From Methanobrevibacter sp. (lineage in GTDB: Archaea > Methanobacteriota > Methanobacteria > Methanobacteriales > Methanobacteriaceae), in contig JAFUIW010000004.1 of NCBI GenBank assembly GCA_017473945.1, forward strand, positions 1-56,215: a stretch of DNA of 56,215 nucleotides, written 5' to 3'. The notes below the pieces were generated by a model that worked only from the letters and a program-made list of their open reading frames with translations, was not told the origin of the DNA and made no database searches. A program made the translations under genes and the position numbers. Shown in pieces: positions 1 through 56,215 of the stretch. Positions within the stretch are counted from its first letter, which is position 1, and the number at the start of each line of letters is the position of its first letter.

Positions 1-144
1 GGTGTTGTTTTCTGGTATTGTTTCGTTTTGTGTTGGGGTGTTGTTTTCTGGTATTGTTTCGTTTTGTTTTGGGGTGTTGTTTTCTGGTATTGTTTCGTTT
101 TGTATTTGTGTATTGTTTTCTGGAATTGTTGTGTTGTTTTGTGG
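1..144. repeat. 36-bp in-frame tandem repeat
   Basis: Three nearly identical 36-bp units (1-36, 37-72, 73-108) and a degenerate fourth unit (109-144) encode, on the minus strand, 12-residue repeats containing ETIPENNT. The array runs off the left edge, so its full copy number is unknown. The unit length is a multiple of three, which fits a variable-length surface stalk. There are no spacers, so it is not a CRISPR array. Confidence 0.85.
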
Positions 145-906
145 TATTGTTTCGTTTTCCACAGTTGTATTATTTTCAGGAGTTGACCCTAAAGGTTCAT
201 CTTCAGGGATTTCTATTGTACGATAGTTAATTTTGTATCCGAAAAAGTTTTGAGTGTCGCCATGCTCTGAATTTAATAATTCGAAATCAAATATTGCTTC
301 AGTGATATTATTAATTTTTGCTACTGCTCCATGATCGGGGATTATTCTTCCGTTTGCAGCACTTTCTAATATTGCTTTAATCACTGCATTGTTACTAGTT
401 TTATAATTATAATCAGTAAAAGTCCAAATGACTTCTGATAAGTCAGTTGTAGGATTCATTGCATAATTGTAATGATCTACAAATAATATTTTCAAGTAGT
501 TTCCAACAGATTCACCATATCTTGAGCTAACAATGTTGGTGGTATTTTCTACTGTAAATGTTTCTCCTCTTTGGGTGGAGTGTAAATAACGATTAACACA
601 ATAACCATTGTATCCGTCATCAAAGGACACGTTTCTGTATCCTCCTTCAAGTGCTTTTACTTCTTCACCAATTCTATTTTCTTCACTTGAGTTTGTTATT
701 GTGTTTTGCTCATTTGAATTTCTTTGGTTTTCAATGTTTTGGATGTCTTCAGATGCTTCTCTTTGGTTGATAGATCTGATTTCATTAGTTTCTTCTTCAT
801 TTTCAGTAATTAAAATATCATCAAGTTCATTTTGCGCTGAAACAAAATTCAAACCTGATGTTGCAATTAGAATTATGATTAGTATTGAGAGTATTTTTTT
901 CTTCAA
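1..906 (-). CDS. Secreted surface protein, C-terminus cut by window edge
   Basis: The reading frame is open on the minus strand from a TTG at 906 to the window edge (302 codons seen). The TTG follows an SD-like GAGGTG by about 6 nt, and a TATA box lies near 948-961. Residues 1-24 form a signal peptide (Lys-rich start, hydrophobic core, VSA cleavage site). The mature part has a GYC motif (Cys103) and, further on, the segment SEVIWTFTD (Glu158). The visible C-terminal part is a run of 12-residue Asn/Thr/Pro/Glu repeats. It is a paralog of the next gene (1010-1918): both share DG-x2-GYC, a Phe-Glu-Leu-Leu strand and an Asn/Thr-rich stalk. The Cys motif and the VIWTFTD segment resemble bacterial thioester adhesin domains, but the expected Gln is Glu here, so that assignment is tentative. 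The export signal is clear; the function is unknown. Confidence 0.8.
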   Translation of the reverse strand, partial: MKKKILSILIIILIATSGLNFVSAQNELDDILITENEEETNEIRSINQREASEDIQNIENQRNSNEQNTITNSSEENRIGEEVKALEGGYRNVSFDDGYNGYCVNRYLHSTQRGETFTVENTTNIVSSRYGESVGNYLKILFVDHYNYAMNPTTDLSEVIWTFTDYNYKTSNNAVIKAILESAANGRIIPDHGAVAKINNITEAIFDFELLNSEHGDTQNFFGYKINYRTIEIPEDEPLGSTPENNTTVENETIPQNNTTIPENNTQIQNETIPENNTPKQNETIPENNTPTQNETIPENNT

Positions 907-1009
907 AATTTTCACCTCGAAATATTTTGTATTATTGGCATTGTTAGAGGTAATATATAAAGTTAAAGTAACCAAATACTCACTAAAAAAAGAAAAGAAA
1001 AGATTGGAT

Positions 1010-1918
1010 TTAACCTTTTCCGCGAATTGTCACTGCAACAACAGCAATAATTATTATTACAATCACTAAAAGAAATATTGGATTTCCAACAGTTCTTAGG
1101 ATTTTATTTTGCAGTGTAGCATTTTGTGGTGTTTCATTTGTCTTGTTGATGATTTTAGTATTGTTTTGATTTATGATTGTTGTGTTGTTTTCATTAACTG
1201 TAACGGTATTTGTTTTGTTTATGATGGTTTTGTTTGTTTCAATCACGGTTTTTTCACTTGCGTTTGTTTTTGTATTGTTTTGCACGGTTTCTGCATTTTC
1301 ACTGTCTGTTTTATTGTTGGATGTGGTGGTGTTATTGTTTGTGGAGTTTGCTGTTTTATTTTCTCCATTAACTGCTGATAATATGTCGTCATGTTTAATG
1401 GTTTTTAATGAAACTTTATAAGCTACACAGTCTGATTTTTCCACATCATTGGATTTTAAAAGTTCAAAGTTGAATGTGGCTTCGGTGTCGTTATTGATTT
1501 CAACAACTGCACTGTCGCCGATATTTTCCTTGGAACTTAAAACTTTTTTGGCAATATCGTCGCTGGAGTCCTTATTGATGACTTTTGAAATTATGTTTTC
1601 TATATCATTTTCCTTATTTGCCTTATAACATTCGATAATTGCCAATTTAATGGCATTTTCACTGTCTGTAGTATGTTCTGTGGTAAATTTGTCATCTGTG
1701 GTAATGCTATTTTTTGTTAAGTCAATGCAATAACCTGTAAATCCGTCACTAAATTTGATTCCATTATCTGTAATGGAAATTGGCATGATATAGTTTGTTG
1801 TATCTTCAATTTCAAGTTGTTCTGTTGCATTGGTGGTGTTGTTATCTGCCCAAACCATGCCAAGACAACTGATTGAAAAAATTACAACAAGCAGTAATGT
1901 AATTGTTTTTTTGTTCAT
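1010..1918 (-). CDS. Secreted, C-terminally membrane-anchored surface protein
   Basis: This 302-residue protein has a signal peptide (about residues 1-24). It then has a globular part with the motif DGFTGYCIDL, a long Asn/Thr-rich low-complexity stalk with many N-x-T/S sites, and a C-terminal hydrophobic segment (about residues 278-297) ending in RGKG. That architecture suggests a protein held in the membrane by its C-terminus and spanning the pseudomurein wall. It is a paralog of the neighbouring truncated gene and lies 103 bp downstream of that gene's start, on the same strand. A T-rich stretch after the stop on the minus strand could end transcription. A second Cys lies in DCVAYKV. No enzyme motif is visible; an adhesin or wall-associated role is inferred from the layout only. 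Confidence 0.8.
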   Translation of the reverse strand: MNKKTITLLLVVIFSISCLGMVWADNNTTNATEQLEIEDTTNYIMPISITDNGIKFSDGFTGYCIDLTKNSITTDDKFTTEHTTDSENAIKLAIIECYKANKENDIENIISKVINKDSSDDIAKKVLSSKENIGDSAVVEINNDTEATFNFELLKSNDVEKSDCVAYKVSLKTIKHDDILSAVNGENKTANSTNNNTTTSNNKTDSENAETVQNNTKTNASEKTVIETNKTIINKTNTVTVNENNTTIINQNNTKIINKTNETPQNATLQNKILRTVGNPIFLLVIVIIIIAVVAVTIRGKG

Positions 1919-2011
1919 ATTAAAAGCTCCTTTTAATTAATTGATAATATGACATTAATAGTAATAAAGTTTTGTTAAATTATATATGATATAAAAATAA
2001 AATATTACTTC

Positions 2012-2716
2012 ATGAGAGTATTAGCTAATTTTGAGGATAATCAGAAAATCCCTTCAAATTCATCACTGGATGTCCTTCTTGGAGGCGGTTTTGAAAAAGG
2101 GGTTATAACTCAAATATTTGGACCTCCAAGTTCCGGTAAAAGTAACATTACTTTATCTTTAGCTGTCAATGTGGCTAAAAACGGTAAAAAAGTAATTTAC
2201 ATGGACACTGAAGGTGGAATTTCCATAGATAGGATAAAGCAAATTTCAGGTCCGAATTTTGAAAAAACAGCTAATAATATCATTGTTTTCGAACCAACTA
2301 ATTTTTTAGAACAGAACGATAATTTAAAAGCCATTGAAGTGTGGCTTAGAAAAAATCATGATGATGTTGATTTGATTGTTCTGGATTCCGCAGTGGCATT
2401 GTACCGTGTAGATGATATGAAATCATCAAAGCTCAATAAGGAATTGGGTAAGCAGATGGGAATATTGTCTAAAATAGCCCGTAAGTATGATGTTGCCGTT
2501 GTGCTGACAAACCAGATTTACAATGCCTTTGATGAAGAGGGCAATAATGACATACGTGCAGTTGGAGGTACAATCTTACAATACTGGAGTAAGGTCATTC
2601 TTCAGCTGGAACGTGGTGATGAACTAAATAAGCGTGTAGCCACATTAAGACGTCACAGAAGTATTCCTGAAGGTAAGCAGGCAGTTTTCGCCATCACTTC
2701 TCGTGGAATAATTTAA
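2012..2716 (+). CDS. radB: DNA repair and recombination protein RadB
   Basis: A 234-residue RecA/RadA-family protein consisting of the ATPase core only, as expected for RadB, the archaeal RadA paralog that lacks the N-terminal helix-hairpin-helix domain. The Walker A motif GPPSSGKS is at residues 37-44 and the Walker B strand LIVLDS is near residue 127. The conserved TEGG follows the first beta strands, and the ATPase region ends in an arginine-rich RRHRSIPEG segment. RadB is known to help homologous recombination alongside RadA and Holliday junction resolvase. The gene diverges from the surface-protein pair to its left; an A/T-rich stretch just before the ATG supplies a TATA-like element. 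Length and motifs match the family well. Confidence 0.95.
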   Translation: MRVLANFEDNQKIPSNSSLDVLLGGGFEKGVITQIFGPPSSGKSNITLSLAVNVAKNGKKVIYMDTEGGISIDRIKQISGPNFEKTANNIIVFEPTNFLEQNDNLKAIEVWLRKNHDDVDLIVLDSAVALYRVDDMKSSKLNKELGKQMGILSKIARKYDVAVVLTNQIYNAFDEEGNNDIRAVGGTILQYWSKVILQLERGDELNKRVATLRRHRSIPEGKQAVFAITSRGII

Positions 2717-2774
2717 GTTAATTTTATTAATAACTAATTATATATATTTATTTTGGAATTGTTTGAGTGATATT

Positions 2775-3950
2775 ATGAGGGATAAGGATTTCGATATTAA
2801 AAACCCAAAAAAGAAATTTCAAAAAACCGAAAGAGTGCCGCCTGAAGGCTATGACTCTGCTAACGACTTTTTTGAAGATATGTATATGGACAAAGACATG
2901 ATTTGGATGGGTCAAAACACCAACCATTTACATGATGATACAATAGCCGATGCAATGATTGATGCAATTCATCAAAAGACTTTCTGTAGATATCCTGCCC
3001 CTGAAGGTTTCAGTGAACTTAAACAATTGATTTTAGACGATTTAGGATTAGAAGACTTGGAAGTGCTTTTAACATCCGGTGCAACAGAATCATTATATCT
3101 TGTAATGCAGGCGTTGCTAGAACCTGAAGACAATGTGATATTGTCTGATCCGGGATATTTTATCATAGGGGACTTTGCAAACAGGTTTGCAGGCGAAGTA
3201 AGATATGTTCCAATTTACTATCCTGAAAATGACTATAAGTTAACCCCTGAGTTACTGAGACAGAATATGGATGAAAACACCCGTATGGTCATCTTGATTG
3301 ATCCTTTAAATCCATTGGGTTCATCATACACTGAAGAGGAACTCAAGGAATTTGCCCAAATTGCAAAAGAAAATGATTTATACTTATTACATGACATAAC
3401 ATACAAGGACTTTGCAAGAGAACACTTTTTAGCTCAAAACTATGCTCCTGAGCAAACATTAACAATATACAGTTTCTCAAAAATATTTGGAATGGCTGGT
3501 TTAAGGGTTGGTGGAGTAATCTCCTCAAAACCAATAATAGATGCAATTAAAAATGCAGTAGTTAACGATTTGGGAGTAAATATCATCTCACAATACGGTG
3601 CGATTGCAGGTCTTAAATCAAAACCTCAATGGTTTGACAATATGAGGGAAATCTGTTTTGAAAATCAAAGGTTGATAAATGAGATGATTGAACCTATTGA
3701 AGGAGTATTCCTGCCCGTTTATCCGTCTGATGCAAACATGATGGTAATTGACTTATCTGGTGCGGGAATAAATCCAAAAGTCATGTCAAACTACTTGATT
3801 GAGAAAAAATTATTCACAAGGGAAGGGGAATACACTTCTGAAGAATTTGGAGACAGATACCTACGTATAAGTTTCTCAATTCCAACAGAAGAAATCAAAG
3901 TATTCTGTGAAGAATTCCCGAAAGCTGTTGAGGCTTTAAGAAAAAAATAA
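2775..3950 (+). CDS. PLP-dependent class I/II aminotransferase
   Basis: A fold-type I aminotransferase. The PLP lysine lies in SFSKIFGMAGLRVGG (Lys236 counted from 2775). The cofactor-binding Asp/Tyr region is LLHDITYKDF, the early segment TSGATESL binds the phosphate, and the C-terminal arginine is in YLRISFS. The frame also allows a TTG start at 2763, but the ATG at 2775 is preferred because GAGTGA sits just upstream. The substrate cannot be told from sequence; aspartate, aromatic or diaminopimelate-like substrates are all possible. It is followed after 10 bp by an Fe-S protein and a DGC-type zinc protein on the same strand, so the three may be co-transcribed. Confidence 0.85.
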   Translation: MRDKDFDIKNPKKKFQKTERVPPEGYDSANDFFEDMYMDKDMIWMGQNTNHLHDDTIADAMIDAIHQKTFCRYPAPEGFSELKQLILDDLGLEDLEVLLTSGATESLYLVMQALLEPEDNVILSDPGYFIIGDFANRFAGEVRYVPIYYPENDYKLTPELLRQNMDENTRMVILIDPLNPLGSSYTEEELKEFAQIAKENDLYLLHDITYKDFAREHFLAQNYAPEQTLTIYSFSKIFGMAGLRVGGVISSKPIIDAIKNAVVNDLGVNIISQYGAIAGLKSKPQWFDNMREICFENQRLINEMIEPIEGVFLPVYPSDANMMVIDLSGAGINPKVMSNYLIEKKLFTREGEYTSEEFGDRYLRISFSIPTEEIKVFCEEFPKAVEALRKK

Positions 3951-3960
3951 GGTTAAGGGT

Positions 3961-4677
3961 ATGAGATTTAGATATCATCAACCTGTTCCTAATTTTTATA
4001 AAACTGAAAACCCTCACCATCCAAAAACCAATATGTCTGCTGATTTTTTAAACAAATTCAATGATTTGGCTATTAAATATCAATTTGCAGGCTTAAGTTA
4101 TTCAAAATTAACTGATGAATTTAAAAAAGAGTGGGATATTGACTGGGACAACATCATCATTTTAAAATACAAAATGGCTGATGAAATCCTGAAAATGGAA
4201 CCATCCTGGGAAAAATGCAAATTGATGGATGAGGAATTTCAGGAAGTGGGATTAAAGACATTCAAACTTGCAGACATTTTGAGAGAAAACGGTTTCAGAG
4301 CAGATTTGATCAATCCTTTGGATGACAGAGTAAGTCTAAGGGCAATAGCACTTCAGTCAAATGATGCCGTAATTACAAGAAGCAACATGTGCATGTTCAA
4401 GGAAGGTTTGAACCTGGGATTTTTCATGATTCAAACATCAATTGAAAATTTGCCGTTCAAAACAGAAAATGACATGCTGTGGGTTGAGGATTACTGCTCA
4501 ACATGTGGAGTCTGCATTGACAGGTGTCCCGAAAATGCTTTTGATGATGATGGGAAATTTTTAAGAAAGTTATGCACTGCGCATCGTGAAGGCTGCAGCA
4601 GATGCATTGATTCGTGTCCTTTTTATAAGCGAGGTTATGAAAAAGTTAAAAAAAGATATTCGAGGATGAAAAAATGA
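3961..4677 (+). CDS. 4Fe-4S dicluster protein, QueG/dehalogenase-like C-terminus
   Basis: A 238-residue protein with a C-terminal ferredoxin-like region. One cluster motif is CSTCGVCIDRCP; a second set of cysteines is in CTAHREGCSRCIDSCP. The N-terminal ~170 residues carry no motif I can name. The layout (catalytic-looking N-terminus followed by two [4Fe-4S] sites) resembles epoxyqueuosine reductase and reductive dehalogenases, but no corrinoid-binding motif is obvious, so it is best called an iron-sulfur protein. It starts 10 bp after the aminotransferase and overlaps the next gene by 4 bp (ATGA), which indicates translational coupling. Confidence 0.75.
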   Translation: MRFRYHQPVPNFYKTENPHHPKTNMSADFLNKFNDLAIKYQFAGLSYSKLTDEFKKEWDIDWDNIIILKYKMADEILKMEPSWEKCKLMDEEFQEVGLKTFKLADILRENGFRADLINPLDDRVSLRAIALQSNDAVITRSNMCMFKEGLNLGFFMIQTSIENLPFKTENDMLWVEDYCSTCGVCIDRCPENAFDDDGKFLRKLCTAHREGCSRCIDSCPFYKRGYEKVKKRYSRMKK

Positions 4678-5051
4678 GTGATAAAGTAGCTTTAGTATCC
4701 TGCAGCGGATTAAGTCCACTGGGTTTGGTGGTTCGTGCAGCTAGCGTGGAACTTGCATTGGAAAATGAGAACATTGTTGCAGCATGTATAACTGAATATT
4801 CAGCCCAACCGAATAACTGCTCACCAATTCTGGATGATGCAAAAATAGTTACAATAACTGGCTGTGCCGATGACTGTGCATCTGTAATCTTAAATGAAAA
4901 ATATGTAAAACCTATAAAAAATATATCTGCAGACGTTGTTGTCAAAACTTATGATTTAAATCCACTAGATGCGGTTCGTTTGGACGACGATGGTGAAAAA
5001 GCGGTTGATGTGTTAAAAAAATATATTTTAAAAGAATTAGAAAATATCTAA
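4674..5051 (+). CDS. DGC-domain-like putative zinc-binding protein
   Basis: A 125-residue cytosolic protein. The N-terminus VALVSCSGLSPLG and the central TGCADDCAS resemble the DGC family (PF08859), small proteins with conserved cysteines proposed to bind zinc. A further Cys in NNCSPILDD could complete a metal site. The start codon overlaps the stop of the upstream Fe-S gene by 4 bp, so the two products are probably made together. The gene is convergent with 5048-5368, and the two reading frames overlap by 4 bp at their stops. The biochemical role is unknown. Confidence 0.65.
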   Translation: MSDKVALVSCSGLSPLGLVVRAASVELALENENIVAACITEYSAQPNNCSPILDDAKIVTITGCADDCASVILNEKYVKPIKNISADVVVKTYDLNPLDAVRLDDDGEKAVDVLKKYILKELENI

Positions 5052-5368
5052 TTGTCTAATTCTTTTCTCATGTCATTAGCACATACGAGCAATAATATTG
5101 CAAATACTATTGCAAGCATTCCATGAGTTACTATTATACTTACTATGGCACAAATAATCAGCAAAATCCATGTATGTTTGTATTCGCCATATCTTGTTGA
5201 AAGTAAATATACAATAACAAACATGATTGCATAAAATATTCCGCTAATAATGAGGATGTCATATCCATTAAGTACGAGTCCTGCTATTAATAATATTATT
5301 GCAAATATTAGGTATCCATAAGATACTCTTTTTGCTAATTCAGCACCTCTAATTCTATTTTCAAACAT
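5048..5368 (-). CDS. Small four-helix membrane protein
   Basis: A 106-residue protein that is mostly hydrophobic, with about four predicted membrane helices and short polar loops (for example RYGEYKHTW between helices two and three). It follows abcE1 directly on the same strand: the AGGAG in front of it overlaps the abcE1 stop region, so it is likely translated from the abcE1 transcript. I see no catalytic or binding motif. Conserved hypothetical. Confidence 0.65.
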   Translation of the reverse strand: MFENRIRGAELAKRVSYGYLIFAIILLIAGLVLNGYDILIISGIFYAIMFVIVYLLSTRYGEYKHTWILLIICAIVSIIVTHGMLAIVFAILLLVCANDMRKELDN

Positions 5369-5379
5369 TCATTATGCTC

Positions 5380-7158
5380 CTAATCTGATAAATAGTAATA
5401 TTCTCCTTTTTCTTTTTGTTCACGGTCTTTGTAACTGTCGAGTTTATTTACTCTTGGTCTTTTTGTTTCCTTATCTCTTCTGAATGTAATGTTTAGGTTT
5501 CCTAAAAACTCGTTCATTGCGTTTCTAAGATCAGTTGGTTTGGATGCATGGCCGTTTAAACCAGGAGTTCCGTTAAATACCATTGCCCTGTCTGAAATGT
5601 AATCGATAAATACGATATCGTGGTCCACAATAAGTGATGCCGCATTTCTGCTTTCAACCATTTTGCGTATTACTCTTGCGGCGATTAACCTCTGTTCAAC
5701 ATCAAGGAATGCTGTAGGTTCGTCGAAAAGATATATTTCAGCATCTTTTGAAAGTGTTGCTGCAATAGCCAGTCTTTGAAGTTCTCCTCCACTTAGTCCT
5801 TTGACAGGTTTATCGAGCATGTCGTTTAAGCCTAATGGAATCATGATTTCACTTTCAAAGATTTTACTTCCGAAACTTGGAGCGTTCATGTATAAAAAGT
5901 CGCTTACGCTTCCTTCAAAGTTGGAAACGATGTATTGCGGTTTGTAAGCTATTGTGACTTCATCATCAACTTCTCCTGATGTCGGTTCTTCAACTCCTGC
6001 AAGCATTTTTGCAAATGTGGTCTTACCGATACCGTTTGATCCGAATGCTGTAACGATTTCGTCATAAAATATTTCACCTTCATCTGCAGTCAGTTTGAAT
6101 CCGTCATAGTCCTTGCTTAGGTCGCTGTAGCTTGCAAGCGCATCCCCTTCATCCTCTGGAGTCGGAGGTCTTATTGTAAATTCGATAGGGTTTCTTCTGA
6201 TTCTTACGTTTTCTTCAGCCAAGAATCCTTTGATGTATGCATTGATTCCTAAACGAACTCCTTTTCTTCCGGACACTACACCGTATCCTCCAGGTTGACC
6301 ATATAATATGTGAATATTATCGGATAGGGCATCCAAAGTTGCAAGGTCGTGCTCAATAACAAGCACGCTTTTACCTTCTTCTGCAAGAGAGCGTATAACT
6401 CGAACTGCATTAAGTCTTTGGGACACGTCAAGCCATGAGGTAGGTTCGTCGAAGTAGTAGAAGTCTCCTTCTCTGAGAACTGTTGCAGCTATTGCAACCC
6501 TTTGAAGTTCCCCACCACTCAGGTTTTCCATTTTTCTGTCCAAAACGTTTTCAAGCTGCAATTCTTTTGTTACATATTCGAGCTTGTCCCTTTCATTAAC
6601 GTTGGTTAACAGGTCTCTGACTTTGCCTTTTATGACCTTTGGGAGTTTATCAACCATCTGTGGTTTTAATATGGTTTTGATGTTTCCTTCGGATAAATCC
6701 TGGAAGTATTTTTGAAGTGCTGAGCCTTTGTAGTATTCAATTACTCCATCCCAGTTTTCTGGTGGATTTTCAAAGTCTCCAAAGTTAGGTATCAGATTTC
6801 CTGATAGAATATTCATTATTGTGGATTTACCGATACCGTTCTGTCCTAAAAGCCCTAAAACACTTCCTTCTTCCAGACTTGGAAGTCCGAACAGTTCAAA
6901 CTGGTTTTGTCCGAATCTGTGGATTGGTTCACCAACCGCTTCAGGCAAGTTAATGATTGTAATAGCATCAAATGGACAGCGGTTTGTACATATTCCGCAT
7001 CCTTCACATAATTCTTCAGATATCAACGGCTTTTTTGTATCCTCGTCGATTACTATGGTGTCTTCATCCATTCTAACACCCGGGCAGTAATGGATACAGA
7101 CGTAATCACATTTTTTAGGTTGACATCTGTCCTTGTCTAAAATTGAAATACGAGTCAT
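5380..7158 (-). CDS. rli1: Ribosome recycling ATPase ABCE1/Rli1
   Basis: A 592-residue protein with the full ABCE1 layout. The N-terminal Fe-S domain has cysteines at 12, 17, 21 and 25 and the ferredoxin motif [12 protein letters not shown] near residue 51. Two ABC ATPase domains follow, with Walker A motifs GQNGIGKST and GSNGIGKTT, two LSGGELQR signatures and Walker B/D-loop segments [11 protein letters not shown] and [15 protein letters not shown]1 splits the ribosome into subunits after termination and is essential in archaea. The ATG at 7158 has a strong SD, AAGGAG, 6 nt upstream. That SD reads GGAGATT, the exact complement of AATCTCC in the candidate small RNAs described below; this may be chance. 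It shares its upstream region with the divergent pth2 gene. Confidence 0.97.
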
Positions 7159-7267
7159 TATAATCTCCTTAAAAATATAATCATATATAATTTTATATTT
7201 TCTATTTAATTAAACTATGTTTTCAAAAAGCTTTTAAATGGATAATTTAATATTTAATAGTGATAAT

Positions 7268-7606
7268 ATGAAACAGGTTATGATTGTAAGAACTGATTTG
7301 AAAATGCGCAAAGGTAAGATTGCAGCTCAGTGCTGTCATGGTTCAATTGGCGCATATATGAAATCTCCCCCGGATAAAATCAGAAAGTGGGAGAATGAAG
7401 CTTATGCAAAGGTAGTTTTAAAGGTCCAGACTTTGGAGGAGTTAACTCAACTTAAAAAGATTGCGGATGAAAAGGGCATTGCCAATTATTTGGTAGTTGA
7501 TGCTGGACGTACTCAGATACCTACATCAAGCGTTACAGTTTTGGCACTCGGTCCTGATGAGGATGAAATAATCAATGAAGTGACTGGGGATTTAAAACTT
7601 TTATGA
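7268..7606 (+). CDS. pth2: Peptidyl-tRNA hydrolase Pth2
   Basis: A Pth2 (archaeal/eukaryotic type) hydrolase, which frees tRNA from peptidyl-tRNA. The 112-residue product has the family hallmarks: KMRKGKIAAQCCHGS near the N-terminus, DAGRTQIPTSSVTVLALGP, and a length close to the usual 115. An in-frame ATG at 7238 exists, but the ATG at 7268 is chosen because AGTGAT lies just before it and the protein then begins with the first beta strand (MKQVMIVRTD). It is divergent from rli1, another translation-linked gene. Confidence 0.93.
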   Translation: MKQVMIVRTDLKMRKGKIAAQCCHGSIGAYMKSPPDKIRKWENEAYAKVVLKVQTLEELTQLKKIADEKGIANYLVVDAGRTQIPTSSVTVLALGPDEDEIINEVTGDLKLL

Positions 7607-7656
7607 GAAACTATCAATTTAATGAATGCTATTTTTAATTAAACGTGGTAGAAATT

Positions 7657-8325
7657 ATGAGCATAAAACAGGTTGTAAAAATTGGTGGAAGTTTATTTCC
7701 AAAATATGCAATTGATTTAGCAAAAAAACTAAAAGGCACCGATTCACTCATTATTTTAGGTGGTGGTGAATTTGCCAATCTCATCCGCAAATACAATGGT
7801 GATCAAAACTTTTCAGAAGAAGTAAATCATTGGACTGCCATTGATTGTATGGACATAATAGCAAAACTGGTCAATGATAAAGTTGAATCATGCAAATTGT
7901 CTTATACATTATATGATGCTCAAAAAATATCTGATGAAGGTTTTACCCCTATTTTTGCCGTTTCCGAATTTTTAATAAATGAAGATCCGTTTGAATGCTC
8001 ATGGGATGTGACATCCGATTCGATTGCAGCCTATGTTGCACACTGCCTAAATGCAAACCTTTTAATAGTAACAAATGTAAATGGTATATATACCCAAGAA
8101 CCGAAAGAGCCAGGTTCAACATTCATAAGTAAAATTGATGCAAAAACCTTACTAACTTTTCAAGAGTCATCGATTGATGTAATGTTACCGTCTCTTTTAT
8201 TAGAGTTTGGGACTAATTGTTATGTTGTGAATGGGAAGTGCCCAGATTGGGTTTTATCTTTAATAGATGATAATATAAATGATTATAACTTCGATTACAC
8301 ACAAATAATAGGTGATTTAAAATGA
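7657..8325 (+). CDS. mfnE: Amino-acid-kinase-family MfnE, methanofuran biosynthesis
   Basis: An amino acid kinase fold protein of about 222 residues. It has the N-terminal KIGGSL phosphate loop, IILGGGEFAN, and the nucleotide-binding stretch SDSIAAYVAHCL followed by LLIVTNVNGIY. In methanogens the small stand-alone member of this family is MfnE. MfnE phosphorylates 5-(aminomethyl)-3-furanmethanol phosphate to the diphosphate used for methanofuran. A GTG at 7645 is in frame, but the ATG at 7657 is preferred (MSIKQVVKIGG). The stop overlaps the ATG of the zinc-finger gene by 4 bp, so mfnE, the zinc finger and aEF-1beta form a compact cluster. The MfnE name rests on family and lineage rather than a diagnostic residue. 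Confidence 0.8.
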   Translation: MSIKQVVKIGGSLFPKYAIDLAKKLKGTDSLIILGGGEFANLIRKYNGDQNFSEEVNHWTAIDCMDIIAKLVNDKVESCKLSYTLYDAQKISDEGFTPIFAVSEFLINEDPFECSWDVTSDSIAAYVAHCLNANLLIVTNVNGIYTQEPKEPGSTFISKIDAKTLLTFQESSIDVMLPSLLLEFGTNCYVVNGKCPDWVLSLIDDNINDYNFDYTQIIGDLK

Positions 8326-8483
8326 AAACTGTAGACTGTATTCCATGTAAACAAGAAATTCCATTAACTGGACCTTTTGTTGAATTCGAATGTCCAGAAT
8401 GTGGAGCAAAAATATCAAGATGTGAAAAATGCCGTACTTTCGGTCACGCTTACAAATGCGAATGCGGATTTGAAGGACCATAG
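8322..8483 (+). CDS. Small double zinc-ribbon protein (HVO_2753-like)
   Basis: A 53-residue protein with four Cys pairs: CIPC, CPECG, CEKC and CECG. This matches the archaeal HVO_2753/DUF1610-type small zinc-finger proteins, often annotated as putative RNA-binding. The ATG overlaps the mfnE stop (ATGA). The stop is 22 bp before aEF-1beta, whose SD (GGAGG) lies in that gap. The same order (zinc finger then EF-1beta) is common in archaea and points to a translation-related role. Confidence 0.88.
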   Translation: MKTVDCIPCKQEIPLTGPFVEFECPECGAKISRCEKCRTFGHAYKCECGFEGP

Positions 8484-8505
8484 ATTTTAAAATGGAGGAA
8501 TTAGA

Positions 8506-8775
8506 ATGGGTGAAGTATTAACAACTATGAAAATTATGCCAGACAGTCCTGATGTAGATTTAGAAGCTATCAAAGCAACTATCAAAGATTCAATGCCGGA
8601 AGGCGCTGAACTTCATGATATGTCAGAAGAACCAATTGCATTTGGTTTAGTTGCAATCATCTTAAGTTTCATCACTGATGATGGTGAAGGCGGATCAGGA
8701 CCTGTTGAAGAAATGGTTTCCGCTATTGAAGGTGTAGCTAGTTTTGAAATTACTGGTGTCGGAAGATTAATGTAA
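8506..8775 (+). CDS. ef1b: Translation elongation factor aEF-1beta
   Basis: An 89-residue protein matching archaeal elongation factor 1-beta, which exchanges GDP for GTP on aEF-1A. It starts MGEVLTTMKIMPDSP, contains the conserved PIAFGLVAI strand and ends in VTGVGRLM-like ITGVGRLM. An SD GGAGG is placed about 7 nt before the ATG. It is the last gene of the mfnE/zinc-finger cluster, and a T-rich stretch follows the stop. Confidence 0.95.
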   Translation: MGEVLTTMKIMPDSPDVDLEAIKATIKDSMPEGAELHDMSEEPIAFGLVAIILSFITDDGEGGSGPVEEMVSAIEGVASFEITGVGRLM

Positions 8776-9003
8776 ATCTTTTTGAGATTTTCATTAATAT
8801 TTATTCTCTTTTTTTAAAAATCTATTTTAAGCTTTTTTATTCATGTATTCTTTTTTGATGATTTTCTATTTGTGCATTTCTGAAATTTGCTGATTGCAAG
8901 CCCAAAAAACTTGTTTATTTTGTGAATTTATTTATTTTTTTGAATAATTTTAAATATTTTATTCAATAAATATTGTCGCATATAGTATATTATGAGGCAT
9001 ATT
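8776..9003. other. AT-rich intergenic region before the adhesin
   Basis: This stretch holds no supported gene. It begins with T-runs that could end transcription of the aEF-1beta cluster. It ends with AT-rich DNA that includes a TATA-like element and the SD-like GAGG at 8994-8997 for the adhesin gene. Confidence 0.6.
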
Positions 9004-12000
9004 ATGAATAAATATGGAAAATTTATTGTACATTCATTCATATTGTTTGTATTGCTGTTTTCAGTTGCTGCAATATCGGCGGCTGACTTGAACGGCACCG
9101 ATGATAATGGAATGGATGTTTTAAAAGATAAAGGAACAGCAGAAAGTTCCATCATTACTTTGAATTATGAAGTTGAGGACGCAGGTTCAAGCTTTGATTT
9201 AGTTAATGATTATAAATATAATGATTTAACTGATCAAAGTTGTGTGGACGGTGTTCTTGTAGATAAGAAAAATTTTGTAATAAATGGAAATAATCACGTT
9301 ATTGACTGTGGCAACAATGCTAGAGCATTTAATCTCACCGGAGGTAATGTGGTAATAAATAACTTAATTATTAAAAATGCCAAGTATCCATCAGGCTCAG
9401 CAATTTCAACAAAGTCAAATTTGACATTGAACAATGTTACATTCATTAACTGTTCAGGCAATGTTACTGATGATTGCGGAGCCATTGTGGCCAGTGGAGT
9501 ATTGTTAAACATTAACAACTGTAATTTTATTGACAATTCAGCTGGTGAAGGCGCTTCAATTGCTGCATATGGTAGTGCTGTTGAGGTGGTAAATTCTACA
9601 TTCGCCAGTAGCTCTGATAACATTATCAAGGGCCAAATTTATATATATAAATCTGATTTGATCATTTCAAACTCTACTTTTTTAAATACCACTTCAAGAT
9701 ATGCAACTGCAGTATTTGCGGAAGCGGATTGTAGAATTGTTATTTCCCAATCCAAATTTAAAAATTTATTTGCAAGTAAGACTGCTGGTGCAATTGGGGT
9801 TAAACAGATTTCTGATTTAGCGGTAACTGAGTGTGAATTCTACAATGTGTCCAGTGCAAATAATGGTGGTGCTATTTTTGCAGACATTAATGGTGATAAA
9901 AGAGGTCAAGACGGTAATGTAATGATTATCAATACTACATTTGATGAATGTCGTTCTGGATTTGGAGGGGCTATTCTCCAACTAGCTGGAAATTTGATAG
10001 TCAATGGATCAAAATTCACCAGCAATGTTGCAGAGTATGAAGGTGGTGCAATTTATACCAGTTATGCCATTGTTGAAATTATGGATTCTAAATTCAGGTA
10101 TAACACTGTATCTGATGTGCAGTCTTATGGAGGTGCATGTTATTTTGATATGGGCATGGTAACTCTCGAAGAAAACATTTTTGAAAATAACCTGGGTTTA
10201 AATGTTTCCACAATTTATGCATATGATGTGGATTTGACTTTAGAAAGGAATTACTTTGAAAATCCATCCAATGTTACAAGTATTTATACTGTATATGGAA
10301 AAGTAGAAGTTATTGGAAATAATTTCACTGATGATGTCTGTTCATTCAATAACACTAATGATTTCTATAATTTTGAAGACAGCACAAGCCCATTCATTAT
10401 AGTAAACAATACTCTTAGTTTTGATGAAATTCCTGAAAAATTTGATTTAAGGGATTACGGATGGGTCACACCTGTTAAAAATCAAGGATTTATGGGAGCA
10501 TGTTGGGCGTTCGGTAATCTTGCAGCATTGGAATCCTCACTGCTCAGATATACAAACGTGACATATTCATTGTCTGTAAACAATATGCAAAATTCATTGC
10601 TTCAGTATTCAAAATATGGAAGAGTCACATCTGTTGAAGGAGGTCGTTACTATTCTGCTGTTGCTTACCTTATTGATTGGCTAGGAATTTTCCCTGAGGA
10701 ATATGACGGCTATGATGAGCTCGGTAAAATATCTTCATTATATATAACTCCTGATAATTTGCATATTACAAATGTTGTGGTTATTCCTGAAAGAAAAAAT
10801 GCGCAGGATAATGATTTGATTAAAAATGCATTAATCAATTATGGTGCAGTGTCAGTTTCCCATAATGCGGATTTCGATGAAGAAAAATACTTTAACCCTG
10901 TTTATTCTGCACAATATTATAATGGAAAAGAAAGTGCAAATCACCTAGTTTGTATTGTAGGATGGGATGACAATTATTCCAGAGGCAATTTCAATCCGTT
11001 AAACAGGCCTGAAGGCGATGGTGCATGGATTGTTAAAAACAGTTGGGGAACTGATTGGGGTGATGGAGGATATTTCTATGTATCCTATTACGACACTTCA
11101 ATAGCAAATGTTCCAAGTGTGGCATACATAATTAACAATGACACCTATAACAGGATTTACCAAATTAATGTTGGTGGAATAGGTGAATGGTCAAGTAATG
11201 CTAAATATTATGCAAACAAGTTTGTTGCTGATGAGGATGAACTTATTGCTGCTGTTGGAACCTTCTTTGAAGATACAGGCAGTGAATATGAGTTAATGGT
11301 GGCTGTAAATGGTGTTGATGTTTATTCCCAAAAAGGTGTAAGTAAATTTGGTGGATATGAAACAATCAAACTGGATAAATATGTGCAAATCAAAAAAGGA
11401 GACAGTTTCACTATAGGATTTAAAAATAAATTGTTTTTTGCTGACCTTCTTAGAATTCATCTTCAAAAGAATCAATCTTTTGCAAGTGTAGATGGAAAAG
11501 TTTGGGAGGATTTGGCAAATAATGGTGTTGTAGCTATTGTGAAGGCTTACACTGTTTCAGACATTAACATCACTGAAAATCTGGTGAAATATTATAATAA
11601 TGAAACTACATTTGTTGCTCACGTTGGTGCAAACGAAACAGTTATTTTTGAATTCAATGATGAAAATCACACTGTTGTAGCAGATGAAAACGGATTGGCC
11701 AAACTTGAAATTGACTGTGATGTTGGTGAATATCCTATCACTACCACTTACAACAACATTTCAATTGTCAGTTATGTCGTTGTAAAAAGCACAATCATTT
11801 CTTCTGATGTCACTAGAGGTTATAACAGCAATTACAATTATAAATTGCAGGTGATGGATGCTTCCGGAAATCCATTAAACAATACTAAAGTTGCAATTTC
11901 CATTAATAATGGTAAATTTAGTTATTATACAAGTGACAATTCTGGTTACATTACTGTTCCATTCAAAAAACTAACCAAACAGCAAACAATTACAGTTATA

Positions 12001-12582
12001 AATCCTAAGACTGGTGACAACAGACAGACTAAAATTGTTGTAAAATCAAGGTTCAGTGGTGCCAGCAATGTTGCAATGTATTACTTTGACGGATCCAAGT
12101 TCAAGGCAAGGATAGTTGGTGATGACGGTAACTTTGTCGGTAAAAATCAGGTAGTAACCATTAAGCTCAACAAGAAAACCTATAAGGTAAAAACAGATGC
12201 AAAAGGTTATGCTACTTTGAAAATACCTAGCACTGTAAAACCGGGTTCCTACAAGTTAACCGCAACATATAAAGGTCAGACTATCAAAAAGACTATTAAA
12301 GTAAAACAAAACCTTAAAACCAGTAAGTACACTGTTAAAAAGTCTGCTAAAAAACTGACAGTTAAAGCAACACTCAAAAACGGTAAAACTCCACTCAAAA
12401 ACAAAAAAATAACTTTAAAAATCAATGGCAAGAAAATCACAGCTAAAACCAACAAAAAGGGAATAGCTAAATTCACCATTAAGAAAAATGTTATTAATAA
12501 GCTTAAAGTGGGTAAAAAATACACTATGCAGGTTACTTATCTTAAAAATACTGTAAAAACAACTTTAAAAGTAAAACGTTAG
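9004..12582 (+). CDS. Adhesin-like protein: beta-helix, papain-type protease, Ig-like repeats
   Basis: A secreted protein of about 1,192 residues. After a signal peptide (ends AISAADLNG) come roughly 430 residues of right-handed parallel beta-helix repeats (recurrent N-x-F-x-N and GGAI patterns). A C1A papain-like protease domain follows, with KNQGFMGACWAF (oxyanion Gln about 494, nucleophile Cys about 500), NHLVCIVGWDD (His about 647) and KNSWGTDWG (Asn about 679). Next is a region like the lectin-like domain that accompanies archaeal C1 proteases, and finally several Lys-rich Ig-like repeats. All three catalytic residues are present, so the protease should be active. An ATG at 8992 is also in frame, but 9004 is preferred because GAGG precedes it by 6 nt. 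No C-terminal membrane anchor is visible; the basic repeats could bind the wall. Confidence 0.9.
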   Translation: MNKYGKFIVHSFILFVLLFSVAAISAADLNGTDDNGMDVLKDKGTAESSIITLNYEVEDAGSSFDLVNDYKYNDLTDQSCVDGVLVDKKNFVINGNNHVIDCGNNARAFNLTGGNVVINNLIIKNAKYPSGSAISTKSNLTLNNVTFINCSGNVTDDCGAIVASGVLLNINNCNFIDNSAGEGASIAAYGSAVEVVNSTFASSSDNIIKGQIYIYKSDLIISNSTFLNTTSRYATAVFAEADCRIVISQSKFKNLFASKTAGAIGVKQISDLAVTECEFYNVSSANNGGAIFADINGDKRGQDGNVMIINTTFDECRSGFGGAILQLAGNLIVNGSKFTSNVAEYEGGAIYTSYAIVEIMDSKFRYNTVSDVQSYGGACYFDMGMVTLEENIFENNLGLNVSTIYAYDVDLTLERNYFENPSNVTSIYTVYGKVEVIGNNFTDDVCSFNNTNDFYNFEDSTSPFIIVNNTLSFDEIPEKFDLRDYGWVTPVKNQGFMGACWAFGNLAALESSLLRYTNVTYSLSVNNMQNSLLQYSKYGRVTSVEGGRYYSAVAYLIDWLGIFPEEYDGYDELGKISSLYITPDNLHITNVVVIPERKNAQDNDLIKNALINYGAVSVSHNADFDEEKYFNPVYSAQYYNGKESANHLVCIVGWDDNYSRGNFNPLNRPEGDGAWIVKNSWGTDWGDGGYFYVSYYDTSIANVPSVAYIINNDTYNRIYQINVGGIGEWSSNAKYYANKFVADEDELIAAVGTFFEDTGSEYELMVAVNGVDVYSQKGVSKFGGYETIKLDKYVQIKKGDSFTIGFKNKLFFADLLRIHLQKNQSFASVDGKVWEDLANNGVVAIVKAYTVSDINITENLVKYYNNETTFVAHVGANETVIFEFNDENHTVVADENGLAKLEIDCDVGEYPITTTYNNISIVSYVVVKSTIISSDVTRGYNSNYNYKLQVMDASGNPLNNTKVAISINNGKFSYYTSDNSGYITVPFKKLTKQQTITVINPKTGDNRQTKIVVKSRFSGASNVAMYYFDGSKFKARIVGDDGNFVGKNQVVTIKLNKKTYKVKTDAKGYATLKIPSTVKPGSYKLTATYKGQTIKKTIKVKQNLKTSKYTVKKSAKKLTVKATLKNGKTPLKNKKITLKINGKKITAKTNKKGIAKFTIKKNVINKLKVGKKYTMQVTYLKNTVKTTLKVKR

Positions 12583-12642
12583 AGAACTGATGTTCTTTAA
12601 CTTTTTTATTCTTTTTTTCCATTTTTTATTCTTAAATCTATA

Positions 12643-12735
12643 ATTTTTAGGCATACCTAAAAATTAGTAAAGTTTATATACTATGACAACCTACTTTAAT
12701 ACAAGTGACATATATTTAGGCATACCTAAAAATAT
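12643..12735 (+). promoter_or_regulatory. Iron-box-flanked promoter of candidate sRNA A
   Basis: A TATA box (TTTATATA, 12673-12680) sits between two palindromes TTTAGGCATACCTAAA, centred at 12653.5 and 12722.5. The palindrome resembles DtxR/IdeR-type metal-repressor boxes. The upstream box ends about 10 bp before the TATA box; the downstream one lies just after the expected start (about 12703). No protein gene follows for 550 bp. The same geometry occurs at 13025-13109 and, on the minus strand, at 22133-22218. Confidence 0.8.
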
Positions 12736-13018
12736 GCACTCAACAAAACATATTATTAGTCAATAATAATACAATCTCCAAAAAAATATTGATATTAAAT
12801 TAGAATTCCGCAATTTCCTAATTTAATAACTTGGAAAATTTCTCTGTCAAATTTTCTGAAAACGAATTGATGTTTGTACTCTCCAAAAACATCAAAAATA
12901 ACACTCTTAAAAATAGTGCTTGGGGTTTACACTATTTTTAATCAAATATGTCGTGCTTTTAAACTCCATATTATTTTTCCTCGATTGGTGTTTTTTATAA
13001 ACACCAAAACATTTTTTT
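12703..13018 (+). ncRNA. Candidate iron-responsive small RNA A (~310 nt)
   Basis: Predicted transcript from the paired-box promoter to the hairpin plus T-run at 12985-13018. The first ~80 nt are almost identical to candidate RNA B (minus strand, 22157 downward). Perfect stems follow one another: 12794-12803/12818-12827, 12834-12841/12849-12856, 12869-12875/12887-12893 (loop holds ACTCTCC), 12907-12918/12930-12941 (12 bp, loop CTTGGGGTTTA) and the terminal stem. No ORF with an SD is present. CTCC-type motifs lie in loops or linkers (12775-12778, 12842-12845, 12879-12884). Function is inferred; transcription is not shown. Confidence 0.65.
12985..13018 (+). terminator. Hairpin terminator of sRNA A
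   Basis: A 9-bp stem (TTGGTGTTT/AAACACCAA, 12985-12993 and 12999-13007) is followed by a run of seven T. Candidate RNA B ends in a related GGTGTTTAT stem and T-rich tract. Confidence 0.7.
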
Positions 13019-13024
13019 AAATTA

Positions 13025-13109
13025 TTTAGGTTTGCCTAAAAATATCAAAACATTTATATACTTCTTGAAACAATTAGTAATATAGTGATAAAAATTAGGT
13101 TTGCCTAAA
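13025..13109 (+). promoter_or_regulatory. Iron-box-flanked promoter of the microprotein unit
   Basis: A second TATA box (TTTATATA, 13053-13060) is bracketed by TTTAGGTTTGCCTAAA (13025-13040) and ATTAGGTTTGCCTAAA (13094-13109). The distances from TATA start to box centres (20.5 upstream, 48.5 downstream) match those of the promoter at 12643-12735 to within 1 bp. Expected start is near 13083. Confidence 0.8.
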
Positions 13110-13280
13110 AGCTAATTTTGATTGCTATTGTATTATTAGTTTTAACTAAAATACAATTCTCCGATTATTGCTAAATTAGTTTTACTCTCTTCTAATTTAG
13201 TAATCGCATATAACTACTCTCACGAAATTAAATATGAAATCCATATTTAATTTCACCTATTAATTAAAAAGATGATTATT
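13083..13280 (+). other. Structured 5' leader with three hairpins
   Basis: About 200 nt separate the expected transcription start from the microprotein ATG. They fold into three strong hairpins: 13127-13157, 13163-13205 (loop TTTTACTCTCTT) and 13224-13254 (13-bp perfect stem). The linkers carry ATTCTCC and ACTACTCTC. This repeats the pattern of candidate RNAs A and B (stems separated by pyrimidine CTCTC/CTCC motifs), so the leader may act as an RNA in its own right or control translation. Confidence 0.6.
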
Positions 13281-13394
13281 ATGGCAAGTAATGCAAATAA
13301 ACCAAAATGTTGTGAAGTTAAAGAAGACCCAAAAGAGAAAAAGAGTATCTTCAAAAGATTGTGGTGTTTTTTCTTTGGATGTAATTGTCACTAA
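13281..13394 (+). CDS. 37-residue Cys-rich microprotein
   Basis: A short ORF starting ATG at 13281 and ending TAA at 13394. The product begins with a polar stretch containing a Cys-Cys pair (PKCCEVKED). A Lys-rich middle follows, and it finishes with a short aromatic hydrophobic patch and the metal-site-like ending GCNCH. Five cysteines and a C-terminal His in 37 residues suggest metal binding, perhaps at a membrane surface. It lies under the second paired iron-box promoter and is followed by a T-rich tract. The SD (AAGATGATT) is weak, which makes control by the structured leader plausible. I recognise no family. The ORF could be spurious, but composition, position and terminator favour a real gene. 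Confidence 0.6.
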   Translation: MASNANKPKCCEVKEDPKEKKSIFKRLWCFFFGCNCH

Positions 13395-13516
13395 TTTTTT
13401 TTCTTTCTTTTTTGTCATTGTTTTTTAATTTTAATTTAACTCATTTTTAACAATATTTAAGTATTATAATTAAGAGATTATTATTTACTTTAAACTAACT
13501 AAAGTAGGTAGGAATT

Positions 13517-14236
13517 ATGGATAGGACAAAAAAGATAATTATAGCAATTATAATAGTTGTTCTCATTATTCTTGTAGCAATTATTGCTGGAACACTTTTA
13601 ATCAGCCAAAATAAAGAACTGTCTGAAGGTAATAAACATATTTTGGTTTGTGCTATTGATGAAAGTGAAAATCGGCCGGGAATGGGCGCCTGTGACATGG
13701 CATTTATTGTTACATTGGATAATGGTACTCTTAAAAATTATACTGCAGTTTATCCTGGCGGTTTGACTCATCCAACAGCAAAAGAGCCCGCTGAAGCACA
13801 GGCTCAAGGTGCAGGATCTGCACTGTTACTTCACGATTCATTTTGGGATGCGGACAATGCAGTAGATATGAGACTTGCAAAAGAGATAGTTGAATATAAT
13901 ACCAATATTCAAATTGACTCTGTTGTTGCAATAAATACTGAAGCATTGGATGCTGTTCTTAATGCTGCGGGAACTATCAACATTAATGGCACTCCAACCA
14001 CAGTAAGTGGTATTGATATTATCCGTGAAGAGGATTGGGGTCAAGGAGTATCCAGAGGAAATGCTGTATTGGATATTGTAAAAGCGGCTGCAAGAGAAGC
14101 AAAAAATCCTGACAAAAAAACAGCAATGATAAATGCTGCACTTGACCAATACTCTAAAGGAAACATTATCATGGATGAGGAAGGTGCCTTTGCAGGATTG
14201 CTTGCATCAAAAGGAATTGAAACCTTTTTCGGTTAA
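13517..14236 (+). CDS. Membrane-anchored DUF4012 protein
   Basis: A 239-residue protein with an N-terminal membrane anchor (about residues 7-29), the rest lying outside the cytoplasm. It matches the DUF4012 family: GDxDMAFIVT-like CDMAFIVTLDNG, the YPGGLTHP turn, LLLHDSFWDAD, and repeated ATG/TIN segments around residues 135-160. In Gram-positive bacteria related extracellular proteins accompany cell-wall polymer genes; in methanogens the role is unknown. The ATG at 13517 is preceded by AGGA. It sits alone between the microprotein unit and the convergent pilus-type genes. Confidence 0.75.
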   Translation: MDRTKKIIIAIIIVVLIILVAIIAGTLLISQNKELSEGNKHILVCAIDESENRPGMGACDMAFIVTLDNGTLKNYTAVYPGGLTHPTAKEPAEAQAQGAGSALLLHDSFWDADNAVDMRLAKEIVEYNTNIQIDSVVAINTEALDAVLNAAGTININGTPTTVSGIDIIREEDWGQGVSRGNAVLDIVKAAAREAKNPDKKTAMINAALDQYSKGNIIMDEEGAFAGLLASKGIETFFG

Positions 14237-14258
14237 TTCCTTCATTTTTTATTTTTTT

Positions 14259-15146
14259 TTAAATTTTAGGCTCTAGTTTTTTAATGAATATTCCCATAAA
14301 CATCACTATCATAGGGAAAAACGCACAATAGATTAAAAATAATAAATTTGATGATATTATATCTCCCATAACTGTTGAACTGGCCATTAGCATTATCAAA
14401 CTAATGACTGGAGCCAAAATGGCTATGAATGTATAGATTAATATAAATGAATTTAATTTTTGAGAATACTCTTTTAATTTTATTTGCATCTCAAATGAGA
14501 TGTCCTTTGCAATTATTTCTAAACTGTTGGCTAAATTTCCTCCAACTCTTAAGGTGCCTACAATTTGATGGACTGCTCGAGAAAGGCCATCCGATTCAAT
14601 TCTTTTTGACATTTCAAGTAAGGAGTCCTCTGTTGATTTCCCGAATTTGACTTCTTCCAAAACCCTGTTGATTTCTTTTGAAAAAGTCCCATAATCAGCA
14701 TCCTTAATAGTCAGCAATGTGTCATGCAGCCCCTTTCCGGATTTCAATTCAATCCCCATGTGCCTTAATGCGTAGGGCAATTCCTGATTCAAATCAGAAT
14801 AGCTTTCATGTTCTTTGATTTTAGGATAGTAAATTAAAAATACATAAAACATTCCAACAATTACAAGATACATCAAAGCAATTTCAAAGGGCATTATGGA
14901 TAGTAACAGGATAAATAATAGGATTAGGGTCACGATTGTGGATGTTTTAAACATTTTCGGAATCAGGTATTCTCTTATTTCATCTATTTTGTCCTTTTCC
15001 GTTGATGATATTTTTTTATTTTTCTCAAAATCCAGTTTTGAAAAGATTGAATTAACCTTTTCATTGGAGGATTCGTTGTTGTTTTTATCTTTAAAGGAAA
15101 TATTTCTTAAAGATGAAACGGTGGAAAGCACGATTCCACCTATCAA
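14259..15146 (-). CDS. Type II/IV pilus assembly membrane protein (TadC/FlaJ-like)
   Basis: A T2SSF-type platform protein of about 295 residues. It has membrane helices near residues 60-110 and again in the last 80 residues. Between them is the cytoplasmic helical segment with the family pattern L-x2-G-x3-D-x3 (SGKGLHDTL, VGGNLANSLEIIAKDI). Such proteins work with a TadA/FlaI ATPase to assemble archaeal pili or archaella. It follows the ATPase gene by 25 bp. The TTG at 15146 has no good SD. The frame stays open upstream to the ATPase stop, with GGGTGAT in the overlap, so the true start may be a non-ATG codon a little upstream and the N-terminus is uncertain. Confidence 0.8.
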   Translation of the reverse strand: MIGGIVLSTVSSLRNISFKDKNNNESSNEKVNSIFSKLDFEKNKKISSTEKDKIDEIREYLIPKMFKTSTIVTLILLFILLLSIMPFEIALMYLVIVGMFYVFLIYYPKIKEHESYSDLNQELPYALRHMGIELKSGKGLHDTLLTIKDADYGTFSKEINRVLEEVKFGKSTEDSLLEMSKRIESDGLSRAVHQIVGTLRVGGNLANSLEIIAKDISFEMQIKLKEYSQKLNSFILIYTFIAILAPVISLIMLMASSTVMGDIISSNLLFLIYCAFFPMIVMFMGIFIKKLEPKI

Positions 15147-15171
15147 TATGAAAAATTCATTTAAAATAATA

Positions 15172-16599
15172 TCACCCGTTTAATATTATTCGATTTAGAA
15201 CTTTCTGTGAATCTTTATAGTATAAGTCTAAAACACCCTTAACATCTTCAACAGACCGAATTTCATGTTTAACCATGTGTTTTAAGACAATTTCTCTGTT
15301 TGCAATCTCACGGTGAATTTCATTTAGGGATTTTCCACTTAGATTTGCAATTTGAGATAATGTTTGGCTGGTTACGCTAACATTATCAATATTGTCAGTT
15401 TCAGGATTCCATTGAAAAATCTTATTTAACTGCACAACGCCCTCTTCAATCCCAACTATCTCTGCCACTTCGCTGATTCTTCTGTAGGACACTCCAGATG
15501 AGCTGTAAATTCTATTTTGCATTATAATGAAATCAATTGCCTGAATCATTATTTTTGGAACTGACATGGGGGCATTTGTCAGTCTTGTTATTGTTTCTCT
15601 TGCATCATTGGAATGGAGTGTTCCAAATCCTGAATGCCCAGTATTTAGTGCCGTAAAAAGGGTTATCGCTTCTTCAGCTCTGACTTCTCCGACAATGATT
15701 CTGTCAGGGCGTTGCCTTAATGAGTTTTTAACAAGGTCGTTCATGCTCAGCTCTCCTTTATTTTCAACATTTGCTGGGCGGGTTTCCATGCGGATAACAT
15801 GTTCGTGAGGAATTTGGAGCTCCAAAGTATCTTCAATAGTGATGATTCTTTCTTTGGGATTTATGAATGAGCAAAGTGCATTCAGTGTTGTTGTTTTTCC
15901 GGAACTTGTTCCTCCTGAAATTATTGCATTTGCAGATTTCACGCCAAGCCCGTCAAAGCACACCCACAGAAATGCGGCAAGTTCAATTGAAATTGTTTTT
16001 GATTTAATCAAATCGATGATTGTGAATGGGTCTTTTTTAAATTTCCTGATTGTCAGTGAAGGTCCATCAGCTGAAACGGGGGGGATGGTTGCATTTATTC
16101 TGGAGCCATCCATTAGTCTTCCATCCAGAATCGGTGATTCCTGATCTATTCTCCTGTTGATTTGTCTTGCAATGGAATCAATCAGATCCATTAGCTCCTT
16201 TTCATCACTGAACTGGATATTGGTTTTCATCATTCCATGTTCTCTGTGATAAACAAAAATTGGCTTGTTTATTCCATTTATCATGATTTCTTCAAGATTA
16301 TCGTCCTGAATTAATGGGTCAATTTCACCGTATCCGTTAATGTCTCTTAGAAACTTTTGGGAAAGGGTGTCTAAATATTGTCTGGAGATGTTAATATTTT
16401 GATTTTCATCGCTAAACCTCATAAATAAAAAGTTCTTAATGTCATTTAATAGCTTTTCATCATTAGCCTGGAAATTTTCGCCGGATGATATAGCTAGATC
16501 AACTAAATTTTCACGAATTTCTCCCAAGAGAACTTTTTCCTCAGGACTGTAATTTTGTTTGACTATGTCATATTGTGGTATAATCTCATTATTGCTCAT
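15172..16599 (-). CDS. Pilus secretion ATPase (CpaF/TadA-like)
   Basis: A 475-residue secretion ATPase. Walker A GGTSSGKTT lies near residues 229-237, the Asp box is IITIEDTLELQIP, Walker B is RPDRIIVGEVRAEEA and the His box is GHSGFGTLHSN. The N-terminal domain (about residues 1-180) is typical of CpaF/TadA. It powers assembly of type IV-like pili with the membrane protein encoded just downstream. A GTG at 16608 is in frame, but the ATG at 16599 follows AAGGTG and is preferred. No pilin, prepilin peptidase or further pilus gene is next to the pair, so the substrate must be encoded elsewhere. Confidence 0.9.
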   Translation of the reverse strand: MSNNEIIPQYDIVKQNYSPEEKVLLGEIRENLVDLAISSGENFQANDEKLLNDIKNFLFMRFSDENQNINISRQYLDTLSQKFLRDINGYGEIDPLIQDDNLEEIMINGINKPIFVYHREHGMMKTNIQFSDEKELMDLIDSIARQINRRIDQESPILDGRLMDGSRINATIPPVSADGPSLTIRKFKKDPFTIIDLIKSKTISIELAAFLWVCFDGLGVKSANAIISGGTSSGKTTTLNALCSFINPKERIITIEDTLELQIPHEHVIRMETRPANVENKGELSMNDLVKNSLRQRPDRIIVGEVRAEEAITLFTALNTGHSGFGTLHSNDARETITRLTNAPMSVPKIMIQAIDFIIMQNRIYSSSGVSYRRISEVAEIVGIEEGVVQLNKIFQWNPETDNIDNVSVTSQTLSQIANLSGKSLNEIHREIANREIVLKHMVKHEIRSVEDVKGVLDLYYKDSQKVLNRIILNG

Positions 16600-16732
16600 A
16601 TTTTTCACCTTCGAGGATTTTTAACTCATTTTAAAATTAGTATTACTAATTAATAAAGTTTTATTACTATCGAAAGCATAATTACTGGCCTATGCCAAAA
16701 TAATACTATTAAAGCAATTTTGAGGTTGTTTC

Positions 16733-17629
16733 ATGATGGATATTGATGAAAGAATTAAGTCATTGAATGAATGTGAAAACTGTGTTGATGTTCAAATAAA
16801 AAAATTTTCACCGCTAAAGGAATTAATAAACTTCGAGGAATATGGTGGGGACTATATGAGATGTCAATGTGGAAGAAGACCTCTTGATGTTGTGATGAGT
16901 CATATTCTAAAAATCATGATTGAAAATGAAATTGTAGGTGAAAAGGCAACACTAAGGCGCAATTCACCTGTCCCATTGTCTGACTTTTATTACAGTAGCT
17001 TTAATCCGCAGTTCATACAAAAAAATACTCTCATATTGCTTCATGAAGATTTTACTCCTGAAGTTGCTTCAATTTTAGTCAAGGAAGTTCCTGAGGTGAA
17101 ATGTGTATTGAAGGGAAGTCCCCGCAATGTTGTAGGTCAGCTAGATAAGGACTCTTCAATAAATCACTTTGAAATTCTTGAGGGTGATGATACACAGGTA
17201 AACGTAATGAGGACACTGCTTGATGAAAAAGTAATATTGGTTAAAAACCAATCCAAACACCATATTGAGGTAGCAATGACTACTGAAGAAAAATTGCTCA
17301 GATTACATAACTATTTGAACAATAATGGTGTTAAAAAAGGTGTGGCTATCGATGGAATGTGTGGATTGGGTGCACTTGGAATCTATTTGTTAAAATATGG
17401 GTTTGAAAAGGTAATTTTCAATGATATAAATCCCGAAATGATTGAAGCATTAAAAAGCAATTTGGAAATCAATGGTATTGAAAAAGGTTTTGAAATACAC
17501 AATAGTGCTTTTGAGGATTTGGAATTCGAACACGTTGACTTATGTGTTATAGATGCGTTTCCTGGTGTGGATATTGATGATATTACAAAAAAAGCAGAAG
17601 AAATAGCAGATAATGTGGTAATTATCTAG
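16733..17629 (+). CDS. SAM-dependent methyltransferase, class I
   Basis: A 298-residue protein whose C-terminal half is a Rossmann methyltransferase: motif I AIDGMCGLGALGIYLLK, motif II VIFNDINPEMI and an acidic motif IV region LCVIDAFPG. The N-terminal ~150 residues include a CQCGRRP segment and look like a substrate-binding domain typical of archaeal RNA or protein methyltransferases. The target cannot be assigned. The ATG is doubled (16733 and 16736). Its TAG stop directly abuts the TAG stop of the convergent STAS-like gene, with no intergenic base. Confidence 0.7.
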   Translation: MMDIDERIKSLNECENCVDVQIKKFSPLKELINFEEYGGDYMRCQCGRRPLDVVMSHILKIMIENEIVGEKATLRRNSPVPLSDFYYSSFNPQFIQKNTLILLHEDFTPEVASILVKEVPEVKCVLKGSPRNVVGQLDKDSSINHFEILEGDDTQVNVMRTLLDEKVILVKNQSKHHIEVAMTTEEKLLRLHNYLNNNGVKKGVAIDGMCGLGALGIYLLKYGFEKVIFNDINPEMIEALKSNLEINGIEKGFEIHNSAFEDLEFEHVDLCVIDAFPGVDIDDITKKAEEIADNVVII

Positions 17630-17896
17630 CTATTTTTTGTTATTTAATTTTAAAATTATATCAAACATTTTTTCAATATCTGGTGGAACATTTTCTTCAA
17701 CTACCTCAAATGATGCAAAATGTTTTTGATTTAAATACTCTTGAGCAAAGCTGCGTCCCATAAATTCCACATCAGCAAAATCCATTGTTACTTTGTTAAT
17801 ATCCTGATTAATATTTTTGAATAGTTCTTCGATTTTTGCCCTTTGCCCTAAGTCTTTCCCAATTTGTTCTGCAAGAACAATTTTTAACTCGTTCAT
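17630..17896 (-). CDS. STAS-like protein (DUF4325-type)
   Basis: A protein of about 88 residues. The central VTMDFADVEFMGRSFAQEYL resembles the core of DUF4325/STAS-like domains, which are related to anti-anti-sigma factors. The usual phosphorylated Ser position corresponds roughly to the GRSFA turn. An ATG at 17911 is in frame, but 17896 is preceded by a well-placed GGATGA. It follows the HATPase-like gene on the same strand with almost no gap, so the two are probably one operon. I infer a binding partner of that ATPase; no direct evidence. Confidence 0.65.
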   Translation of the reverse strand: MNELKIVLAEQIGKDLGQRAKIEELFKNINQDINKVTMDFADVEFMGRSFAQEYLNQKHFASFEVVEENVPPDIEKMFDIILKLNNKK

Positions 17897-17911
17897 ATTT
17901 TCATCCTTCAT

Positions 17912-18529
17912 TTATAATTTGTATTCGATTTGATTTAAATAATTATACATGTCTATTTTTGAATTTAAATCAATTCTTAAATGTATTATAGTTCCATTAC
18001 TAATTTTTTCTGGAATCTTTTGCACAATAATTGTTTTAGAGTTTATATATAATGATGCTTTTCCAGATATAATTAAAATCTCTCCGTTAAACCCATTTAC
18101 AACAATATTTGTAGTATTATTCAATCCAGTTCCTCGTTCAATATATCCTAAGTCATTTTTAGTGGATAGTCCGTTCACTGCTTTTAGAAGTGCATCACAA
18201 TCATTTTCAATTGAATAATTTGCATTTTTAAAAGAATCAATAATATTAATTCCATTATCTGCAAAAATAAAGTCATACTTATCATTATTTAATCTTCCAG
18301 AAATACATCCGTCACTAAATTTAGAATGGTCATAAATATTCCCAGTTAATTCATAAAATATGAATTTCATCGTATTTAGATTTTCAGTTGGTATATTTAA
18401 TTCTTCTAAGAGGTTGTTTGTAACTTCAAAGGAGTTGTCATTATTAGGGTCTAATTTTTTAATTTCATACTTATTTTTGTTTAAAATAGTTGGATTTTCA
18501 TTAAATTCATCTAATATTGTTTTTTCCAT
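17912..18529 (-). CDS. GHKL-type ATPase (anti-sigma/histidine-kinase-like)
   Basis: A 205-residue protein with the three GHKL ATP-binding boxes: an N-box-like FIFYELTGNIYDHS (Glu60, Asn64), a G1-like IFADNGINI (Asp91, Gly93) and a G2-like YIERGTGLNN (Gly133, Gly135). There is no transmitter His domain, so it is a stand-alone ATPase like anti-sigma kinases such as RsbW/SpoIIAB. The gene ends directly in front of a STAS-like gene, the arrangement of a partner-switching pair. Archaea have no sigma factors, so the regulated target must be different. It begins 9 bp after the TctA-like permease gene on the same strand. Confidence 0.7.
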   Translation of the reverse strand: MEKTILDEFNENPTILNKNKYEIKKLDPNNDNSFEVTNNLLEELNIPTENLNTMKFIFYELTGNIYDHSKFSDGCISGRLNNDKYDFIFADNGINIIDSFKNANYSIENDCDALLKAVNGLSTKNDLGYIERGTGLNNTTNIVVNGFNGEILIISGKASLYINSKTIIVQKIPEKISNGTIIHLRIDLNSKIDMYNYLNQIEYKL

Positions 18530-18537
18530 TTTTTCAC

Positions 18538-19791
18538 CTATATGAACATTTGCATGTAAATGACAATGGCTGGAATTATCAAAACTCCCATCAAATGGGA
18601 TTTACCGACGCCGATGTAGTGAGGCAGCATCCCCATTGCAGTTGAGGTAATTAAAGCCAAGGTCATGTATCCGAGCGGTGCTCTGTAATAGAAGATGAAT
18701 ACGTACAGTATCAAAATCTGGAGCAAGATAACTCCAATTGACAGTTTCTTGTAATCAACACCGCTCATTAATATAGAAAAAGAATCGCCAAGTTTTAAAG
18801 ACAGTACTAATGAAACAGAAACAGCTATCAGTGACGCAAAGATAAAAATTGCAAGATGATTCAATGTCATTTCAGAAATTAGATATGACATGTAAACTGC
18901 AATTCCGCTTCTTGGATTTCCAATTATATAAATGGCAATCAAGGAAAATAAGCAGTCTGAAACGTTCAGTCCTGATGTTGCCAAAAGAAAATTCACCGTG
19001 TCGTCATCGTCGTTGTCATTTGCACCGCTGGCCGCCTGTGCAATGACAGTTCCCTGTGCAGGTCCAAACCCTGGCAGGAACCCCAATATCGCTCCGGTTA
19101 TTCCTCCTGCAAAAATGCTTTTGAACTTGTTGAAATCCAAATCAAGCTCGTAAAAAGGGTTTTGATGAGGTATTGATGATGAGTCGTTAAGGCTGAACAG
19201 TATTGTGCTTATTCCAAAAAGCCCTGAAAACGTACACATTAGTGAAACTCCAGAAGATATTGGGGTTTGAAAAATAATCCAACCTAAAATCCCCGAAAGT
19301 ACAAACAGCAGTAATGACCATATAAAATCTCTTCTGGTGCCTGTAAGCTTATATGTCAGATAAATTGATGCAAAAAGAAGTATCATCCATGTAAAGGGTT
19401 TTGAAATGTCATGCATTATCGGAAGTGCAATCGCAAAAATGGGCAACATCAATATTGTGACTATTATTGCTCCGAATCCTCCAACTGACACTATTCTAAT
19501 CACTTCTTTTGATCTTCCCTGTAAAACCATTCTGTGTCCTGGAAGGATTGAGGTTGCGGTTCCTTCCTGTGGCACTCCCAAAAGCATTGACGGTACAAAT
19601 TCAATCAGTGCATGTGCGATTGACATCGCAACCATTATCACGCATAAAAATTCAGGCGATAAAAATGTTAGGAGAAATGTTGAAGATGCAAACAGTATTG
19701 CACCGGCTGTATTTACATGTATGCCCGGTATCATTCCGGTAATGGTTCCTATTGATATTCCTATAAAACAAGCAATAATTAATTCTATCAT
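18538..19791 (-). CDS. TctA/DUF112-family membrane permease
   Basis: A 417-residue protein with about 11-12 membrane helices. It has the family glycine/proline signatures GTITGMIPGIHVNTAGA near the N-terminus and GFLPGFGPAQGTV in the middle (an inverted-repeat arrangement). It is related to the large subunit of tripartite tricarboxylate transporters, but no TctB or substrate-binding TctC gene is nearby. Archaeal stand-alone members have no established substrate. It is the first gene of a three-gene minus-strand run with the GHKL ATPase and STAS-like protein. Confidence 0.8.
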   Translation of the reverse strand: MIELIIACFIGISIGTITGMIPGIHVNTAGAILFASSTFLLTFLSPEFLCVIMVAMSIAHALIEFVPSMLLGVPQEGTATSILPGHRMVLQGRSKEVIRIVSVGGFGAIIVTILMLPIFAIALPIMHDISKPFTWMILLFASIYLTYKLTGTRRDFIWSLLLFVLSGILGWIIFQTPISSGVSLMCTFSGLFGISTILFSLNDSSSIPHQNPFYELDLDFNKFKSIFAGGITGAILGFLPGFGPAQGTVIAQAASGANDNDDDDTVNFLLATSGLNVSDCLFSLIAIYIIGNPRSGIAVYMSYLISEMTLNHLAIFIFASLIAVSVSLVLSLKLGDSFSILMSGVDYKKLSIGVILLQILILYVFIFYYRAPLGYMTLALITSTAMGMLPHYIGVGKSHLMGVLIIPAIVIYMQMFI

Positions 19792-19962
19792 GTCTATTGA
19801 TTGAATAAACTATAATTTAAAGCTTGTTGAAGCCATATATTAAAATTGCAGTGATTTATAAAAATTTACTTGATTTGGTATTATTGATTCGATTTCGAAA
19901 AGTTGTTTTCACTTAAAAATAGTATGTGGTTAGGTGATAGATTAGTGGATATGATATTTCAA
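19792..19962. other. Intergenic region upstream of the TctA-like gene
   Basis: AT-rich DNA with no supported ORF. It should carry the promoter of the TctA-like gene and the 3' end of the marR transcript. Confidence 0.4.
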
Positions 19963-20424
19963 TCAGAATTGCTTCCTGTTGAATCCAAGTGATTTCAGTG
20001 ATATTTTTGATAACAATTTAAGCAGATCTTCATGGGATATGTTTAGTTCTTCGCAAATCATGTTGTCCCATTGGGTCTCCTTTGTGATTAAAAATTCAGC
20101 GGTTTCAATTCCTTTTTTAGTCAATGCTATCTTATATGCCCTTTTATTTTCTGCATCAACTTCCCTTGTAATTAATCCTTTTTCTTCAAAGTCTTTGAAT
20201 GCTCTTGAAACGCCGCTCCTGTCCATGAGGCATGCTTTTGCGATATCAGATTGAGTTGAGCCCATTTCATAATATAAAAACATTAACATGTAGTATTGGC
20301 TTGGAAGTATTTCAGTTTCATTTTTGATATGCTTGTTGATATAAAAATCATGAGTTTTGCTTAATGAAATTAAATGATTCACCAGAAATGGGGAATTTTT
20401 CATAATGTCTTCATATTTTATCAT
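19963..20424 (-). CDS. MarR-family transcriptional regulator
   Basis: A 153-residue winged-helix regulator. The recognition region is STQSDIAKACLMDRSGVSRAFKDF (residues about 60-83, given here only by its key pattern SD-IAKA-x-S-GVSRA), followed by the wing containing TREVDAENKRAYKIALT. Long helices at both ends would form the MarR dimer. The ATG has a good SD (GGTGAT). It is divergent from the secreted protein at 20513, and a palindrome between the two is a likely operator. The ligand is unknown. Confidence 0.88.
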   Translation of the reverse strand: MIKYEDIMKNSPFLVNHLISLSKTHDFYINKHIKNETEILPSQYYMLMFLYYEMGSTQSDIAKACLMDRSGVSRAFKDFEEKGLITREVDAENKRAYKIALTKKGIETAEFLITKETQWDNMICEELNISHEDLLKLLSKISLKSLGFNRKQF

Positions 20425-20470
20425 AATTAAATCACCTTGATAATATATTTAAAATTAATATTTAAATACT

Positions 20471-20483
20471 ATATGTAACATAT
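20471..20483. promoter_or_regulatory. Candidate MarR operator palindrome
   Basis: ATATGTAACATAT is a dyad with perfect 6-bp arms and a single central base. It lies between the divergent marR and secreted-protein genes, 30 bp before the ATG at 20513. Position and symmetry suggest the operator of the adjacent MarR protein. Confidence 0.5.
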
Positions 20484-20512
20484 TATACACAACTAACTAA
20501 TTTGGTGCTATT

Positions 20513-21013
20513 ATGAATAAAAAAATCATCATCATGTTGGCAATTGTCGGTGTTGGTTTGATATTACTTACAAGTCCGGCTTTTGCAAAGGAAAATGTCA
20601 AGGTAAAAATTTCTTCAGATAAATGGCTAAACGGCAAGGGTGTCATAATAATCAAGCTTGTTGACAGTCATGGAAGGCAAATCAACAGTAAGGGAACCAT
20701 TCACTACACCATTACGGATTCTAACGGTAATTATCAGTGGGCATATAAGGCCTATAATAAGGGGCTTCGTCTGAAGTATGATTCCGGATGGTATAATGTC
20801 AAGGTGAAATTTGAGGGGGATAAGAAATACAAGTCTGCTTCAGGTTCAAACGATGTTACTGTAAAAACCACTCGTTCAGGATTTGATGCATATAATTATT
20901 ACGACAATCATAATTGGGGTTTGAATCAGGAAATAGATGATTATATTGAATACAATTACTGGGATGAAGAAATCTATGATGATGCTTCAAACTATGACGG
21001 CGAAGGATATTAA
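20513..21013 (+). CDS. Secreted Ig-like domain protein
   Basis: A 166-residue protein with a signal peptide (about residues 1-25, ending AFAKE). One Ig-like domain, as found singly or in tandem in Methanobrevibacter adhesin-like proteins, follows: KVKISSDKWLNGKGVIIIKL, then GTIHYTI and a WYNVKVKFEGDKKYKSA strand pair. The last ~45 residues are rich in Tyr, Asp and Asn and very acidic. There is no membrane anchor. It is divergent from marR and may be under its control. Immediately downstream is a 57-bp remnant of the candidate small-RNA repeat, in antisense orientation relative to RNA B. Confidence 0.75.
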   Translation: MNKKIIIMLAIVGVGLILLTSPAFAKENVKVKISSDKWLNGKGVIIIKLVDSHGRQINSKGTIHYTITDSNGNYQWAYKAYNKGLRLKYDSGWYNVKVKFEGDKKYKSASGSNDVTVKTTRSGFDAYNYYDNHNWGLNQEIDDYIEYNYWDEEIYDDASNYDGEGY

Positions 21014-21015
21014 AA

Positions 21016-21072
21016 GTTTAGATTAGAAAATTGTGAAAAGCCAATTTGATATTTATTTTTTGGAGATTGTAT
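21016..21072 (-). repeat. Partial copy of the sRNA A/B repeat
   Basis: This stretch matches 22041-22095 (within RNA B): a block of about 33 bases from ATTAGAAAATTG onward is identical, and the flanks to GGAGATTGTAT match closely. It has no paired iron boxes. The outer stem arm has changed, so the hairpin seen in B cannot form fully. Read on the plus strand it would be the 3' untranslated region of the secreted-protein mRNA and antisense to RNA B. Confidence 0.75.
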
Positions 21073-21262
21073 GTTCAATATCATTTTCATGGTTTTTCCA
21101 GGGAGGGATTTTTTTCACAAAAACCGAACAAATGTTCTATTTTTTAATATAAGTAAAGAATAATGTTTTAATAATAATAAGTTCATAATTATATATATTG
21201 AAATTCAGATTTAATATAAAATCGAATTTTAATTTTAGAAAATAGAACTTAAAGGTGAAAAA

Positions 21263-21739
21263 ATGAACAACAATCAAATTATGGGTATACTATCAATAAT
21301 ATTAGGATTGATATTTATTATATGCCCTGTTTTCAGTACTGCCCTTGTTTCAACCTTTTTAGGAATAAGTTTCCTGTTATTAGGTATTTTTGCAATAATT
21401 ACAGGAATTTTTGGCGGCACAGGAATGGGTGCTCTCTATATTATATCTGGAATATTGGCTGTAATTGTAGGATTCATATTAGCAACTAATATTTTTGCAA
21501 TACCAATAATAATTTCTCTTCAATTCTATATCATGGGAATTTTGATGATTATAATAGGTATTGCGGGTCTATTCTCTGGAGAACAATTTTCAAAAATCCT
21601 TTCAGTTTTAATGATAATCTTGGCGATCATCATGATTGCTATTGGTGCTTTCACAATCGACAACCCGATTATTGCTCCAATATTACTCGGAATATCATTA
21701 ATCGTGGAGGGTGTTAATTTGTTTATATTAAAGGTTTAA
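21263..21739 (+). CDS. DUF308/HdeD-like membrane protein
   Basis: A 158-residue protein that is nearly all hydrophobic, with about six membrane helices and glycine-rich turns typical of the HdeD/DUF308 family (LGISFLLLGIFAIITGIFGG and a related second half, indicating an internal duplication). A paralog of the same size is at 52755-53237. The role in archaea is unknown; in enteric bacteria HdeD is acid-stress related. SD AAGGTGAAAAAATG. Its stop codon lies inside a strong terminator hairpin. Confidence 0.8.
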   Translation: MNNNQIMGILSIILGLIFIICPVFSTALVSTFLGISFLLLGIFAIITGIFGGTGMGALYIISGILAVIVGFILATNIFAIPIIISLQFYIMGILMIIIGIAGLFSGEQFSKILSVLMIILAIIMIAIGAFTIDNPIIAPILLGISLIVEGVNLFILKV

Positions 21740-21764
21740 ATCCAAACCTTTAATCTTTTTTTTT
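21730..21764 (+). terminator. Terminator after the DUF308 gene
   Basis: An 8-bp stem (AAAGGTTT/AAACCTTT, 21730-21737 and 21744-21751) is followed by a nine-T run. The TAA stop of the DUF308 gene is in the loop side of the hairpin. Confidence 0.75.
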
Positions 21765-21944
21765 AAGTTTTAAAACGTAAAATTAGACTATGTCAAAAAT
21801 TAGTATGAAATTGATATTGGGTTTGAAATTCTAATTCAAAATTGTGAATTTTGACTGTTTTTTCTATACTTTCAAAAATCATTTGGTTAATTTGATAGAG
21901 AGAAAATGTATTCAAAAATGCAGATATTTTAGTTATCAATAATT

Positions 21945-21994
21945 TTAAAAGAAATAAAAATGGTGTTTATTGTTTTGGAGAGTTATAAACACCA
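21945..21994 (-). terminator. Hairpin terminator of sRNA B
   Basis: The TGGTGTTTAT/ATAAACACCA stem (21961-21994), followed on the minus strand by a T-rich tract, would end RNA B. The same GGTGTTT stem ends RNA A. Confidence 0.6.
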
Positions 21995-22157
21995 GACTTG
22001 TTTTTTGGGAATTATTTTGGCAGATATTTTTCCCGTAATATCAAATTAGAAAATTGTGAAAAGCCAATTTGATATTTAATTTTGGAGATTGTATTATTAT
22101 TGATTAATAATATGTTTTGTTGAGTGCATATTTTTAGGTATGCCTAAACATATGTCA
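21945..22157 (-). ncRNA. Candidate iron-responsive small RNA B (~210 nt)
   Basis: Predicted minus-strand transcript divergent from feoB. Its first ~80 nt match candidate RNA A almost base for base. An 11-bp stem (AATATCAAATT, 22037-22047, with 22066-22076) replaces the corresponding stem of A with a different sequence. A GGGAA/TTCCC stem follows. The last hairpin has a perfect 10-bp stem (21961-21970 with 21985-21994) whose loop reads AACTCTCCAAAACA on the RNA strand, and then a T-rich tract. No ORF with an SD is present. The small-RNA call is inferred from promoter, structure and homology. Confidence 0.65.
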
Positions 22158-22218
22158 CTTGTATTAAAGTTGGTTGTCATAGTATATAAATGTTTCTAAA
22201 TTTTTAGGCACGCCTAAA
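22128..22218 (-). promoter_or_regulatory. Iron-box-flanked promoter of sRNA B
   Basis: On the minus strand TTTATATA (22190-22183) is flanked by TTTAGGCGTGCCTAAA (22218-22203) and TTTAGGCATACCTAAA (22148-22133). The spacing from TATA start to box centres is 20.5 and 49.5 bp, the same as for the promoters at 12643-12735 and 13025-13109 within 1 bp. Confidence 0.8.
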
Positions 22219-22245
22219 TTTTTTAGATCAATTCCTATGAAATAA

Positions 22246-22273
22246 ATAACATATGTTATATAACAATTGTTAT
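22246..22273. promoter_or_regulatory. Two abutting 14-bp palindromes
   Basis: ATAACATATGTTAT (22246-22259) and ATAACAATTGTTAT (22260-22273) are perfect palindromes placed end to end, centres 14 bp apart. They lie between the sRNA B promoter and the feoB TATA box. They differ from the iron box and suggest a second regulator. Confidence 0.6.
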
Positions 22274-22278
22274 CTCAT

Positions 22279-22364
22279 ACTATATAAACTTTGCTAAATT
22301 TGGTATGCCTAAATATTTAAATATAATAAAATTAATACTAATATTATGTTTAGGTTAGCCTAAT
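22279..22364 (+). promoter_or_regulatory. feoB promoter with two iron boxes
   Basis: A TATA box (CTATATAAAC, about 22279-22288) precedes TTTGGTATGCCTAAA (22299-22313, one arm degenerate) and TTTAGGTTAGCCTAAT (22349-22364). The first box falls on the expected start site. A second AT-rich TATA candidate lies at 22313-22326 between the boxes. Repression by a metal-loaded DtxR-type protein would fit an iron uptake gene. Confidence 0.7.
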
Positions 22365-22403
22365 TTTTAATGGATAAACTTAAACTAAAAATTTTTTTTA
22401 GTA

Positions 22404-22431
22404 GATATATAACAAAACTTTGTTATATATC
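22404..22431 (+). other. Hairpin in the feoB leader
   Basis: GATATATAACAA pairs with TTGTTATATATC around a 4-nt loop, a perfect 12-bp stem. It ends 14 nt before the feoB SD GGGAGA, close enough to influence ribosome access. Confidence 0.5.
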
Positions 22432-22457
22432 AAGTTAATAAAACGGGAGAATGGTTA

Positions 22458-24476
22458 ATGACAGAATTAATTGTTGGATTAGCAGGAAACCCAAACGTGG
22501 GTAAAACTACTGTGTTCAATAGATTAACTGGTATGCGCCAACATGTAGGTAACTGGCCTGGAAAGACTGTTGAAAGAGCAGAAGGTCATTTCAAACATGG
22601 CAGTTACGAATATGATGTTGTCGACTTACCTGGTAACTACGCATTAAGTGCTCATTCTATGGAAGAAATCGTATCAAGAGATTTCATTGTAGACGATGAC
22701 TCTGATGTAATTGTAAACGTAGTTGACGCTGCTAATTTAGAACGTAACTTATATTTAACAGTTCAAATGATGGAATTAGGTGCTAATTTAGTAATGGCAC
22801 TCAACATGAACGATTTTGCTAAGAAAAAAGATCACATCATTGACATTAAAAAAATGAGTGAACTTTTAGGATTCCCAGTTATTGAAGTAAACGCAAAAAC
22901 TGGTGACGGATTTGAGGAATTATTAACAACTGTTGAAAAACAATCTTCAAACCCTATTGATTCCAGTGCTAAATTATCCTATGGTGATGAATTAAGCGAA
23001 CACTTAGGAGATTTACAGGCATTAATCGAAAAAGACAGCAATTTATTAGATGTTCCTTCAGTATGGACTGCAATTAAATTATTAGAAAGAGACTCAATTG
23101 TTATAGAAAAAGTACAAGGTTCTTCTCAAAGCTCTGCTATCATGGCTGAAACCGATAAGGTAGCAGGACACCTTCATGACATTTATAGTGAAGGTGCAGA
23201 AGAAGTTATTGCAAATGCAAGATATGCATTTATCGGCGGTTTAATGGCTGAAGCTGTTAAAAGACCTACTGTTGAAAAAGAAACTACTACTGATAAAATA
23301 GATAAGATTGTTACTAACAGGATATTGGCACTTCCTATTTTCGCGGTTATAATGTGGCTGATGTTCCAGTTCACATACACTATTGGTGCTCCATTCCAAG
23401 ACTTAATTGATGAAGCATTCGGTATGCTTGCTGAATGGATTGGAGGATTCATTGCAAATGAATATTTAGTTTCCTTCATCTGTGACGGTATCATTGGTGG
23501 AGTAGGTGGTGTGCTTACTTTCTTGCCTATCATTATTCTGATGTTCTTGTTCTTAAGTATCTTAGAAGACTGTGGTTACCTTGCAAGAGCAGCATTTTCA
23601 TTAGATAAAATCATGCACAAATTAGTTGGTCTTCATGGTAAAGCATTCATTCCAATGATTTTAGGATTTGGTTGTGGTGTACCAGCTATTATGGCAACCA
23701 GAACCATGGAAAATGAAGGGGACCGTATGCTCGCTATGATGCTCGTTCCATTCATGTCATGTACTGCAAGATTACCGATTTATGCTATTTTCATTGCAGC
23801 ATTCTTTACAGAAAACCAAGGTATTGTATTGCTAGCAATTTACTTCTTAGGTATTGTTGTAGCACTTCTTGTTGCAGCTATCCTCAAAAGAACCATGTTT
23901 AAAGGATTATCCACTCCATTTGTAATGGAATTGCCAACATATAAAGTCCCATCCATCAAAGGTGTATTATTACACACTTGGGAAAAGGTAAAAGGATTCT
24001 TAAGAAAAGCAGGTACAATCATTCTTGCTTGTTCCATCATTTTATGGGCTTTAAGTATCTTCCCATTAGGTGTAGAATACGGATCTGCTGATAGTGTTTT
24101 AGGTATGATTGGTAGCGTAATTGCACCAATATTCGCTCCTTTAGGATTTGGAACCTGGCAAGCTGCTGTAGCAATCATCGCTGGTTTAGCTGCTAAAGAA
24201 GTAGTAGTAGCAACCTTTGGTACTTTAGCTGGTATGGAAGAAGATGATGAAGATGGTATTACTCAATTGGTACATGATACCTTCACTCCATTATCTGCAT
24301 TCTCATTCATGGCATTTACATTGTTATACACTCCATGTTTCGCAGCTATCGGTGCTATCAAACAAGAAACCAACAGTTACAGATGGGCAGCAATCATGTG
24401 TTGTATCACTTTAGTTACTGCATACATTGTTTCCTTCTTGATTTACAACGTTGGTTTATTAGCAGGATTCGGATAA
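22458..24476 (+). CDS. feoB: Ferrous iron transport protein B
   Basis: A 672-residue FeoB. The cytoplasmic GTPase domain has G1 GNPNVGKT (residues 10-17), G3 DLPGNY and G4 NMND, followed by a helical GDI-like region. About nine membrane helices follow from residue ~290 with the Cys-bearing segments LEDCGYLARAAF, GFGCGVPAIMATRTM and SCTARLP typical of FeoB gates, and a second such cluster near GLAAKEVVVATFGT. It imports Fe(II) through the cytoplasmic membrane. The SD is GGGAGA. It is preceded by iron boxes and a structured leader and followed after 163 bp by feoA with its own promoter. Codon use is regular, and length is in the normal range. Confidence 0.97.
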   Translation: MTELIVGLAGNPNVGKTTVFNRLTGMRQHVGNWPGKTVERAEGHFKHGSYEYDVVDLPGNYALSAHSMEEIVSRDFIVDDDSDVIVNVVDAANLERNLYLTVQMMELGANLVMALNMNDFAKKKDHIIDIKKMSELLGFPVIEVNAKTGDGFEELLTTVEKQSSNPIDSSAKLSYGDELSEHLGDLQALIEKDSNLLDVPSVWTAIKLLERDSIVIEKVQGSSQSSAIMAETDKVAGHLHDIYSEGAEEVIANARYAFIGGLMAEAVKRPTVEKETTTDKIDKIVTNRILALPIFAVIMWLMFQFTYTIGAPFQDLIDEAFGMLAEWIGGFIANEYLVSFICDGIIGGVGGVLTFLPIIILMFLFLSILEDCGYLARAAFSLDKIMHKLVGLHGKAFIPMILGFGCGVPAIMATRTMENEGDRMLAMMLVPFMSCTARLPIYAIFIAAFFTENQGIVLLAIYFLGIVVALLVAAILKRTMFKGLSTPFVMELPTYKVPSIKGVLLHTWEKVKGFLRKAGTIILACSIILWALSIFPLGVEYGSADSVLGMIGSVIAPIFAPLGFGTWQAAVAIIAGLAAKEVVVATFGTLAGMEEDDEDGITQLVHDTFTPLSAFSFMAFTLLYTPCFAAIGAIKQETNSYRWAAIMCCITLVTAYIVSFLIYNVGLLAGFG

Positions 24477-24533
24477 GTAAAAATTTCTAAGGTGATTATT
24501 AGATTTTAATCTAATTTTCATTTTTCAATTTTT

Positions 24534-24607
24534 TTTAGTCATAACTAAATATTTATATATTGGTTAAGACAAAATATTGATTAAGAAGTTTTTAGTATAC
24601 CTAAAAA
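24534..24607 (+). promoter_or_regulatory. feoA promoter with degenerate iron boxes
   Basis: A TATA box (TTTATATA, 24552-24559) lies between TTTAGTCATAACTAAA (24534-24549) and a one-base-shorter box TTTAGTATACCTAAA (24591-24605). Both depart from the consensus TTTAGG-N4-CCTAAA at the G positions, so regulation may be weaker than for feoB. Confidence 0.55.
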
Positions 24608-24639
24608 TTTATTTTGATTATTATAATTATGGTGATAAT

Positions 24640-24867
24640 ATGAAAACCTTAAAAGATGCAAAACCTGGTGAAACCGTAACTTTGGTAAAATACCACGAAA
24701 CCGGTGATGTTGATTTAAGAAGACATTTATTAGGTATGGGTTTTGTTAAAGGAGCTAAAATTACTGTTAAAAAAGTAGCTACTTTAGGAGATCCTATTGA
24801 AATGTCTGTAAAAGGATATGATGTTTGTCTTCGTAAAGAAGAAGCTGAAAACATTGAAGTGGAATAA
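24640..24867 (+). CDS. feoA: Ferrous iron transport protein A
   Basis: A 75-residue SH3-like FeoA domain protein: MKTLKDAKPGETVTLVK, then RRHLLGMGFVKGAKITV and the ending DVCLRKEEAENIEV. FeoA is a small cytosolic partner needed for FeoB activity. A longer frame begins at 24577, but the ATG at 24640 follows GGTGAT by 3 nt and gives the standard FeoA length. Here feoA follows feoB rather than preceding it and has its own promoter. Confidence 0.93.
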   Translation: MKTLKDAKPGETVTLVKYHETGDVDLRRHLLGMGFVKGAKITVKKVATLGDPIEMSVKGYDVCLRKEEAENIEVE

Positions 24868-24922
24868 ACTTCAATATTTTCATTTATTTTTTTTAATTTA
24901 ATTTAATTAACGGTGTTATATC

Positions 24923-25117
24923 ATGAAATGCAGAATGTGCGGTTTTGAATTCGATGAAAACGAATTAGAAAATCGTGGTTGTTCCAGTTGTGGAAAACAT
25001 GGTTGTAACAGCTATCACTGTCCAAACTGCGGATTTGCGAACTCTCCGGAATTGGATCAGGAATTTGAATTCATTACAAAACTAAAAAATAAGTTTAGAA
25101 AAAAATCAACTAATTAA
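24923..25117 (+). CDS. Feo-linked zinc-ribbon protein
   Basis: A 64-residue protein with CRMCG, CSSCGKHGC and CPNCG, enough cysteines for two small metal sites (zinc or iron), and a basic Lys-rich C-terminal tail. It is 55 bp after feoA on the same strand. It might serve as a small Feo accessory or metal sensor in place of bacterial FeoC, but this is inferred from position only. Its last 8 bp overlap the end of the convergent cbiO gene. Confidence 0.75.
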   Translation: MKCRMCGFEFDENELENRGCSSCGKHGCNSYHCPNCGFANSPELDQEFEFITKLKNKFRKKSTN

Positions 25118-25955
25118 TTTTTTTCACTTTTAATATTTCTTCTACTGTTTCTTCAATGCTTAATTTTTCAGTATCAACATTTAATCCATTTTCTTTTAAT
25201 TTATATAATATTTCTGTTGTAACTGGTGCTTTTAAATGGGCTTTCTTTAATAATTCTTTATCTGAAAATATTTGGTGCTTGTCACCTTGGGCAATTATCT
25301 CACCATTATACAATACAAATATTTTATCTGCAAATTGGTTTACCATTTCAATATCGTGTGATGAAATGACTATGCTTATTCCGTCTTCATTAAGGTTGTT
25401 TAAAATATCCAGTACCTTGTCAACGCCTTCAGGGTCAAGTCCTGCAGTAGGTTCATCAAGTATCATTATATCTGGTCGCATTGCAATAATTCCCGCAATT
25501 GCAACTCTTTTTTGCTGTCCTCCACTTAAGTGATGAGGAGTTTTTTCTTCAAAACCACTCATGCCGACCATTTCCAAAGATTCAGTGATTCTTTTTTCTA
25601 CTTCTTCATAATCTAGACCTAAGTTCATAGGTCCAAAGGCAACATCTTCCTTAACGGTTGGTGCAAACAGCTGGTCATTTGGATCTTGAAATACTATTCC
25701 TACCTTTTGTCTTACTTTAAGCAGTTCATCACGTTCAAAAATGATTTTTTCACCATCTATTTCAACATGGCCTGATGTAGGTTCGGTTAAACCATTAAAA
25801 TGTGAAAATAATGTGGATTTACCAGCACCATTAGGTCCCATAATAGCTATTTTTTCTCCTTTTTTAATTTGGATATTTACTTTTTTTAAATCTTTGGTAC
25901 CATATGGGTATGTATAAGTTAAATCTTTTGTTTCTAAATGTATATGTTCCATCAT
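25110..25955 (-). CDS. cbiO: Cobalt/nickel ECF transporter ATPase CbiO
   Basis: A 281-residue ABC ATPase: Walker A GPNGAGKST, Q-loop VFQDPNDQLFAPTV (the ND-x-LF-x-PTV form typical of ECF-type ATPases), signature LSGGQQKR, Walker B IMILDEPTAGLDP and switch His in ISSHDIEMV. It energises uptake of Ni2+ or Co2+ through CbiM/CbiQ. It follows cbiQ after only a few bases, with SD AGGTGA; the ATG is doubled (25955 or 25952). The metal cannot be decided from this subunit. Nickel is likely in a methanogen, which needs it for F430 and NiFe-hydrogenases; cobalt is also needed. Confidence 0.92.
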   Translation of the reverse strand: MMEHIHLETKDLTYTYPYGTKDLKKVNIQIKKGEKIAIMGPNGAGKSTLFSHFNGLTEPTSGHVEIDGEKIIFERDELLKVRQKVGIVFQDPNDQLFAPTVKEDVAFGPMNLGLDYEEVEKRITESLEMVGMSGFEEKTPHHLSGGQQKRVAIAGIIAMRPDIMILDEPTAGLDPEGVDKVLDILNNLNEDGISIVISSHDIEMVNQFADKIFVLYNGEIIAQGDKHQIFSDKELLKKAHLKAPVTTEILYKLKENGLNVDTEKLSIEETVEEILKVKKIN

Positions 25956-25960
25956 TTCAC

Positions 25961-26791
25961 CTAATTAATTGCTAGATTTTGAGACAAGTAACCTAATTGT
26001 CCGCCAAATTTGAATAGTATTATTTCAAGAATGATTACAATGATTATTATGGATATCAGATAAATATAATCACTTTTTTCAGGAGATTTTTTCTCACTGA
26101 ACATTTCGGATGCATCGGAAAATCCCCGGCTGACCATACTTTTGTGAACTCTCTCACCTTGTTCATAAGACTTTAAAAACATCATTCCTATGGTGTATCC
26201 GACCTGTTTTACTCTCCATTTGTATGGAGTGTTTTTTGAATGTATGTTAAAATTCCTGGATTTCTGACTATTTCTGATTGCTGCAAGCTCATCAACAAAT
26301 AAAAATAAAAACCTCACCATGATTGACAGAATCATTGCTAAATCTCTAGGCATCTTTAATTTTCTAAATGAACTCGCCATCTCTTGTAAAGGTGTTGTTG
26401 ATGAATATATGATAATTGCAGTTAAACAGACTATCATTCTGACAAGCAGTAGTATTGCCCAGTTCAGACCAACATCTGTCACATGCAACCATGAATAGCT
26501 CCAGATTATATTTCCAGGTTGGATAAATGGTTGAAATATTATTATGGCTCCACCAAACGGAAGTAGCATTAACAGTCTTTTAAATGAATCAATATAGGAT
26601 AAATCAGCTATTTTTAAAATAACTAATAGAACTATCTCTAATATTATTGGTATGAACAGTTCTTTAGATACAACACAAACGAGAATTATAAAAATAGTTG
26701 AAATTAATTTAATTCGCCCTTCTAGATTATGTATTGGACTGTTTTTTGATGCTAAATCATCAAACCTCATTATTTGTGTTATGTCAACCAT
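25961..26791 (-). CDS. cbiQ: Cobalt/nickel ECF transporter membrane protein CbiQ
   Basis: A 276-residue ECF T-component with 5-6 membrane helices. It has the cytoplasmic coupling helices that touch the ATPase (the AxR-type motifs around AAIRNSQKSRNF and ERVHKSMVSRGFSD). It links the S-component CbiM to CbiO. It lies between cbiN and cbiO on the minus strand; the 114-bp gap to cbiN is AT-rich and could carry an extra promoter. Family assignment is firm. Confidence 0.9.
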   Translation of the reverse strand: MVDITQIMRFDDLASKNSPIHNLEGRIKLISTIFIILVCVVSKELFIPIILEIVLLVILKIADLSYIDSFKRLLMLLPFGGAIIIFQPFIQPGNIIWSYSWLHVTDVGLNWAILLLVRMIVCLTAIIIYSSTTPLQEMASSFRKLKMPRDLAMILSIMVRFLFLFVDELAAIRNSQKSRNFNIHSKNTPYKWRVKQVGYTIGMMFLKSYEQGERVHKSMVSRGFSDASEMFSEKKSPEKSDYIYLISIIIIVIILEIILFKFGGQLGYLSQNLAIN

Positions 26792-26905
26792 ATTAATTCA
26801 CTAGTTTTAATATTAAAAATTTGTAATATATTATTATTTGCTTATGCTATTTTTATAAATTTTCAATTAACTTTTAAAAAAAGAAAAAAAGAGAAATTAA
26901 ATTAT

Positions 26906-27211
26906 TTAATTTCTGCTTCTTACAACGTATGCGACTCCAAATCCTAACAATAGTGTTACAATCACTCCTATTACCAGTGCGACTATCTGCAATCCTTGAT
27001 TGTCTGGATCATTGGCAAATGCATAATCTGGGAATACTGATTCTGGAATTCCGTTAATCTCTTCAATTGAGAAATCTTCAGCAAGTCCTGAATCTTCTGC
27101 GGATTTTTCCAATCCGTCAGGGTCACCTGATGCAATGTATGGTGAAAGGACACAGATTATGACACAAATTACAATAGCAATTCCGATTAATGTCTTGTCT
27201 TTTTTATCCAT
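26906..27211 (-). CDS. cbiN: PDGLE-domain subunit (CbiN/NikN-like)
   Basis: A protein of about 101 residues with an N-terminal membrane helix, an extracytoplasmic loop containing the diagnostic SGDPDGLEKSAED, and a C-terminal helix ending in RSRN. PDGLE proteins are the small accessory subunits of archaeal Ni/Co ECF transporters. The ATG at 27211 is chosen because GGAGAT, inside the end of cbiM, precedes it by 7 nt; longer in-frame starts would overlap cbiM. Confidence 0.88.
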   Translation of the reverse strand: MDKKDKTLIGIAIVICVIICVLSPYIASGDPDGLEKSAEDSGLAEDFSIEEINGIPESVFPDYAFANDPDNQGLQIVALVIGVIVTLLLGFGVAYVVRSRN

Positions 27212-27212
27212 C

Positions 27213-27851
27213 TTATGCATCTCCTTCATTTTTATTCCATGCAAGTAAGTCTGGTCTGAATTTGTCTAATGCTGCAAGAACAATTACGGTTAATACTGCT
27301 TCAATAATTCCTATGAAGAAGTGGTATAAGACCATTGAGGGGATACCGATATTTGCCGGGAAAGTACCCGCGATTGCCATTTCAATAGCACATGCTAATG
27401 CTGCAATTACAGTTGCTAACCATGCTGCGATTCCTGCTGCAGGATATTTTCCTATCATTCCGTTTAATCCTTTGAAGGTGTATAATCCTACAAAACCTCC
27501 AATGATTGCCATGTTCAATACATTTGCTCCTAAAGCAGTAATTCCTCCGTCACCAAATATCAATGCTTGGATAAGAAGGACTACAGTAAATACTAAAACT
27601 GCAGCTTCAGGTGCTAAAAATACTATAGCTACTAAAGCTCCACCAACCATGTGTCCACTGGTACCAAATGGAATTGGTATATTCATTGACATGATTGCAA
27701 AGATACCTGCTGCGAGAACTGCTAAAAGAGGGATACGTTTTTCATCTAAGTTAGATCTAGACCATTTTACAGAGAAGTATAATGCAACGATTAAAATTAC
27801 ATAGTATACTAGACACTGTGCGATAGGTATAAATCCATCTGGTATATGCAA
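27213..27851 (-). CDS. cbiM: Cobalt/nickel ECF transporter S-component CbiM
   Basis: A 212-residue membrane protein that begins with MHIPDGF. In CbiM/NikM the N-terminal amine and the His at position 2 chelate Ni/Co. The start is a TTG at 27851 with a perfect SD (GGAGGA, 6 nt away); this start gives exactly the MH-x-P end the metal site needs. Conserved His in SGHMVGGALVA fits the family. It is the first gene of cbiMNQO and is preceded by a TATA box and repeated GTAATAC motifs. Confidence 0.93.
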   Translation of the reverse strand: MHIPDGFIPIAQCLVYYVILIVALYFSVKWSRSNLDEKRIPLLAVLAAGIFAIMSMNIPIPFGTSGHMVGGALVAIVFLAPEAAVLVFTVVLLIQALIFGDGGITALGANVLNMAIIGGFVGLYTFKGLNGMIGKYPAAGIAAWLATVIAALACAIEMAIAGTFPANIGIPSMVLYHFFIGIIEAVLTVIVLAALDKFRPDLLAWNKNEGDA

Positions 27852-27869
27852 TTGAATTCCTCCATTTAT

Positions 27870-27926
27870 ATACAGTAATACTTTTTTTGTTTTTATATAA
27901 ATACTAGTATTACAAAAAAGTATTAT
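27870..27926 (-). promoter_or_regulatory. cbiM promoter with GTAATAC/GTATTAC repeats
   Basis: On the minus strand a TATA box (TTTATATAAAA, around 27901-27891) is bracketed by TAATAC and GTAATACTAGTATT upstream (27925-27900) and AGTATTAC downstream (27882-27875). The repeated element resembles half-sites of NikR-like operators, but no operator consensus can be proven here. Confidence 0.5.
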
Positions 27927-28107
27927 TTTTAATTATTTTTAGTAATATCAAGTTAATTGGGAGTCTAATTAAGGATAGTTGTTTTTAAACTCGTTTTAGT
28001 GCTTGACATTTACTATGTTAAACTTATTTCACTATATAAATGTTATTAAAGTAATACAAATTAGTATTATTTATAAATTTTTGTATTACTGAATGATAAA
28101 AAATAGG
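27927..28107. other. Intergenic region with further GTAATAC motifs
   Basis: No supported ORF. It contains AGTAATACAAATTAGTATTA near 28051-28070 and GTATTACTGA near 28083-28092, the same element as in the cbiM promoter. The 3' end of the polymerase-like gene lies at 28108. Confidence 0.4.
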
Positions 28108-29388
28108 CTAATTTCTTGATTTTATGATGGAAATTAAATAAATAAAAATAGCTATTGCAAAGTATAACAATACTTGAATGTCCAGAATTCCGGTTTCTAT
28201 TCCCAAAATGGAGTATGTTAAAATCAATGAGTAAATTCCAATATAGAAGAAATCTTTGGTTTTTTGCATTATTTTAAATCCAATTCCTAAAATGAATCCC
28301 AAAATGCACATTTCAACAAAAACACCAAATTTTCCAAAATCAACTATCATCTGGCCGATTAAACTTGGTGTAACTGTAACTTCAGTTCTCCATGCAATTA
28401 ACTTACCCACCATCATTCTAGGGCCCAATTCGCTTCCAGGTATTGCACTTGCCAATAATTTTCCATGTGTCAGGCCGAAGTTTCCTCCAAGAAAATCGAG
28501 AAGGTCCAAAACATGCAGGGTGAAATCTGCCCTGGACTGAAGTGTATATATTGGGCTTGTTGATGAGGTTATTGTCATCTCTCCAAGTGAACGAAAATAC
28601 CCAATTCCAATGATTGCACCTATACCAACTAATCCTCCAACAACAACTTCCCATAGTGAAACAATATTTCCGCAGAAACCTATGATAATTATGATGAGAA
28701 ATGCTGCAAGTAGTGGTGTCCTATACCCTAGAAGCAATAATAATGCACAGTCCATAACGAGTAAAAAAATGAATCTGAATCTTGCCTGTGAACGTGTGAT
28801 ATTTTTGTCTTGAAAATCTTTTAGATATGCACTGGCAACCAAGCAGGTTCCAGGAATAATTAAAAATACGGGCATTGTAAATATTGGTTTTAGTAGATAT
28901 CTGATTGATGGTTTTAAAAGTGGAATTCCACCTACTGTTGCAATACTTACGAAGAAAAACACAATACTAATCAATATTAAACAGAATCCTATGGAATAAA
29001 TGTCTTTTCTATTAAAATTAATCATGTTTTCAGATGGATTTCTTAAAAAATATCTCGGAAGGATTGTTGCCCCGATAATGAATGCAACAAATGCAATTAG
29101 TAATGTTATTGTTAAACTTTGAGATAATCTTTTTAAAGATAGCAATAAAAATATGGCAAATAGAAAGATAACGATTAATGGGTGAAATAGATAATCTTTT
29201 AAAATCTTGTTTTTATTCAAAAAACTTAGAAAATTCTCATCGGGGTATAATTTTTTGAAGTAACTGTTTACCCATTCATTTTCAATGAAAGATAATATTG
29301 AAAAAATAGTTGTAAATAAAAAAGATTTGTGAAATTCGTCACTAATCTTATTTATTGCTGAAGTTAAAGTGGAATATATTACGCTCAT
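28108..29388 (-). CDS. Oligosaccharide repeat-unit polymerase-like membrane protein
   Basis: A protein of about 426 residues with roughly 12 membrane helices and one large extracytoplasmic loop before the last helices (about residues 275-345, with FLGGNFGLTHGKLLASAIPG and a basic/aromatic WRTEVTVTPS segment). That layout is typical of Wzy/O-antigen-polymerase-like proteins, and archaeal family members are linked to surface glycan or pseudomurein-associated polymer synthesis. A GTG at 29394 is in frame; ATG at 29388 is used. It follows the DUF4330-like gene by about 11 bp, and a ferredoxin starts the run. Substrate unknown. Confidence 0.65.
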   Translation of the reverse strand: MSVIYSTLTSAINKISDEFHKSFLFTTIFSILSFIENEWVNSYFKKLYPDENFLSFLNKNKILKDYLFHPLIVIFLFAIFLLLSLKRLSQSLTITLLIAFVAFIIGATILPRYFLRNPSENMINFNRKDIYSIGFCLILISIVFFFVSIATVGGIPLLKPSIRYLLKPIFTMPVFLIIPGTCLVASAYLKDFQDKNITRSQARFRFIFLLVMDCALLLLLGYRTPLLAAFLIIIIIGFCGNIVSLWEVVVGGLVGIGAIIGIGYFRSLGEMTITSSTSPIYTLQSRADFTLHVLDLLDFLGGNFGLTHGKLLASAIPGSELGPRMMVGKLIAWRTEVTVTPSLIGQMIVDFGKFGVFVEMCILGFILGIGFKIMQKTKDFFYIGIYSLILTYSILGIETGILDIQVLLYFAIAIFIYLISIIKSRN

Positions 29389-29399
29389 TGTCACACAAC

Positions 29400-30167
29400 T
29401 TAAAATGATCGGATATTTGTAACTTCGTAGTCATTCTTGATATTGTTTAAAGTGCTGTCATTGCAGTCATAGACTCTAAGGGTTATCTCTTCGGTCATTC
29501 CGTTGATATTTCCTAAAATGGCATTTCCGTCTTCAAGATTCTGATTATTGGCTTTGCTTAATATTAATTCATTGATTAATTCACTGTTTGTTGTTTTAAT
29601 GGCTAATCTCTTGTTGTTGGAATTGATTTTATTTTCTAATTCCCTGATTTTGAGGGAATCAACTGAATCAACAGATATTGATGTTGAGATTTCATAATCA
29701 CAACCGGTTAAGTTTTTATTTAAGTCAGTTAATGAAGTAACATTTTGCGGTTTTATTTTAAATTCTTTTAGGTTTTTATAGACGCTGCCGTCACTTTCAA
29801 GTGAAATTGTGTCCAGATAAACATCTGCGTTATTGGCATTTTTATATAATCCTGTAATGAAAGTTCCATTGTCTGATTCGATTAGAATTTTAGTTGAAGA
29901 TCCTTCATCAACCCATTTTACAGTACCGTTTAAAGTTACTTCTTCACCATTGGTGGAATTCATACCCTTAACTGTAGCTTTAACTATTTTTCCTTCTTTA
30001 TAATAGTTCAAATAGGTTTCAGGAAGTTTACTTATTGTTGAAGCATCAAAAGCAGTTTTTTGTACATTTGATGAGTCATCACTTGTAATGTGTATAAATG
30101 CAAATGCTATTGCACATATTACTAAAATTATTATGATGTAATCAATTAGAGTAAATTTGAGTTTCAT
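29400..30167 (-). CDS. Membrane-anchored DUF4330-like protein
   Basis: A protein of about 255 residues with one N-terminal membrane helix (LIDYIIIILVICAIAFAF) and an extracytoplasmic remainder of beta-rich segments with several N-x-T sites. The start and anchor resemble DUF4330 proteins found near polysaccharide genes. A longer frame to 30206 would overlap the ferredoxin; the ATG at 30167 starts with a natural MKLKFTLIDY. It is sandwiched between a ferredoxin (8 bp upstream) and the polymerase-like gene, so the three are likely co-transcribed. Confidence 0.65.
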   Translation of the reverse strand: MKLKFTLIDYIIIILVICAIAFAFIHITSDDSSNVQKTAFDASTISKLPETYLNYYKEGKIVKATVKGMNSTNGEEVTLNGTVKWVDEGSSTKILIESDNGTFITGLYKNANNADVYLDTISLESDGSVYKNLKEFKIKPQNVTSLTDLNKNLTGCDYEISTSISVDSVDSLKIRELENKINSNNKRLAIKTTNSELINELILSKANNQNLEDGNAILGNINGMTEEITLRVYDCNDSTLNNIKNDYEVTNIRSF

Positions 30168-30175
30168 AAGCAATC

Positions 30176-30343
30176 TTAATCTTCGTAAATCGCACCCACT
30201 GGGCAAACATCAACACATTCACCACAATTATCGCATTTATCTGCATCGATAATTATTGTATAAGCTCTTCTTGTAATCGCTTCTTCCATACATACGTCAA
30301 TACAATCTTCACAAACTCCGCATTCTTCCATATCAACTTGCAA
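30176..30343 (-). CDS. Small 2[4Fe-4S] ferredoxin
   Basis: A 55-residue ferredoxin too short for most ORF filters. Cluster one uses CGVCEDCIDVC (followed by Met rather than the usual Pro) and cluster two CDNCGECVDVCP. The start is a TTG at 30343 with SD AGGTG 6 nt upstream; an in-frame ATG at 30331 is possible. A TATA box on the minus strand around 30404-30416 precedes it. It probably serves as an electron carrier between hydrogenases and biosynthetic enzymes; the partner is unknown. Confidence 0.9.
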   Translation of the reverse strand: MQVDMEECGVCEDCIDVCMEEAITRRAYTIIIDADKCDNCGECVDVCPVGAIYED

Positions 30344-30500
30344 GTTATACACCTTTAGAATTAATTTATAGAATATAAGTATTTTTTAATCTTAAGATTT
30401 ATATACTTTGTTAAATAATAGTATATTGTAGTTTTTTTTAGTTTCATTGTATAAAAATGATAACATTTATATACTATGAAAATAAATATTACTATTGTAT

Positions 30501-30583
<83 letters not shown>

Positions 30584-30612
30584 CTATTTTATATATTCTC
30601 GATTTTTTCATT

Positions 30613-30685
30613 GCTTTAGTGGCTCAGCCGGTAGAGCGCTACCTTGGTAAGGTAGAAGTCGGGGGTTCGAATCCCCCCTAAAGCT
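30613..30685 (+). tRNA. tRNA-Thr (GGU)
   Basis: Acceptor stem GCTTTAG (30613-30619) pairs with CTAAAGC (30678-30684). The anticodon stem CTACC/GGTAG encloses TTGGTAA, giving anticodon GGT. The T-arm is GGGGGTTCGAATCCCCC. CCA is not encoded. It is 29 bp after tRNA-Leu, so both probably share one transcript. Confidence 0.96.
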
Positions 30686-30691
30686 CTTTAA

Positions 30692-31252
30692 CTATTTTTT
30701 AATAATTTTAACATTTTCTAAAGTCCTTATTTTGTCAAAATCATTGTTTAAAAAAAGTAATGTTATTTCTAATGTTTTTTTAATGCCTGCTTCTGATCTG
30801 TTGAATAAATCTTCGCTGTTTAATTCATTTAAATCAGCATATACTGGCGTGGTTGTTATAATTTCATATTCATCTGTAATGATAGATATTCCACCTCTGC
30901 CAACTCCGGCGGTAGTTCCGATAGCTATATCACAGTCACTTAATTTCTTCACAGCTTTAGCCATTATTTTGCTGACCTCCAAATCCCCTTTCTCGTCGTA
31001 GACCTTTATTCCTTTAATTAATTTTTTTGGTTTTGGAGGATTTTTAACATTCAATATTTTTTTCACGGCCTCGATGGTTGGAATGAATAAGCTGCATGTC
31101 ACGCTAAGCTGTGAATAGTCAAAATCACCATATTCTCTTGGATTTTTAATATAATCCGTTCCGAAATTGCCATCATAATTTTGAGCTATTGCATGCAGTT
31201 CCCTTCCAATCTTTCCATGAGTGAAACACTCTGCAGTTGCTATTTTAATCAT
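30692..31252 (-). CDS. hcgF: [Fe]-hydrogenase cofactor biosynthesis protein HcgF
   Basis: A 186-residue protein beginning MIKIATAEC. The Cys at position 9 is the residue that in HcgF forms a thioester with the carboxyl group of the guanylylpyridinol precursor. The fold elements ATAECFTHGKIG and TTAGVGRGGISI match the family. It acts with HcgE in activating the guanylylpyridinol cofactor of Hmd. It is the last gene of the minus-strand hcgA-F run; its ATG overlaps the end of hcgE by 8 bp. It ends 6 bp from tRNA-Thr, which is on the other strand. Confidence 0.9.
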   Translation of the reverse strand: MIKIATAECFTHGKIGRELHAIAQNYDGNFGTDYIKNPREYGDFDYSQLSVTCSLFIPTIEAVKKILNVKNPPKPKKLIKGIKVYDEKGDLEVSKIMAKAVKKLSDCDIAIGTTAGVGRGGISIITDEYEIITTTPVYADLNELNSEDLFNRSEAGIKKTLEITLLFLNNDFDKIRTLENVKIIKK

Positions 31253-31895
31253 ATTTATCTTTCAATAATTTCAATGCATTTATTGTTATAGCCTTTGCAA
31301 CTTCATCTAATGTGTATGGAGTTACAGGTTCATTGTCCCTAATCAATTTATTTGTAGTCAGAACCAAATGATTTTCAGTTATTCCGTGTGCTCTTAACTC
31401 TTCAACAGCGGGATTTGAATCATCATATTCTGAGATGTCCTTAATTTCAATGTTTTCATTTCCAAATCCGAATATTCCTGCAGTTCCTATTGTTGTTGCA
31501 CCTCTTTCATGTGCATGCTTTATGATTTTAGCCGCAGTAGGTATGGTGTTTCCTCCTGCAATGACGATAATTACTACATCACCTTTTACCAAATTCAAAT
31601 TTTCTTCACTGATGTATTCGGGATAACTTTCCACATTTCTAAAATTTTCATCATGTGTGCATAGCTGTTTTAAAAAATCAGGTTTATTTTGTCCGGTTTC
31701 AGCACCCAACATGGTAAAAATCACATCTCCTCCATCAATTTTCTGTCCGTCAAATGCGCCGATGACTTTTGGCCCGCCTCTGTGGACCTGAATTAAATTT
31801 ATTCCAATTCTTAAACCTAATCTTCCGCATCCCACCAAATCAATCCTGCCATGGGGGACTTGCTTATCTTCCATTTTTTGTATTTCATCACTCAT
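31245..31895 (-). CDS. hcgE: [Fe]-hydrogenase cofactor biosynthesis protein HcgE
   Basis: A 216-residue ThiF/E1-like protein. The Rossmann glycine motif VGCGRLGLRIG is near residue 22, and a nucleotide-binding region AGGNTIPTA and a Cys-bearing LKQLCTHDEN follow. HcgE adenylates the carboxyl group of the guanylylpyridinol before transfer to HcgF. It lies 4 bp downstream of hcgD and overlaps hcgF. Confidence 0.9.
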   Translation of the reverse strand: MSDEIQKMEDKQVPHGRIDLVGCGRLGLRIGINLIQVHRGGPKVIGAFDGQKIDGGDVIFTMLGAETGQNKPDFLKQLCTHDENFRNVESYPEYISEENLNLVKGDVVIIVIAGGNTIPTAAKIIKHAHERGATTIGTAGIFGFGNENIEIKDISEYDDSNPAVEELRAHGITENHLVLTTNKLIRDNEPVTPYTLDEVAKAITINALKLLKDKYD

Positions 31896-31899
31896 TTTA

Positions 31900-32598
31900 T
31901 CACATTAACTTTTCAATAGGTTTTTTGTCAATTATCTCAATGGCGATATTTAACTCGTTTAATAAATTTGCCAATTTGTATAATCCTGGAACTTCACTTT
32001 CATGATGTCCTAAATCTATAAGTGTAATCTGTAAATTTTTAGCTAAAATTGCGGTTTCTTGACATAAATCCCCTGAAATTAACAGGTCTAAATTTTGATT
32101 CTTTGCTAATTTTATATATTCGGGGTTTTTCAAGCCAAAACCTGATATTATTCCAATATTTTTCATTTCTTTTTCATCATCGATAGTATTGACGGCTCTT
32201 GCATTTTCAAAATTATCCAGTATTGCCTCTTTCAGTTTTTTAAATGTGTAGTTGGATTTGCATATTCTTCCAATATTTGTTTTTTTGTCAAAATAATCTA
32301 TAACAGTTAATTTTAAAGTTTCAGCCAGTGCTTCGTTTGCTCCTCCCTCAATAATGTCCCAATTTGAATGAATTGTGTATGTTGGTGTTTTAGGCTCAAA
32401 TAACGGAGGGTGGTGAGTAACTATTAACGTTTGCTTATTAAATTTATCGTCTTCTGGCAATAAATCCATAAATATTTTAATTGACTCGATGTCTAAATCT
32501 AAATTGTATTTCCCCGCCAGTCCAACACTATCAAATGATAATGCCAGATTTTCAGGTACTTTTTTATCTAAAAATTCAATAATCTCTTTAAGCTTCAT
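31900..32598 (-). CDS. hcgD: HcgD, Nif3-like iron protein of cofactor synthesis
   Basis: A 232-residue Nif3-family protein with dinuclear metal-site motifs: SFDSVGLAG at the N-terminus, VTHHPPLF with two His, and DLGHHESE near the C-terminus. HcgD is thought to handle iron for the Hmd cofactor. Its ATG lies inside the last codons of hcgC (11-bp overlap), so synthesis of the two is coupled. Confidence 0.9.
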   Translation of the reverse strand: MKLKEIIEFLDKKVPENLALSFDSVGLAGKYNLDLDIESIKIFMDLLPEDDKFNKQTLIVTHHPPLFEPKTPTYTIHSNWDIIEGGANEALAETLKLTVIDYFDKKTNIGRICKSNYTFKKLKEAILDNFENARAVNTIDDEKEMKNIGIISGFGLKNPEYIKLAKNQNLDLLISGDLCQETAILAKNLQITLIDLGHHESEVPGLYKLANLLNELNIAIEIIDKKPIEKLM

Positions 32599-33379
32599 TT
32601 AAATCAGATTCAATTTTTGAAATTTCAGTTTCAATAAGCTCATCACAATCAAATGGATCAATTGTAGATATTTTTAAAGCTTGTTTATCAACGGATTTTA
32701 GGAATTTTTCAATATTTTGCTCTTTAAATATTATCTCTTCAAAAAATCCCATTTCACAGGCACTGTAGAGGACGCCAGCCATTTCAAGACAGCTATTTAA
32801 CACATTTGTTAAAACACCGATTGTCAGAGTCATTGTTCCTGATGTTTTGGTGTTAATTCCTTTTGTTTTTATGATTCCTTTGTTTGGAGATTTTACAGCA
32901 TTTAATCTTTCATGTATATTATTTTTGTTAGCCAGAAGTTTATCATTGTCTTCAGCGACCGGATCTTCTATTATGAATGCCTTAACATCAAATTTTGAAG
33001 ATTGCTCAACATTGATGCCTCCAAAACCAGTTGTATCTATAACTACCTCTCCACTGTATATCAAATTCAAATCGGACGAAAATTCAATAGGATTTCTTAA
33101 AGTTCCTCCAATTTTAGTATTCAATAATTTTTCCAAATGAGGATAAATGTCTATTAATAGGACATTGGTATACTTTTCACTTAGTTTTTTAACAATTCCT
33201 ACTCCTGTGAAATATGTGCCAATGACAATTATTTTGGTGTCTGTTGGAAAATCCAATGATTCTATATAGTCAAAAACGGATTGTGATTTCTTATCAATAA
33301 TCTTATTGAAAATGTCTATTAGTTTTATTTCAGATTTAATTGTTAATACTTCAGATGTAATTCCAGTATCGACATTCAT
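32588..33379 (-). CDS. hcgC: HcgC, pyridinol C3-methyltransferase
   Basis: A 263-residue SAM-dependent methyltransferase of the Hcg pathway. It has a Rossmann-type core (IVIGTYFTGVGIVKKL near residue 50, VLLIDIYPHLEKLL, VVIDTTGFGG). HcgC methylates the pyridinol ring at C3. It overlaps hcgB by 4 bp and hcgD by 11 bp. Assignment rests on family features plus its place in a complete hcg cluster. Confidence 0.88.
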   Translation of the reverse strand: MNVDTGITSEVLTIKSEIKLIDIFNKIIDKKSQSVFDYIESLDFPTDTKIIVIGTYFTGVGIVKKLSEKYTNVLLIDIYPHLEKLLNTKIGGTLRNPIEFSSDLNLIYSGEVVIDTTGFGGINVEQSSKFDVKAFIIEDPVAEDNDKLLANKNNIHERLNAVKSPNKGIIKTKGINTKTSGTMTLTIGVLTNVLNSCLEMAGVLYSACEMGFFEEIIFKEQNIEKFLKSVDKQALKISTIDPFDCDELIETEISKIESDLNEA

Positions 33380-33861
33380 GTTTCAGCCTTCTTTTTAAAT
33401 CCAATTTTTTCCAATGCTTCACATGCCTCTTCATAAACTGCCTGTTCAAGTGAGTTTCCATGAATCAGGTGTGAGGGGGATGTTCCGCATGTCAATATTC
33501 TTCCTTTATGGTCTATAAAAATAAGTAATGATCCAGAGCCTGGAATTCCTAATCTCCCTCTTGCAATTATTAAATCTGCATCACTTTGGTCAAGCGCCAT
33601 ATAAGCTTTTGCAAGAGCGGGTATTCTGCTGGTGTCTGCAGTATTAGTATTGATTTGAAGTATTTCAGCTTTAGGCAAATTATATTCCTCTAAAACTTCA
33701 TTTAAAACTTCAACTTTGATTCCATTTTTGTTTGGAACATAAATTTTTTCAGCATTTTTAATATAATCCTGAATTTCCTTAATTTCTTCAAGAGTATCTC
33801 CGAATCTGCAATTATTTCTTGATTCTTCAAATGCATTTTTTATCATATCTTCAAATGCCAT
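33376..33861 (-). CDS. hcgB: HcgB, pyridinol guanylyltransferase
   Basis: A 161-residue protein matching HcgB, which joins GMP from GTP to the pyridinol to form the guanylylpyridinol cofactor. Conserved segments are INTNTADTSRIPALAKA, ADLIIARGRLGIPGSGS and GTSPSHL. It lies 24 bp after hcgA and overlaps hcgC by 4 bp. Confidence 0.92.
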   Translation of the reverse strand: MAFEDMIKNAFEESRNNCRFGDTLEEIKEIQDYIKNAEKIYVPNKNGIKVEVLNEVLEEYNLPKAEILQINTNTADTSRIPALAKAYMALDQSDADLIIARGRLGIPGSGSLLIFIDHKGRILTCGTSPSHLIHGNSLEQAVYEEACEALEKIGFKKKAET

Positions 33862-33885
33862 GTTATCATATCTTAAAAATAGAGA

Positions 33886-34884
33886 TTAAATAGTTTGAGG
33901 TATTAATCCTAATTTTTCAATTACATTTACAACTTCAGTGTAGTTGCCGTATTCAGGTGAACCGACACCTTTTACCTCATGAGGGTAATTGTCTGCAATG
34001 ACTGTTGCTAAATTATTTGCACCAGCTTTTAGGGAAAATTCCACATTTTCAGGCCCTACAGTTGGTGTTGGCATGGTAATTCTGATTTCAGGATACATTA
34101 TGCGTGTCACTGCAACTATTTTCAACTGTTCTTTTAATGGAAATGGCTTTTCATTGGCCATCGGTGTATCTTCATAAGGATTAAAACCCATTATTGGAAT
34201 TTCTTCCAAAGTTTTGAAGTTTCCTAAATATCGTAAATGCTTTAACCTATCTTCTACACTTTCGCCAAGACCTAACAGTAAACCTGAGGACAGTCCAATT
34301 CCCGCATCACTTACTCTTTTGCAGGTTATTATTCTCTGATTTAATGAATCGCCAGGTTTTCTTTGATAAAATACGTCTTCGTTAATTGTTTCCAAATTGC
34401 AGCAAACGGTGTCTGCCCCTAATTTTGCTAATTTATCAATGGCTTCTTCAGTTAAATCTCCACCTACATTAACTAAAACTTCCAGATTTGAATTTTCTTT
34501 CACAATCCTGCATGCATTGACTGCCTGTTTTCCTTTATATCCGTATCCTCCGGAACAGCTTACTCTAGGAATATGTGCTTCTTGGATAGATTCAACAGCT
34601 GTTAAAATTTCTTCATTTGATTTATAAAAAGCATTATAATATCCTTTGGATGATGTTTCTTCTGCAAAACCGCAGTATTCACATCTTGGTTGAATTTGGC
34701 ATTTGTTTGTTATATGTACAGTAGATGTTAATTTTATTACTTTTGATTGATTGTCTCTTATTTGGCAAGCTACCTTGAATAATTTTTCTAAATCATCATC
34801 ATTGTCAATTTTTAACAATTCTAAAAATTCGTCATCGGTTAACCCTTGACCTTCATTTGCTTTTGTTAAAATTTCATCAATCAT
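33886..34884 (-). CDS. hcgA: HcgA, BioB-like radical SAM enzyme
   Basis: A radical SAM enzyme of about 332 residues with the unusual CX5CX2C cluster motif (Cys62, Cys68, Cys71 in KCQIQPRCEYC) that distinguishes HcgA from BioB's CX3CX2C. It has the TIM-barrel features SCSGGYGY and GLLLGLGES. HcgA is placed early in building the pyridinol of the Hmd cofactor, together with HcgG. A GTG at 34902 is in frame; the ATG at 34884 is preferred. Upstream, a long hairpin separates it from hmd. Confidence 0.92.
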   Translation of the reverse strand: MIDEILTKANEGQGLTDDEFLELLKIDNDDDLEKLFKVACQIRDNQSKVIKLTSTVHITNKCQIQPRCEYCGFAEETSSKGYYNAFYKSNEEILTAVESIQEAHIPRVSCSGGYGYKGKQAVNACRIVKENSNLEVLVNVGGDLTEEAIDKLAKLGADTVCCNLETINEDVFYQRKPGDSLNQRIITCKRVSDAGIGLSSGLLLGLGESVEDRLKHLRYLGNFKTLEEIPIMGFNPYEDTPMANEKPFPLKEQLKIVAVTRIMYPEIRITMPTPTVGPENVEFSLKAGANNLATVIADNYPHEVKGVGSPEYGNYTEVVNVIEKLGLIPQTI

Positions 34885-34924
34885 ATAACATCTAACTCTC
34901 ACATTAGTTTTTTTTTAAAATTAG

Positions 34925-34999
34925 ATAACTTATTTTTCAATGGCTGATTACTCAACAATTGAAAAATAAGTTATGAATTGTTGATAAAAATCAACAATT
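34925..34999 (-). other. Hairpin pair between hmd and hcgA
   Basis: A perfect 17-bp stem (ATAACTTATTTTTCAAT at 34925-34941, pairing with 34958-34974, 16-nt loop) lies beside a 9-bp stem (AATTGTTGA 34976-34984, TCAACAATT 34991-34999). TCAACAATT also occurs at 34952-34960 in the large loop and stem base, so two alternative pairings exist. There is no T-run after it on the minus strand. Confidence 0.7.
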
Positions 35000-35018
35000 A
35001 ACTTATTTAATGTTTCAT

Positions 35019-36032
35019 TTATTCGTCTTTACCTAAGTAATCTAATACTGTAGGAACGATTTCTGCTAATGAACCGAAGTTCATGGAGTCAGCGGTTCCT
35101 AATAATGCAGCAGGGTTTAAAGCATCGTCCATTTTGTCGATACCTTCGTTTTGCATTAATGCGGTTACTTGGGTTAAAGCTTCGTTAGCCATCATTTGTG
35201 CGAATCCTGCAGGAGCACCTAAGATTTGGGTTACGGTGTCTCTGTATGCTAAGATACCTGCGTAGGTAATTGCGGTTACTGCGGAACACATGTCACATAC
35301 TGGACCAACCATGTTTGCTGGTAATGTGAATGCGGATCCTCTTGCTTTTTGACCTAAGTCCATTAAGGTGTCGATGGATGCTTGGTCTGCGTAACCTTCT
35401 GCGATGTAAACTTGTCCTTTCATTTCAGGTACAGCACCTGGGTGGTAGGAAGCTACGTTAACATCAGTTCCGAGGTCTTCGAAGATTTTGTTTAATCCGG
35501 TAGTAGGAATGGTACATGCGTGGGTTACGATTGCACCAGGTTTAATAGCGTCAGCGAATTTTTCGATGATAGCAGGTTGCATACCTCCTTCTGGTAACCA
35601 GGTCATTACCCAGTCAGCGTCAGCAACAGCTTCACGGTCATCGGTGGTACATTTCATACCTAAGTCTTCAGGGTGAGTGAAGTGAATTGCACCTTTTTCT
35701 GGTTTTGGTACAGTTTCAGCTAATTCTCCAACTTTTGCTCTGATTGCAGGCATTACGTCTTCAGGGTTACCTGCTTTGTGAGCTGCCATTACTTCAGCAT
35801 AGTCGAAATCATCTACAACAGTGAATTCTCCGTCAAATACTGGGTCGGATACAACTACTTCGTCTACTCCTGCTAATTCTAATAATTCTGCACCCATTTC
35901 AATGGTGGAGTGAGTCATAGAAATGTTTTCTTTTCCGGTTGCTTCTGCAACTTCACAAGCTCTTGCAAAGTTGGTAATTCCACTTGCAGCATGAGTTCTG
36001 TAACATCCTGCACCTAAAATTGCTACTTTCAT
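35019..36032 (-). CDS. hmd: H2-forming methylene-H4MPT dehydrogenase, [Fe]-hydrogenase
   Basis: A 337-residue true Hmd. The N-terminal Rossmann domain starts KVAILGAGCYRTHAA (His14 in the active site). The iron ligand Cys is in VTHACTIPTT (Cys173, the equivalent of Cys176), and the C-terminal helical bundle has GPVCDMCSAVTA and LLGTADSMNFG. All catalytic residues are kept, so this is the active enzyme and not an HmdII-type paralog. Hmd reduces methenyl-H4MPT+ with H2 in methanogenesis without nickel and is known to rise under nickel limitation. SD AAGGAGA. Codon use is tight (many GCT/GCA, GTA), as in mer, suggesting high expression. It is divergent from hcgG; GTAATAC-type motifs lie between. 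Confidence 0.98.
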   Translation of the reverse strand: MKVAILGAGCYRTHAASGITNFARACEVAEATGKENISMTHSTIEMGAELLELAGVDEVVVSDPVFDGEFTVVDDFDYAEVMAAHKAGNPEDVMPAIRAKVGELAETVPKPEKGAIHFTHPEDLGMKCTTDDREAVADADWVMTWLPEGGMQPAIIEKFADAIKPGAIVTHACTIPTTGLNKIFEDLGTDVNVASYHPGAVPEMKGQVYIAEGYADQASIDTLMDLGQKARGSAFTLPANMVGPVCDMCSAVTAITYAGILAYRDTVTQILGAPAGFAQMMANEALTQVTALMQNEGIDKMDDALNPAALLGTADSMNFGSLAEIVPTVLDYLGKDE

Positions 36033-36428
36033 TTTTTAGTCTCCTTAATTCGTTTTATTATTTCTTTCATATCGTATTGAATTTGAAAGAATCTTACTAC
36101 TATGCTATTCTAAAAAAGGGTATGTATATTTTCAGTTAGACATATATATTTTACGGTAGTTAAACATGTAGTAATAGTTTTATATAAATTAATCATATTA
36201 TTTAAATCTTTATATATTTCCTTAAATTAGTATTACTTATTTTTTTATTTTTATTTTATAGTAATACTATTATTACTCTTTATTTCATATACACAAGAAA
36301 GTATTACTTTTATTTTTTAATTTTAAGTGATTTAAAAAGGAATTTAGGTTTTCCTAAAATCGAAAGTTTTTTATTGTATCTTTTACTGAAATATATTTAT
36401 TCAATAGAACGTTGGAGGAATATATTTC
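36033..36428. promoter_or_regulatory. Divergent hmd/hcgG control region
   Basis: No gene. TATA candidates for hmd (minus strand) lie near 36216-36205, 36192-36180 and 36157-36146. AGTATTACTTA (36232-36242), AGTAATACTATTATTACT (36261-36278) and AGTATTACTTT (36300-36310) resemble the motifs around the cbiM promoter. A perfect iron-type box TTTAGGTTTTCCTAAA is at 36343-36358, following a TATA-like TTTAAAAA at 36331-36338. The hcgG SD GGAGGA is at about 36415. Confidence 0.6.
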
Positions 36429-37925
36429 ATGCATGAATTAATTAAGCGTGCAGTTCACAACGATGATGCTGCAATTGAAATATCAAAAATGAAAAAGGAT
36501 GTTGGAGATGTTGTTGATGCAATATCTGAATTATCACTGGAAGAAACAATGAAGTTGGGAATGCAATTTAAAAGATTTCCATTAGGATGTGATTTAACTG
36601 AAGTCGTAGCGGGAACTTGTGCTTCTGATTTGGAATTAATGGACTTATTGGGTAACTGCAGACTATCTGACATGATAGGTGCTCCAATCCATATCTGTGC
36701 TTATGCATTTTCAGACATCGGAGAGAAATTTGGAATGACTGGTCTTGAAGTAATGCAAAAGGTTCATGAAATTGTTGATGTTCCCCTTGACTTGGATCAT
36801 TTTGGTGAAAACGGTGCAATGAGACTTCCGAAAAACATCAGTGGATGTGGCGGTGAATGTTACAATAAAGGGCCTGCATTTACTGAATGTCCTCGCGGAA
36901 GAATCCATGAACGTTTAATTGACAAGGAACTGGAACAGAAAGATGATAAGGAAGGATGGGTTCAGTTAGCATCATCTGTTGCTGTCAATGTGACTTCAGA
37001 ACAAACAGGTGACGGTCATGCCGCTCCATTGAGGGAAGCTGAAGACATTGCAAATCTTGCAAAAAAATACGGCAAAGGTTTAGAGTCCATAATGTTTGTC
37101 GGTGACGGGTATGATGAGGTTATAACTGGTTTTGAAAAATCTATAGAAATTGGTGCTGATGTCATAGTTGTTGAAGGTGGACCATTTAACAGATGTGAAA
37201 ACCCTACAGAAGGATTTGCAAAGACAATTGCTGCTGCAAGAATATTGTCTCCAGGAAAGGTTGTAGCAACAAACGGTGCATATGAACATGAAGTAAGAGC
37301 CGGCCTTAGATCAGGTTTAAACATGGTTATTACAGGATTTCCCAAAAACCATCACGGATACATGTGTGGTTATGAACCAGGAACAGCAAGAAGGGGCAAA
37401 TTTGGCCTTCCAAGAATTATTCAAATCATTAATGAAGAGTTTCCAAACAGAGGGCTTCCGGCACAGAAACACGATTTGCTTGCAATTGCAACAGCAGTGA
37501 AACTTGCAGGTCCCGACAATATTTATCCGAATAAGATTGGCGCATATCATGTTGGTGATGCACACTGGGCAACATTAGTTAATTCAAGAATGTATCAAAA
37601 TATTCAGTTAAAGCACACTCTTTCAGACATTGTTGATTTGGCTGAAGGAAATACAATTTCACTGCATGGCGGAAGATTCATTTCATGGGTAATTGCCAAG
37701 GAATTAGACAAACAAGTTGATGAAATAATTATCTCTGACGTTGATAAATGGGTATTGGATAATACTGTAAACAACTTGCAAAATGAATTAAATGCTACAA
37801 TCATTGCTGAAAGTGATGATAAGGCTGCTGCAAGTCAGGCTGACTTTTCTATAGCATCATCAACCATGATACCTATCAAAGAAAACATTTTGAAAAAAGT
37901 ACCGAATGCATTAACTATTGTTTAA
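36429..37925 (+). CDS. hcgG: [Fe]-hydrogenase cofactor biosynthesis protein HcgG
   Basis: A 498-residue protein unique to hmd-containing methanogens and matching HcgG by size and context. It has a Cys-rich segment (SGCGGECYNKGPAFTECPRG, residues about 137-157). An alpha/beta barrel-like middle carries MFVGDGYDEVITG and VVVEGGPFNRCENP, and HCGYMCGYEP-like NHHGYMCGYEPGTARRGK follows. The protein ends in a Rossmann-like tail with IIISDVDKWVLDN. HcgG has been linked to making the acyl/CO-type iron ligands together with HcgA's product. It is divergent from hmd and is preceded by an iron-type box. Confidence 0.88.
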   Translation: MHELIKRAVHNDDAAIEISKMKKDVGDVVDAISELSLEETMKLGMQFKRFPLGCDLTEVVAGTCASDLELMDLLGNCRLSDMIGAPIHICAYAFSDIGEKFGMTGLEVMQKVHEIVDVPLDLDHFGENGAMRLPKNISGCGGECYNKGPAFTECPRGRIHERLIDKELEQKDDKEGWVQLASSVAVNVTSEQTGDGHAAPLREAEDIANLAKKYGKGLESIMFVGDGYDEVITGFEKSIEIGADVIVVEGGPFNRCENPTEGFAKTIAAARILSPGKVVATNGAYEHEVRAGLRSGLNMVITGFPKNHHGYMCGYEPGTARRGKFGLPRIIQIINEEFPNRGLPAQKHDLLAIATAVKLAGPDNIYPNKIGAYHVGDAHWATLVNSRMYQNIQLKHTLSDIVDLAEGNTISLHGGRFISWVIAKELDKQVDEIIISDVDKWVLDNTVNNLQNELNATIIAESDDKAAASQADFSIASSTMIPIKENILKKVPNALTIV

Positions 37926-38015
37926 ATATAACCTTAAAGTTTAAATTAATTAAAAATAAATAATATTATTACAATTATTTTATTTTTTTTTAATTAAACT
38001 TTTAAGGTGAAAATT

Positions 38016-38897
38016 ATGAATTATAAAAAACTGATATTAGTTGGTTTTATATCCGCATTTGTGGCCATCTTAACATCTGTAATGGGTGTTGCAGGTACTA
38101 TTATAGGTTCTGTTATTTCATCAGTTCTTTATAATATGCTTACTGAGGTATTAGAAAAACCTGTTAATAAAGCAACTTTCAGCACTAATTTTGAATGGGA
38201 TGTTGCTTATGTATTTCCATTGGTTGTTATTGCATTAATTCAACTGTTATTAATTTTCGCTTTACTTGCTGAATTTGGTATTTTACCATCAACATTCTTG
38301 AATGTGTATTTATCCCTTCAGGATTTTGCTAATAATAATTTATACAGACTTTTAGGTGTTGCTTTGATAATTATTAGTGCATATCCATTAGTATTAAAAC
38401 CGGAATTTGTAAAAAAAGAGCATGGTATAATTATTGCAGGTGTCGGATTAGTGTTTTTAGCTCGCGGTTTTGTTGATTTAGGAAACCGCATTACGGCGAT
38501 TTATGATGTGGTATTTGCAAAGTTTGATTTGCCGATAGCTATTATTGCATTTATATTGCTTGTATTTGTAATAGTTAAAATTTTAAATTCTGCCAGACAG
38601 TCTGAAAATGATGTTAATGTATCACATCAATCTGGTAATGATGAAATTTACACTGAAAATCATGTTCGCAAGTCTTATCAACCTCCAATACAACATAATA
38701 CAAATAATGCTCAAAAAAGAGAGGGGATTTCTGTAAAAAGGGTGAGAAGGGTTAATAAACCTAGACAAAATCCTCAAAATAATCCTAATGTTCGTGTTGA
38801 TCGTGTTGAAGGTCAAAAACCTCAACAAGGCATAAACAGATCTTCAGAAAAGATTCATTTTGAGTCTAATGATTTATTGGATGAGTATAAAAAATAG
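38016..38897 (+). CDS. Membrane protein with basic Asn-rich tail
   Basis: A protein of about 293 residues. Five or so membrane helices occupy residues 5-190; the first (AILTSVMGVAGTIIGSVISSVLYNM) is Gly/Ser-rich. The remaining 100 residues form a disordered, basic and Asn/Gln-rich cytoplasmic or surface tail (repeats such as NAQKREG and NPQNNPN). I recognise no family. The ATG at 38016 is preceded by AAGGTG. It ends 9 bp before the HTH-PhoU gene and is likely co-transcribed with it. Confidence 0.7.
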   Translation: MNYKKLILVGFISAFVAILTSVMGVAGTIIGSVISSVLYNMLTEVLEKPVNKATFSTNFEWDVAYVFPLVVIALIQLLLIFALLAEFGILPSTFLNVYLSLQDFANNNLYRLLGVALIIISAYPLVLKPEFVKKEHGIIIAGVGLVFLARGFVDLGNRITAIYDVVFAKFDLPIAIIAFILLVFVIVKILNSARQSENDVNVSHQSGNDEIYTENHVRKSYQPPIQHNTNNAQKREGISVKRVRRVNKPRQNPQNNPNVRVDRVEGQKPQQGINRSSEKIHFESNDLLDEYKK

Positions 38898-38906
38898 TTG
38901 ATATCA

Positions 38907-39788
38907 ATGAGTAAAAAAGATGAAACACTAAAGGAAATTTTGGATTTGATTTTATATGAGAATCCTTCAACACAAGATGAAATCGCAGAAAAATTAGGCA
39001 TTACTCGCAGATATGTTACTCAATTATTGCAACCTCTAGTTAAGGATGGAACTGTAAAAAGGGCATATATGATTGATTTGAAGAGTTATGAGAAATTTTC
39101 AGAATCATTAGTAGATTACTCTCCGTCAAACACTACGGGTAATGTTTTAATAAATGATATGCTGGCCAACATGGTTAAACATGTACATTCACAACTTGAA
39201 GCATCTTTTGATGCGGTTCTTGAATATGATGAAGCTAAAGCAAATAAGGCTTTGGAGATGGATTTTGCTACAAATAACATGGTTGAAAAAATCAGGACTT
39301 CAGTCGAAACTATTGTAAATATTAATAAACATTCTGAATTTTCAAAATCTATTCTTTACACTGAAATAGCTTATGATTTGGAACGTATTGGGGATTACTG
39401 TGGACATATTGCAAAATTTGTCATTAATGATGTTTATAAAATAGATAAAACTGTAATGAAAAACCTAAAAAAGATGTATAAAACTGCTCAGGATATGATT
39501 CGTTTATCAATGACTGCATTTCTTGAGGGAAAAACAGAACTTAAAGATGATTTGATGGAACTGGAAGAATCCATTCACATCCTTCAGGCAAAATCAATTA
39601 ATTTGATTGCAACTCAGATGGCTGAAAATTCATTTGATGAAAAAGAGCGTTCTAATTATTTTATTTATTTGTTTAGGGTTATTAAAGCATTTGAAAGAAT
39701 GGGGGACATTTCTGTTGAAATGATTGATGTGGCCATCGAATTCCATGATAACATTCCAAGACCTACAACTCCACGTACTTTCAGATAA
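38907..39788 (+). CDS. HTH-PhoU domain protein
   Basis: A protein of about 293 residues. Residues ~1-65 are a winged helix-turn-helix (EIAEKLGITRRYVTQLLQPL). The rest forms two PhoU-like three-helix repeats with the family E-x2-YDLERIGDYCGHIAK and AFERMGDISVEMID metal-binding patterns. PhoU proteins sense or transmit phosphate status. No phosphate transporter genes are near, so it may regulate a distant locus. A TTG at 38898 is in frame; ATG at 38907 is used. Confidence 0.85.
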   Translation: MSKKDETLKEILDLILYENPSTQDEIAEKLGITRRYVTQLLQPLVKDGTVKRAYMIDLKSYEKFSESLVDYSPSNTTGNVLINDMLANMVKHVHSQLEASFDAVLEYDEAKANKALEMDFATNNMVEKIRTSVETIVNINKHSEFSKSILYTEIAYDLERIGDYCGHIAKFVINDVYKIDKTVMKNLKKMYKTAQDMIRLSMTAFLEGKTELKDDLMELEESIHILQAKSINLIATQMAENSFDEKERSNYFIYLFRVIKAFERMGDISVEMIDVAIEFHDNIPRPTTPRTFR

Positions 39789-39815
39789 AAAGTGGGATAA
39801 TTGATTGGATTTCAA

Positions 39816-40658
39816 TCAGTTATCATATATTTTTTTTGTTGCATGCCTATCTGCCCAGCATTGGATGCAAACACCAACAGGAAGACCTGCAGTATGGGTG
39901 TGTGCTTTTAATATTTTCACATCTAATGCAGTTGTTTTCCCACCAAGTCCCATTGGGCCTATTCCTGACGCATTGATTTCATTTAATATTTCTTCTTCTA
40001 ATTTTGCCAATTGTGGGTCCGGATTTCTTTCCCCTACTTTTCCAAGCAATGCTTTTTTACCTAGTTTTAGGCATAAATCGGATGTTCCTCCGATTCCAAC
40101 TCCCACAACTGTTGGTGGGCAAGGTTTTCCTTTTGCTTTTAAAACTGATTCCACAACAAATTCTTTAATGCCTTCAATACCTTCAGCAGGCAATGCCATT
40201 TTTAGAGCGTTATTGTTTTCAGAGCCGAAACCTTTTGGTAAAATTGTTATTTCCAGATAATCTTCATCAACTAGCTCAATATCGATTGGTGGAATGTAGT
40301 CTCCGACGTTAACGTTTGTATTTTCACGTGTCAACGGATCCACGATATTTGGACGAATTGGAATTTCTTTAGTTGCTTTTTTGATTCCTTCTTCAATTCC
40401 CTTGCGTAAATTTTCAACCTCGACATTTCCTAACTTCACAAAAATTACTGGCAAACCTGTATCTTGGCACATGGGAATGCCTTTTTCTTCAGCAAGTTCA
40501 ATATTTTTCAAAATAGCTTCAATATTTAACCTGGCAAGTTCATGTTCTTCTATTTTAAGAGCATCTTCAAGTGATTTTTTAACATCTTCTCCAAGAACAA
40601 TAACTGCCTCTTTGTAAAGTTCATAAACTGTGTCTTTTATAGTTTCTTTAGTAATCAA
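39816..40658 (-). CDS. Fumarate hydratase class I, alpha subunit
   Basis: A 280-residue alpha (N-terminal) part of a two-subunit, oxygen-sensitive class I fumarate hydratase. Cluster cysteines are in [15 protein letters not shown] and [11 protein letters not shown]; conserved [10 protein letters not shown] and [13 protein letters not shown] are present. It interconverts fumarate and malate in the incomplete reductive TCA pathway. The beta subunit is not in the window. The start is a TTG at 40658 with SD AAGGTTAT. It follows porF on the same strand after about 70 bp, linking pyruvate synthesis with C4-acid formation. Confidence 0.92.
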
Positions 40659-40728
40659 TATAATAACCTTGTAAATTTTATTGATTATTATTTTGTTTTT
40701 AAAATATAATAAATATTTTTAAAAATAG

Positions 40729-40971
40729 CTATCGAATTTTAATTATTCCCAATGGGCAAGCATCAATGCAATCTAAACATTTATTGCATTTACTGAAATC
40801 AAGTGTTATTGCTCCGCCTAATACTTTAAATGCATCATTTTTACAAACTTCAATGCATGGTGCTTCTGATGGTTGACAATTCATACAAAATAAAGTTGGA
40901 GTGTCAACATTTGGTGTTTGTTGACAACTTCCACAGGTTGTACAGTCCGTACAATTTCCTATATTAAACAT
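40729..40971 (-). CDS. porF: Polyferredoxin-like subunit PorF
   Basis: An Fe-S protein of about 80 residues with two cluster-type motifs: an unusual Cys-rich start (CTDCTTCGSCQ, then CMNCQPSEAPCIEVCK) and a normal ferredoxin motif CNKCLDCIDACP. It corresponds to PorF, the ferredoxin-like protein encoded after porE in methanogen por operons. The start is uncertain: 40971 is used, but ATG at 40986 (overlapping the porE stop) is also possible. Confidence 0.8.
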   Translation of the reverse strand: MFNIGNCTDCTTCGSCQQTPNVDTPTLFCMNCQPSEAPCIEVCKNDAFKVLGGAITLDFSKCNKCLDCIDACPLGIIKIR

Positions 40972-40978
40972 AATTCTT

Positions 40979-41479
40979 TTATTCATCCAAAACAAGTCTT
41001 GCTCTTGCTTGACTTGTTAAAACATGCACAATGCCGCCTTTTGCACTGTCAGGTTCATACAGTCCTGCCATTTTAGCCAAGAATTTTTCTTGATTTTTGG
41101 CTCTGACTTTTTCTGGATCTGCAACAGTAATGGCTCTTTTACTACATGCTTTTATACATGCAGGGCCTTCTTCTCTGTCAGCACAGAGGTCACATTTTTC
41201 AGCAACTTTGGATTGGAAAGTCATTGCACCAAATGGACAAGCCATTACGCATAATCCGCAGCCAATACATTTTTCAGCATTGACTCCTTCATCGGTAATT
41301 GCTTCTGTCGGACAGATTTTTATACATGGTGCACTTTCACAGTGTTGACATACAATGGAGTAAAAGGAAGAATCATGTTCTATAATTTTTATTCTACTAG
41401 CCTTATGGACTGATGCACACATGCTTTCACAATTAAGGCATCCATCACATAAATTGCTATTTACAACAATACTTTCCAT
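40979..41479 (-). CDS. porE: Ferredoxin-like subunit PorE
   Basis: A 166-residue protein with four [4Fe-4S]-type motifs: CDGCLNCESMC, CQHCESAPCIKICP, CIGCGLCVMACP and CDLCADREEGPACIKAC. It resembles HycB/DmsB-like electron-transfer subunits. In methanogens PorE/PorF carry electrons to pyruvate synthase. SD AAGGAGG. It sits 11 bp after porB. Confidence 0.88.
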   Translation of the reverse strand: MESIVVNSNLCDGCLNCESMCASVHKASRIKIIEHDSSFYSIVCQHCESAPCIKICPTEAITDEGVNAEKCIGCGLCVMACPFGAMTFQSKVAEKCDLCADREEGPACIKACSKRAITVADPEKVRAKNQEKFLAKMAGLYEPDSAKGGIVHVLTSQARARLVLDE

Positions 41480-41490
41480 TGTTTTCCTCC

Positions 41491-42360
41491 TTATAATCCT
41501 AATTCTTTACACTCTGCATCAACATATTTTTGGATTTTATCAATGTGCTCATCATCTAAGTGTCTGAATCTTTTTTGTGGAGCTAAGTATTCTCTTACAG
41601 GTTTTCTTTCTTCAGGTCTGTAAGTAATTTCAAAGTTTCCATGGTCGATTTCATATAGAATCCAAGATCCAGTTTCGACAGCCAATCTACCCATTTCAAT
41701 TGTTTTGTCTGAAGGGTATCCCCAACCAGTGGTACATGGTTGTTGTAAATGTATGTATGCAGCTCCTTTAGTTGCAGCTGCTTTTTTAACTTTATTTACG
41801 TAGTCTTCAGGGTATGCAATTGATGCTGTAGCCACATATGGGATTCCATGTGCAGCCATAATCATTGGCATGTTTTTCTTAGGTTTGTCTTCTCCGAAAC
41901 TTGCAATTCCCTGCGGTGAAGTTGTGGTACTTGCACCGTATGGAGTTGCTCCACTTCTTTGAATACCTGTATTCATGTAAGCTTCATTATCGTAACAGAT
42001 GTAAAGCATGTTGTGTCCTCTTTCCATAGCTCCGGATAATGATTGTAAACCGATATCTACAGTTCCTCCGTCACCACCGAAAGCAACAACATTCACATCA
42101 TCTTTTCCTTGAATTCTTAATGCACTTTCCACACCGGATGCAACAGCTCCTGAGTTTTCAAATGCAACGTGGATAAATGGAACCTCCCATGCTGTTTCCG
42201 GATATGGGGTGGTCATTACTTCAAGACAGCCTGTAGCAGAAATAGCTACAGTATTTTCTCCTAAAGCATTGAGAGCTAATTTAACAGCAATTGATGCTCC
42301 ACAACCAGCACATCCTCTGTGTCCTGGTGCTAATAAATTTTTATCAGGTATGTCTACCAT
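41491..42360 (-). CDS. porB: Pyruvate:ferredoxin oxidoreductase, beta subunit
   Basis: A 289-residue TPP-binding beta subunit. [18 protein letters not shown] at the N-terminus carries cluster cysteines. The TPP/Mg motif is [17 protein letters not shown] with [18 protein letters not shown]. It makes pyruvate from acetyl-CoA and CO2 in autotrophic growth. SD GGAGGA; 2 bp after porA. Confidence 0.96.
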
Positions 42361-42362
42361 AT

Positions 42363-43511
42363 CTATTCCTCCTTAAGTCCAATCCATGTGACTTCTTTTT
42401 CAGGCACATTTTTAGTTTTTTCATAAACTTCTAATATTGATTCTGGTGTAATGTCTCTTCCACCTAAACCAGCAATAAATCCATATGCTTCTTTGTGGAT
42501 TTTTGCTTTAATATCAGTGTATAATGCTCCACCAATTCCGAAGGTCACATTTTTATCAATTACAGCTAATTTTTCACAATTTTTAACAGCTTCATCTATA
42601 GCTTCAACAGGGAACGGTCTGTATGCTCTGATCTTGAGTAATCCTACTTTTTCACCTTGTTCCCTTAACTGGTCAACAATAACTCTAATGGTACTGCAAA
42701 GTGATCCCATTGCTACAAAAATGATTTCTGCATCTTCAGTTTTATATTCTTCGATAAGACCATATTTTCTTCCGAAAATTTCTGCAAATTCATCACAAGT
42801 TTGTTGGATTACTTCAATGGAGTTTTCCATAGCAACTTGCATGTCATGTCTTGCTTCAAGATAATAATCAGGGTCTGCTAAGTTACCGATAGACATTGGA
42901 TTTTTAGGATCAAGGAACGCATGTTCTGGTTTATATGGAGGTAAAAATTCATCCACAGGTTCTTGATCTGGAATTTCCACAGGTTCTACAGTGTGGGTTA
43001 AAATAAATCCGTCTAAACATACCATTGACGGTAGTAAAACTTTTGGATTTTCGGAAATTTTATAAGCCATCAATGTTGTGTCTAATGCTTCTTGTGCATT
43101 TTCAACATAGATTTGCAACCATCCTGCATCTCTTTGTGCAATTGAATCTTGTTGGTCATTCCAAATATTTAATGGAGCAGATATTGCTCTGTTTGCATCA
43201 GCTAAAACGAATGGTGTTCTCATACCTGCTGCTGCAAATAAAATTTCATGCATTAACATTAATCCTTGGGAAGATGTTGCTGTAAATACTCTTACTCCAG
43301 CACCGCTTGCTCCAACAGCTGCACTTATTGCACTGTGTTCTGATTCTACTTTAACATATTTAGCATCAATTTTTTCATCTGCAACATATTGTGCTAAGTA
43401 TTCTGAAATTGTAGTTTGTGGAGTAATTGGATAAACAGGAATAACTTGTGGCTTAGCCAATCTTGCAGCCTCTGCAACTGCTTTGTTTGCGGTCATTACT
43501 TCTCTTATCAT
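42363..43511 (-). CDS. porA: Pyruvate:ferredoxin oxidoreductase, alpha subunit
   Basis: A 382-residue alpha subunit. The N-terminal [37 protein letters not shown] (read as its key parts ESEHSA and [12 protein letters not shown]) and the C-terminal domain with [12 protein letters not shown] are diagnostic. It pairs with porB to form the active site. SD GAGAGTGAT upstream of the ATG; the gene follows porD. Confidence 0.96.
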
Positions 43512-43524
43512 TAAATCACTCTCT

Positions 43525-43767
43525 TTATTCTTTTACCATTTCGATTGCATCTGAAGGACATTCATTTTTACAAATTCCACATCCTTTACAGTAATCGTAA
43601 TCAATATCATGTTGTTTGTTTACACAGGAATCTGGACAGAATATGATACAATTGTCACAGTCAATACATTTTTCTTTGTCTAAGATAGGTTTGAATGTTC
43701 TCCAGCTTCCAGTTTTATTATTTTTACTACTTCCTGGTGTTGTAATTACACATCCTATATTTACCAT
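43525..43767 (-). CDS. porD: Pyruvate:ferredoxin oxidoreductase, delta subunit
   Basis: An 80-residue ferredoxin-type delta subunit. [15 protein letters not shown] is the family start, and two complete motifs ([24 protein letters not shown]) hold two [4Fe-4S] clusters. It moves electrons from porAB to ferredoxin. It is between porC and porA. Confidence 0.95.
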
Positions 43768-43779
43768 TATCTCACCTTT

Positions 43780-44301
43780 TTATCCCATTTCGTAAGCTTT
43801 TTTAGTAGCTTCCGCATTCATCTCTCCAATTTTTCCAGGGAAGGTCTCTTTAATTACTTCAACAAGGGATTCAATACTTACGACTCCTGTCTTTTTAGCA
43901 AAGTATCCTAAAATAATGGTGTTCACGATGTTACGACCTAAAAGTTCGAGTGCAATTCCAGTCGCATCAATACTATATACTTCGTGTTCTCCACTGCCTT
44001 CAAAGTCTTGGGTATTGATGATTACTTCAGTGTTGTCTTTAATTCCTGAAAATACGTCAACTACGTTTAATAATCCATCATCAAGAACTAATACATAGTC
44101 TGGGTTGTAGATTTGATATCTTAATTCAATAGGCTCATCATCAATTCTGGTGAAAGCCATAACTGGAGCTCCTCTACGTTCAACTCCAAAAAATGGGAAT
44201 GCTTGGACATATTTTCCGTCTTTGAATGCTGCTTTAGCCAAAATTTCAGCAGCAGTTACAGAACCTTGTCCGCCTCTTCCGTGAAAACGAATTTCAATCA
44301 T
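43780..44301 (-). CDS. porC: Pyruvate:ferredoxin oxidoreductase, gamma subunit
   Basis: A protein of about 173 residues beginning [22 protein letters not shown], the standard gamma-subunit start. It has [19 protein letters not shown], which contacts CoA and the alpha subunit. A longer frame starts at 44337, but GGAGG precedes the ATG at 44301 by 8 nt. It is the first gene of porCDABEF; the upstream 270 bp up to the divergent DHPS-like gene carry its promoter. Confidence 0.95.
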
Positions 44302-44589
44302 TAATTTTTCCTCCATATATTTATCATGTATAATCATTATAAATTACAAAATATATAAATTTTATGTAAAATTTTTACTTTTAAATTATTTTGTTTAAAT
44401 TTTTTTGATTTTATTGTTTATTTTTTGCTTATTTTTTTAACTGCTCTTTTAATTTATTTATCTAATTATTATAACTTTTTTACATCTTTTTTTAGATAAA
44501 ATAAGCATTTTTAATAATATTTGATTTTTAAAAGATTTAATAATGGGGAAGTTAAATAATATATTATAAAAAATTTGGTTGAGAAGTTT

Positions 44590-46194
44590 ATGAAAGTTCT
44601 AATAATTACCGGTGAGTTAGCTTACCCTTTAATAAAAGAGGTAGTTTCTGATTCAAAAGAAGATATAATTGTACATATTGCTGATAATACTCAAGTTGCC
44701 GCCTTTTTAACACCTAGACAAATCATTAAAGAAATTAAAAATTGTTTTGCAGACCAGTTGGATGAAATTGATATGATTTTGGTTCCAGGTCTGATTAAAA
44801 AGGGAACTAAGGAGATTACAAAAGAACTGGGAATTCCAACTTTTAAAGGTTCCACCGATGGTGCGGATCTTGCGATGGTTCTTAACCTGATTGGAAGTAT
44901 TGATTTGTCTGAAGATAAGCCTGCAGATAAATTGATTGAAGATGAAAAACGTAAAGAGGCATTCAAGTTCATAGAAGAATTTGAAAATGATGAAGAAAAC
45001 ATTGAAAAACTTCTTGAAAAACCAAACAATATTAGGATTAGAAACCTTCCTGTAGGTGAGGATTTCCCGATGAGGGTACTTTCAGAAATTGCCAACGCTC
45101 CATTTTTATCAAAAGAGGCATTAATTAACAAGTGCCAATATTTTGTTGATTCCGGTGCGGACATGATTGATATAGGAATGGCTGCCGGTGAAGACTTCTC
45201 CGATAAGATTCCAGAATTGATTGAGACATTAAGGCCAATAGTTGGCGACAGGCCATTAAGCATAGATACATTAAATGCCAAGGAGATTAAGGTGGCTGCA
45301 GAAAATGGAATTGATTTTGTTTTAAGTCTGGATTTGGGCAATAATTCTGAGGTTAAAGATATTTTAAAGGAAAAAGATATTCCTGCAGTATTGCTTCCTA
45401 CTAATTTTTCACAGGGCAAATCTCCGAAATCTCCTTCTGAACGTGTTGAAGCAATGCATCAATTAATTAAAGACACTGAGGGTTTAAGGTATGTTGCAGA
45501 TTTGATTTTGGATCCTGTAAACAGTTCCAGTATCGTTGAATCCATACTTGCATGTCATGAATTCCATAAGCAGAATCCCGCACCAATGTTTTTTGGTGTA
45601 GGAAATGTCACCGAACTTATGGATGTGGATTCAGGCGGAGTCAATGTACTTTTGGCAGGAATAGGTATGGAACTGGGTGTTAGTATTTTATTCACTCCTG
45701 AAGAAAGTGGAAAAACTAGGGGCAGTGTTTATGAGCTTGCAACAGCTTCAAAAATGATGTTTTTAGCTAAGCATAGGAAATCCATTCCAAAAGATTTGGG
45801 AATTAATTTAGTGGCATTTAAAGATAAGCATAAACGAAATGACATTATTGAAAACGAACTTGACGGTATTCCAGAAACTAGGCTTAAAACACCATTAAAA
45901 TTTATTAGGGATAAAGCGGGAAGTTTCAGAATCAATGTTGATTATGGAACTACTGTAAGTGACAGCAGGATTATTGCAACTCATTTTAAGAAAAATAAGG
46001 CTGATTTAGTAATTGTGGGGCAATCCGCAAAAGAAGTATATGAAGAAATCATTACAAAAGAATTGGTATCCAGAATGGAGCATGCTGCTTATTTGGGTTC
46101 TGAACTTCAAAAAGCAGAAATTGCGATGCTCACTGGAAAAGAATATGTTCAGGATTTTGAATTATTCAAAAATCCTGATGAATTTAAAAATTAG
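44590..46194 (+). CDS. Dihydropteroate synthase-related protein
   Basis: A protein of about 534 residues specific to methanogens and relatives (TIGR00284-like). The N-terminal ~150 residues are a flavodoxin-like domain of unknown role. A DHPS-like TIM barrel follows ([56 protein letters not shown]). The C-terminal part contains [19 protein letters not shown]. It may act in pterin (H4MPT) biosynthesis, but its reaction is not known to me. The ATG at 44590 is preferred over TTG 44575. Confidence 0.8.
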
Positions 46195-46196
46195 TT

Positions 46197-46595
46197 TTAA
46201 TCGAAATCGCTTGTAGCTTCACTTTGTCCAGCACCGCCGGATGAAGATTCACCTTGTTCGCTATATGTTGGTTGTGCTTCAGATTGGCTGTATTGACTAT
46301 CACTAGGTGCTGAATATTCAACACTGCTTTGTGAACTTGAATAAGAATTTCCACTATCACTTGAACTGCTTTGTGATGCATCTGGAGCGTAGATTCCAGT
46401 GTCTCTTGTTGTACTTTGAGATGTTGTATTCGTATTATTCACAGTTGCATTTGTCTTGTTAACAGTGTAGTTAGTCTGATTTATTTTATCATCATGGTTA
46501 AATGAGAGTCCTGTACCTGTTACAATAGCGTATACGCCAGCAGATAGCACAATAAGAATCAATAAAATTATAATTATTGCATTGCCTTTGTCCAT
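46197..46595 (-). CDS. Membrane-anchored Ser/Gln-rich protein
   Basis: A 132-residue protein with one N-terminal helix (AIIIILLILIVLSAGVYAIV) and a low-complexity extracellular part. That part has N-x-T repeats and then a Ser/Gln/Tyr/Glu-rich tail with no hydrophobic core. It is expected to be a wall-spanning or surface-exposed, possibly glycosylated protein. SD AAGGAGG is strong. It is convergent with the DHPS-like gene; only 2 bp separate the stops. Confidence 0.7.
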   Translation of the reverse strand: MDKGNAIIIILLILIVLSAGVYAIVTGTGLSFNHDDKINQTNYTVNKTNATVNNTNTTSQSTTRDTGIYAPDASQSSSSDSGNSYSSSQSSVEYSAPSDSQYSQSEAQPTYSEQGESSSGGAGQSEATSDFD

Positions 46596-46710
46596 TTTTT
46601 TCCTCCTTTGATATAATAATATATACTAATTACAATATATATTTAGTTACAATAAATTTATATTCATTTTATAATATAAATCTTAATAATAAATTTGGAA
46701 GGTTAAAAAT

Positions 46711-47565
46711 TTGCAAACTGAAAATATTACTATAAAAGATATTGATGAATTGCTTTTAAATTCAGAATATGTTTCCAATAATGAGATATCCACAACAGTT
46801 TATTTGTCATTGCTGCTTGGAAGGCCAATGCTTATTGAAGGACCTCCTGGTGTCGGAAAAACAGAACTTGCAAAGGTAATTGCAAAGTCTTTAGAAAGGG
46901 ATTTCTTCAGGATACAATGTTATGAAGGAATTACCTTTGAACAGATTGTCGGTGAATGGAACTATCAAAAGCAATTGTTGCACTTGGAAGCTGCTAAAAA
47001 TGATTCCGGCAGTGAAGAAAAAATATTCGATGAAGAGTATTTCATCAGAAGGCCTCTGCTTAATGCTTTTTTAAATGATAATGATTCAGTATTGCTCATT
47101 GATGAAATAGACAAGGCTGACGAGGAAGTTGAAAGTTTCTTGCTTCAGGCATTGGGTGAACAGGAAATAACAATAAATGATTTGGGAACCTTTGCACTTC
47201 AAAACGACTTGATTGTTATTTTAACTTCAAACTCTCAAAGGTCACTTCTTGATGAAACCAAAGACAGATGTTTGTTCTTATACATACCATACCCTACAGT
47301 CGAAAGGGAAATTGAAATAGTCAAATCCAGAATACCTGAAGCAGATGAAGAGGTAGTATCAACAGTTGTGAAATTAGTTCATAATATACGTAACCTAAAC
47401 TTAATGAAAAAACCTTCAGTAAGGGGAACCATCGATTGGGTTCGCTCAGTCACTGATTTGGGCACTAAAAACATGGATGAATCACTTGAAAGCAGTATTG
47501 GCGTAGCCATAAAAAATGAAAGTGATAAAAAAAGAGTTCTTAAGGATGTTTTAAACAAAAGATAA
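46711..47565 (+). CDS. MoxR-family AAA+ ATPase
   Basis: A 284-residue AAA+ protein. Walker A GPPGVGKT (residues 44-51), Walker [12 protein letters not shown] (about 129-139), sensor 1 LTSNSQR and an arginine in [11 protein letters not shown] match MoxR. It starts at a TTG with GGAAGG upstream. MoxR ATPases act as chaperones that mature a target protein together with a VWA partner, and such a partner is encoded directly downstream. Confidence 0.9.
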
Positions 47566-47566
47566 T

Positions 47567-48721
47567 ATGATAAATAAGATTGCAAATTTGTCTGCTCAAT
47601 TAAGGCAGGAAGGACTTCCTGTAAGTATAAGAAGTACTCAGGCTGCTGTTCAGGTTCATATGGATTTGGGAGATGATAATCGTGAACTTCTAAAAAAAGC
47701 GCTGATGGCAGTCTATGTGAAGGACAAATACGACATTCCCAAATTCAATAAGATTTTTGAAAAGATATTTAAAGTTGAAGTTGAGAAAAATGAAAAACCT
47801 GAATTAAATAAGGGTAAAGCTTATAGCGGTACTGGTCCTAAATCAAATAAATATATTATTAAAAAGCAAAACAACCTTTTCCAAAAAGTCAATAAGGAGA
47901 GAATCAACAACGAAAAACTAAAGATGCTGTCCGGCCAGCCCCTTTTGGATGAAGTCAAGCAGCTTGAAAGGGATGGTGAATTGATGAACAAGGACCTGAC
48001 CAAGCTAAACAGATTTGATCCTAGAATGCTTGAAATCTGTCAAAGGCTAGGAAAAAGAATAGCTAATAAGCGTTCCAGAAGAAAAATAAAATCCTCTTCA
48101 AACAAAATAGATATGCGAAAGACAATCAGGGCAAACATGAAGTATGGCGGTGTTCCACTTGAAATAGTCAAGGAAAAACCAAGGCCTCACAAGAACGAAC
48201 ATTTATTCTTAAATGACATTAGTGGATCTTGTGAATGGATCAGCAGTTGGTTTTTCATGCTGATGTTTTCAGCACAGACTGCCTTTAAAAAATCAAGAAC
48301 CTTTGAATTTGACAATAAGGTAATAGAAACCACTCATGCTTTAAAGGAAGAATATCTCATTGATTCATTTGTTAAGGTTAAGGACATGAGGGTTAAGAAC
48401 ATGATGGTTCATGGAACTTCAGACATGTATTCTGCTTTTAAAAAGTTCCAGGACATGGCCCACATCAGCAACAAGTCTTATGTGCTTATTTTATCTGATT
48501 GCAGAGATTGGGCCGGACCAAAGGTAAACGGCATTCCAGCAAGTGTGGAACTGGTTGAGGATATGGTAAGAGATGCCAAAAAAGTTATAATTCTCAATCC
48601 TGAAGATAGGAATAAGTGGGATGTTGTGGATAGTTGCGTTTCTTTATATAGAGATGCCGGAGCTCAGGTATTTGAAGTCAATACTCTTAACCAGCTGGCT
48701 CAGTTTGTAGAACAGATGTAG
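47567..48721 (+). CDS. VWA-domain (CoxE-like) protein
   Basis: A 384-residue protein. Residues ~1-200 are helical and highly charged. The C-terminal half is a von Willebrand A domain with MIDAS motif DISGS (Asp217), the T of GTSDMYSA and the later D in ILSDCRDW. It matches CoxE-like partners of MoxR ATPases. It begins one base after the MoxR stop, so the two are coupled. The client of the pair is not evident here. Confidence 0.88.
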   Translation: MINKIANLSAQLRQEGLPVSIRSTQAAVQVHMDLGDDNRELLKKALMAVYVKDKYDIPKFNKIFEKIFKVEVEKNEKPELNKGKAYSGTGPKSNKYIIKKQNNLFQKVNKERINNEKLKMLSGQPLLDEVKQLERDGELMNKDLTKLNRFDPRMLEICQRLGKRIANKRSRRKIKSSSNKIDMRKTIRANMKYGGVPLEIVKEKPRPHKNEHLFLNDISGSCEWISSWFFMLMFSAQTAFKKSRTFEFDNKVIETTHALKEEYLIDSFVKVKDMRVKNMMVHGTSDMYSAFKKFQDMAHISNKSYVLILSDCRDWAGPKVNGIPASVELVEDMVRDAKKVIILNPEDRNKWDVVDSCVSLYRDAGAQVFEVNTLNQLAQFVEQM

Positions 48722-48730
48722 GTAATAATT

Positions 48731-49648
48731 ATGCAATGCAGTACGTGTGGTAATCCTAAGGTTATTTATAAACGAGAACAATCCGGTCAGATATTGTGCA
48801 AGGATTGTTTCATAGAATCAATTGAAAAGAAAGCTATAAAGACAATTAAAAAGGAAAAACTACTTGATAAAGGAGATAAGGTTTTGGTTGCACTATCTGG
48901 GGGAAAGGACAGTGTAACCACATTGGAAGTGTTGAATAGTTTTCGTGAAAGAAACATCATTGACATCTGTGCGGTAACAGTTGATGAAGGAATAGCCAAC
49001 TATAGGCAGGACGGTGTTGATATTGCGATACGCCATGCGCAAAGGTTGGGCATTGAACATAAAGTGGTTTCACTTAAGGAAGACTATGGCATTTCATTGG
49101 ATGAGATAATGCAAAAAGAAAACCACAAGGGTTCCTGCACTTACTGTGGAGTATTTAGAAGAACCATTATAAACAAGGCCGCCCGTGATATTGGAGCTAC
49201 TAAAATTGCAACCGGTCATAATTTGGATGATGAAGTTCAGGGAATCATGATGAATTACCTTGAGGGCAATACAGACAATTTAACAAAACTTGGTGCAAAA
49301 ACAGAATCCAAAGCAGAGGAATTTACAGTGAAAATCAAACCGTTAAGGGAAATTCCTGAACGGGAAATTGGATTATATGTTGTTGCAAAAGACCTTGAAG
49401 TTCATTTTGACAGCTGTCCTTATGCCATGCAGTCTTTCAGGGGAGAAGTATCTGAACTAATCAATCAGCTTGCAGAAAAACACCCTACTATAAAGTATTC
49501 CACATTGCGTGGATATGACAAGATAAAAAACATTTTAAAGGATGAACTTAAAAAGGATTATGCACATGGCCGATGCAGAAGATGTGGAGAGCCTGCATCA
49601 AATGACTTATGCAAGGCATGCTCATTTTTAGAAGAATTAGGATTGTGA
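48731..49648 (+). CDS. TtuA/Ncs6-type tRNA thiolation enzyme
   Basis: A 305-residue PP-loop protein: SGGKDS at residues 56-61, an N-terminal zinc site (Cys3, 6, 23, 26), cluster cysteines 136, 139 and 229 (CTYC and DSCP), and a C-terminal zinc site ([16 protein letters not shown]). This is the TtuA layout, in which a [4Fe-4S] cluster carries sulfur to a uridine of tRNA. A ubiquitin-like protein ending in GG, the expected sulfur donor, is encoded 4 bp downstream, which supports the role. Confidence 0.9.
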
Positions 49649-49652
49649 TGAA

Positions 49653-49856
49653 ATGCAATTTACTTTAAAATATAAACAGTTAAATGAAGAAAGGGAAATC
49701 CCTAATGAAAATTATACTATTAAAGATTTACTTAACGAATTGGAATTATCCGCTCAGACAGTTGTATCAAAACAAAACGGGGAGCTTGTAATTGAAGATA
49801 CAGTAATTCAGGAAGGCGACGAGATACAATTAGTTCAAATAATTTATGGTGGTTAA
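49653..49856 (+). CDS. Ubiquitin-like sulfur carrier (ThiS/MoaD/TtuB-like)
   Basis: A 67-residue beta-grasp protein ending in YGG, the C-terminus that becomes a thiocarboxylate. The family pattern TIKDLLNELELS and VQEGDEIQLVQIIYGG is clear. Placed 4 bp after the TtuA-like gene, it is probably the sulfur donor for that enzyme. Its stop is directly followed by the GTG of the DUF89 gene. Confidence 0.9.
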   Translation: MQFTLKYKQLNEEREIPNENYTIKDLLNELELSAQTVVSKQNGELVIEDTVIQEGDEIQLVQIIYGG

Positions 49857-50717
49857 GTGAAAATAAGTTATGAATGTGGGCCATGTTTTTTAAGACAGGC
49901 TAAAGAAGCTCTAGATTTATCAACCGATGATGAACTCCTTAAAATGGAAATAATGGAAGAGATATTCAAGTATCTTTCAAATAATTTTACCCTGGGCACT
50001 AATTCAAACAGTACGGGATCTACAATGCACGCATTAATCAAGCAAAGAACCGGATGCGCAGACCCATATTATAAGGAAAAAATCGAAAGCAACAATATAG
50101 CATTAAAATACTTGGATGATGTTAAAAAAATATTGGATGAGGATGACAGCCTTGAAAATCATGTTAAAATAGCCATTATAGGAAATATTCTGGATTTCGG
50201 TGCATTTACTTTGAATGATGATATTGAAAGCGTAATAAAGGATTCTCTTAAAAAAGAACTGGCAGTTAAAGATATTGAAGAGTTTGAAAATTCCCTAAAA
50301 ATACATGATAAAGTATTGTATCTTGTTGACAATACCGGAGAGATTGTATTCGATAAGTTGCTTCTTTCAAAAATTAACGAATATGATTTGGACATTACAA
50401 TTGCAGTTAAATCAGAACCTATATTGAATGATGCTTGCATGGAAGAAGCTTTAGATGCCGGCTTGGATGAATTTGGGGAAATTGTTGAGATAGGTGCCGG
50501 AACCGTCGGATATGTTGACAGCAAAATCTCAGATGAATTTCGACAAATTTTTGACAGTCACAAATTCATAATTTCAAAAGGAATGGGAAACTATGAGGGG
50601 CTGACCGAAATAGATCTGTCAGATAAGGACATTTACTTTTTGTTATGTGCAAAATGCAATACAATATCAAGGGATATTGGAGTAAATTTACATGACATGC
50701 TTCTTTTTAAAAAATAG
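49857..50717 (+). CDS. DUF89-family metal-dependent phosphatase-like protein
   Basis: A 286-residue protein of the DUF89/ARMT1 type. The N-terminal CGPCFLRQA, the phosphate/metal motif LVDNTGEIVFDKLL, and KGMGNYEGLTE plus LLCAKCN near the C-terminus are family hallmarks. Relatives remove phosphate from damaged sugar or coenzyme phosphates. The GTG start abuts the preceding stop. It is in the MoxR-to-dehydrogenase operon. Confidence 0.85.
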   Translation: MKISYECGPCFLRQAKEALDLSTDDELLKMEIMEEIFKYLSNNFTLGTNSNSTGSTMHALIKQRTGCADPYYKEKIESNNIALKYLDDVKKILDEDDSLENHVKIAIIGNILDFGAFTLNDDIESVIKDSLKKELAVKDIEEFENSLKIHDKVLYLVDNTGEIVFDKLLLSKINEYDLDITIAVKSEPILNDACMEEALDAGLDEFGEIVEIGAGTVGYVDSKISDEFRQIFDSHKFIISKGMGNYEGLTEIDLSDKDIYFLLCAKCNTISRDIGVNLHDMLLFKK

Positions 50718-50731
50718 AATATGTGGTATCT

Positions 50732-51466
50732 ATGATTATAGGATTAATAGGATTTGGAAAAGTTTCAAAAAATCTTTTTAATTTGATAAAATCAGATGAT
50801 ATTACTTTTATAACTTCTATTGAAGGAAGGTCAAAAAACACAATTCAAAATATAAATGACTCCGGTATTTTAGTGTGTGACACATTTAAAGAAGTGGCAT
50901 GCAAATCAGATATTCTGATTTCAGCCACATCTCCAAAATCAGCATTGGATGTGGCTGAGGTTTACGGTAAATTCTCAAATGGAATATATTTGGATTTGAA
51001 TAACATTTCTCCCGACACCACATTGAAAATTGACAGTCATGTTAAGAACATGGTAGATGGTGCAATAATCGGAAAGATTGATTCTGAAAATCCTATTTTG
51101 TATGTTTCAGGTGAAAAATCAGAAGAATTGCTTTTTTTAAATGAGTTTATTACAACAAAAAAGATAAGCGATAATATTGGTGACGTGGCTGTTTTAAAAT
51201 TGCTTAGAAGCTCTTATACTAAATCCCTTTCTGCACTGTTAATAGAAACAAGAGATTTAGCTATTAAATATGATTTGGAAGAGGAATTTTTTGACGTATT
51301 GGCATTGACTGAAGGTGATGATTTTAAAGATAAATCACTTTCAAGAATAAATAACACTATTGCCAGCTCTAAAAGAAAAAATGAGGAACTGGAAGAAATA
51401 ATTGATTATTTTGATGGTGTTGAATTAATAATGGTTAAAGCGGCACATGAAAAACTTAACCGATAA
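50732..51466 (+). CDS. 6PGDH/DUF1932-type NAD(P)-dependent dehydrogenase-like protein
   Basis: A protein of about 244 residues. The N-terminus MIIGLIGFGKVSKNL is a Rossmann nucleotide-binding site. A second half rich in helices contains KLLRSSYTKSLSALLIE, the position of the catalytic Lys in beta-hydroxyacid dehydrogenases, and matches DUF1932-like C-terminal domains. The substrate is unknown. A GTG at 50723 is in frame; ATG 50732 is preferred. Its end overlaps the convergent TmcAL-like gene by 11 bp. Confidence 0.75.
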   Translation: MIIGLIGFGKVSKNLFNLIKSDDITFITSIEGRSKNTIQNINDSGILVCDTFKEVACKSDILISATSPKSALDVAEVYGKFSNGIYLDLNNISPDTTLKIDSHVKNMVDGAIIGKIDSENPILYVSGEKSEELLFLNEFITTKKISDNIGDVAVLKLLRSSYTKSLSALLIETRDLAIKYDLEEEFFDVLALTEGDDFKDKSLSRINNTIASSKRKNEELEEIIDYFDGVELIMVKAAHEKLNR

Positions 51467-52724
51467 CCACTTTAACTTTAAAACCTTTTTTAGCTTTTTT
51501 TATGCTTCCACTGACTGGAATGAAATGTGAATCCATAATGTATCTGAGATATGTGACTTCTTGTGCTGGAAGTCTAAGGTTGGTTTTGATTTTTTTGCCT
51601 TCGCTTTTAAACTGAACTGAAATCTTTCCGTTTTTATCGACATACAGGTCAGTATTTATACCCTCTTTGGTAATCTTGGTTTCAAATTTAGTTAAATTGA
51701 GTCCTGCTTCAAGAGTTGATGGTGCATCAACATCAATGTTTTGGCTTCTAAAGTGTTCATTGGCTTCACGTGCACTCACTCCTTTTTCACCTTCACTTGC
51801 AACATACCAAGCCCTGTCAATAACTCTTTGAACTTTCTGATTATCCGGAATCACGCCCTGCTTTTCATAACTTTGCATTAATTCCATCACTTCTTTTTTT
51901 GTAACTTCCATTTCAATGGAACTGATTGCGAGTCTGGTCATTACCGGACCATAATCTGACCTTCTAAAAACTGCCCAAATAGATTCAGGATCTCTATAGA
52001 CTCTTCTTTTAATAATTTCATTTATTGTATTTCCATTGAGATAAGCTATTTTTTCAAGGTTTCCTCTTGAGTAGGTGTTCATTCTTTTGTAGATATTATT
52101 CCAGTTTCTATCGCCAGGAATTCTGCCTGCATCAATTTCCCTTTGCAGTATCTCAACAGTAGTTTTAGGAAGCAATTTGGCGGTTTCATTTGAAATTACC
52201 ATTTCATTGTCAATGATTGATTGGCGAATCAGTCTTCCGGAATATTTGTCCTTGTTGAATTCTTTAACAATATGATATTTGAGTTTAGACCCTAAAAACT
52301 CGTTTATTGCATACCATCTGATTTCATTTCTGTTGGTGTAATTTTTTGGCATCCCAACAAAGTTTCCCTCATCAATAAATTTCTGTGCCTTTGACTTAAT
52401 TTCATCAAGTGAAATACTTGCGGAGGTTATATAGTCAGTTACGCAATCATCTATCATTTGTTTAAGACGAATTGGAACACTATAAGACAATACCAGTCTG
52501 TGATGAAGGCCTTCAAAAGATTTAACCTCATCTGCGCCCAATGCCAGTGCCATTTCACGGCGGGCCTCAAAATTCACAAAAAATGGTGCATGATTTGCAC
52601 TAAAACCTTTATTCAAATATACAACGACTTGCTTGCCTTCATTATCCGCAATTTTGCGAGCTTCTTTAATTAATTTCTCATGACCCTTATGAACTGGGTC
52701 AAAATCTGCACTAATTCCTATCAA
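51456..52724 (-). CDS. TmcAL-like nucleotidyltransferase
   Basis: A protein of about 422 residues. The N-terminal nucleotidyltransferase domain has DFDPVHKGHEKLI (HxGH-type) and the KEFNKDKYSGRLIRQSII region, where the ISSS-type motif is weakened. The layout resembles TmcAL, which activates acetate to acetylate the wobble cytidine of tRNA-Met. The C-terminal ~150 residues are extended and basic, ending in KKAKKGFKVKVV. The start is TTG 52724, with GGTG 6 nt upstream. Assignment is by fold and length; the exact tRNA activity is uncertain. Confidence 0.7.
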   Translation of the reverse strand: MIGISADFDPVHKGHEKLIKEARKIADNEGKQVVVYLNKGFSANHAPFFVNFEARREMALALGADEVKSFEGLHHRLVLSYSVPIRLKQMIDDCVTDYITSASISLDEIKSKAQKFIDEGNFVGMPKNYTNRNEIRWYAINEFLGSKLKYHIVKEFNKDKYSGRLIRQSIIDNEMVISNETAKLLPKTTVEILQREIDAGRIPGDRNWNNIYKRMNTYSRGNLEKIAYLNGNTINEIIKRRVYRDPESIWAVFRRSDYGPVMTRLAISSIEMEVTKKEVMELMQSYEKQGVIPDNQKVQRVIDRAWYVASEGEKGVSAREANEHFRSQNIDVDAPSTLEAGLNLTKFETKITKEGINTDLYVDKNGKISVQFKSEGKKIKTNLRLPAQEVTYLRYIMDSHFIPVSGSIKKAKKGFKVKVVIG

Positions 52725-52754
52725 TATTAACACCAAAAAAGAAATGGGGATAGA

Positions 52755-53237
52755 TTATCTATCCATTAATTTTAGAATACCACTTATTACTAACCAAATT
52801 CCGATTAATGTACCAAGAATAATTGGATTTGATATGTAAGTTCCTAGAATTATGTACAATAAACCGAGAACAATCCCCGCTATTCCTATATAAAATCCAT
52901 ATCTTGAGCTGCGATTGTTGACTAATGATGCAACGGCAACAATAATTAACATTATTCCTGCAAGATATAGTGTGATTTGGGTTAAAAATCCAAGTAGGGC
53001 TGGATTGAATATTAGACCAATACTCAAGAATAACAGTAATAATCCCAGAATTAAATCGAGTATTGCTCCTGAGGTATTATAATCAATGATTGTCACTCCA
53101 ACAACAAGTAAATATATTGACATTAGCAATACTGAAAGGCCTATTAGAGAACTGGCTCCAATAAGTCCTAGTGTTGGAAATATTATAAGAATTAATCCGA
53201 GAATTATAGCTAGTAAACTAACAAATTTAGTTTTCAT
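52755..53237 (-). CDS. DUF308/HdeD-like membrane protein
   Basis: A 160-residue protein with about six membrane helices and Gly-rich turns. It is a paralog of the protein at 21263-21739, with which it shares the LGLxxIIxP start and the duplicated helix pattern. SD AGGAGG is strong. The gene is between RaSEA and the TmcAL-like gene. Function unknown. Confidence 0.78.
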   Translation of the reverse strand: MKTKFVSLLAIILGLILIIFPTLGLIGASSLIGLSVLLMSIYLLVVGVTIIDYNTSGAILDLILGLLLLFLSIGLIFNPALLGFLTQITLYLAGIMLIIVAVASLVNNRSSRYGFYIGIAGIVLGLLYIILGTYISNPIILGTLIGIWLVISGILKLMDR

Positions 53238-53274
53238 ATTTTCCTCCTAATATAACTTAATATTTTTTAATATT

Positions 53275-54357
53275 TTAATATAATGGAATGTGTTTTATCT
53301 CAACTGTTGAGCTGTTCATATCGGAATTGTTTATCTCAGCTAACCATTCACTTTTGCATTCACATTCATATTCAATTTTACTTTGAGTTAAATTATTGGC
53401 TATTATCATATGTTTTAAGTCTTTATTGCATTTCTTACAGTTGTATGGGCCACGTCTTGAACCGAATCCTGATGTGTCTAAAAGTGCAGGTATGTCAAGT
53501 TCATCACGAACAGTATTTATGATTTCAATGCAAGACCAGATCCAAGGTGGCTGGTAAGCTCCCTTTCTCCAGAACCTTTCTATAACTGTTCCGCTATGAA
53601 TTGTTGCAGGACAAAATGAAAGTCTGTTGACTCCAATTGAATCGCAATATTCTGCGGTTTCAATTGCTTCTGAAATCGCTTGAGATTCGGATACTAAAAT
53701 TGGTTTTACAAAAATATATGCTTTGGATTTTATGTTGTATCCTTTTTTATCTTTTAAATTTTTCATTAATTTAACTGCATTTTCAAAGTCATCTTTAGTA
53801 AAACCTTTGTTGATTTTTTTAAGACGGGTGTAGTCATTTGATGTTTCAAGGCCTATGCTCACTTCAAATAAAGTGTTTCCTATTATTTCAAAAATTTCAT
53901 CCAAAACATCTTCCCTAACATATTCAGGTCTGGATTCAACAATGATTTCAGTGACATTTCCTAAGTTCATCAATGTTTTTAAAATTTCGTCACGGGCATC
54001 TTTTGGAAGTTCATATGGATTTAGGAAACTGCCTGATGCGAAGAGTTTCACTGAAATTTTATCCTCTTCAGATATGGGATGCCTTTGAAGATGCTCATGA
54101 AATATTCTTAAAATGGTTTCAGTATCAATAGGTTCCAGTGTACAGTCTGAAACATAACTGCACATGGTACATCCGCCACTGTCTCCAAGTGCCCATGCAC
54201 AACCTGGTGTAGGCAATATTATAAATAATGTTTTGGCAACGCCATCATAGGTCAAATCATCATTATACCAGCTTGCTCCGACTTGTTCTGGTGTTTTCGG
54301 ATCTTTTCTTTCAAATGCTTTTTGTCTTATCTCTTTGGTTAATTTTTCAATTTCCAT
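53275..54357 (-). CDS. Archaeosine biosynthesis radical SAM protein (RaSEA-like)
   Basis: A 360-residue radical SAM protein of the TIGR01210 type. Cluster cysteines are 53, 63 and 66 in PGCAWALGDSGGCTMCSY, and SIGLETSND and PALLDTSGFGSRRGPYNCKKC are diagnostic. RaSEA works with ArcS to turn the lysine adduct of preQ0 in tRNA into archaeosine. A C-terminal zinc-like Cys set (CKKC, CECKC-like CECKSEW) is present. No arcS gene is next to it. Confidence 0.88.
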   Translation of the reverse strand: MEIEKLTKEIRQKAFERKDPKTPEQVGASWYNDDLTYDGVAKTLFIILPTPGCAWALGDSGGCTMCSYVSDCTLEPIDTETILRIFHEHLQRHPISEEDKISVKLFASGSFLNPYELPKDARDEILKTLMNLGNVTEIIVESRPEYVREDVLDEIFEIIGNTLFEVSIGLETSNDYTRLKKINKGFTKDDFENAVKLMKNLKDKKGYNIKSKAYIFVKPILVSESQAISEAIETAEYCDSIGVNRLSFCPATIHSGTVIERFWRKGAYQPPWIWSCIEIINTVRDELDIPALLDTSGFGSRRGPYNCKKCNKDLKHMIIANNLTQSKIEYECECKSEWLAEINNSDMNSSTVEIKHIPLY

Positions 54358-54495
54358 TATAATACCTGCAATATAATAATTATAATGTTATATAGTTAGA
54401 ATTTTTTTATAATTAAAACTGTTGTTAAAAAATAGTTGGTTAATAAGTTGTGTGTAATGGTTTAAAAAAATAAAAAAAAGAAAAAGTAAGCAAGT

Positions 54496-56215
<1,720 letters not shown>

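Follow-up and report, generated by a model that had tools for sequence, protein, structure and literature searches.

Candidate iron-sparing small RNAs behind DtxR-type boxes in Methanobrevibacter, with predicted pairing to the ribosome-binding sites of methanogenesis mRNAs

Two structured RNAs, A and B, encoded in a 56,215-nucleotide stretch of a Methanobrevibacter sp. genome (contig JAFUIW010000004.1, referred to here as the window), are likely to be trans-acting small RNAs (sRNAs) that are repressed by a DtxR-family regulator and spare iron by blocking the translation of Fe-S enzymes of methanogenesis. Judged by comparison of genome sequences, they are probably switched on at low iron and bind, by base pairing, the ribosome-binding sites on mRNAs for iron-rich enzymes of methane formation. 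In the proposed mechanism, a metal-bound DtxR-family repressor would sit on two boxes bracketing the promoter when iron is plentiful, keeping the RNA genes off, and its release at low iron would allow the RNAs to be made along with FeoAB. Three hairpins would keep C/U-rich motifs open, both in the stretches between them and at their tips, and one of these motifs, ACAAUCUCCAAAA, would pair with UUUUGGAGAUU ribosome-binding sites in mRNAs of Fe-S-rich or iron-linked enzymes. The predicted targets are FwdF, FdhA and HypC, possibly joined by HdrA/HdrB, a NifU-like protein and a flavodiiron-type protein. By covering ribosome-binding sites of the TTTTGGAGATT type, this motif (M1), and perhaps also the loop of stem 3, would block ribosome binding; translation of Fe-S-heavy methanogenesis enzymes would then fall, and scarce iron would be spared.

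The original prediction described a family of iron-box-controlled sRNAs that, in the manner of RyhB and FsrA, save iron by reducing other mRNAs. This proposal is supported by the homologues that were found, by compensation in their stems, by the boxes, by linkage to feoB and by conserved matches to ribosome-binding sites, and a common structure, a common promoter layout and exposed motifs can be recognised across the family. The present analysis extends it with targets, additional copies and a mechanism based on C-rich motifs.

RNA A is predicted to be transcribed from the plus strand (12703..13018) and RNA B from the minus strand (21950..22157). As had been proposed, both promoters carry paired DtxR-like boxes, which are exact copies of TTAGGnnnnCCTAA (12647 and 12716 for A, 22204 and 22134 for B) flanking the TATA boxes. 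In RNA A, the first box (TTAGGCATACCTAA, a palindrome) occupies 12647..12660 and the second, directly 3' of the predicted start, 12716..12729; the TATA box (TTTATATA) was read from the sequence at 12673..12680, a position common to 60 promoters of the family. In RNA B, the boxes lie at 22204..22217 and 22134..22147 on the minus strand, with a TATA box read between them at 22190-22183. When up to one mismatch is allowed, the window contains 11 such boxes against 1.7 expected, a number reached in 0 of 100 shuffles. In line with the claim that these promoters drive no protein, no open reading frame (ORF) of at least 50 amino acids starts inside either transcript. Counted from the predicted starts, 79 of 81 bases are identical between A and B, in agreement with the near-identical first ~80 nt noticed originally, and both folds are far more stable than those of shuffled sequences (z -5.3 for A and -7.2 for B).

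The common core of the family runs from ATTATTAGTCAA through the open motif M1 (ACAATCTCCAAAA), stem 1 (loop TTTTCACAATTTT), stem 2 (loop ATCTGCCAAA) and the terminal stem 3, whose arms are GGTGTTTA/TAAACACC, to TTATCTCTTTTT. The covariance model of the family matches RNA A at 12774-12893 (81 bits) and RNA B at 21962-22089 (99 bits). M1 is conserved in both (12771..12783 on the plus strand and 22080..22092 on the minus strand), with a family mean unpaired probability of 0.88, and is proposed as the seed against TTTTGGAGATT ribosome-binding sites. In RNA A, it is followed by stem 1 (12791..12830, covarying helix 1), by stem 2 (12833..12857, covarying helix 2), whose loop reads CTCTGTC where the family has ATCTGCCAAA, and by a hairpin with CTCTCC in its loop (12867..12895), which the fold and the end of the model match identify as the counterpart of stem 3. 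In RNA B, stem 3 itself lies at 21962..21993 (covarying helix 3), with ACTCTCC in a loop that is unpaired with a probability of 0.98 in 25 copies. The terminal hairpin had been thought common to both RNAs in its GGTGTTT form. A common hairpin does exist, but the model aligns that of RNA B, with CTCTCC in the loop, to the hairpin at about 12868-12894 of RNA A; the GGTGTTT/AAACACC hairpin of A with its T run (12987..13018), seen in sequence and fold, closes a further 3' extension of ~120 nt.

Selection on an RNA, suggested earlier from conservation of the stems, is borne out by compensatory double changes in 13 of the 26 base pairs, distributed over all three stems. The count of double-change cells is 30, compared with 8.3 (sd 2.3) in shuffles, none of 500 being as high, and pairing falls from 94.5% to ~52% when the partner column is slid by one. 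The picture was the same in a second alignment (37 copies), which had been fitted to the model and is hence biased towards it. Across the family the stems vary while the loops are kept, and M1 and the three loop motifs have mean unpaired probabilities of 0.88-0.98 against 0.51 for the RNA overall. Because of alignment gaps, RNAalifold recovered stem 1 alone from the unedited alignment of 78 copies; the structure was therefore set by hand from the folds, and the pairs were then counted. The narrower statement that the middle hairpins of A and B keep their shape but not their sequence is too strong for these two copies, which offer a single homologous stem whose AATT core is conserved, although compensatory changes do occur across the whole family. 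Covariation and the lack of a conserved ORF mark these molecules as structured non-coding RNAs. A peptide-coding reading was ruled out by the absence of a common ORF and by spacing between motifs that is about uniform modulo 3.

A and B belong to a larger, multi-copy family. Four full copies are present in the genome from which the window comes: besides A and B there are two on contig C118, of which one is divergent from a second feoB gene. A fragment extending from M1 to stem 1, devoid of a promoter (21022..21072, minus strand), adjoins the end of the ORF at 20513-21013 and may be either a copy in decay or a sponge-like element. At the DNA level, 61 of the 67 genomes of the genus gave matches, up to seven in each, and the covariance model, built from 25 diverse copies, matches 62 of the 67; since it covered more than 40 genomes, the model search used stricter filters. 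The same model matched none of 84 genomes from 18 other genera of the order, indicating that, among the genera searched, the family is confined to one Methanobrevibacter genus. Named records with copies are Methanobrevibacter from the rumen and other animal guts, one of them labelled M. thaueri, and no copy was found in the region around FeoB of M. cuticularis. Rfam models at their gathering score recognised only rRNA and tRNAs in the window and neither A nor B, RNA B had no Rfam match up to E 1, and a phage collection contained no DNA match. Some copies (L077 and L081) have an insert of ~100 nt with further CTCTC stretches between the 5' end and M1. A and B are convergent and separated by ~9 kb in the window, an arrangement that recurs in several other genomes.

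M1 (ACAAUCUCCAAAA), one of the four motifs that stay unpaired, is antisense to ribosome-binding sites. Its targets were ranked in G008, a relative whose chromosome is closed; 2.0 of its 2.27 Mb were read and 1832 ORFs called. Gene starts were set by a simple rule, and some initiation regions will be wrong. Ribosome-binding sites in this genome are most often AGGTGAT-like, and 43 of the 1832 genes have TGGAGA. First by duplex energy is FwdF, the polyferredoxin of tungsten formylmethanofuran dehydrogenase (NF042909, 430.9 bits), with an exact complement of 13 nt. Next by exact complement in G008 come FdhA (12 nt; TIGR01591, 918 bits), a biotin-protein-ligase homologue (12 nt), HypC (11 nt; TIGR00074) and a protein in which a NifU-like N domain is weakly recognised (10 nt), and lower-ranked matches include a flavodiiron-type protein, HdrA and a ferredoxin. 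The high rank of the biotin-ligase homologue, no obvious iron protein, counts against an iron-sparing role. Nevertheless, a CxxCx2-3C motif occurs in 6 of the top 20 targets of M1, compared with 0.87 for permuted motifs, and 0 of 150 permutations reach six. When TCTCC was kept and the flanks alone were rearranged, an earlier run in which the native sequence could be redrawn (72 arrangements) reached the native count in 2 of 100 draws, whereas exclusion of the native sequence gave 0 of 592 draws with six Fe-S targets, which amounts to about 1 in 72 as only 71 distinct non-native arrangements exist. Thus, the Fe-S enrichment owes to the flanks of M1 and not to the TCTCC core alone. No such enrichment was seen in G008 for the motifs of loops 1, 2 and 3 alone or for the type II M1; the best site of the stem-3 loop motif ACTCTCC lies at HdrB (-19.8 kcal/mol; TIGR03288).

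The predicted sites are also conserved between species. By pattern searches, the fdhA gene is preceded by TTTTGGAGATTA (site form TTTTGGAGATT) in 45 genomes, including that of the window (G000:C54), and fwdF by TTTTGGAGAT in 47 genomes. Where the N-terminus was found by protein search, the site is present in 35 of 49 genomes for fdhA, where the codons behind it vary at third positions, and in 42 of 49 for fwdF. In hypC, a contiguous complement of at least 9 nt occurs in 26 of 29 readable leaders, that of the window's genome included. For comparison, over 15 background genes an average of 13% of orthologues share an identical 11-nt block around the ribosome-binding site; one of these 15, the unrelated cbiM-like gene, keeps its site equally well (71%). 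The seven genomes devoid of the fwdF site comprise three in which the RNA has diverged or is matched weakly (G002, G007 and G066) and four in which no RNA was matched (G024, G026, G029 and G061). The latter probably form one clade, so that loss of the site is confounded by phylogeny and is therefore supportive, not independent, evidence. Against the target assignment count the quality of TTTTGGAGATT as a ribosome-binding site in its own right and the change of M1 to AAACTCCAAAA in G007 and G002. The RNAs are thus complementary to translation-initiation regions of iron-protein mRNAs, and from this conserved complementarity we infer that they may pair with these mRNAs and repress their translation.

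These data bear on a different, unlikely, mode of action for a DtxR-controlled structured RNA, namely that it binds a protein, or stabilises or activates mRNAs through its loops, the matches of M1 being side effects of a common ribosome-binding-site sequence. Loops 1 and 2 (CACAAUUU and AUCUGCCAAA) are conserved as strongly as M1, yet no target class was found for them. Against this reading stand an Fe-S enrichment that comes from the M1 flanks, beyond the TCTCC core, and the preservation of the fdhA, fwdF and hypC sites across species, and anti-ribosome-binding-site pairing by M1 is preferred.

The control region suggests iron as the signal. Among 60 family promoters with a recognised TATA box, the second DtxR-type box (up to one mismatch) is present in all 60 and both boxes in 93%, their starts being 70 nt apart (5-95%: 67-71). 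One box begins ~28 nt upstream and the other ~42 nt downstream of the start of the TATA box, and a bound repressor would therefore cover both promoter and transcription start. The genome search returned one match to the DtxR-family C domain (PF02742, 99 bits), in an ORF of 240 amino acids; the binding of this type of regulator to the boxes, like the transcription of the RNAs, is predicted from sequence. In the window, feoB (22458..24476, plus strand; TIGR00437, 668 bits against a cut-off of 316) is divergent from RNA B, is preceded by two boxes found by the box search (22299..22363; 22299 with one mismatch, 22350 exact), and is followed by feoA (24637..24867; PF04023, 70.6 bits). DtxR-type boxes precede both feoB genes as well as ABC-transporter genes. 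The distance from the RNA core to the feoB gene downstream of it is 251-2598 nt in 22 named Methanobrevibacter loci, and one to four boxes fall within this interval. From this control of feoB we infer that iron is the probable signal. An sRNA of the same sparing type could instead be governed by a DtxR-family regulator answering to manganese, nickel or cobalt, since the family includes manganese sensors and a gene set for a Ni/Co-type transporter (cbi) lies near feoB in these genomes. Such a signal is improbable, given that the boxes precede both feoB genes and that Fe-S or iron-linked proteins make up the predicted targets. Other boxes in the genome lie 5' of a small 4Fe-4S ferredoxin-like ORF (L127:2030), an ABC transporter (L126:5986) and a methyltransferase-like ORF (L128:2705), and these genes are candidates for the rest of the regulon.

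Iron-repressed sRNAs acting on mRNAs of Fe-S proteins are well known in bacteria, with RyhB in enteric bacteria and PrrF1/PrrF2 in Pseudomonas. Like PrrF1 and PrrF2, A and B are paralogues, but the archaeal family has no sequence or Rfam match to RyhB or to the PrrF RNAs, both of which are reported as Hfq-dependent (PMC9410917). The closest parallel is IsrR of Staphylococcus aureus, an RNA of an AT-rich genome with two Fur boxes and with C-rich stretches in its loops and next to a stem, which pairs with Shine-Dalgarno regions and has fdhA mRNA among its targets; RyhB, PrrF, MrsI and FsrA are not its orthologues (PMC9410917). The archaeal family shares with IsrR two repressor boxes at the promoter, open C-rich regions, (here predicted) pairing with ribosome-binding sites, fdhA as a (here predicted) target and an AT-rich genome with rare G-rich stretches. 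Unlike the bacterial, Fur-controlled IsrR, it combines DtxR-type boxes with TATA promoters of the archaeal kind, gives as many as seven DNA matches per genome, has predicted methanogenesis targets and lacks an Rfam match. FsrA of Bacillus subtilis, an sRNA of iron limitation whose C-rich motif binds Shine-Dalgarno sequences (as cited in PMC9410917), is reported there as needing the FbpA/B/C chaperones; the motif is alike, but the window RNAs have no Rfam match to FsrA. By these tests, with no Rfam match to RyhB, FsrA, PrrF or IsrR, the archaeal family would work like these RNAs but is no homologue of them. Among archaeal RNAs, sRNA162 of Methanosarcina mazei is likewise a methanogen sRNA acting on trans-encoded mRNAs (here predicted), but it belongs to a different methanogen order, and its abstract presents no link to iron (PMC3510493). 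The s479 RNA of Haloferax volcanii is also linked to metal transport, but to zinc instead of iron; it is CRISPR-Cas-linked, and its abstract mentions neither DtxR boxes nor Fe-S targets (PMC8155600).

A full-text search of the literature on archaeal and methanogen sRNAs and iron found no archaeal iron-sparing sRNA among the titles listed; subscription papers and preprints were mostly outside its scope, and priority is therefore not proven. The family may well be the first iron-sparing sRNA known from archaea, a DtxR-controlled set of several paralogues that evolved independently in one genus of gut methanogens, throttling formate dehydrogenase, formylmethanofuran dehydrogenase and possibly heterodisulfide reductase at low iron, with a co-regulated Cys-rich micropeptide alongside. 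If so, a second domain of life would have evolved iron sparing by anti-ribosome-binding-site sRNAs on its own, arriving again at formate dehydrogenase as a target and at a C-rich motif of the same kind, and the methanogenesis machinery of gut and rumen archaea would be coupled directly to iron supply. The exact RNAs, sites and targets named here are testable in cultured strains.

Directly 3' of RNA A lies element C (13026..13394, plus strand), with its own box pair (13026 and 13095), a TATA box (13053-13060), a structured leader in which one hairpin covaries and another is invariant, and an ORF (13281-13394) for a Cys-rich peptide of 37 amino acids (MASNANKPKCCEVKEDPKEKKSIFKRLWCFFFGCNCH). Peptides of 35-40 amino acids, usually ending in a form of WCFFFGCNCH, are encoded by element C in many Methanobrevibacter species, whereas in several others the leader occurs without a peptide of this type; the peptide has no match in Pfam or NCBIfam. 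An Rfam match of element C to a plant miRNA (E 0.16) was judged to be chance. Since in many species element C forms a DtxR-box-controlled leader with a peptide ORF, and A stands directly 5' of it, the RNAs themselves might be regarded as DtxR-controlled 5' leaders or riboswitches of downstream genes. This is very improbable, as RNA B and the copy at L007:10979 face convergent genes and have no same-strand gene directly downstream, a terminal hairpin and T run close the units, and element C has its own TATA and boxes. The view that there is no functional RNA at all, and that a multi-copy, AT-rich sequence with one truncated fragment is promoter DNA present in repeated copies, or a mobile repeat whose hairpins arose by chance, is hardly credible for an element found in nearly all species of the genus, with compensatory changes in three stems beyond all shuffles and with loops kept while stems vary. 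In G002 and G007 (L073 and L082), feoB, two tandem RNA copies and element C are contiguous, whereas in the window the set of feoB, RNA and element C is split by ~9 kb.
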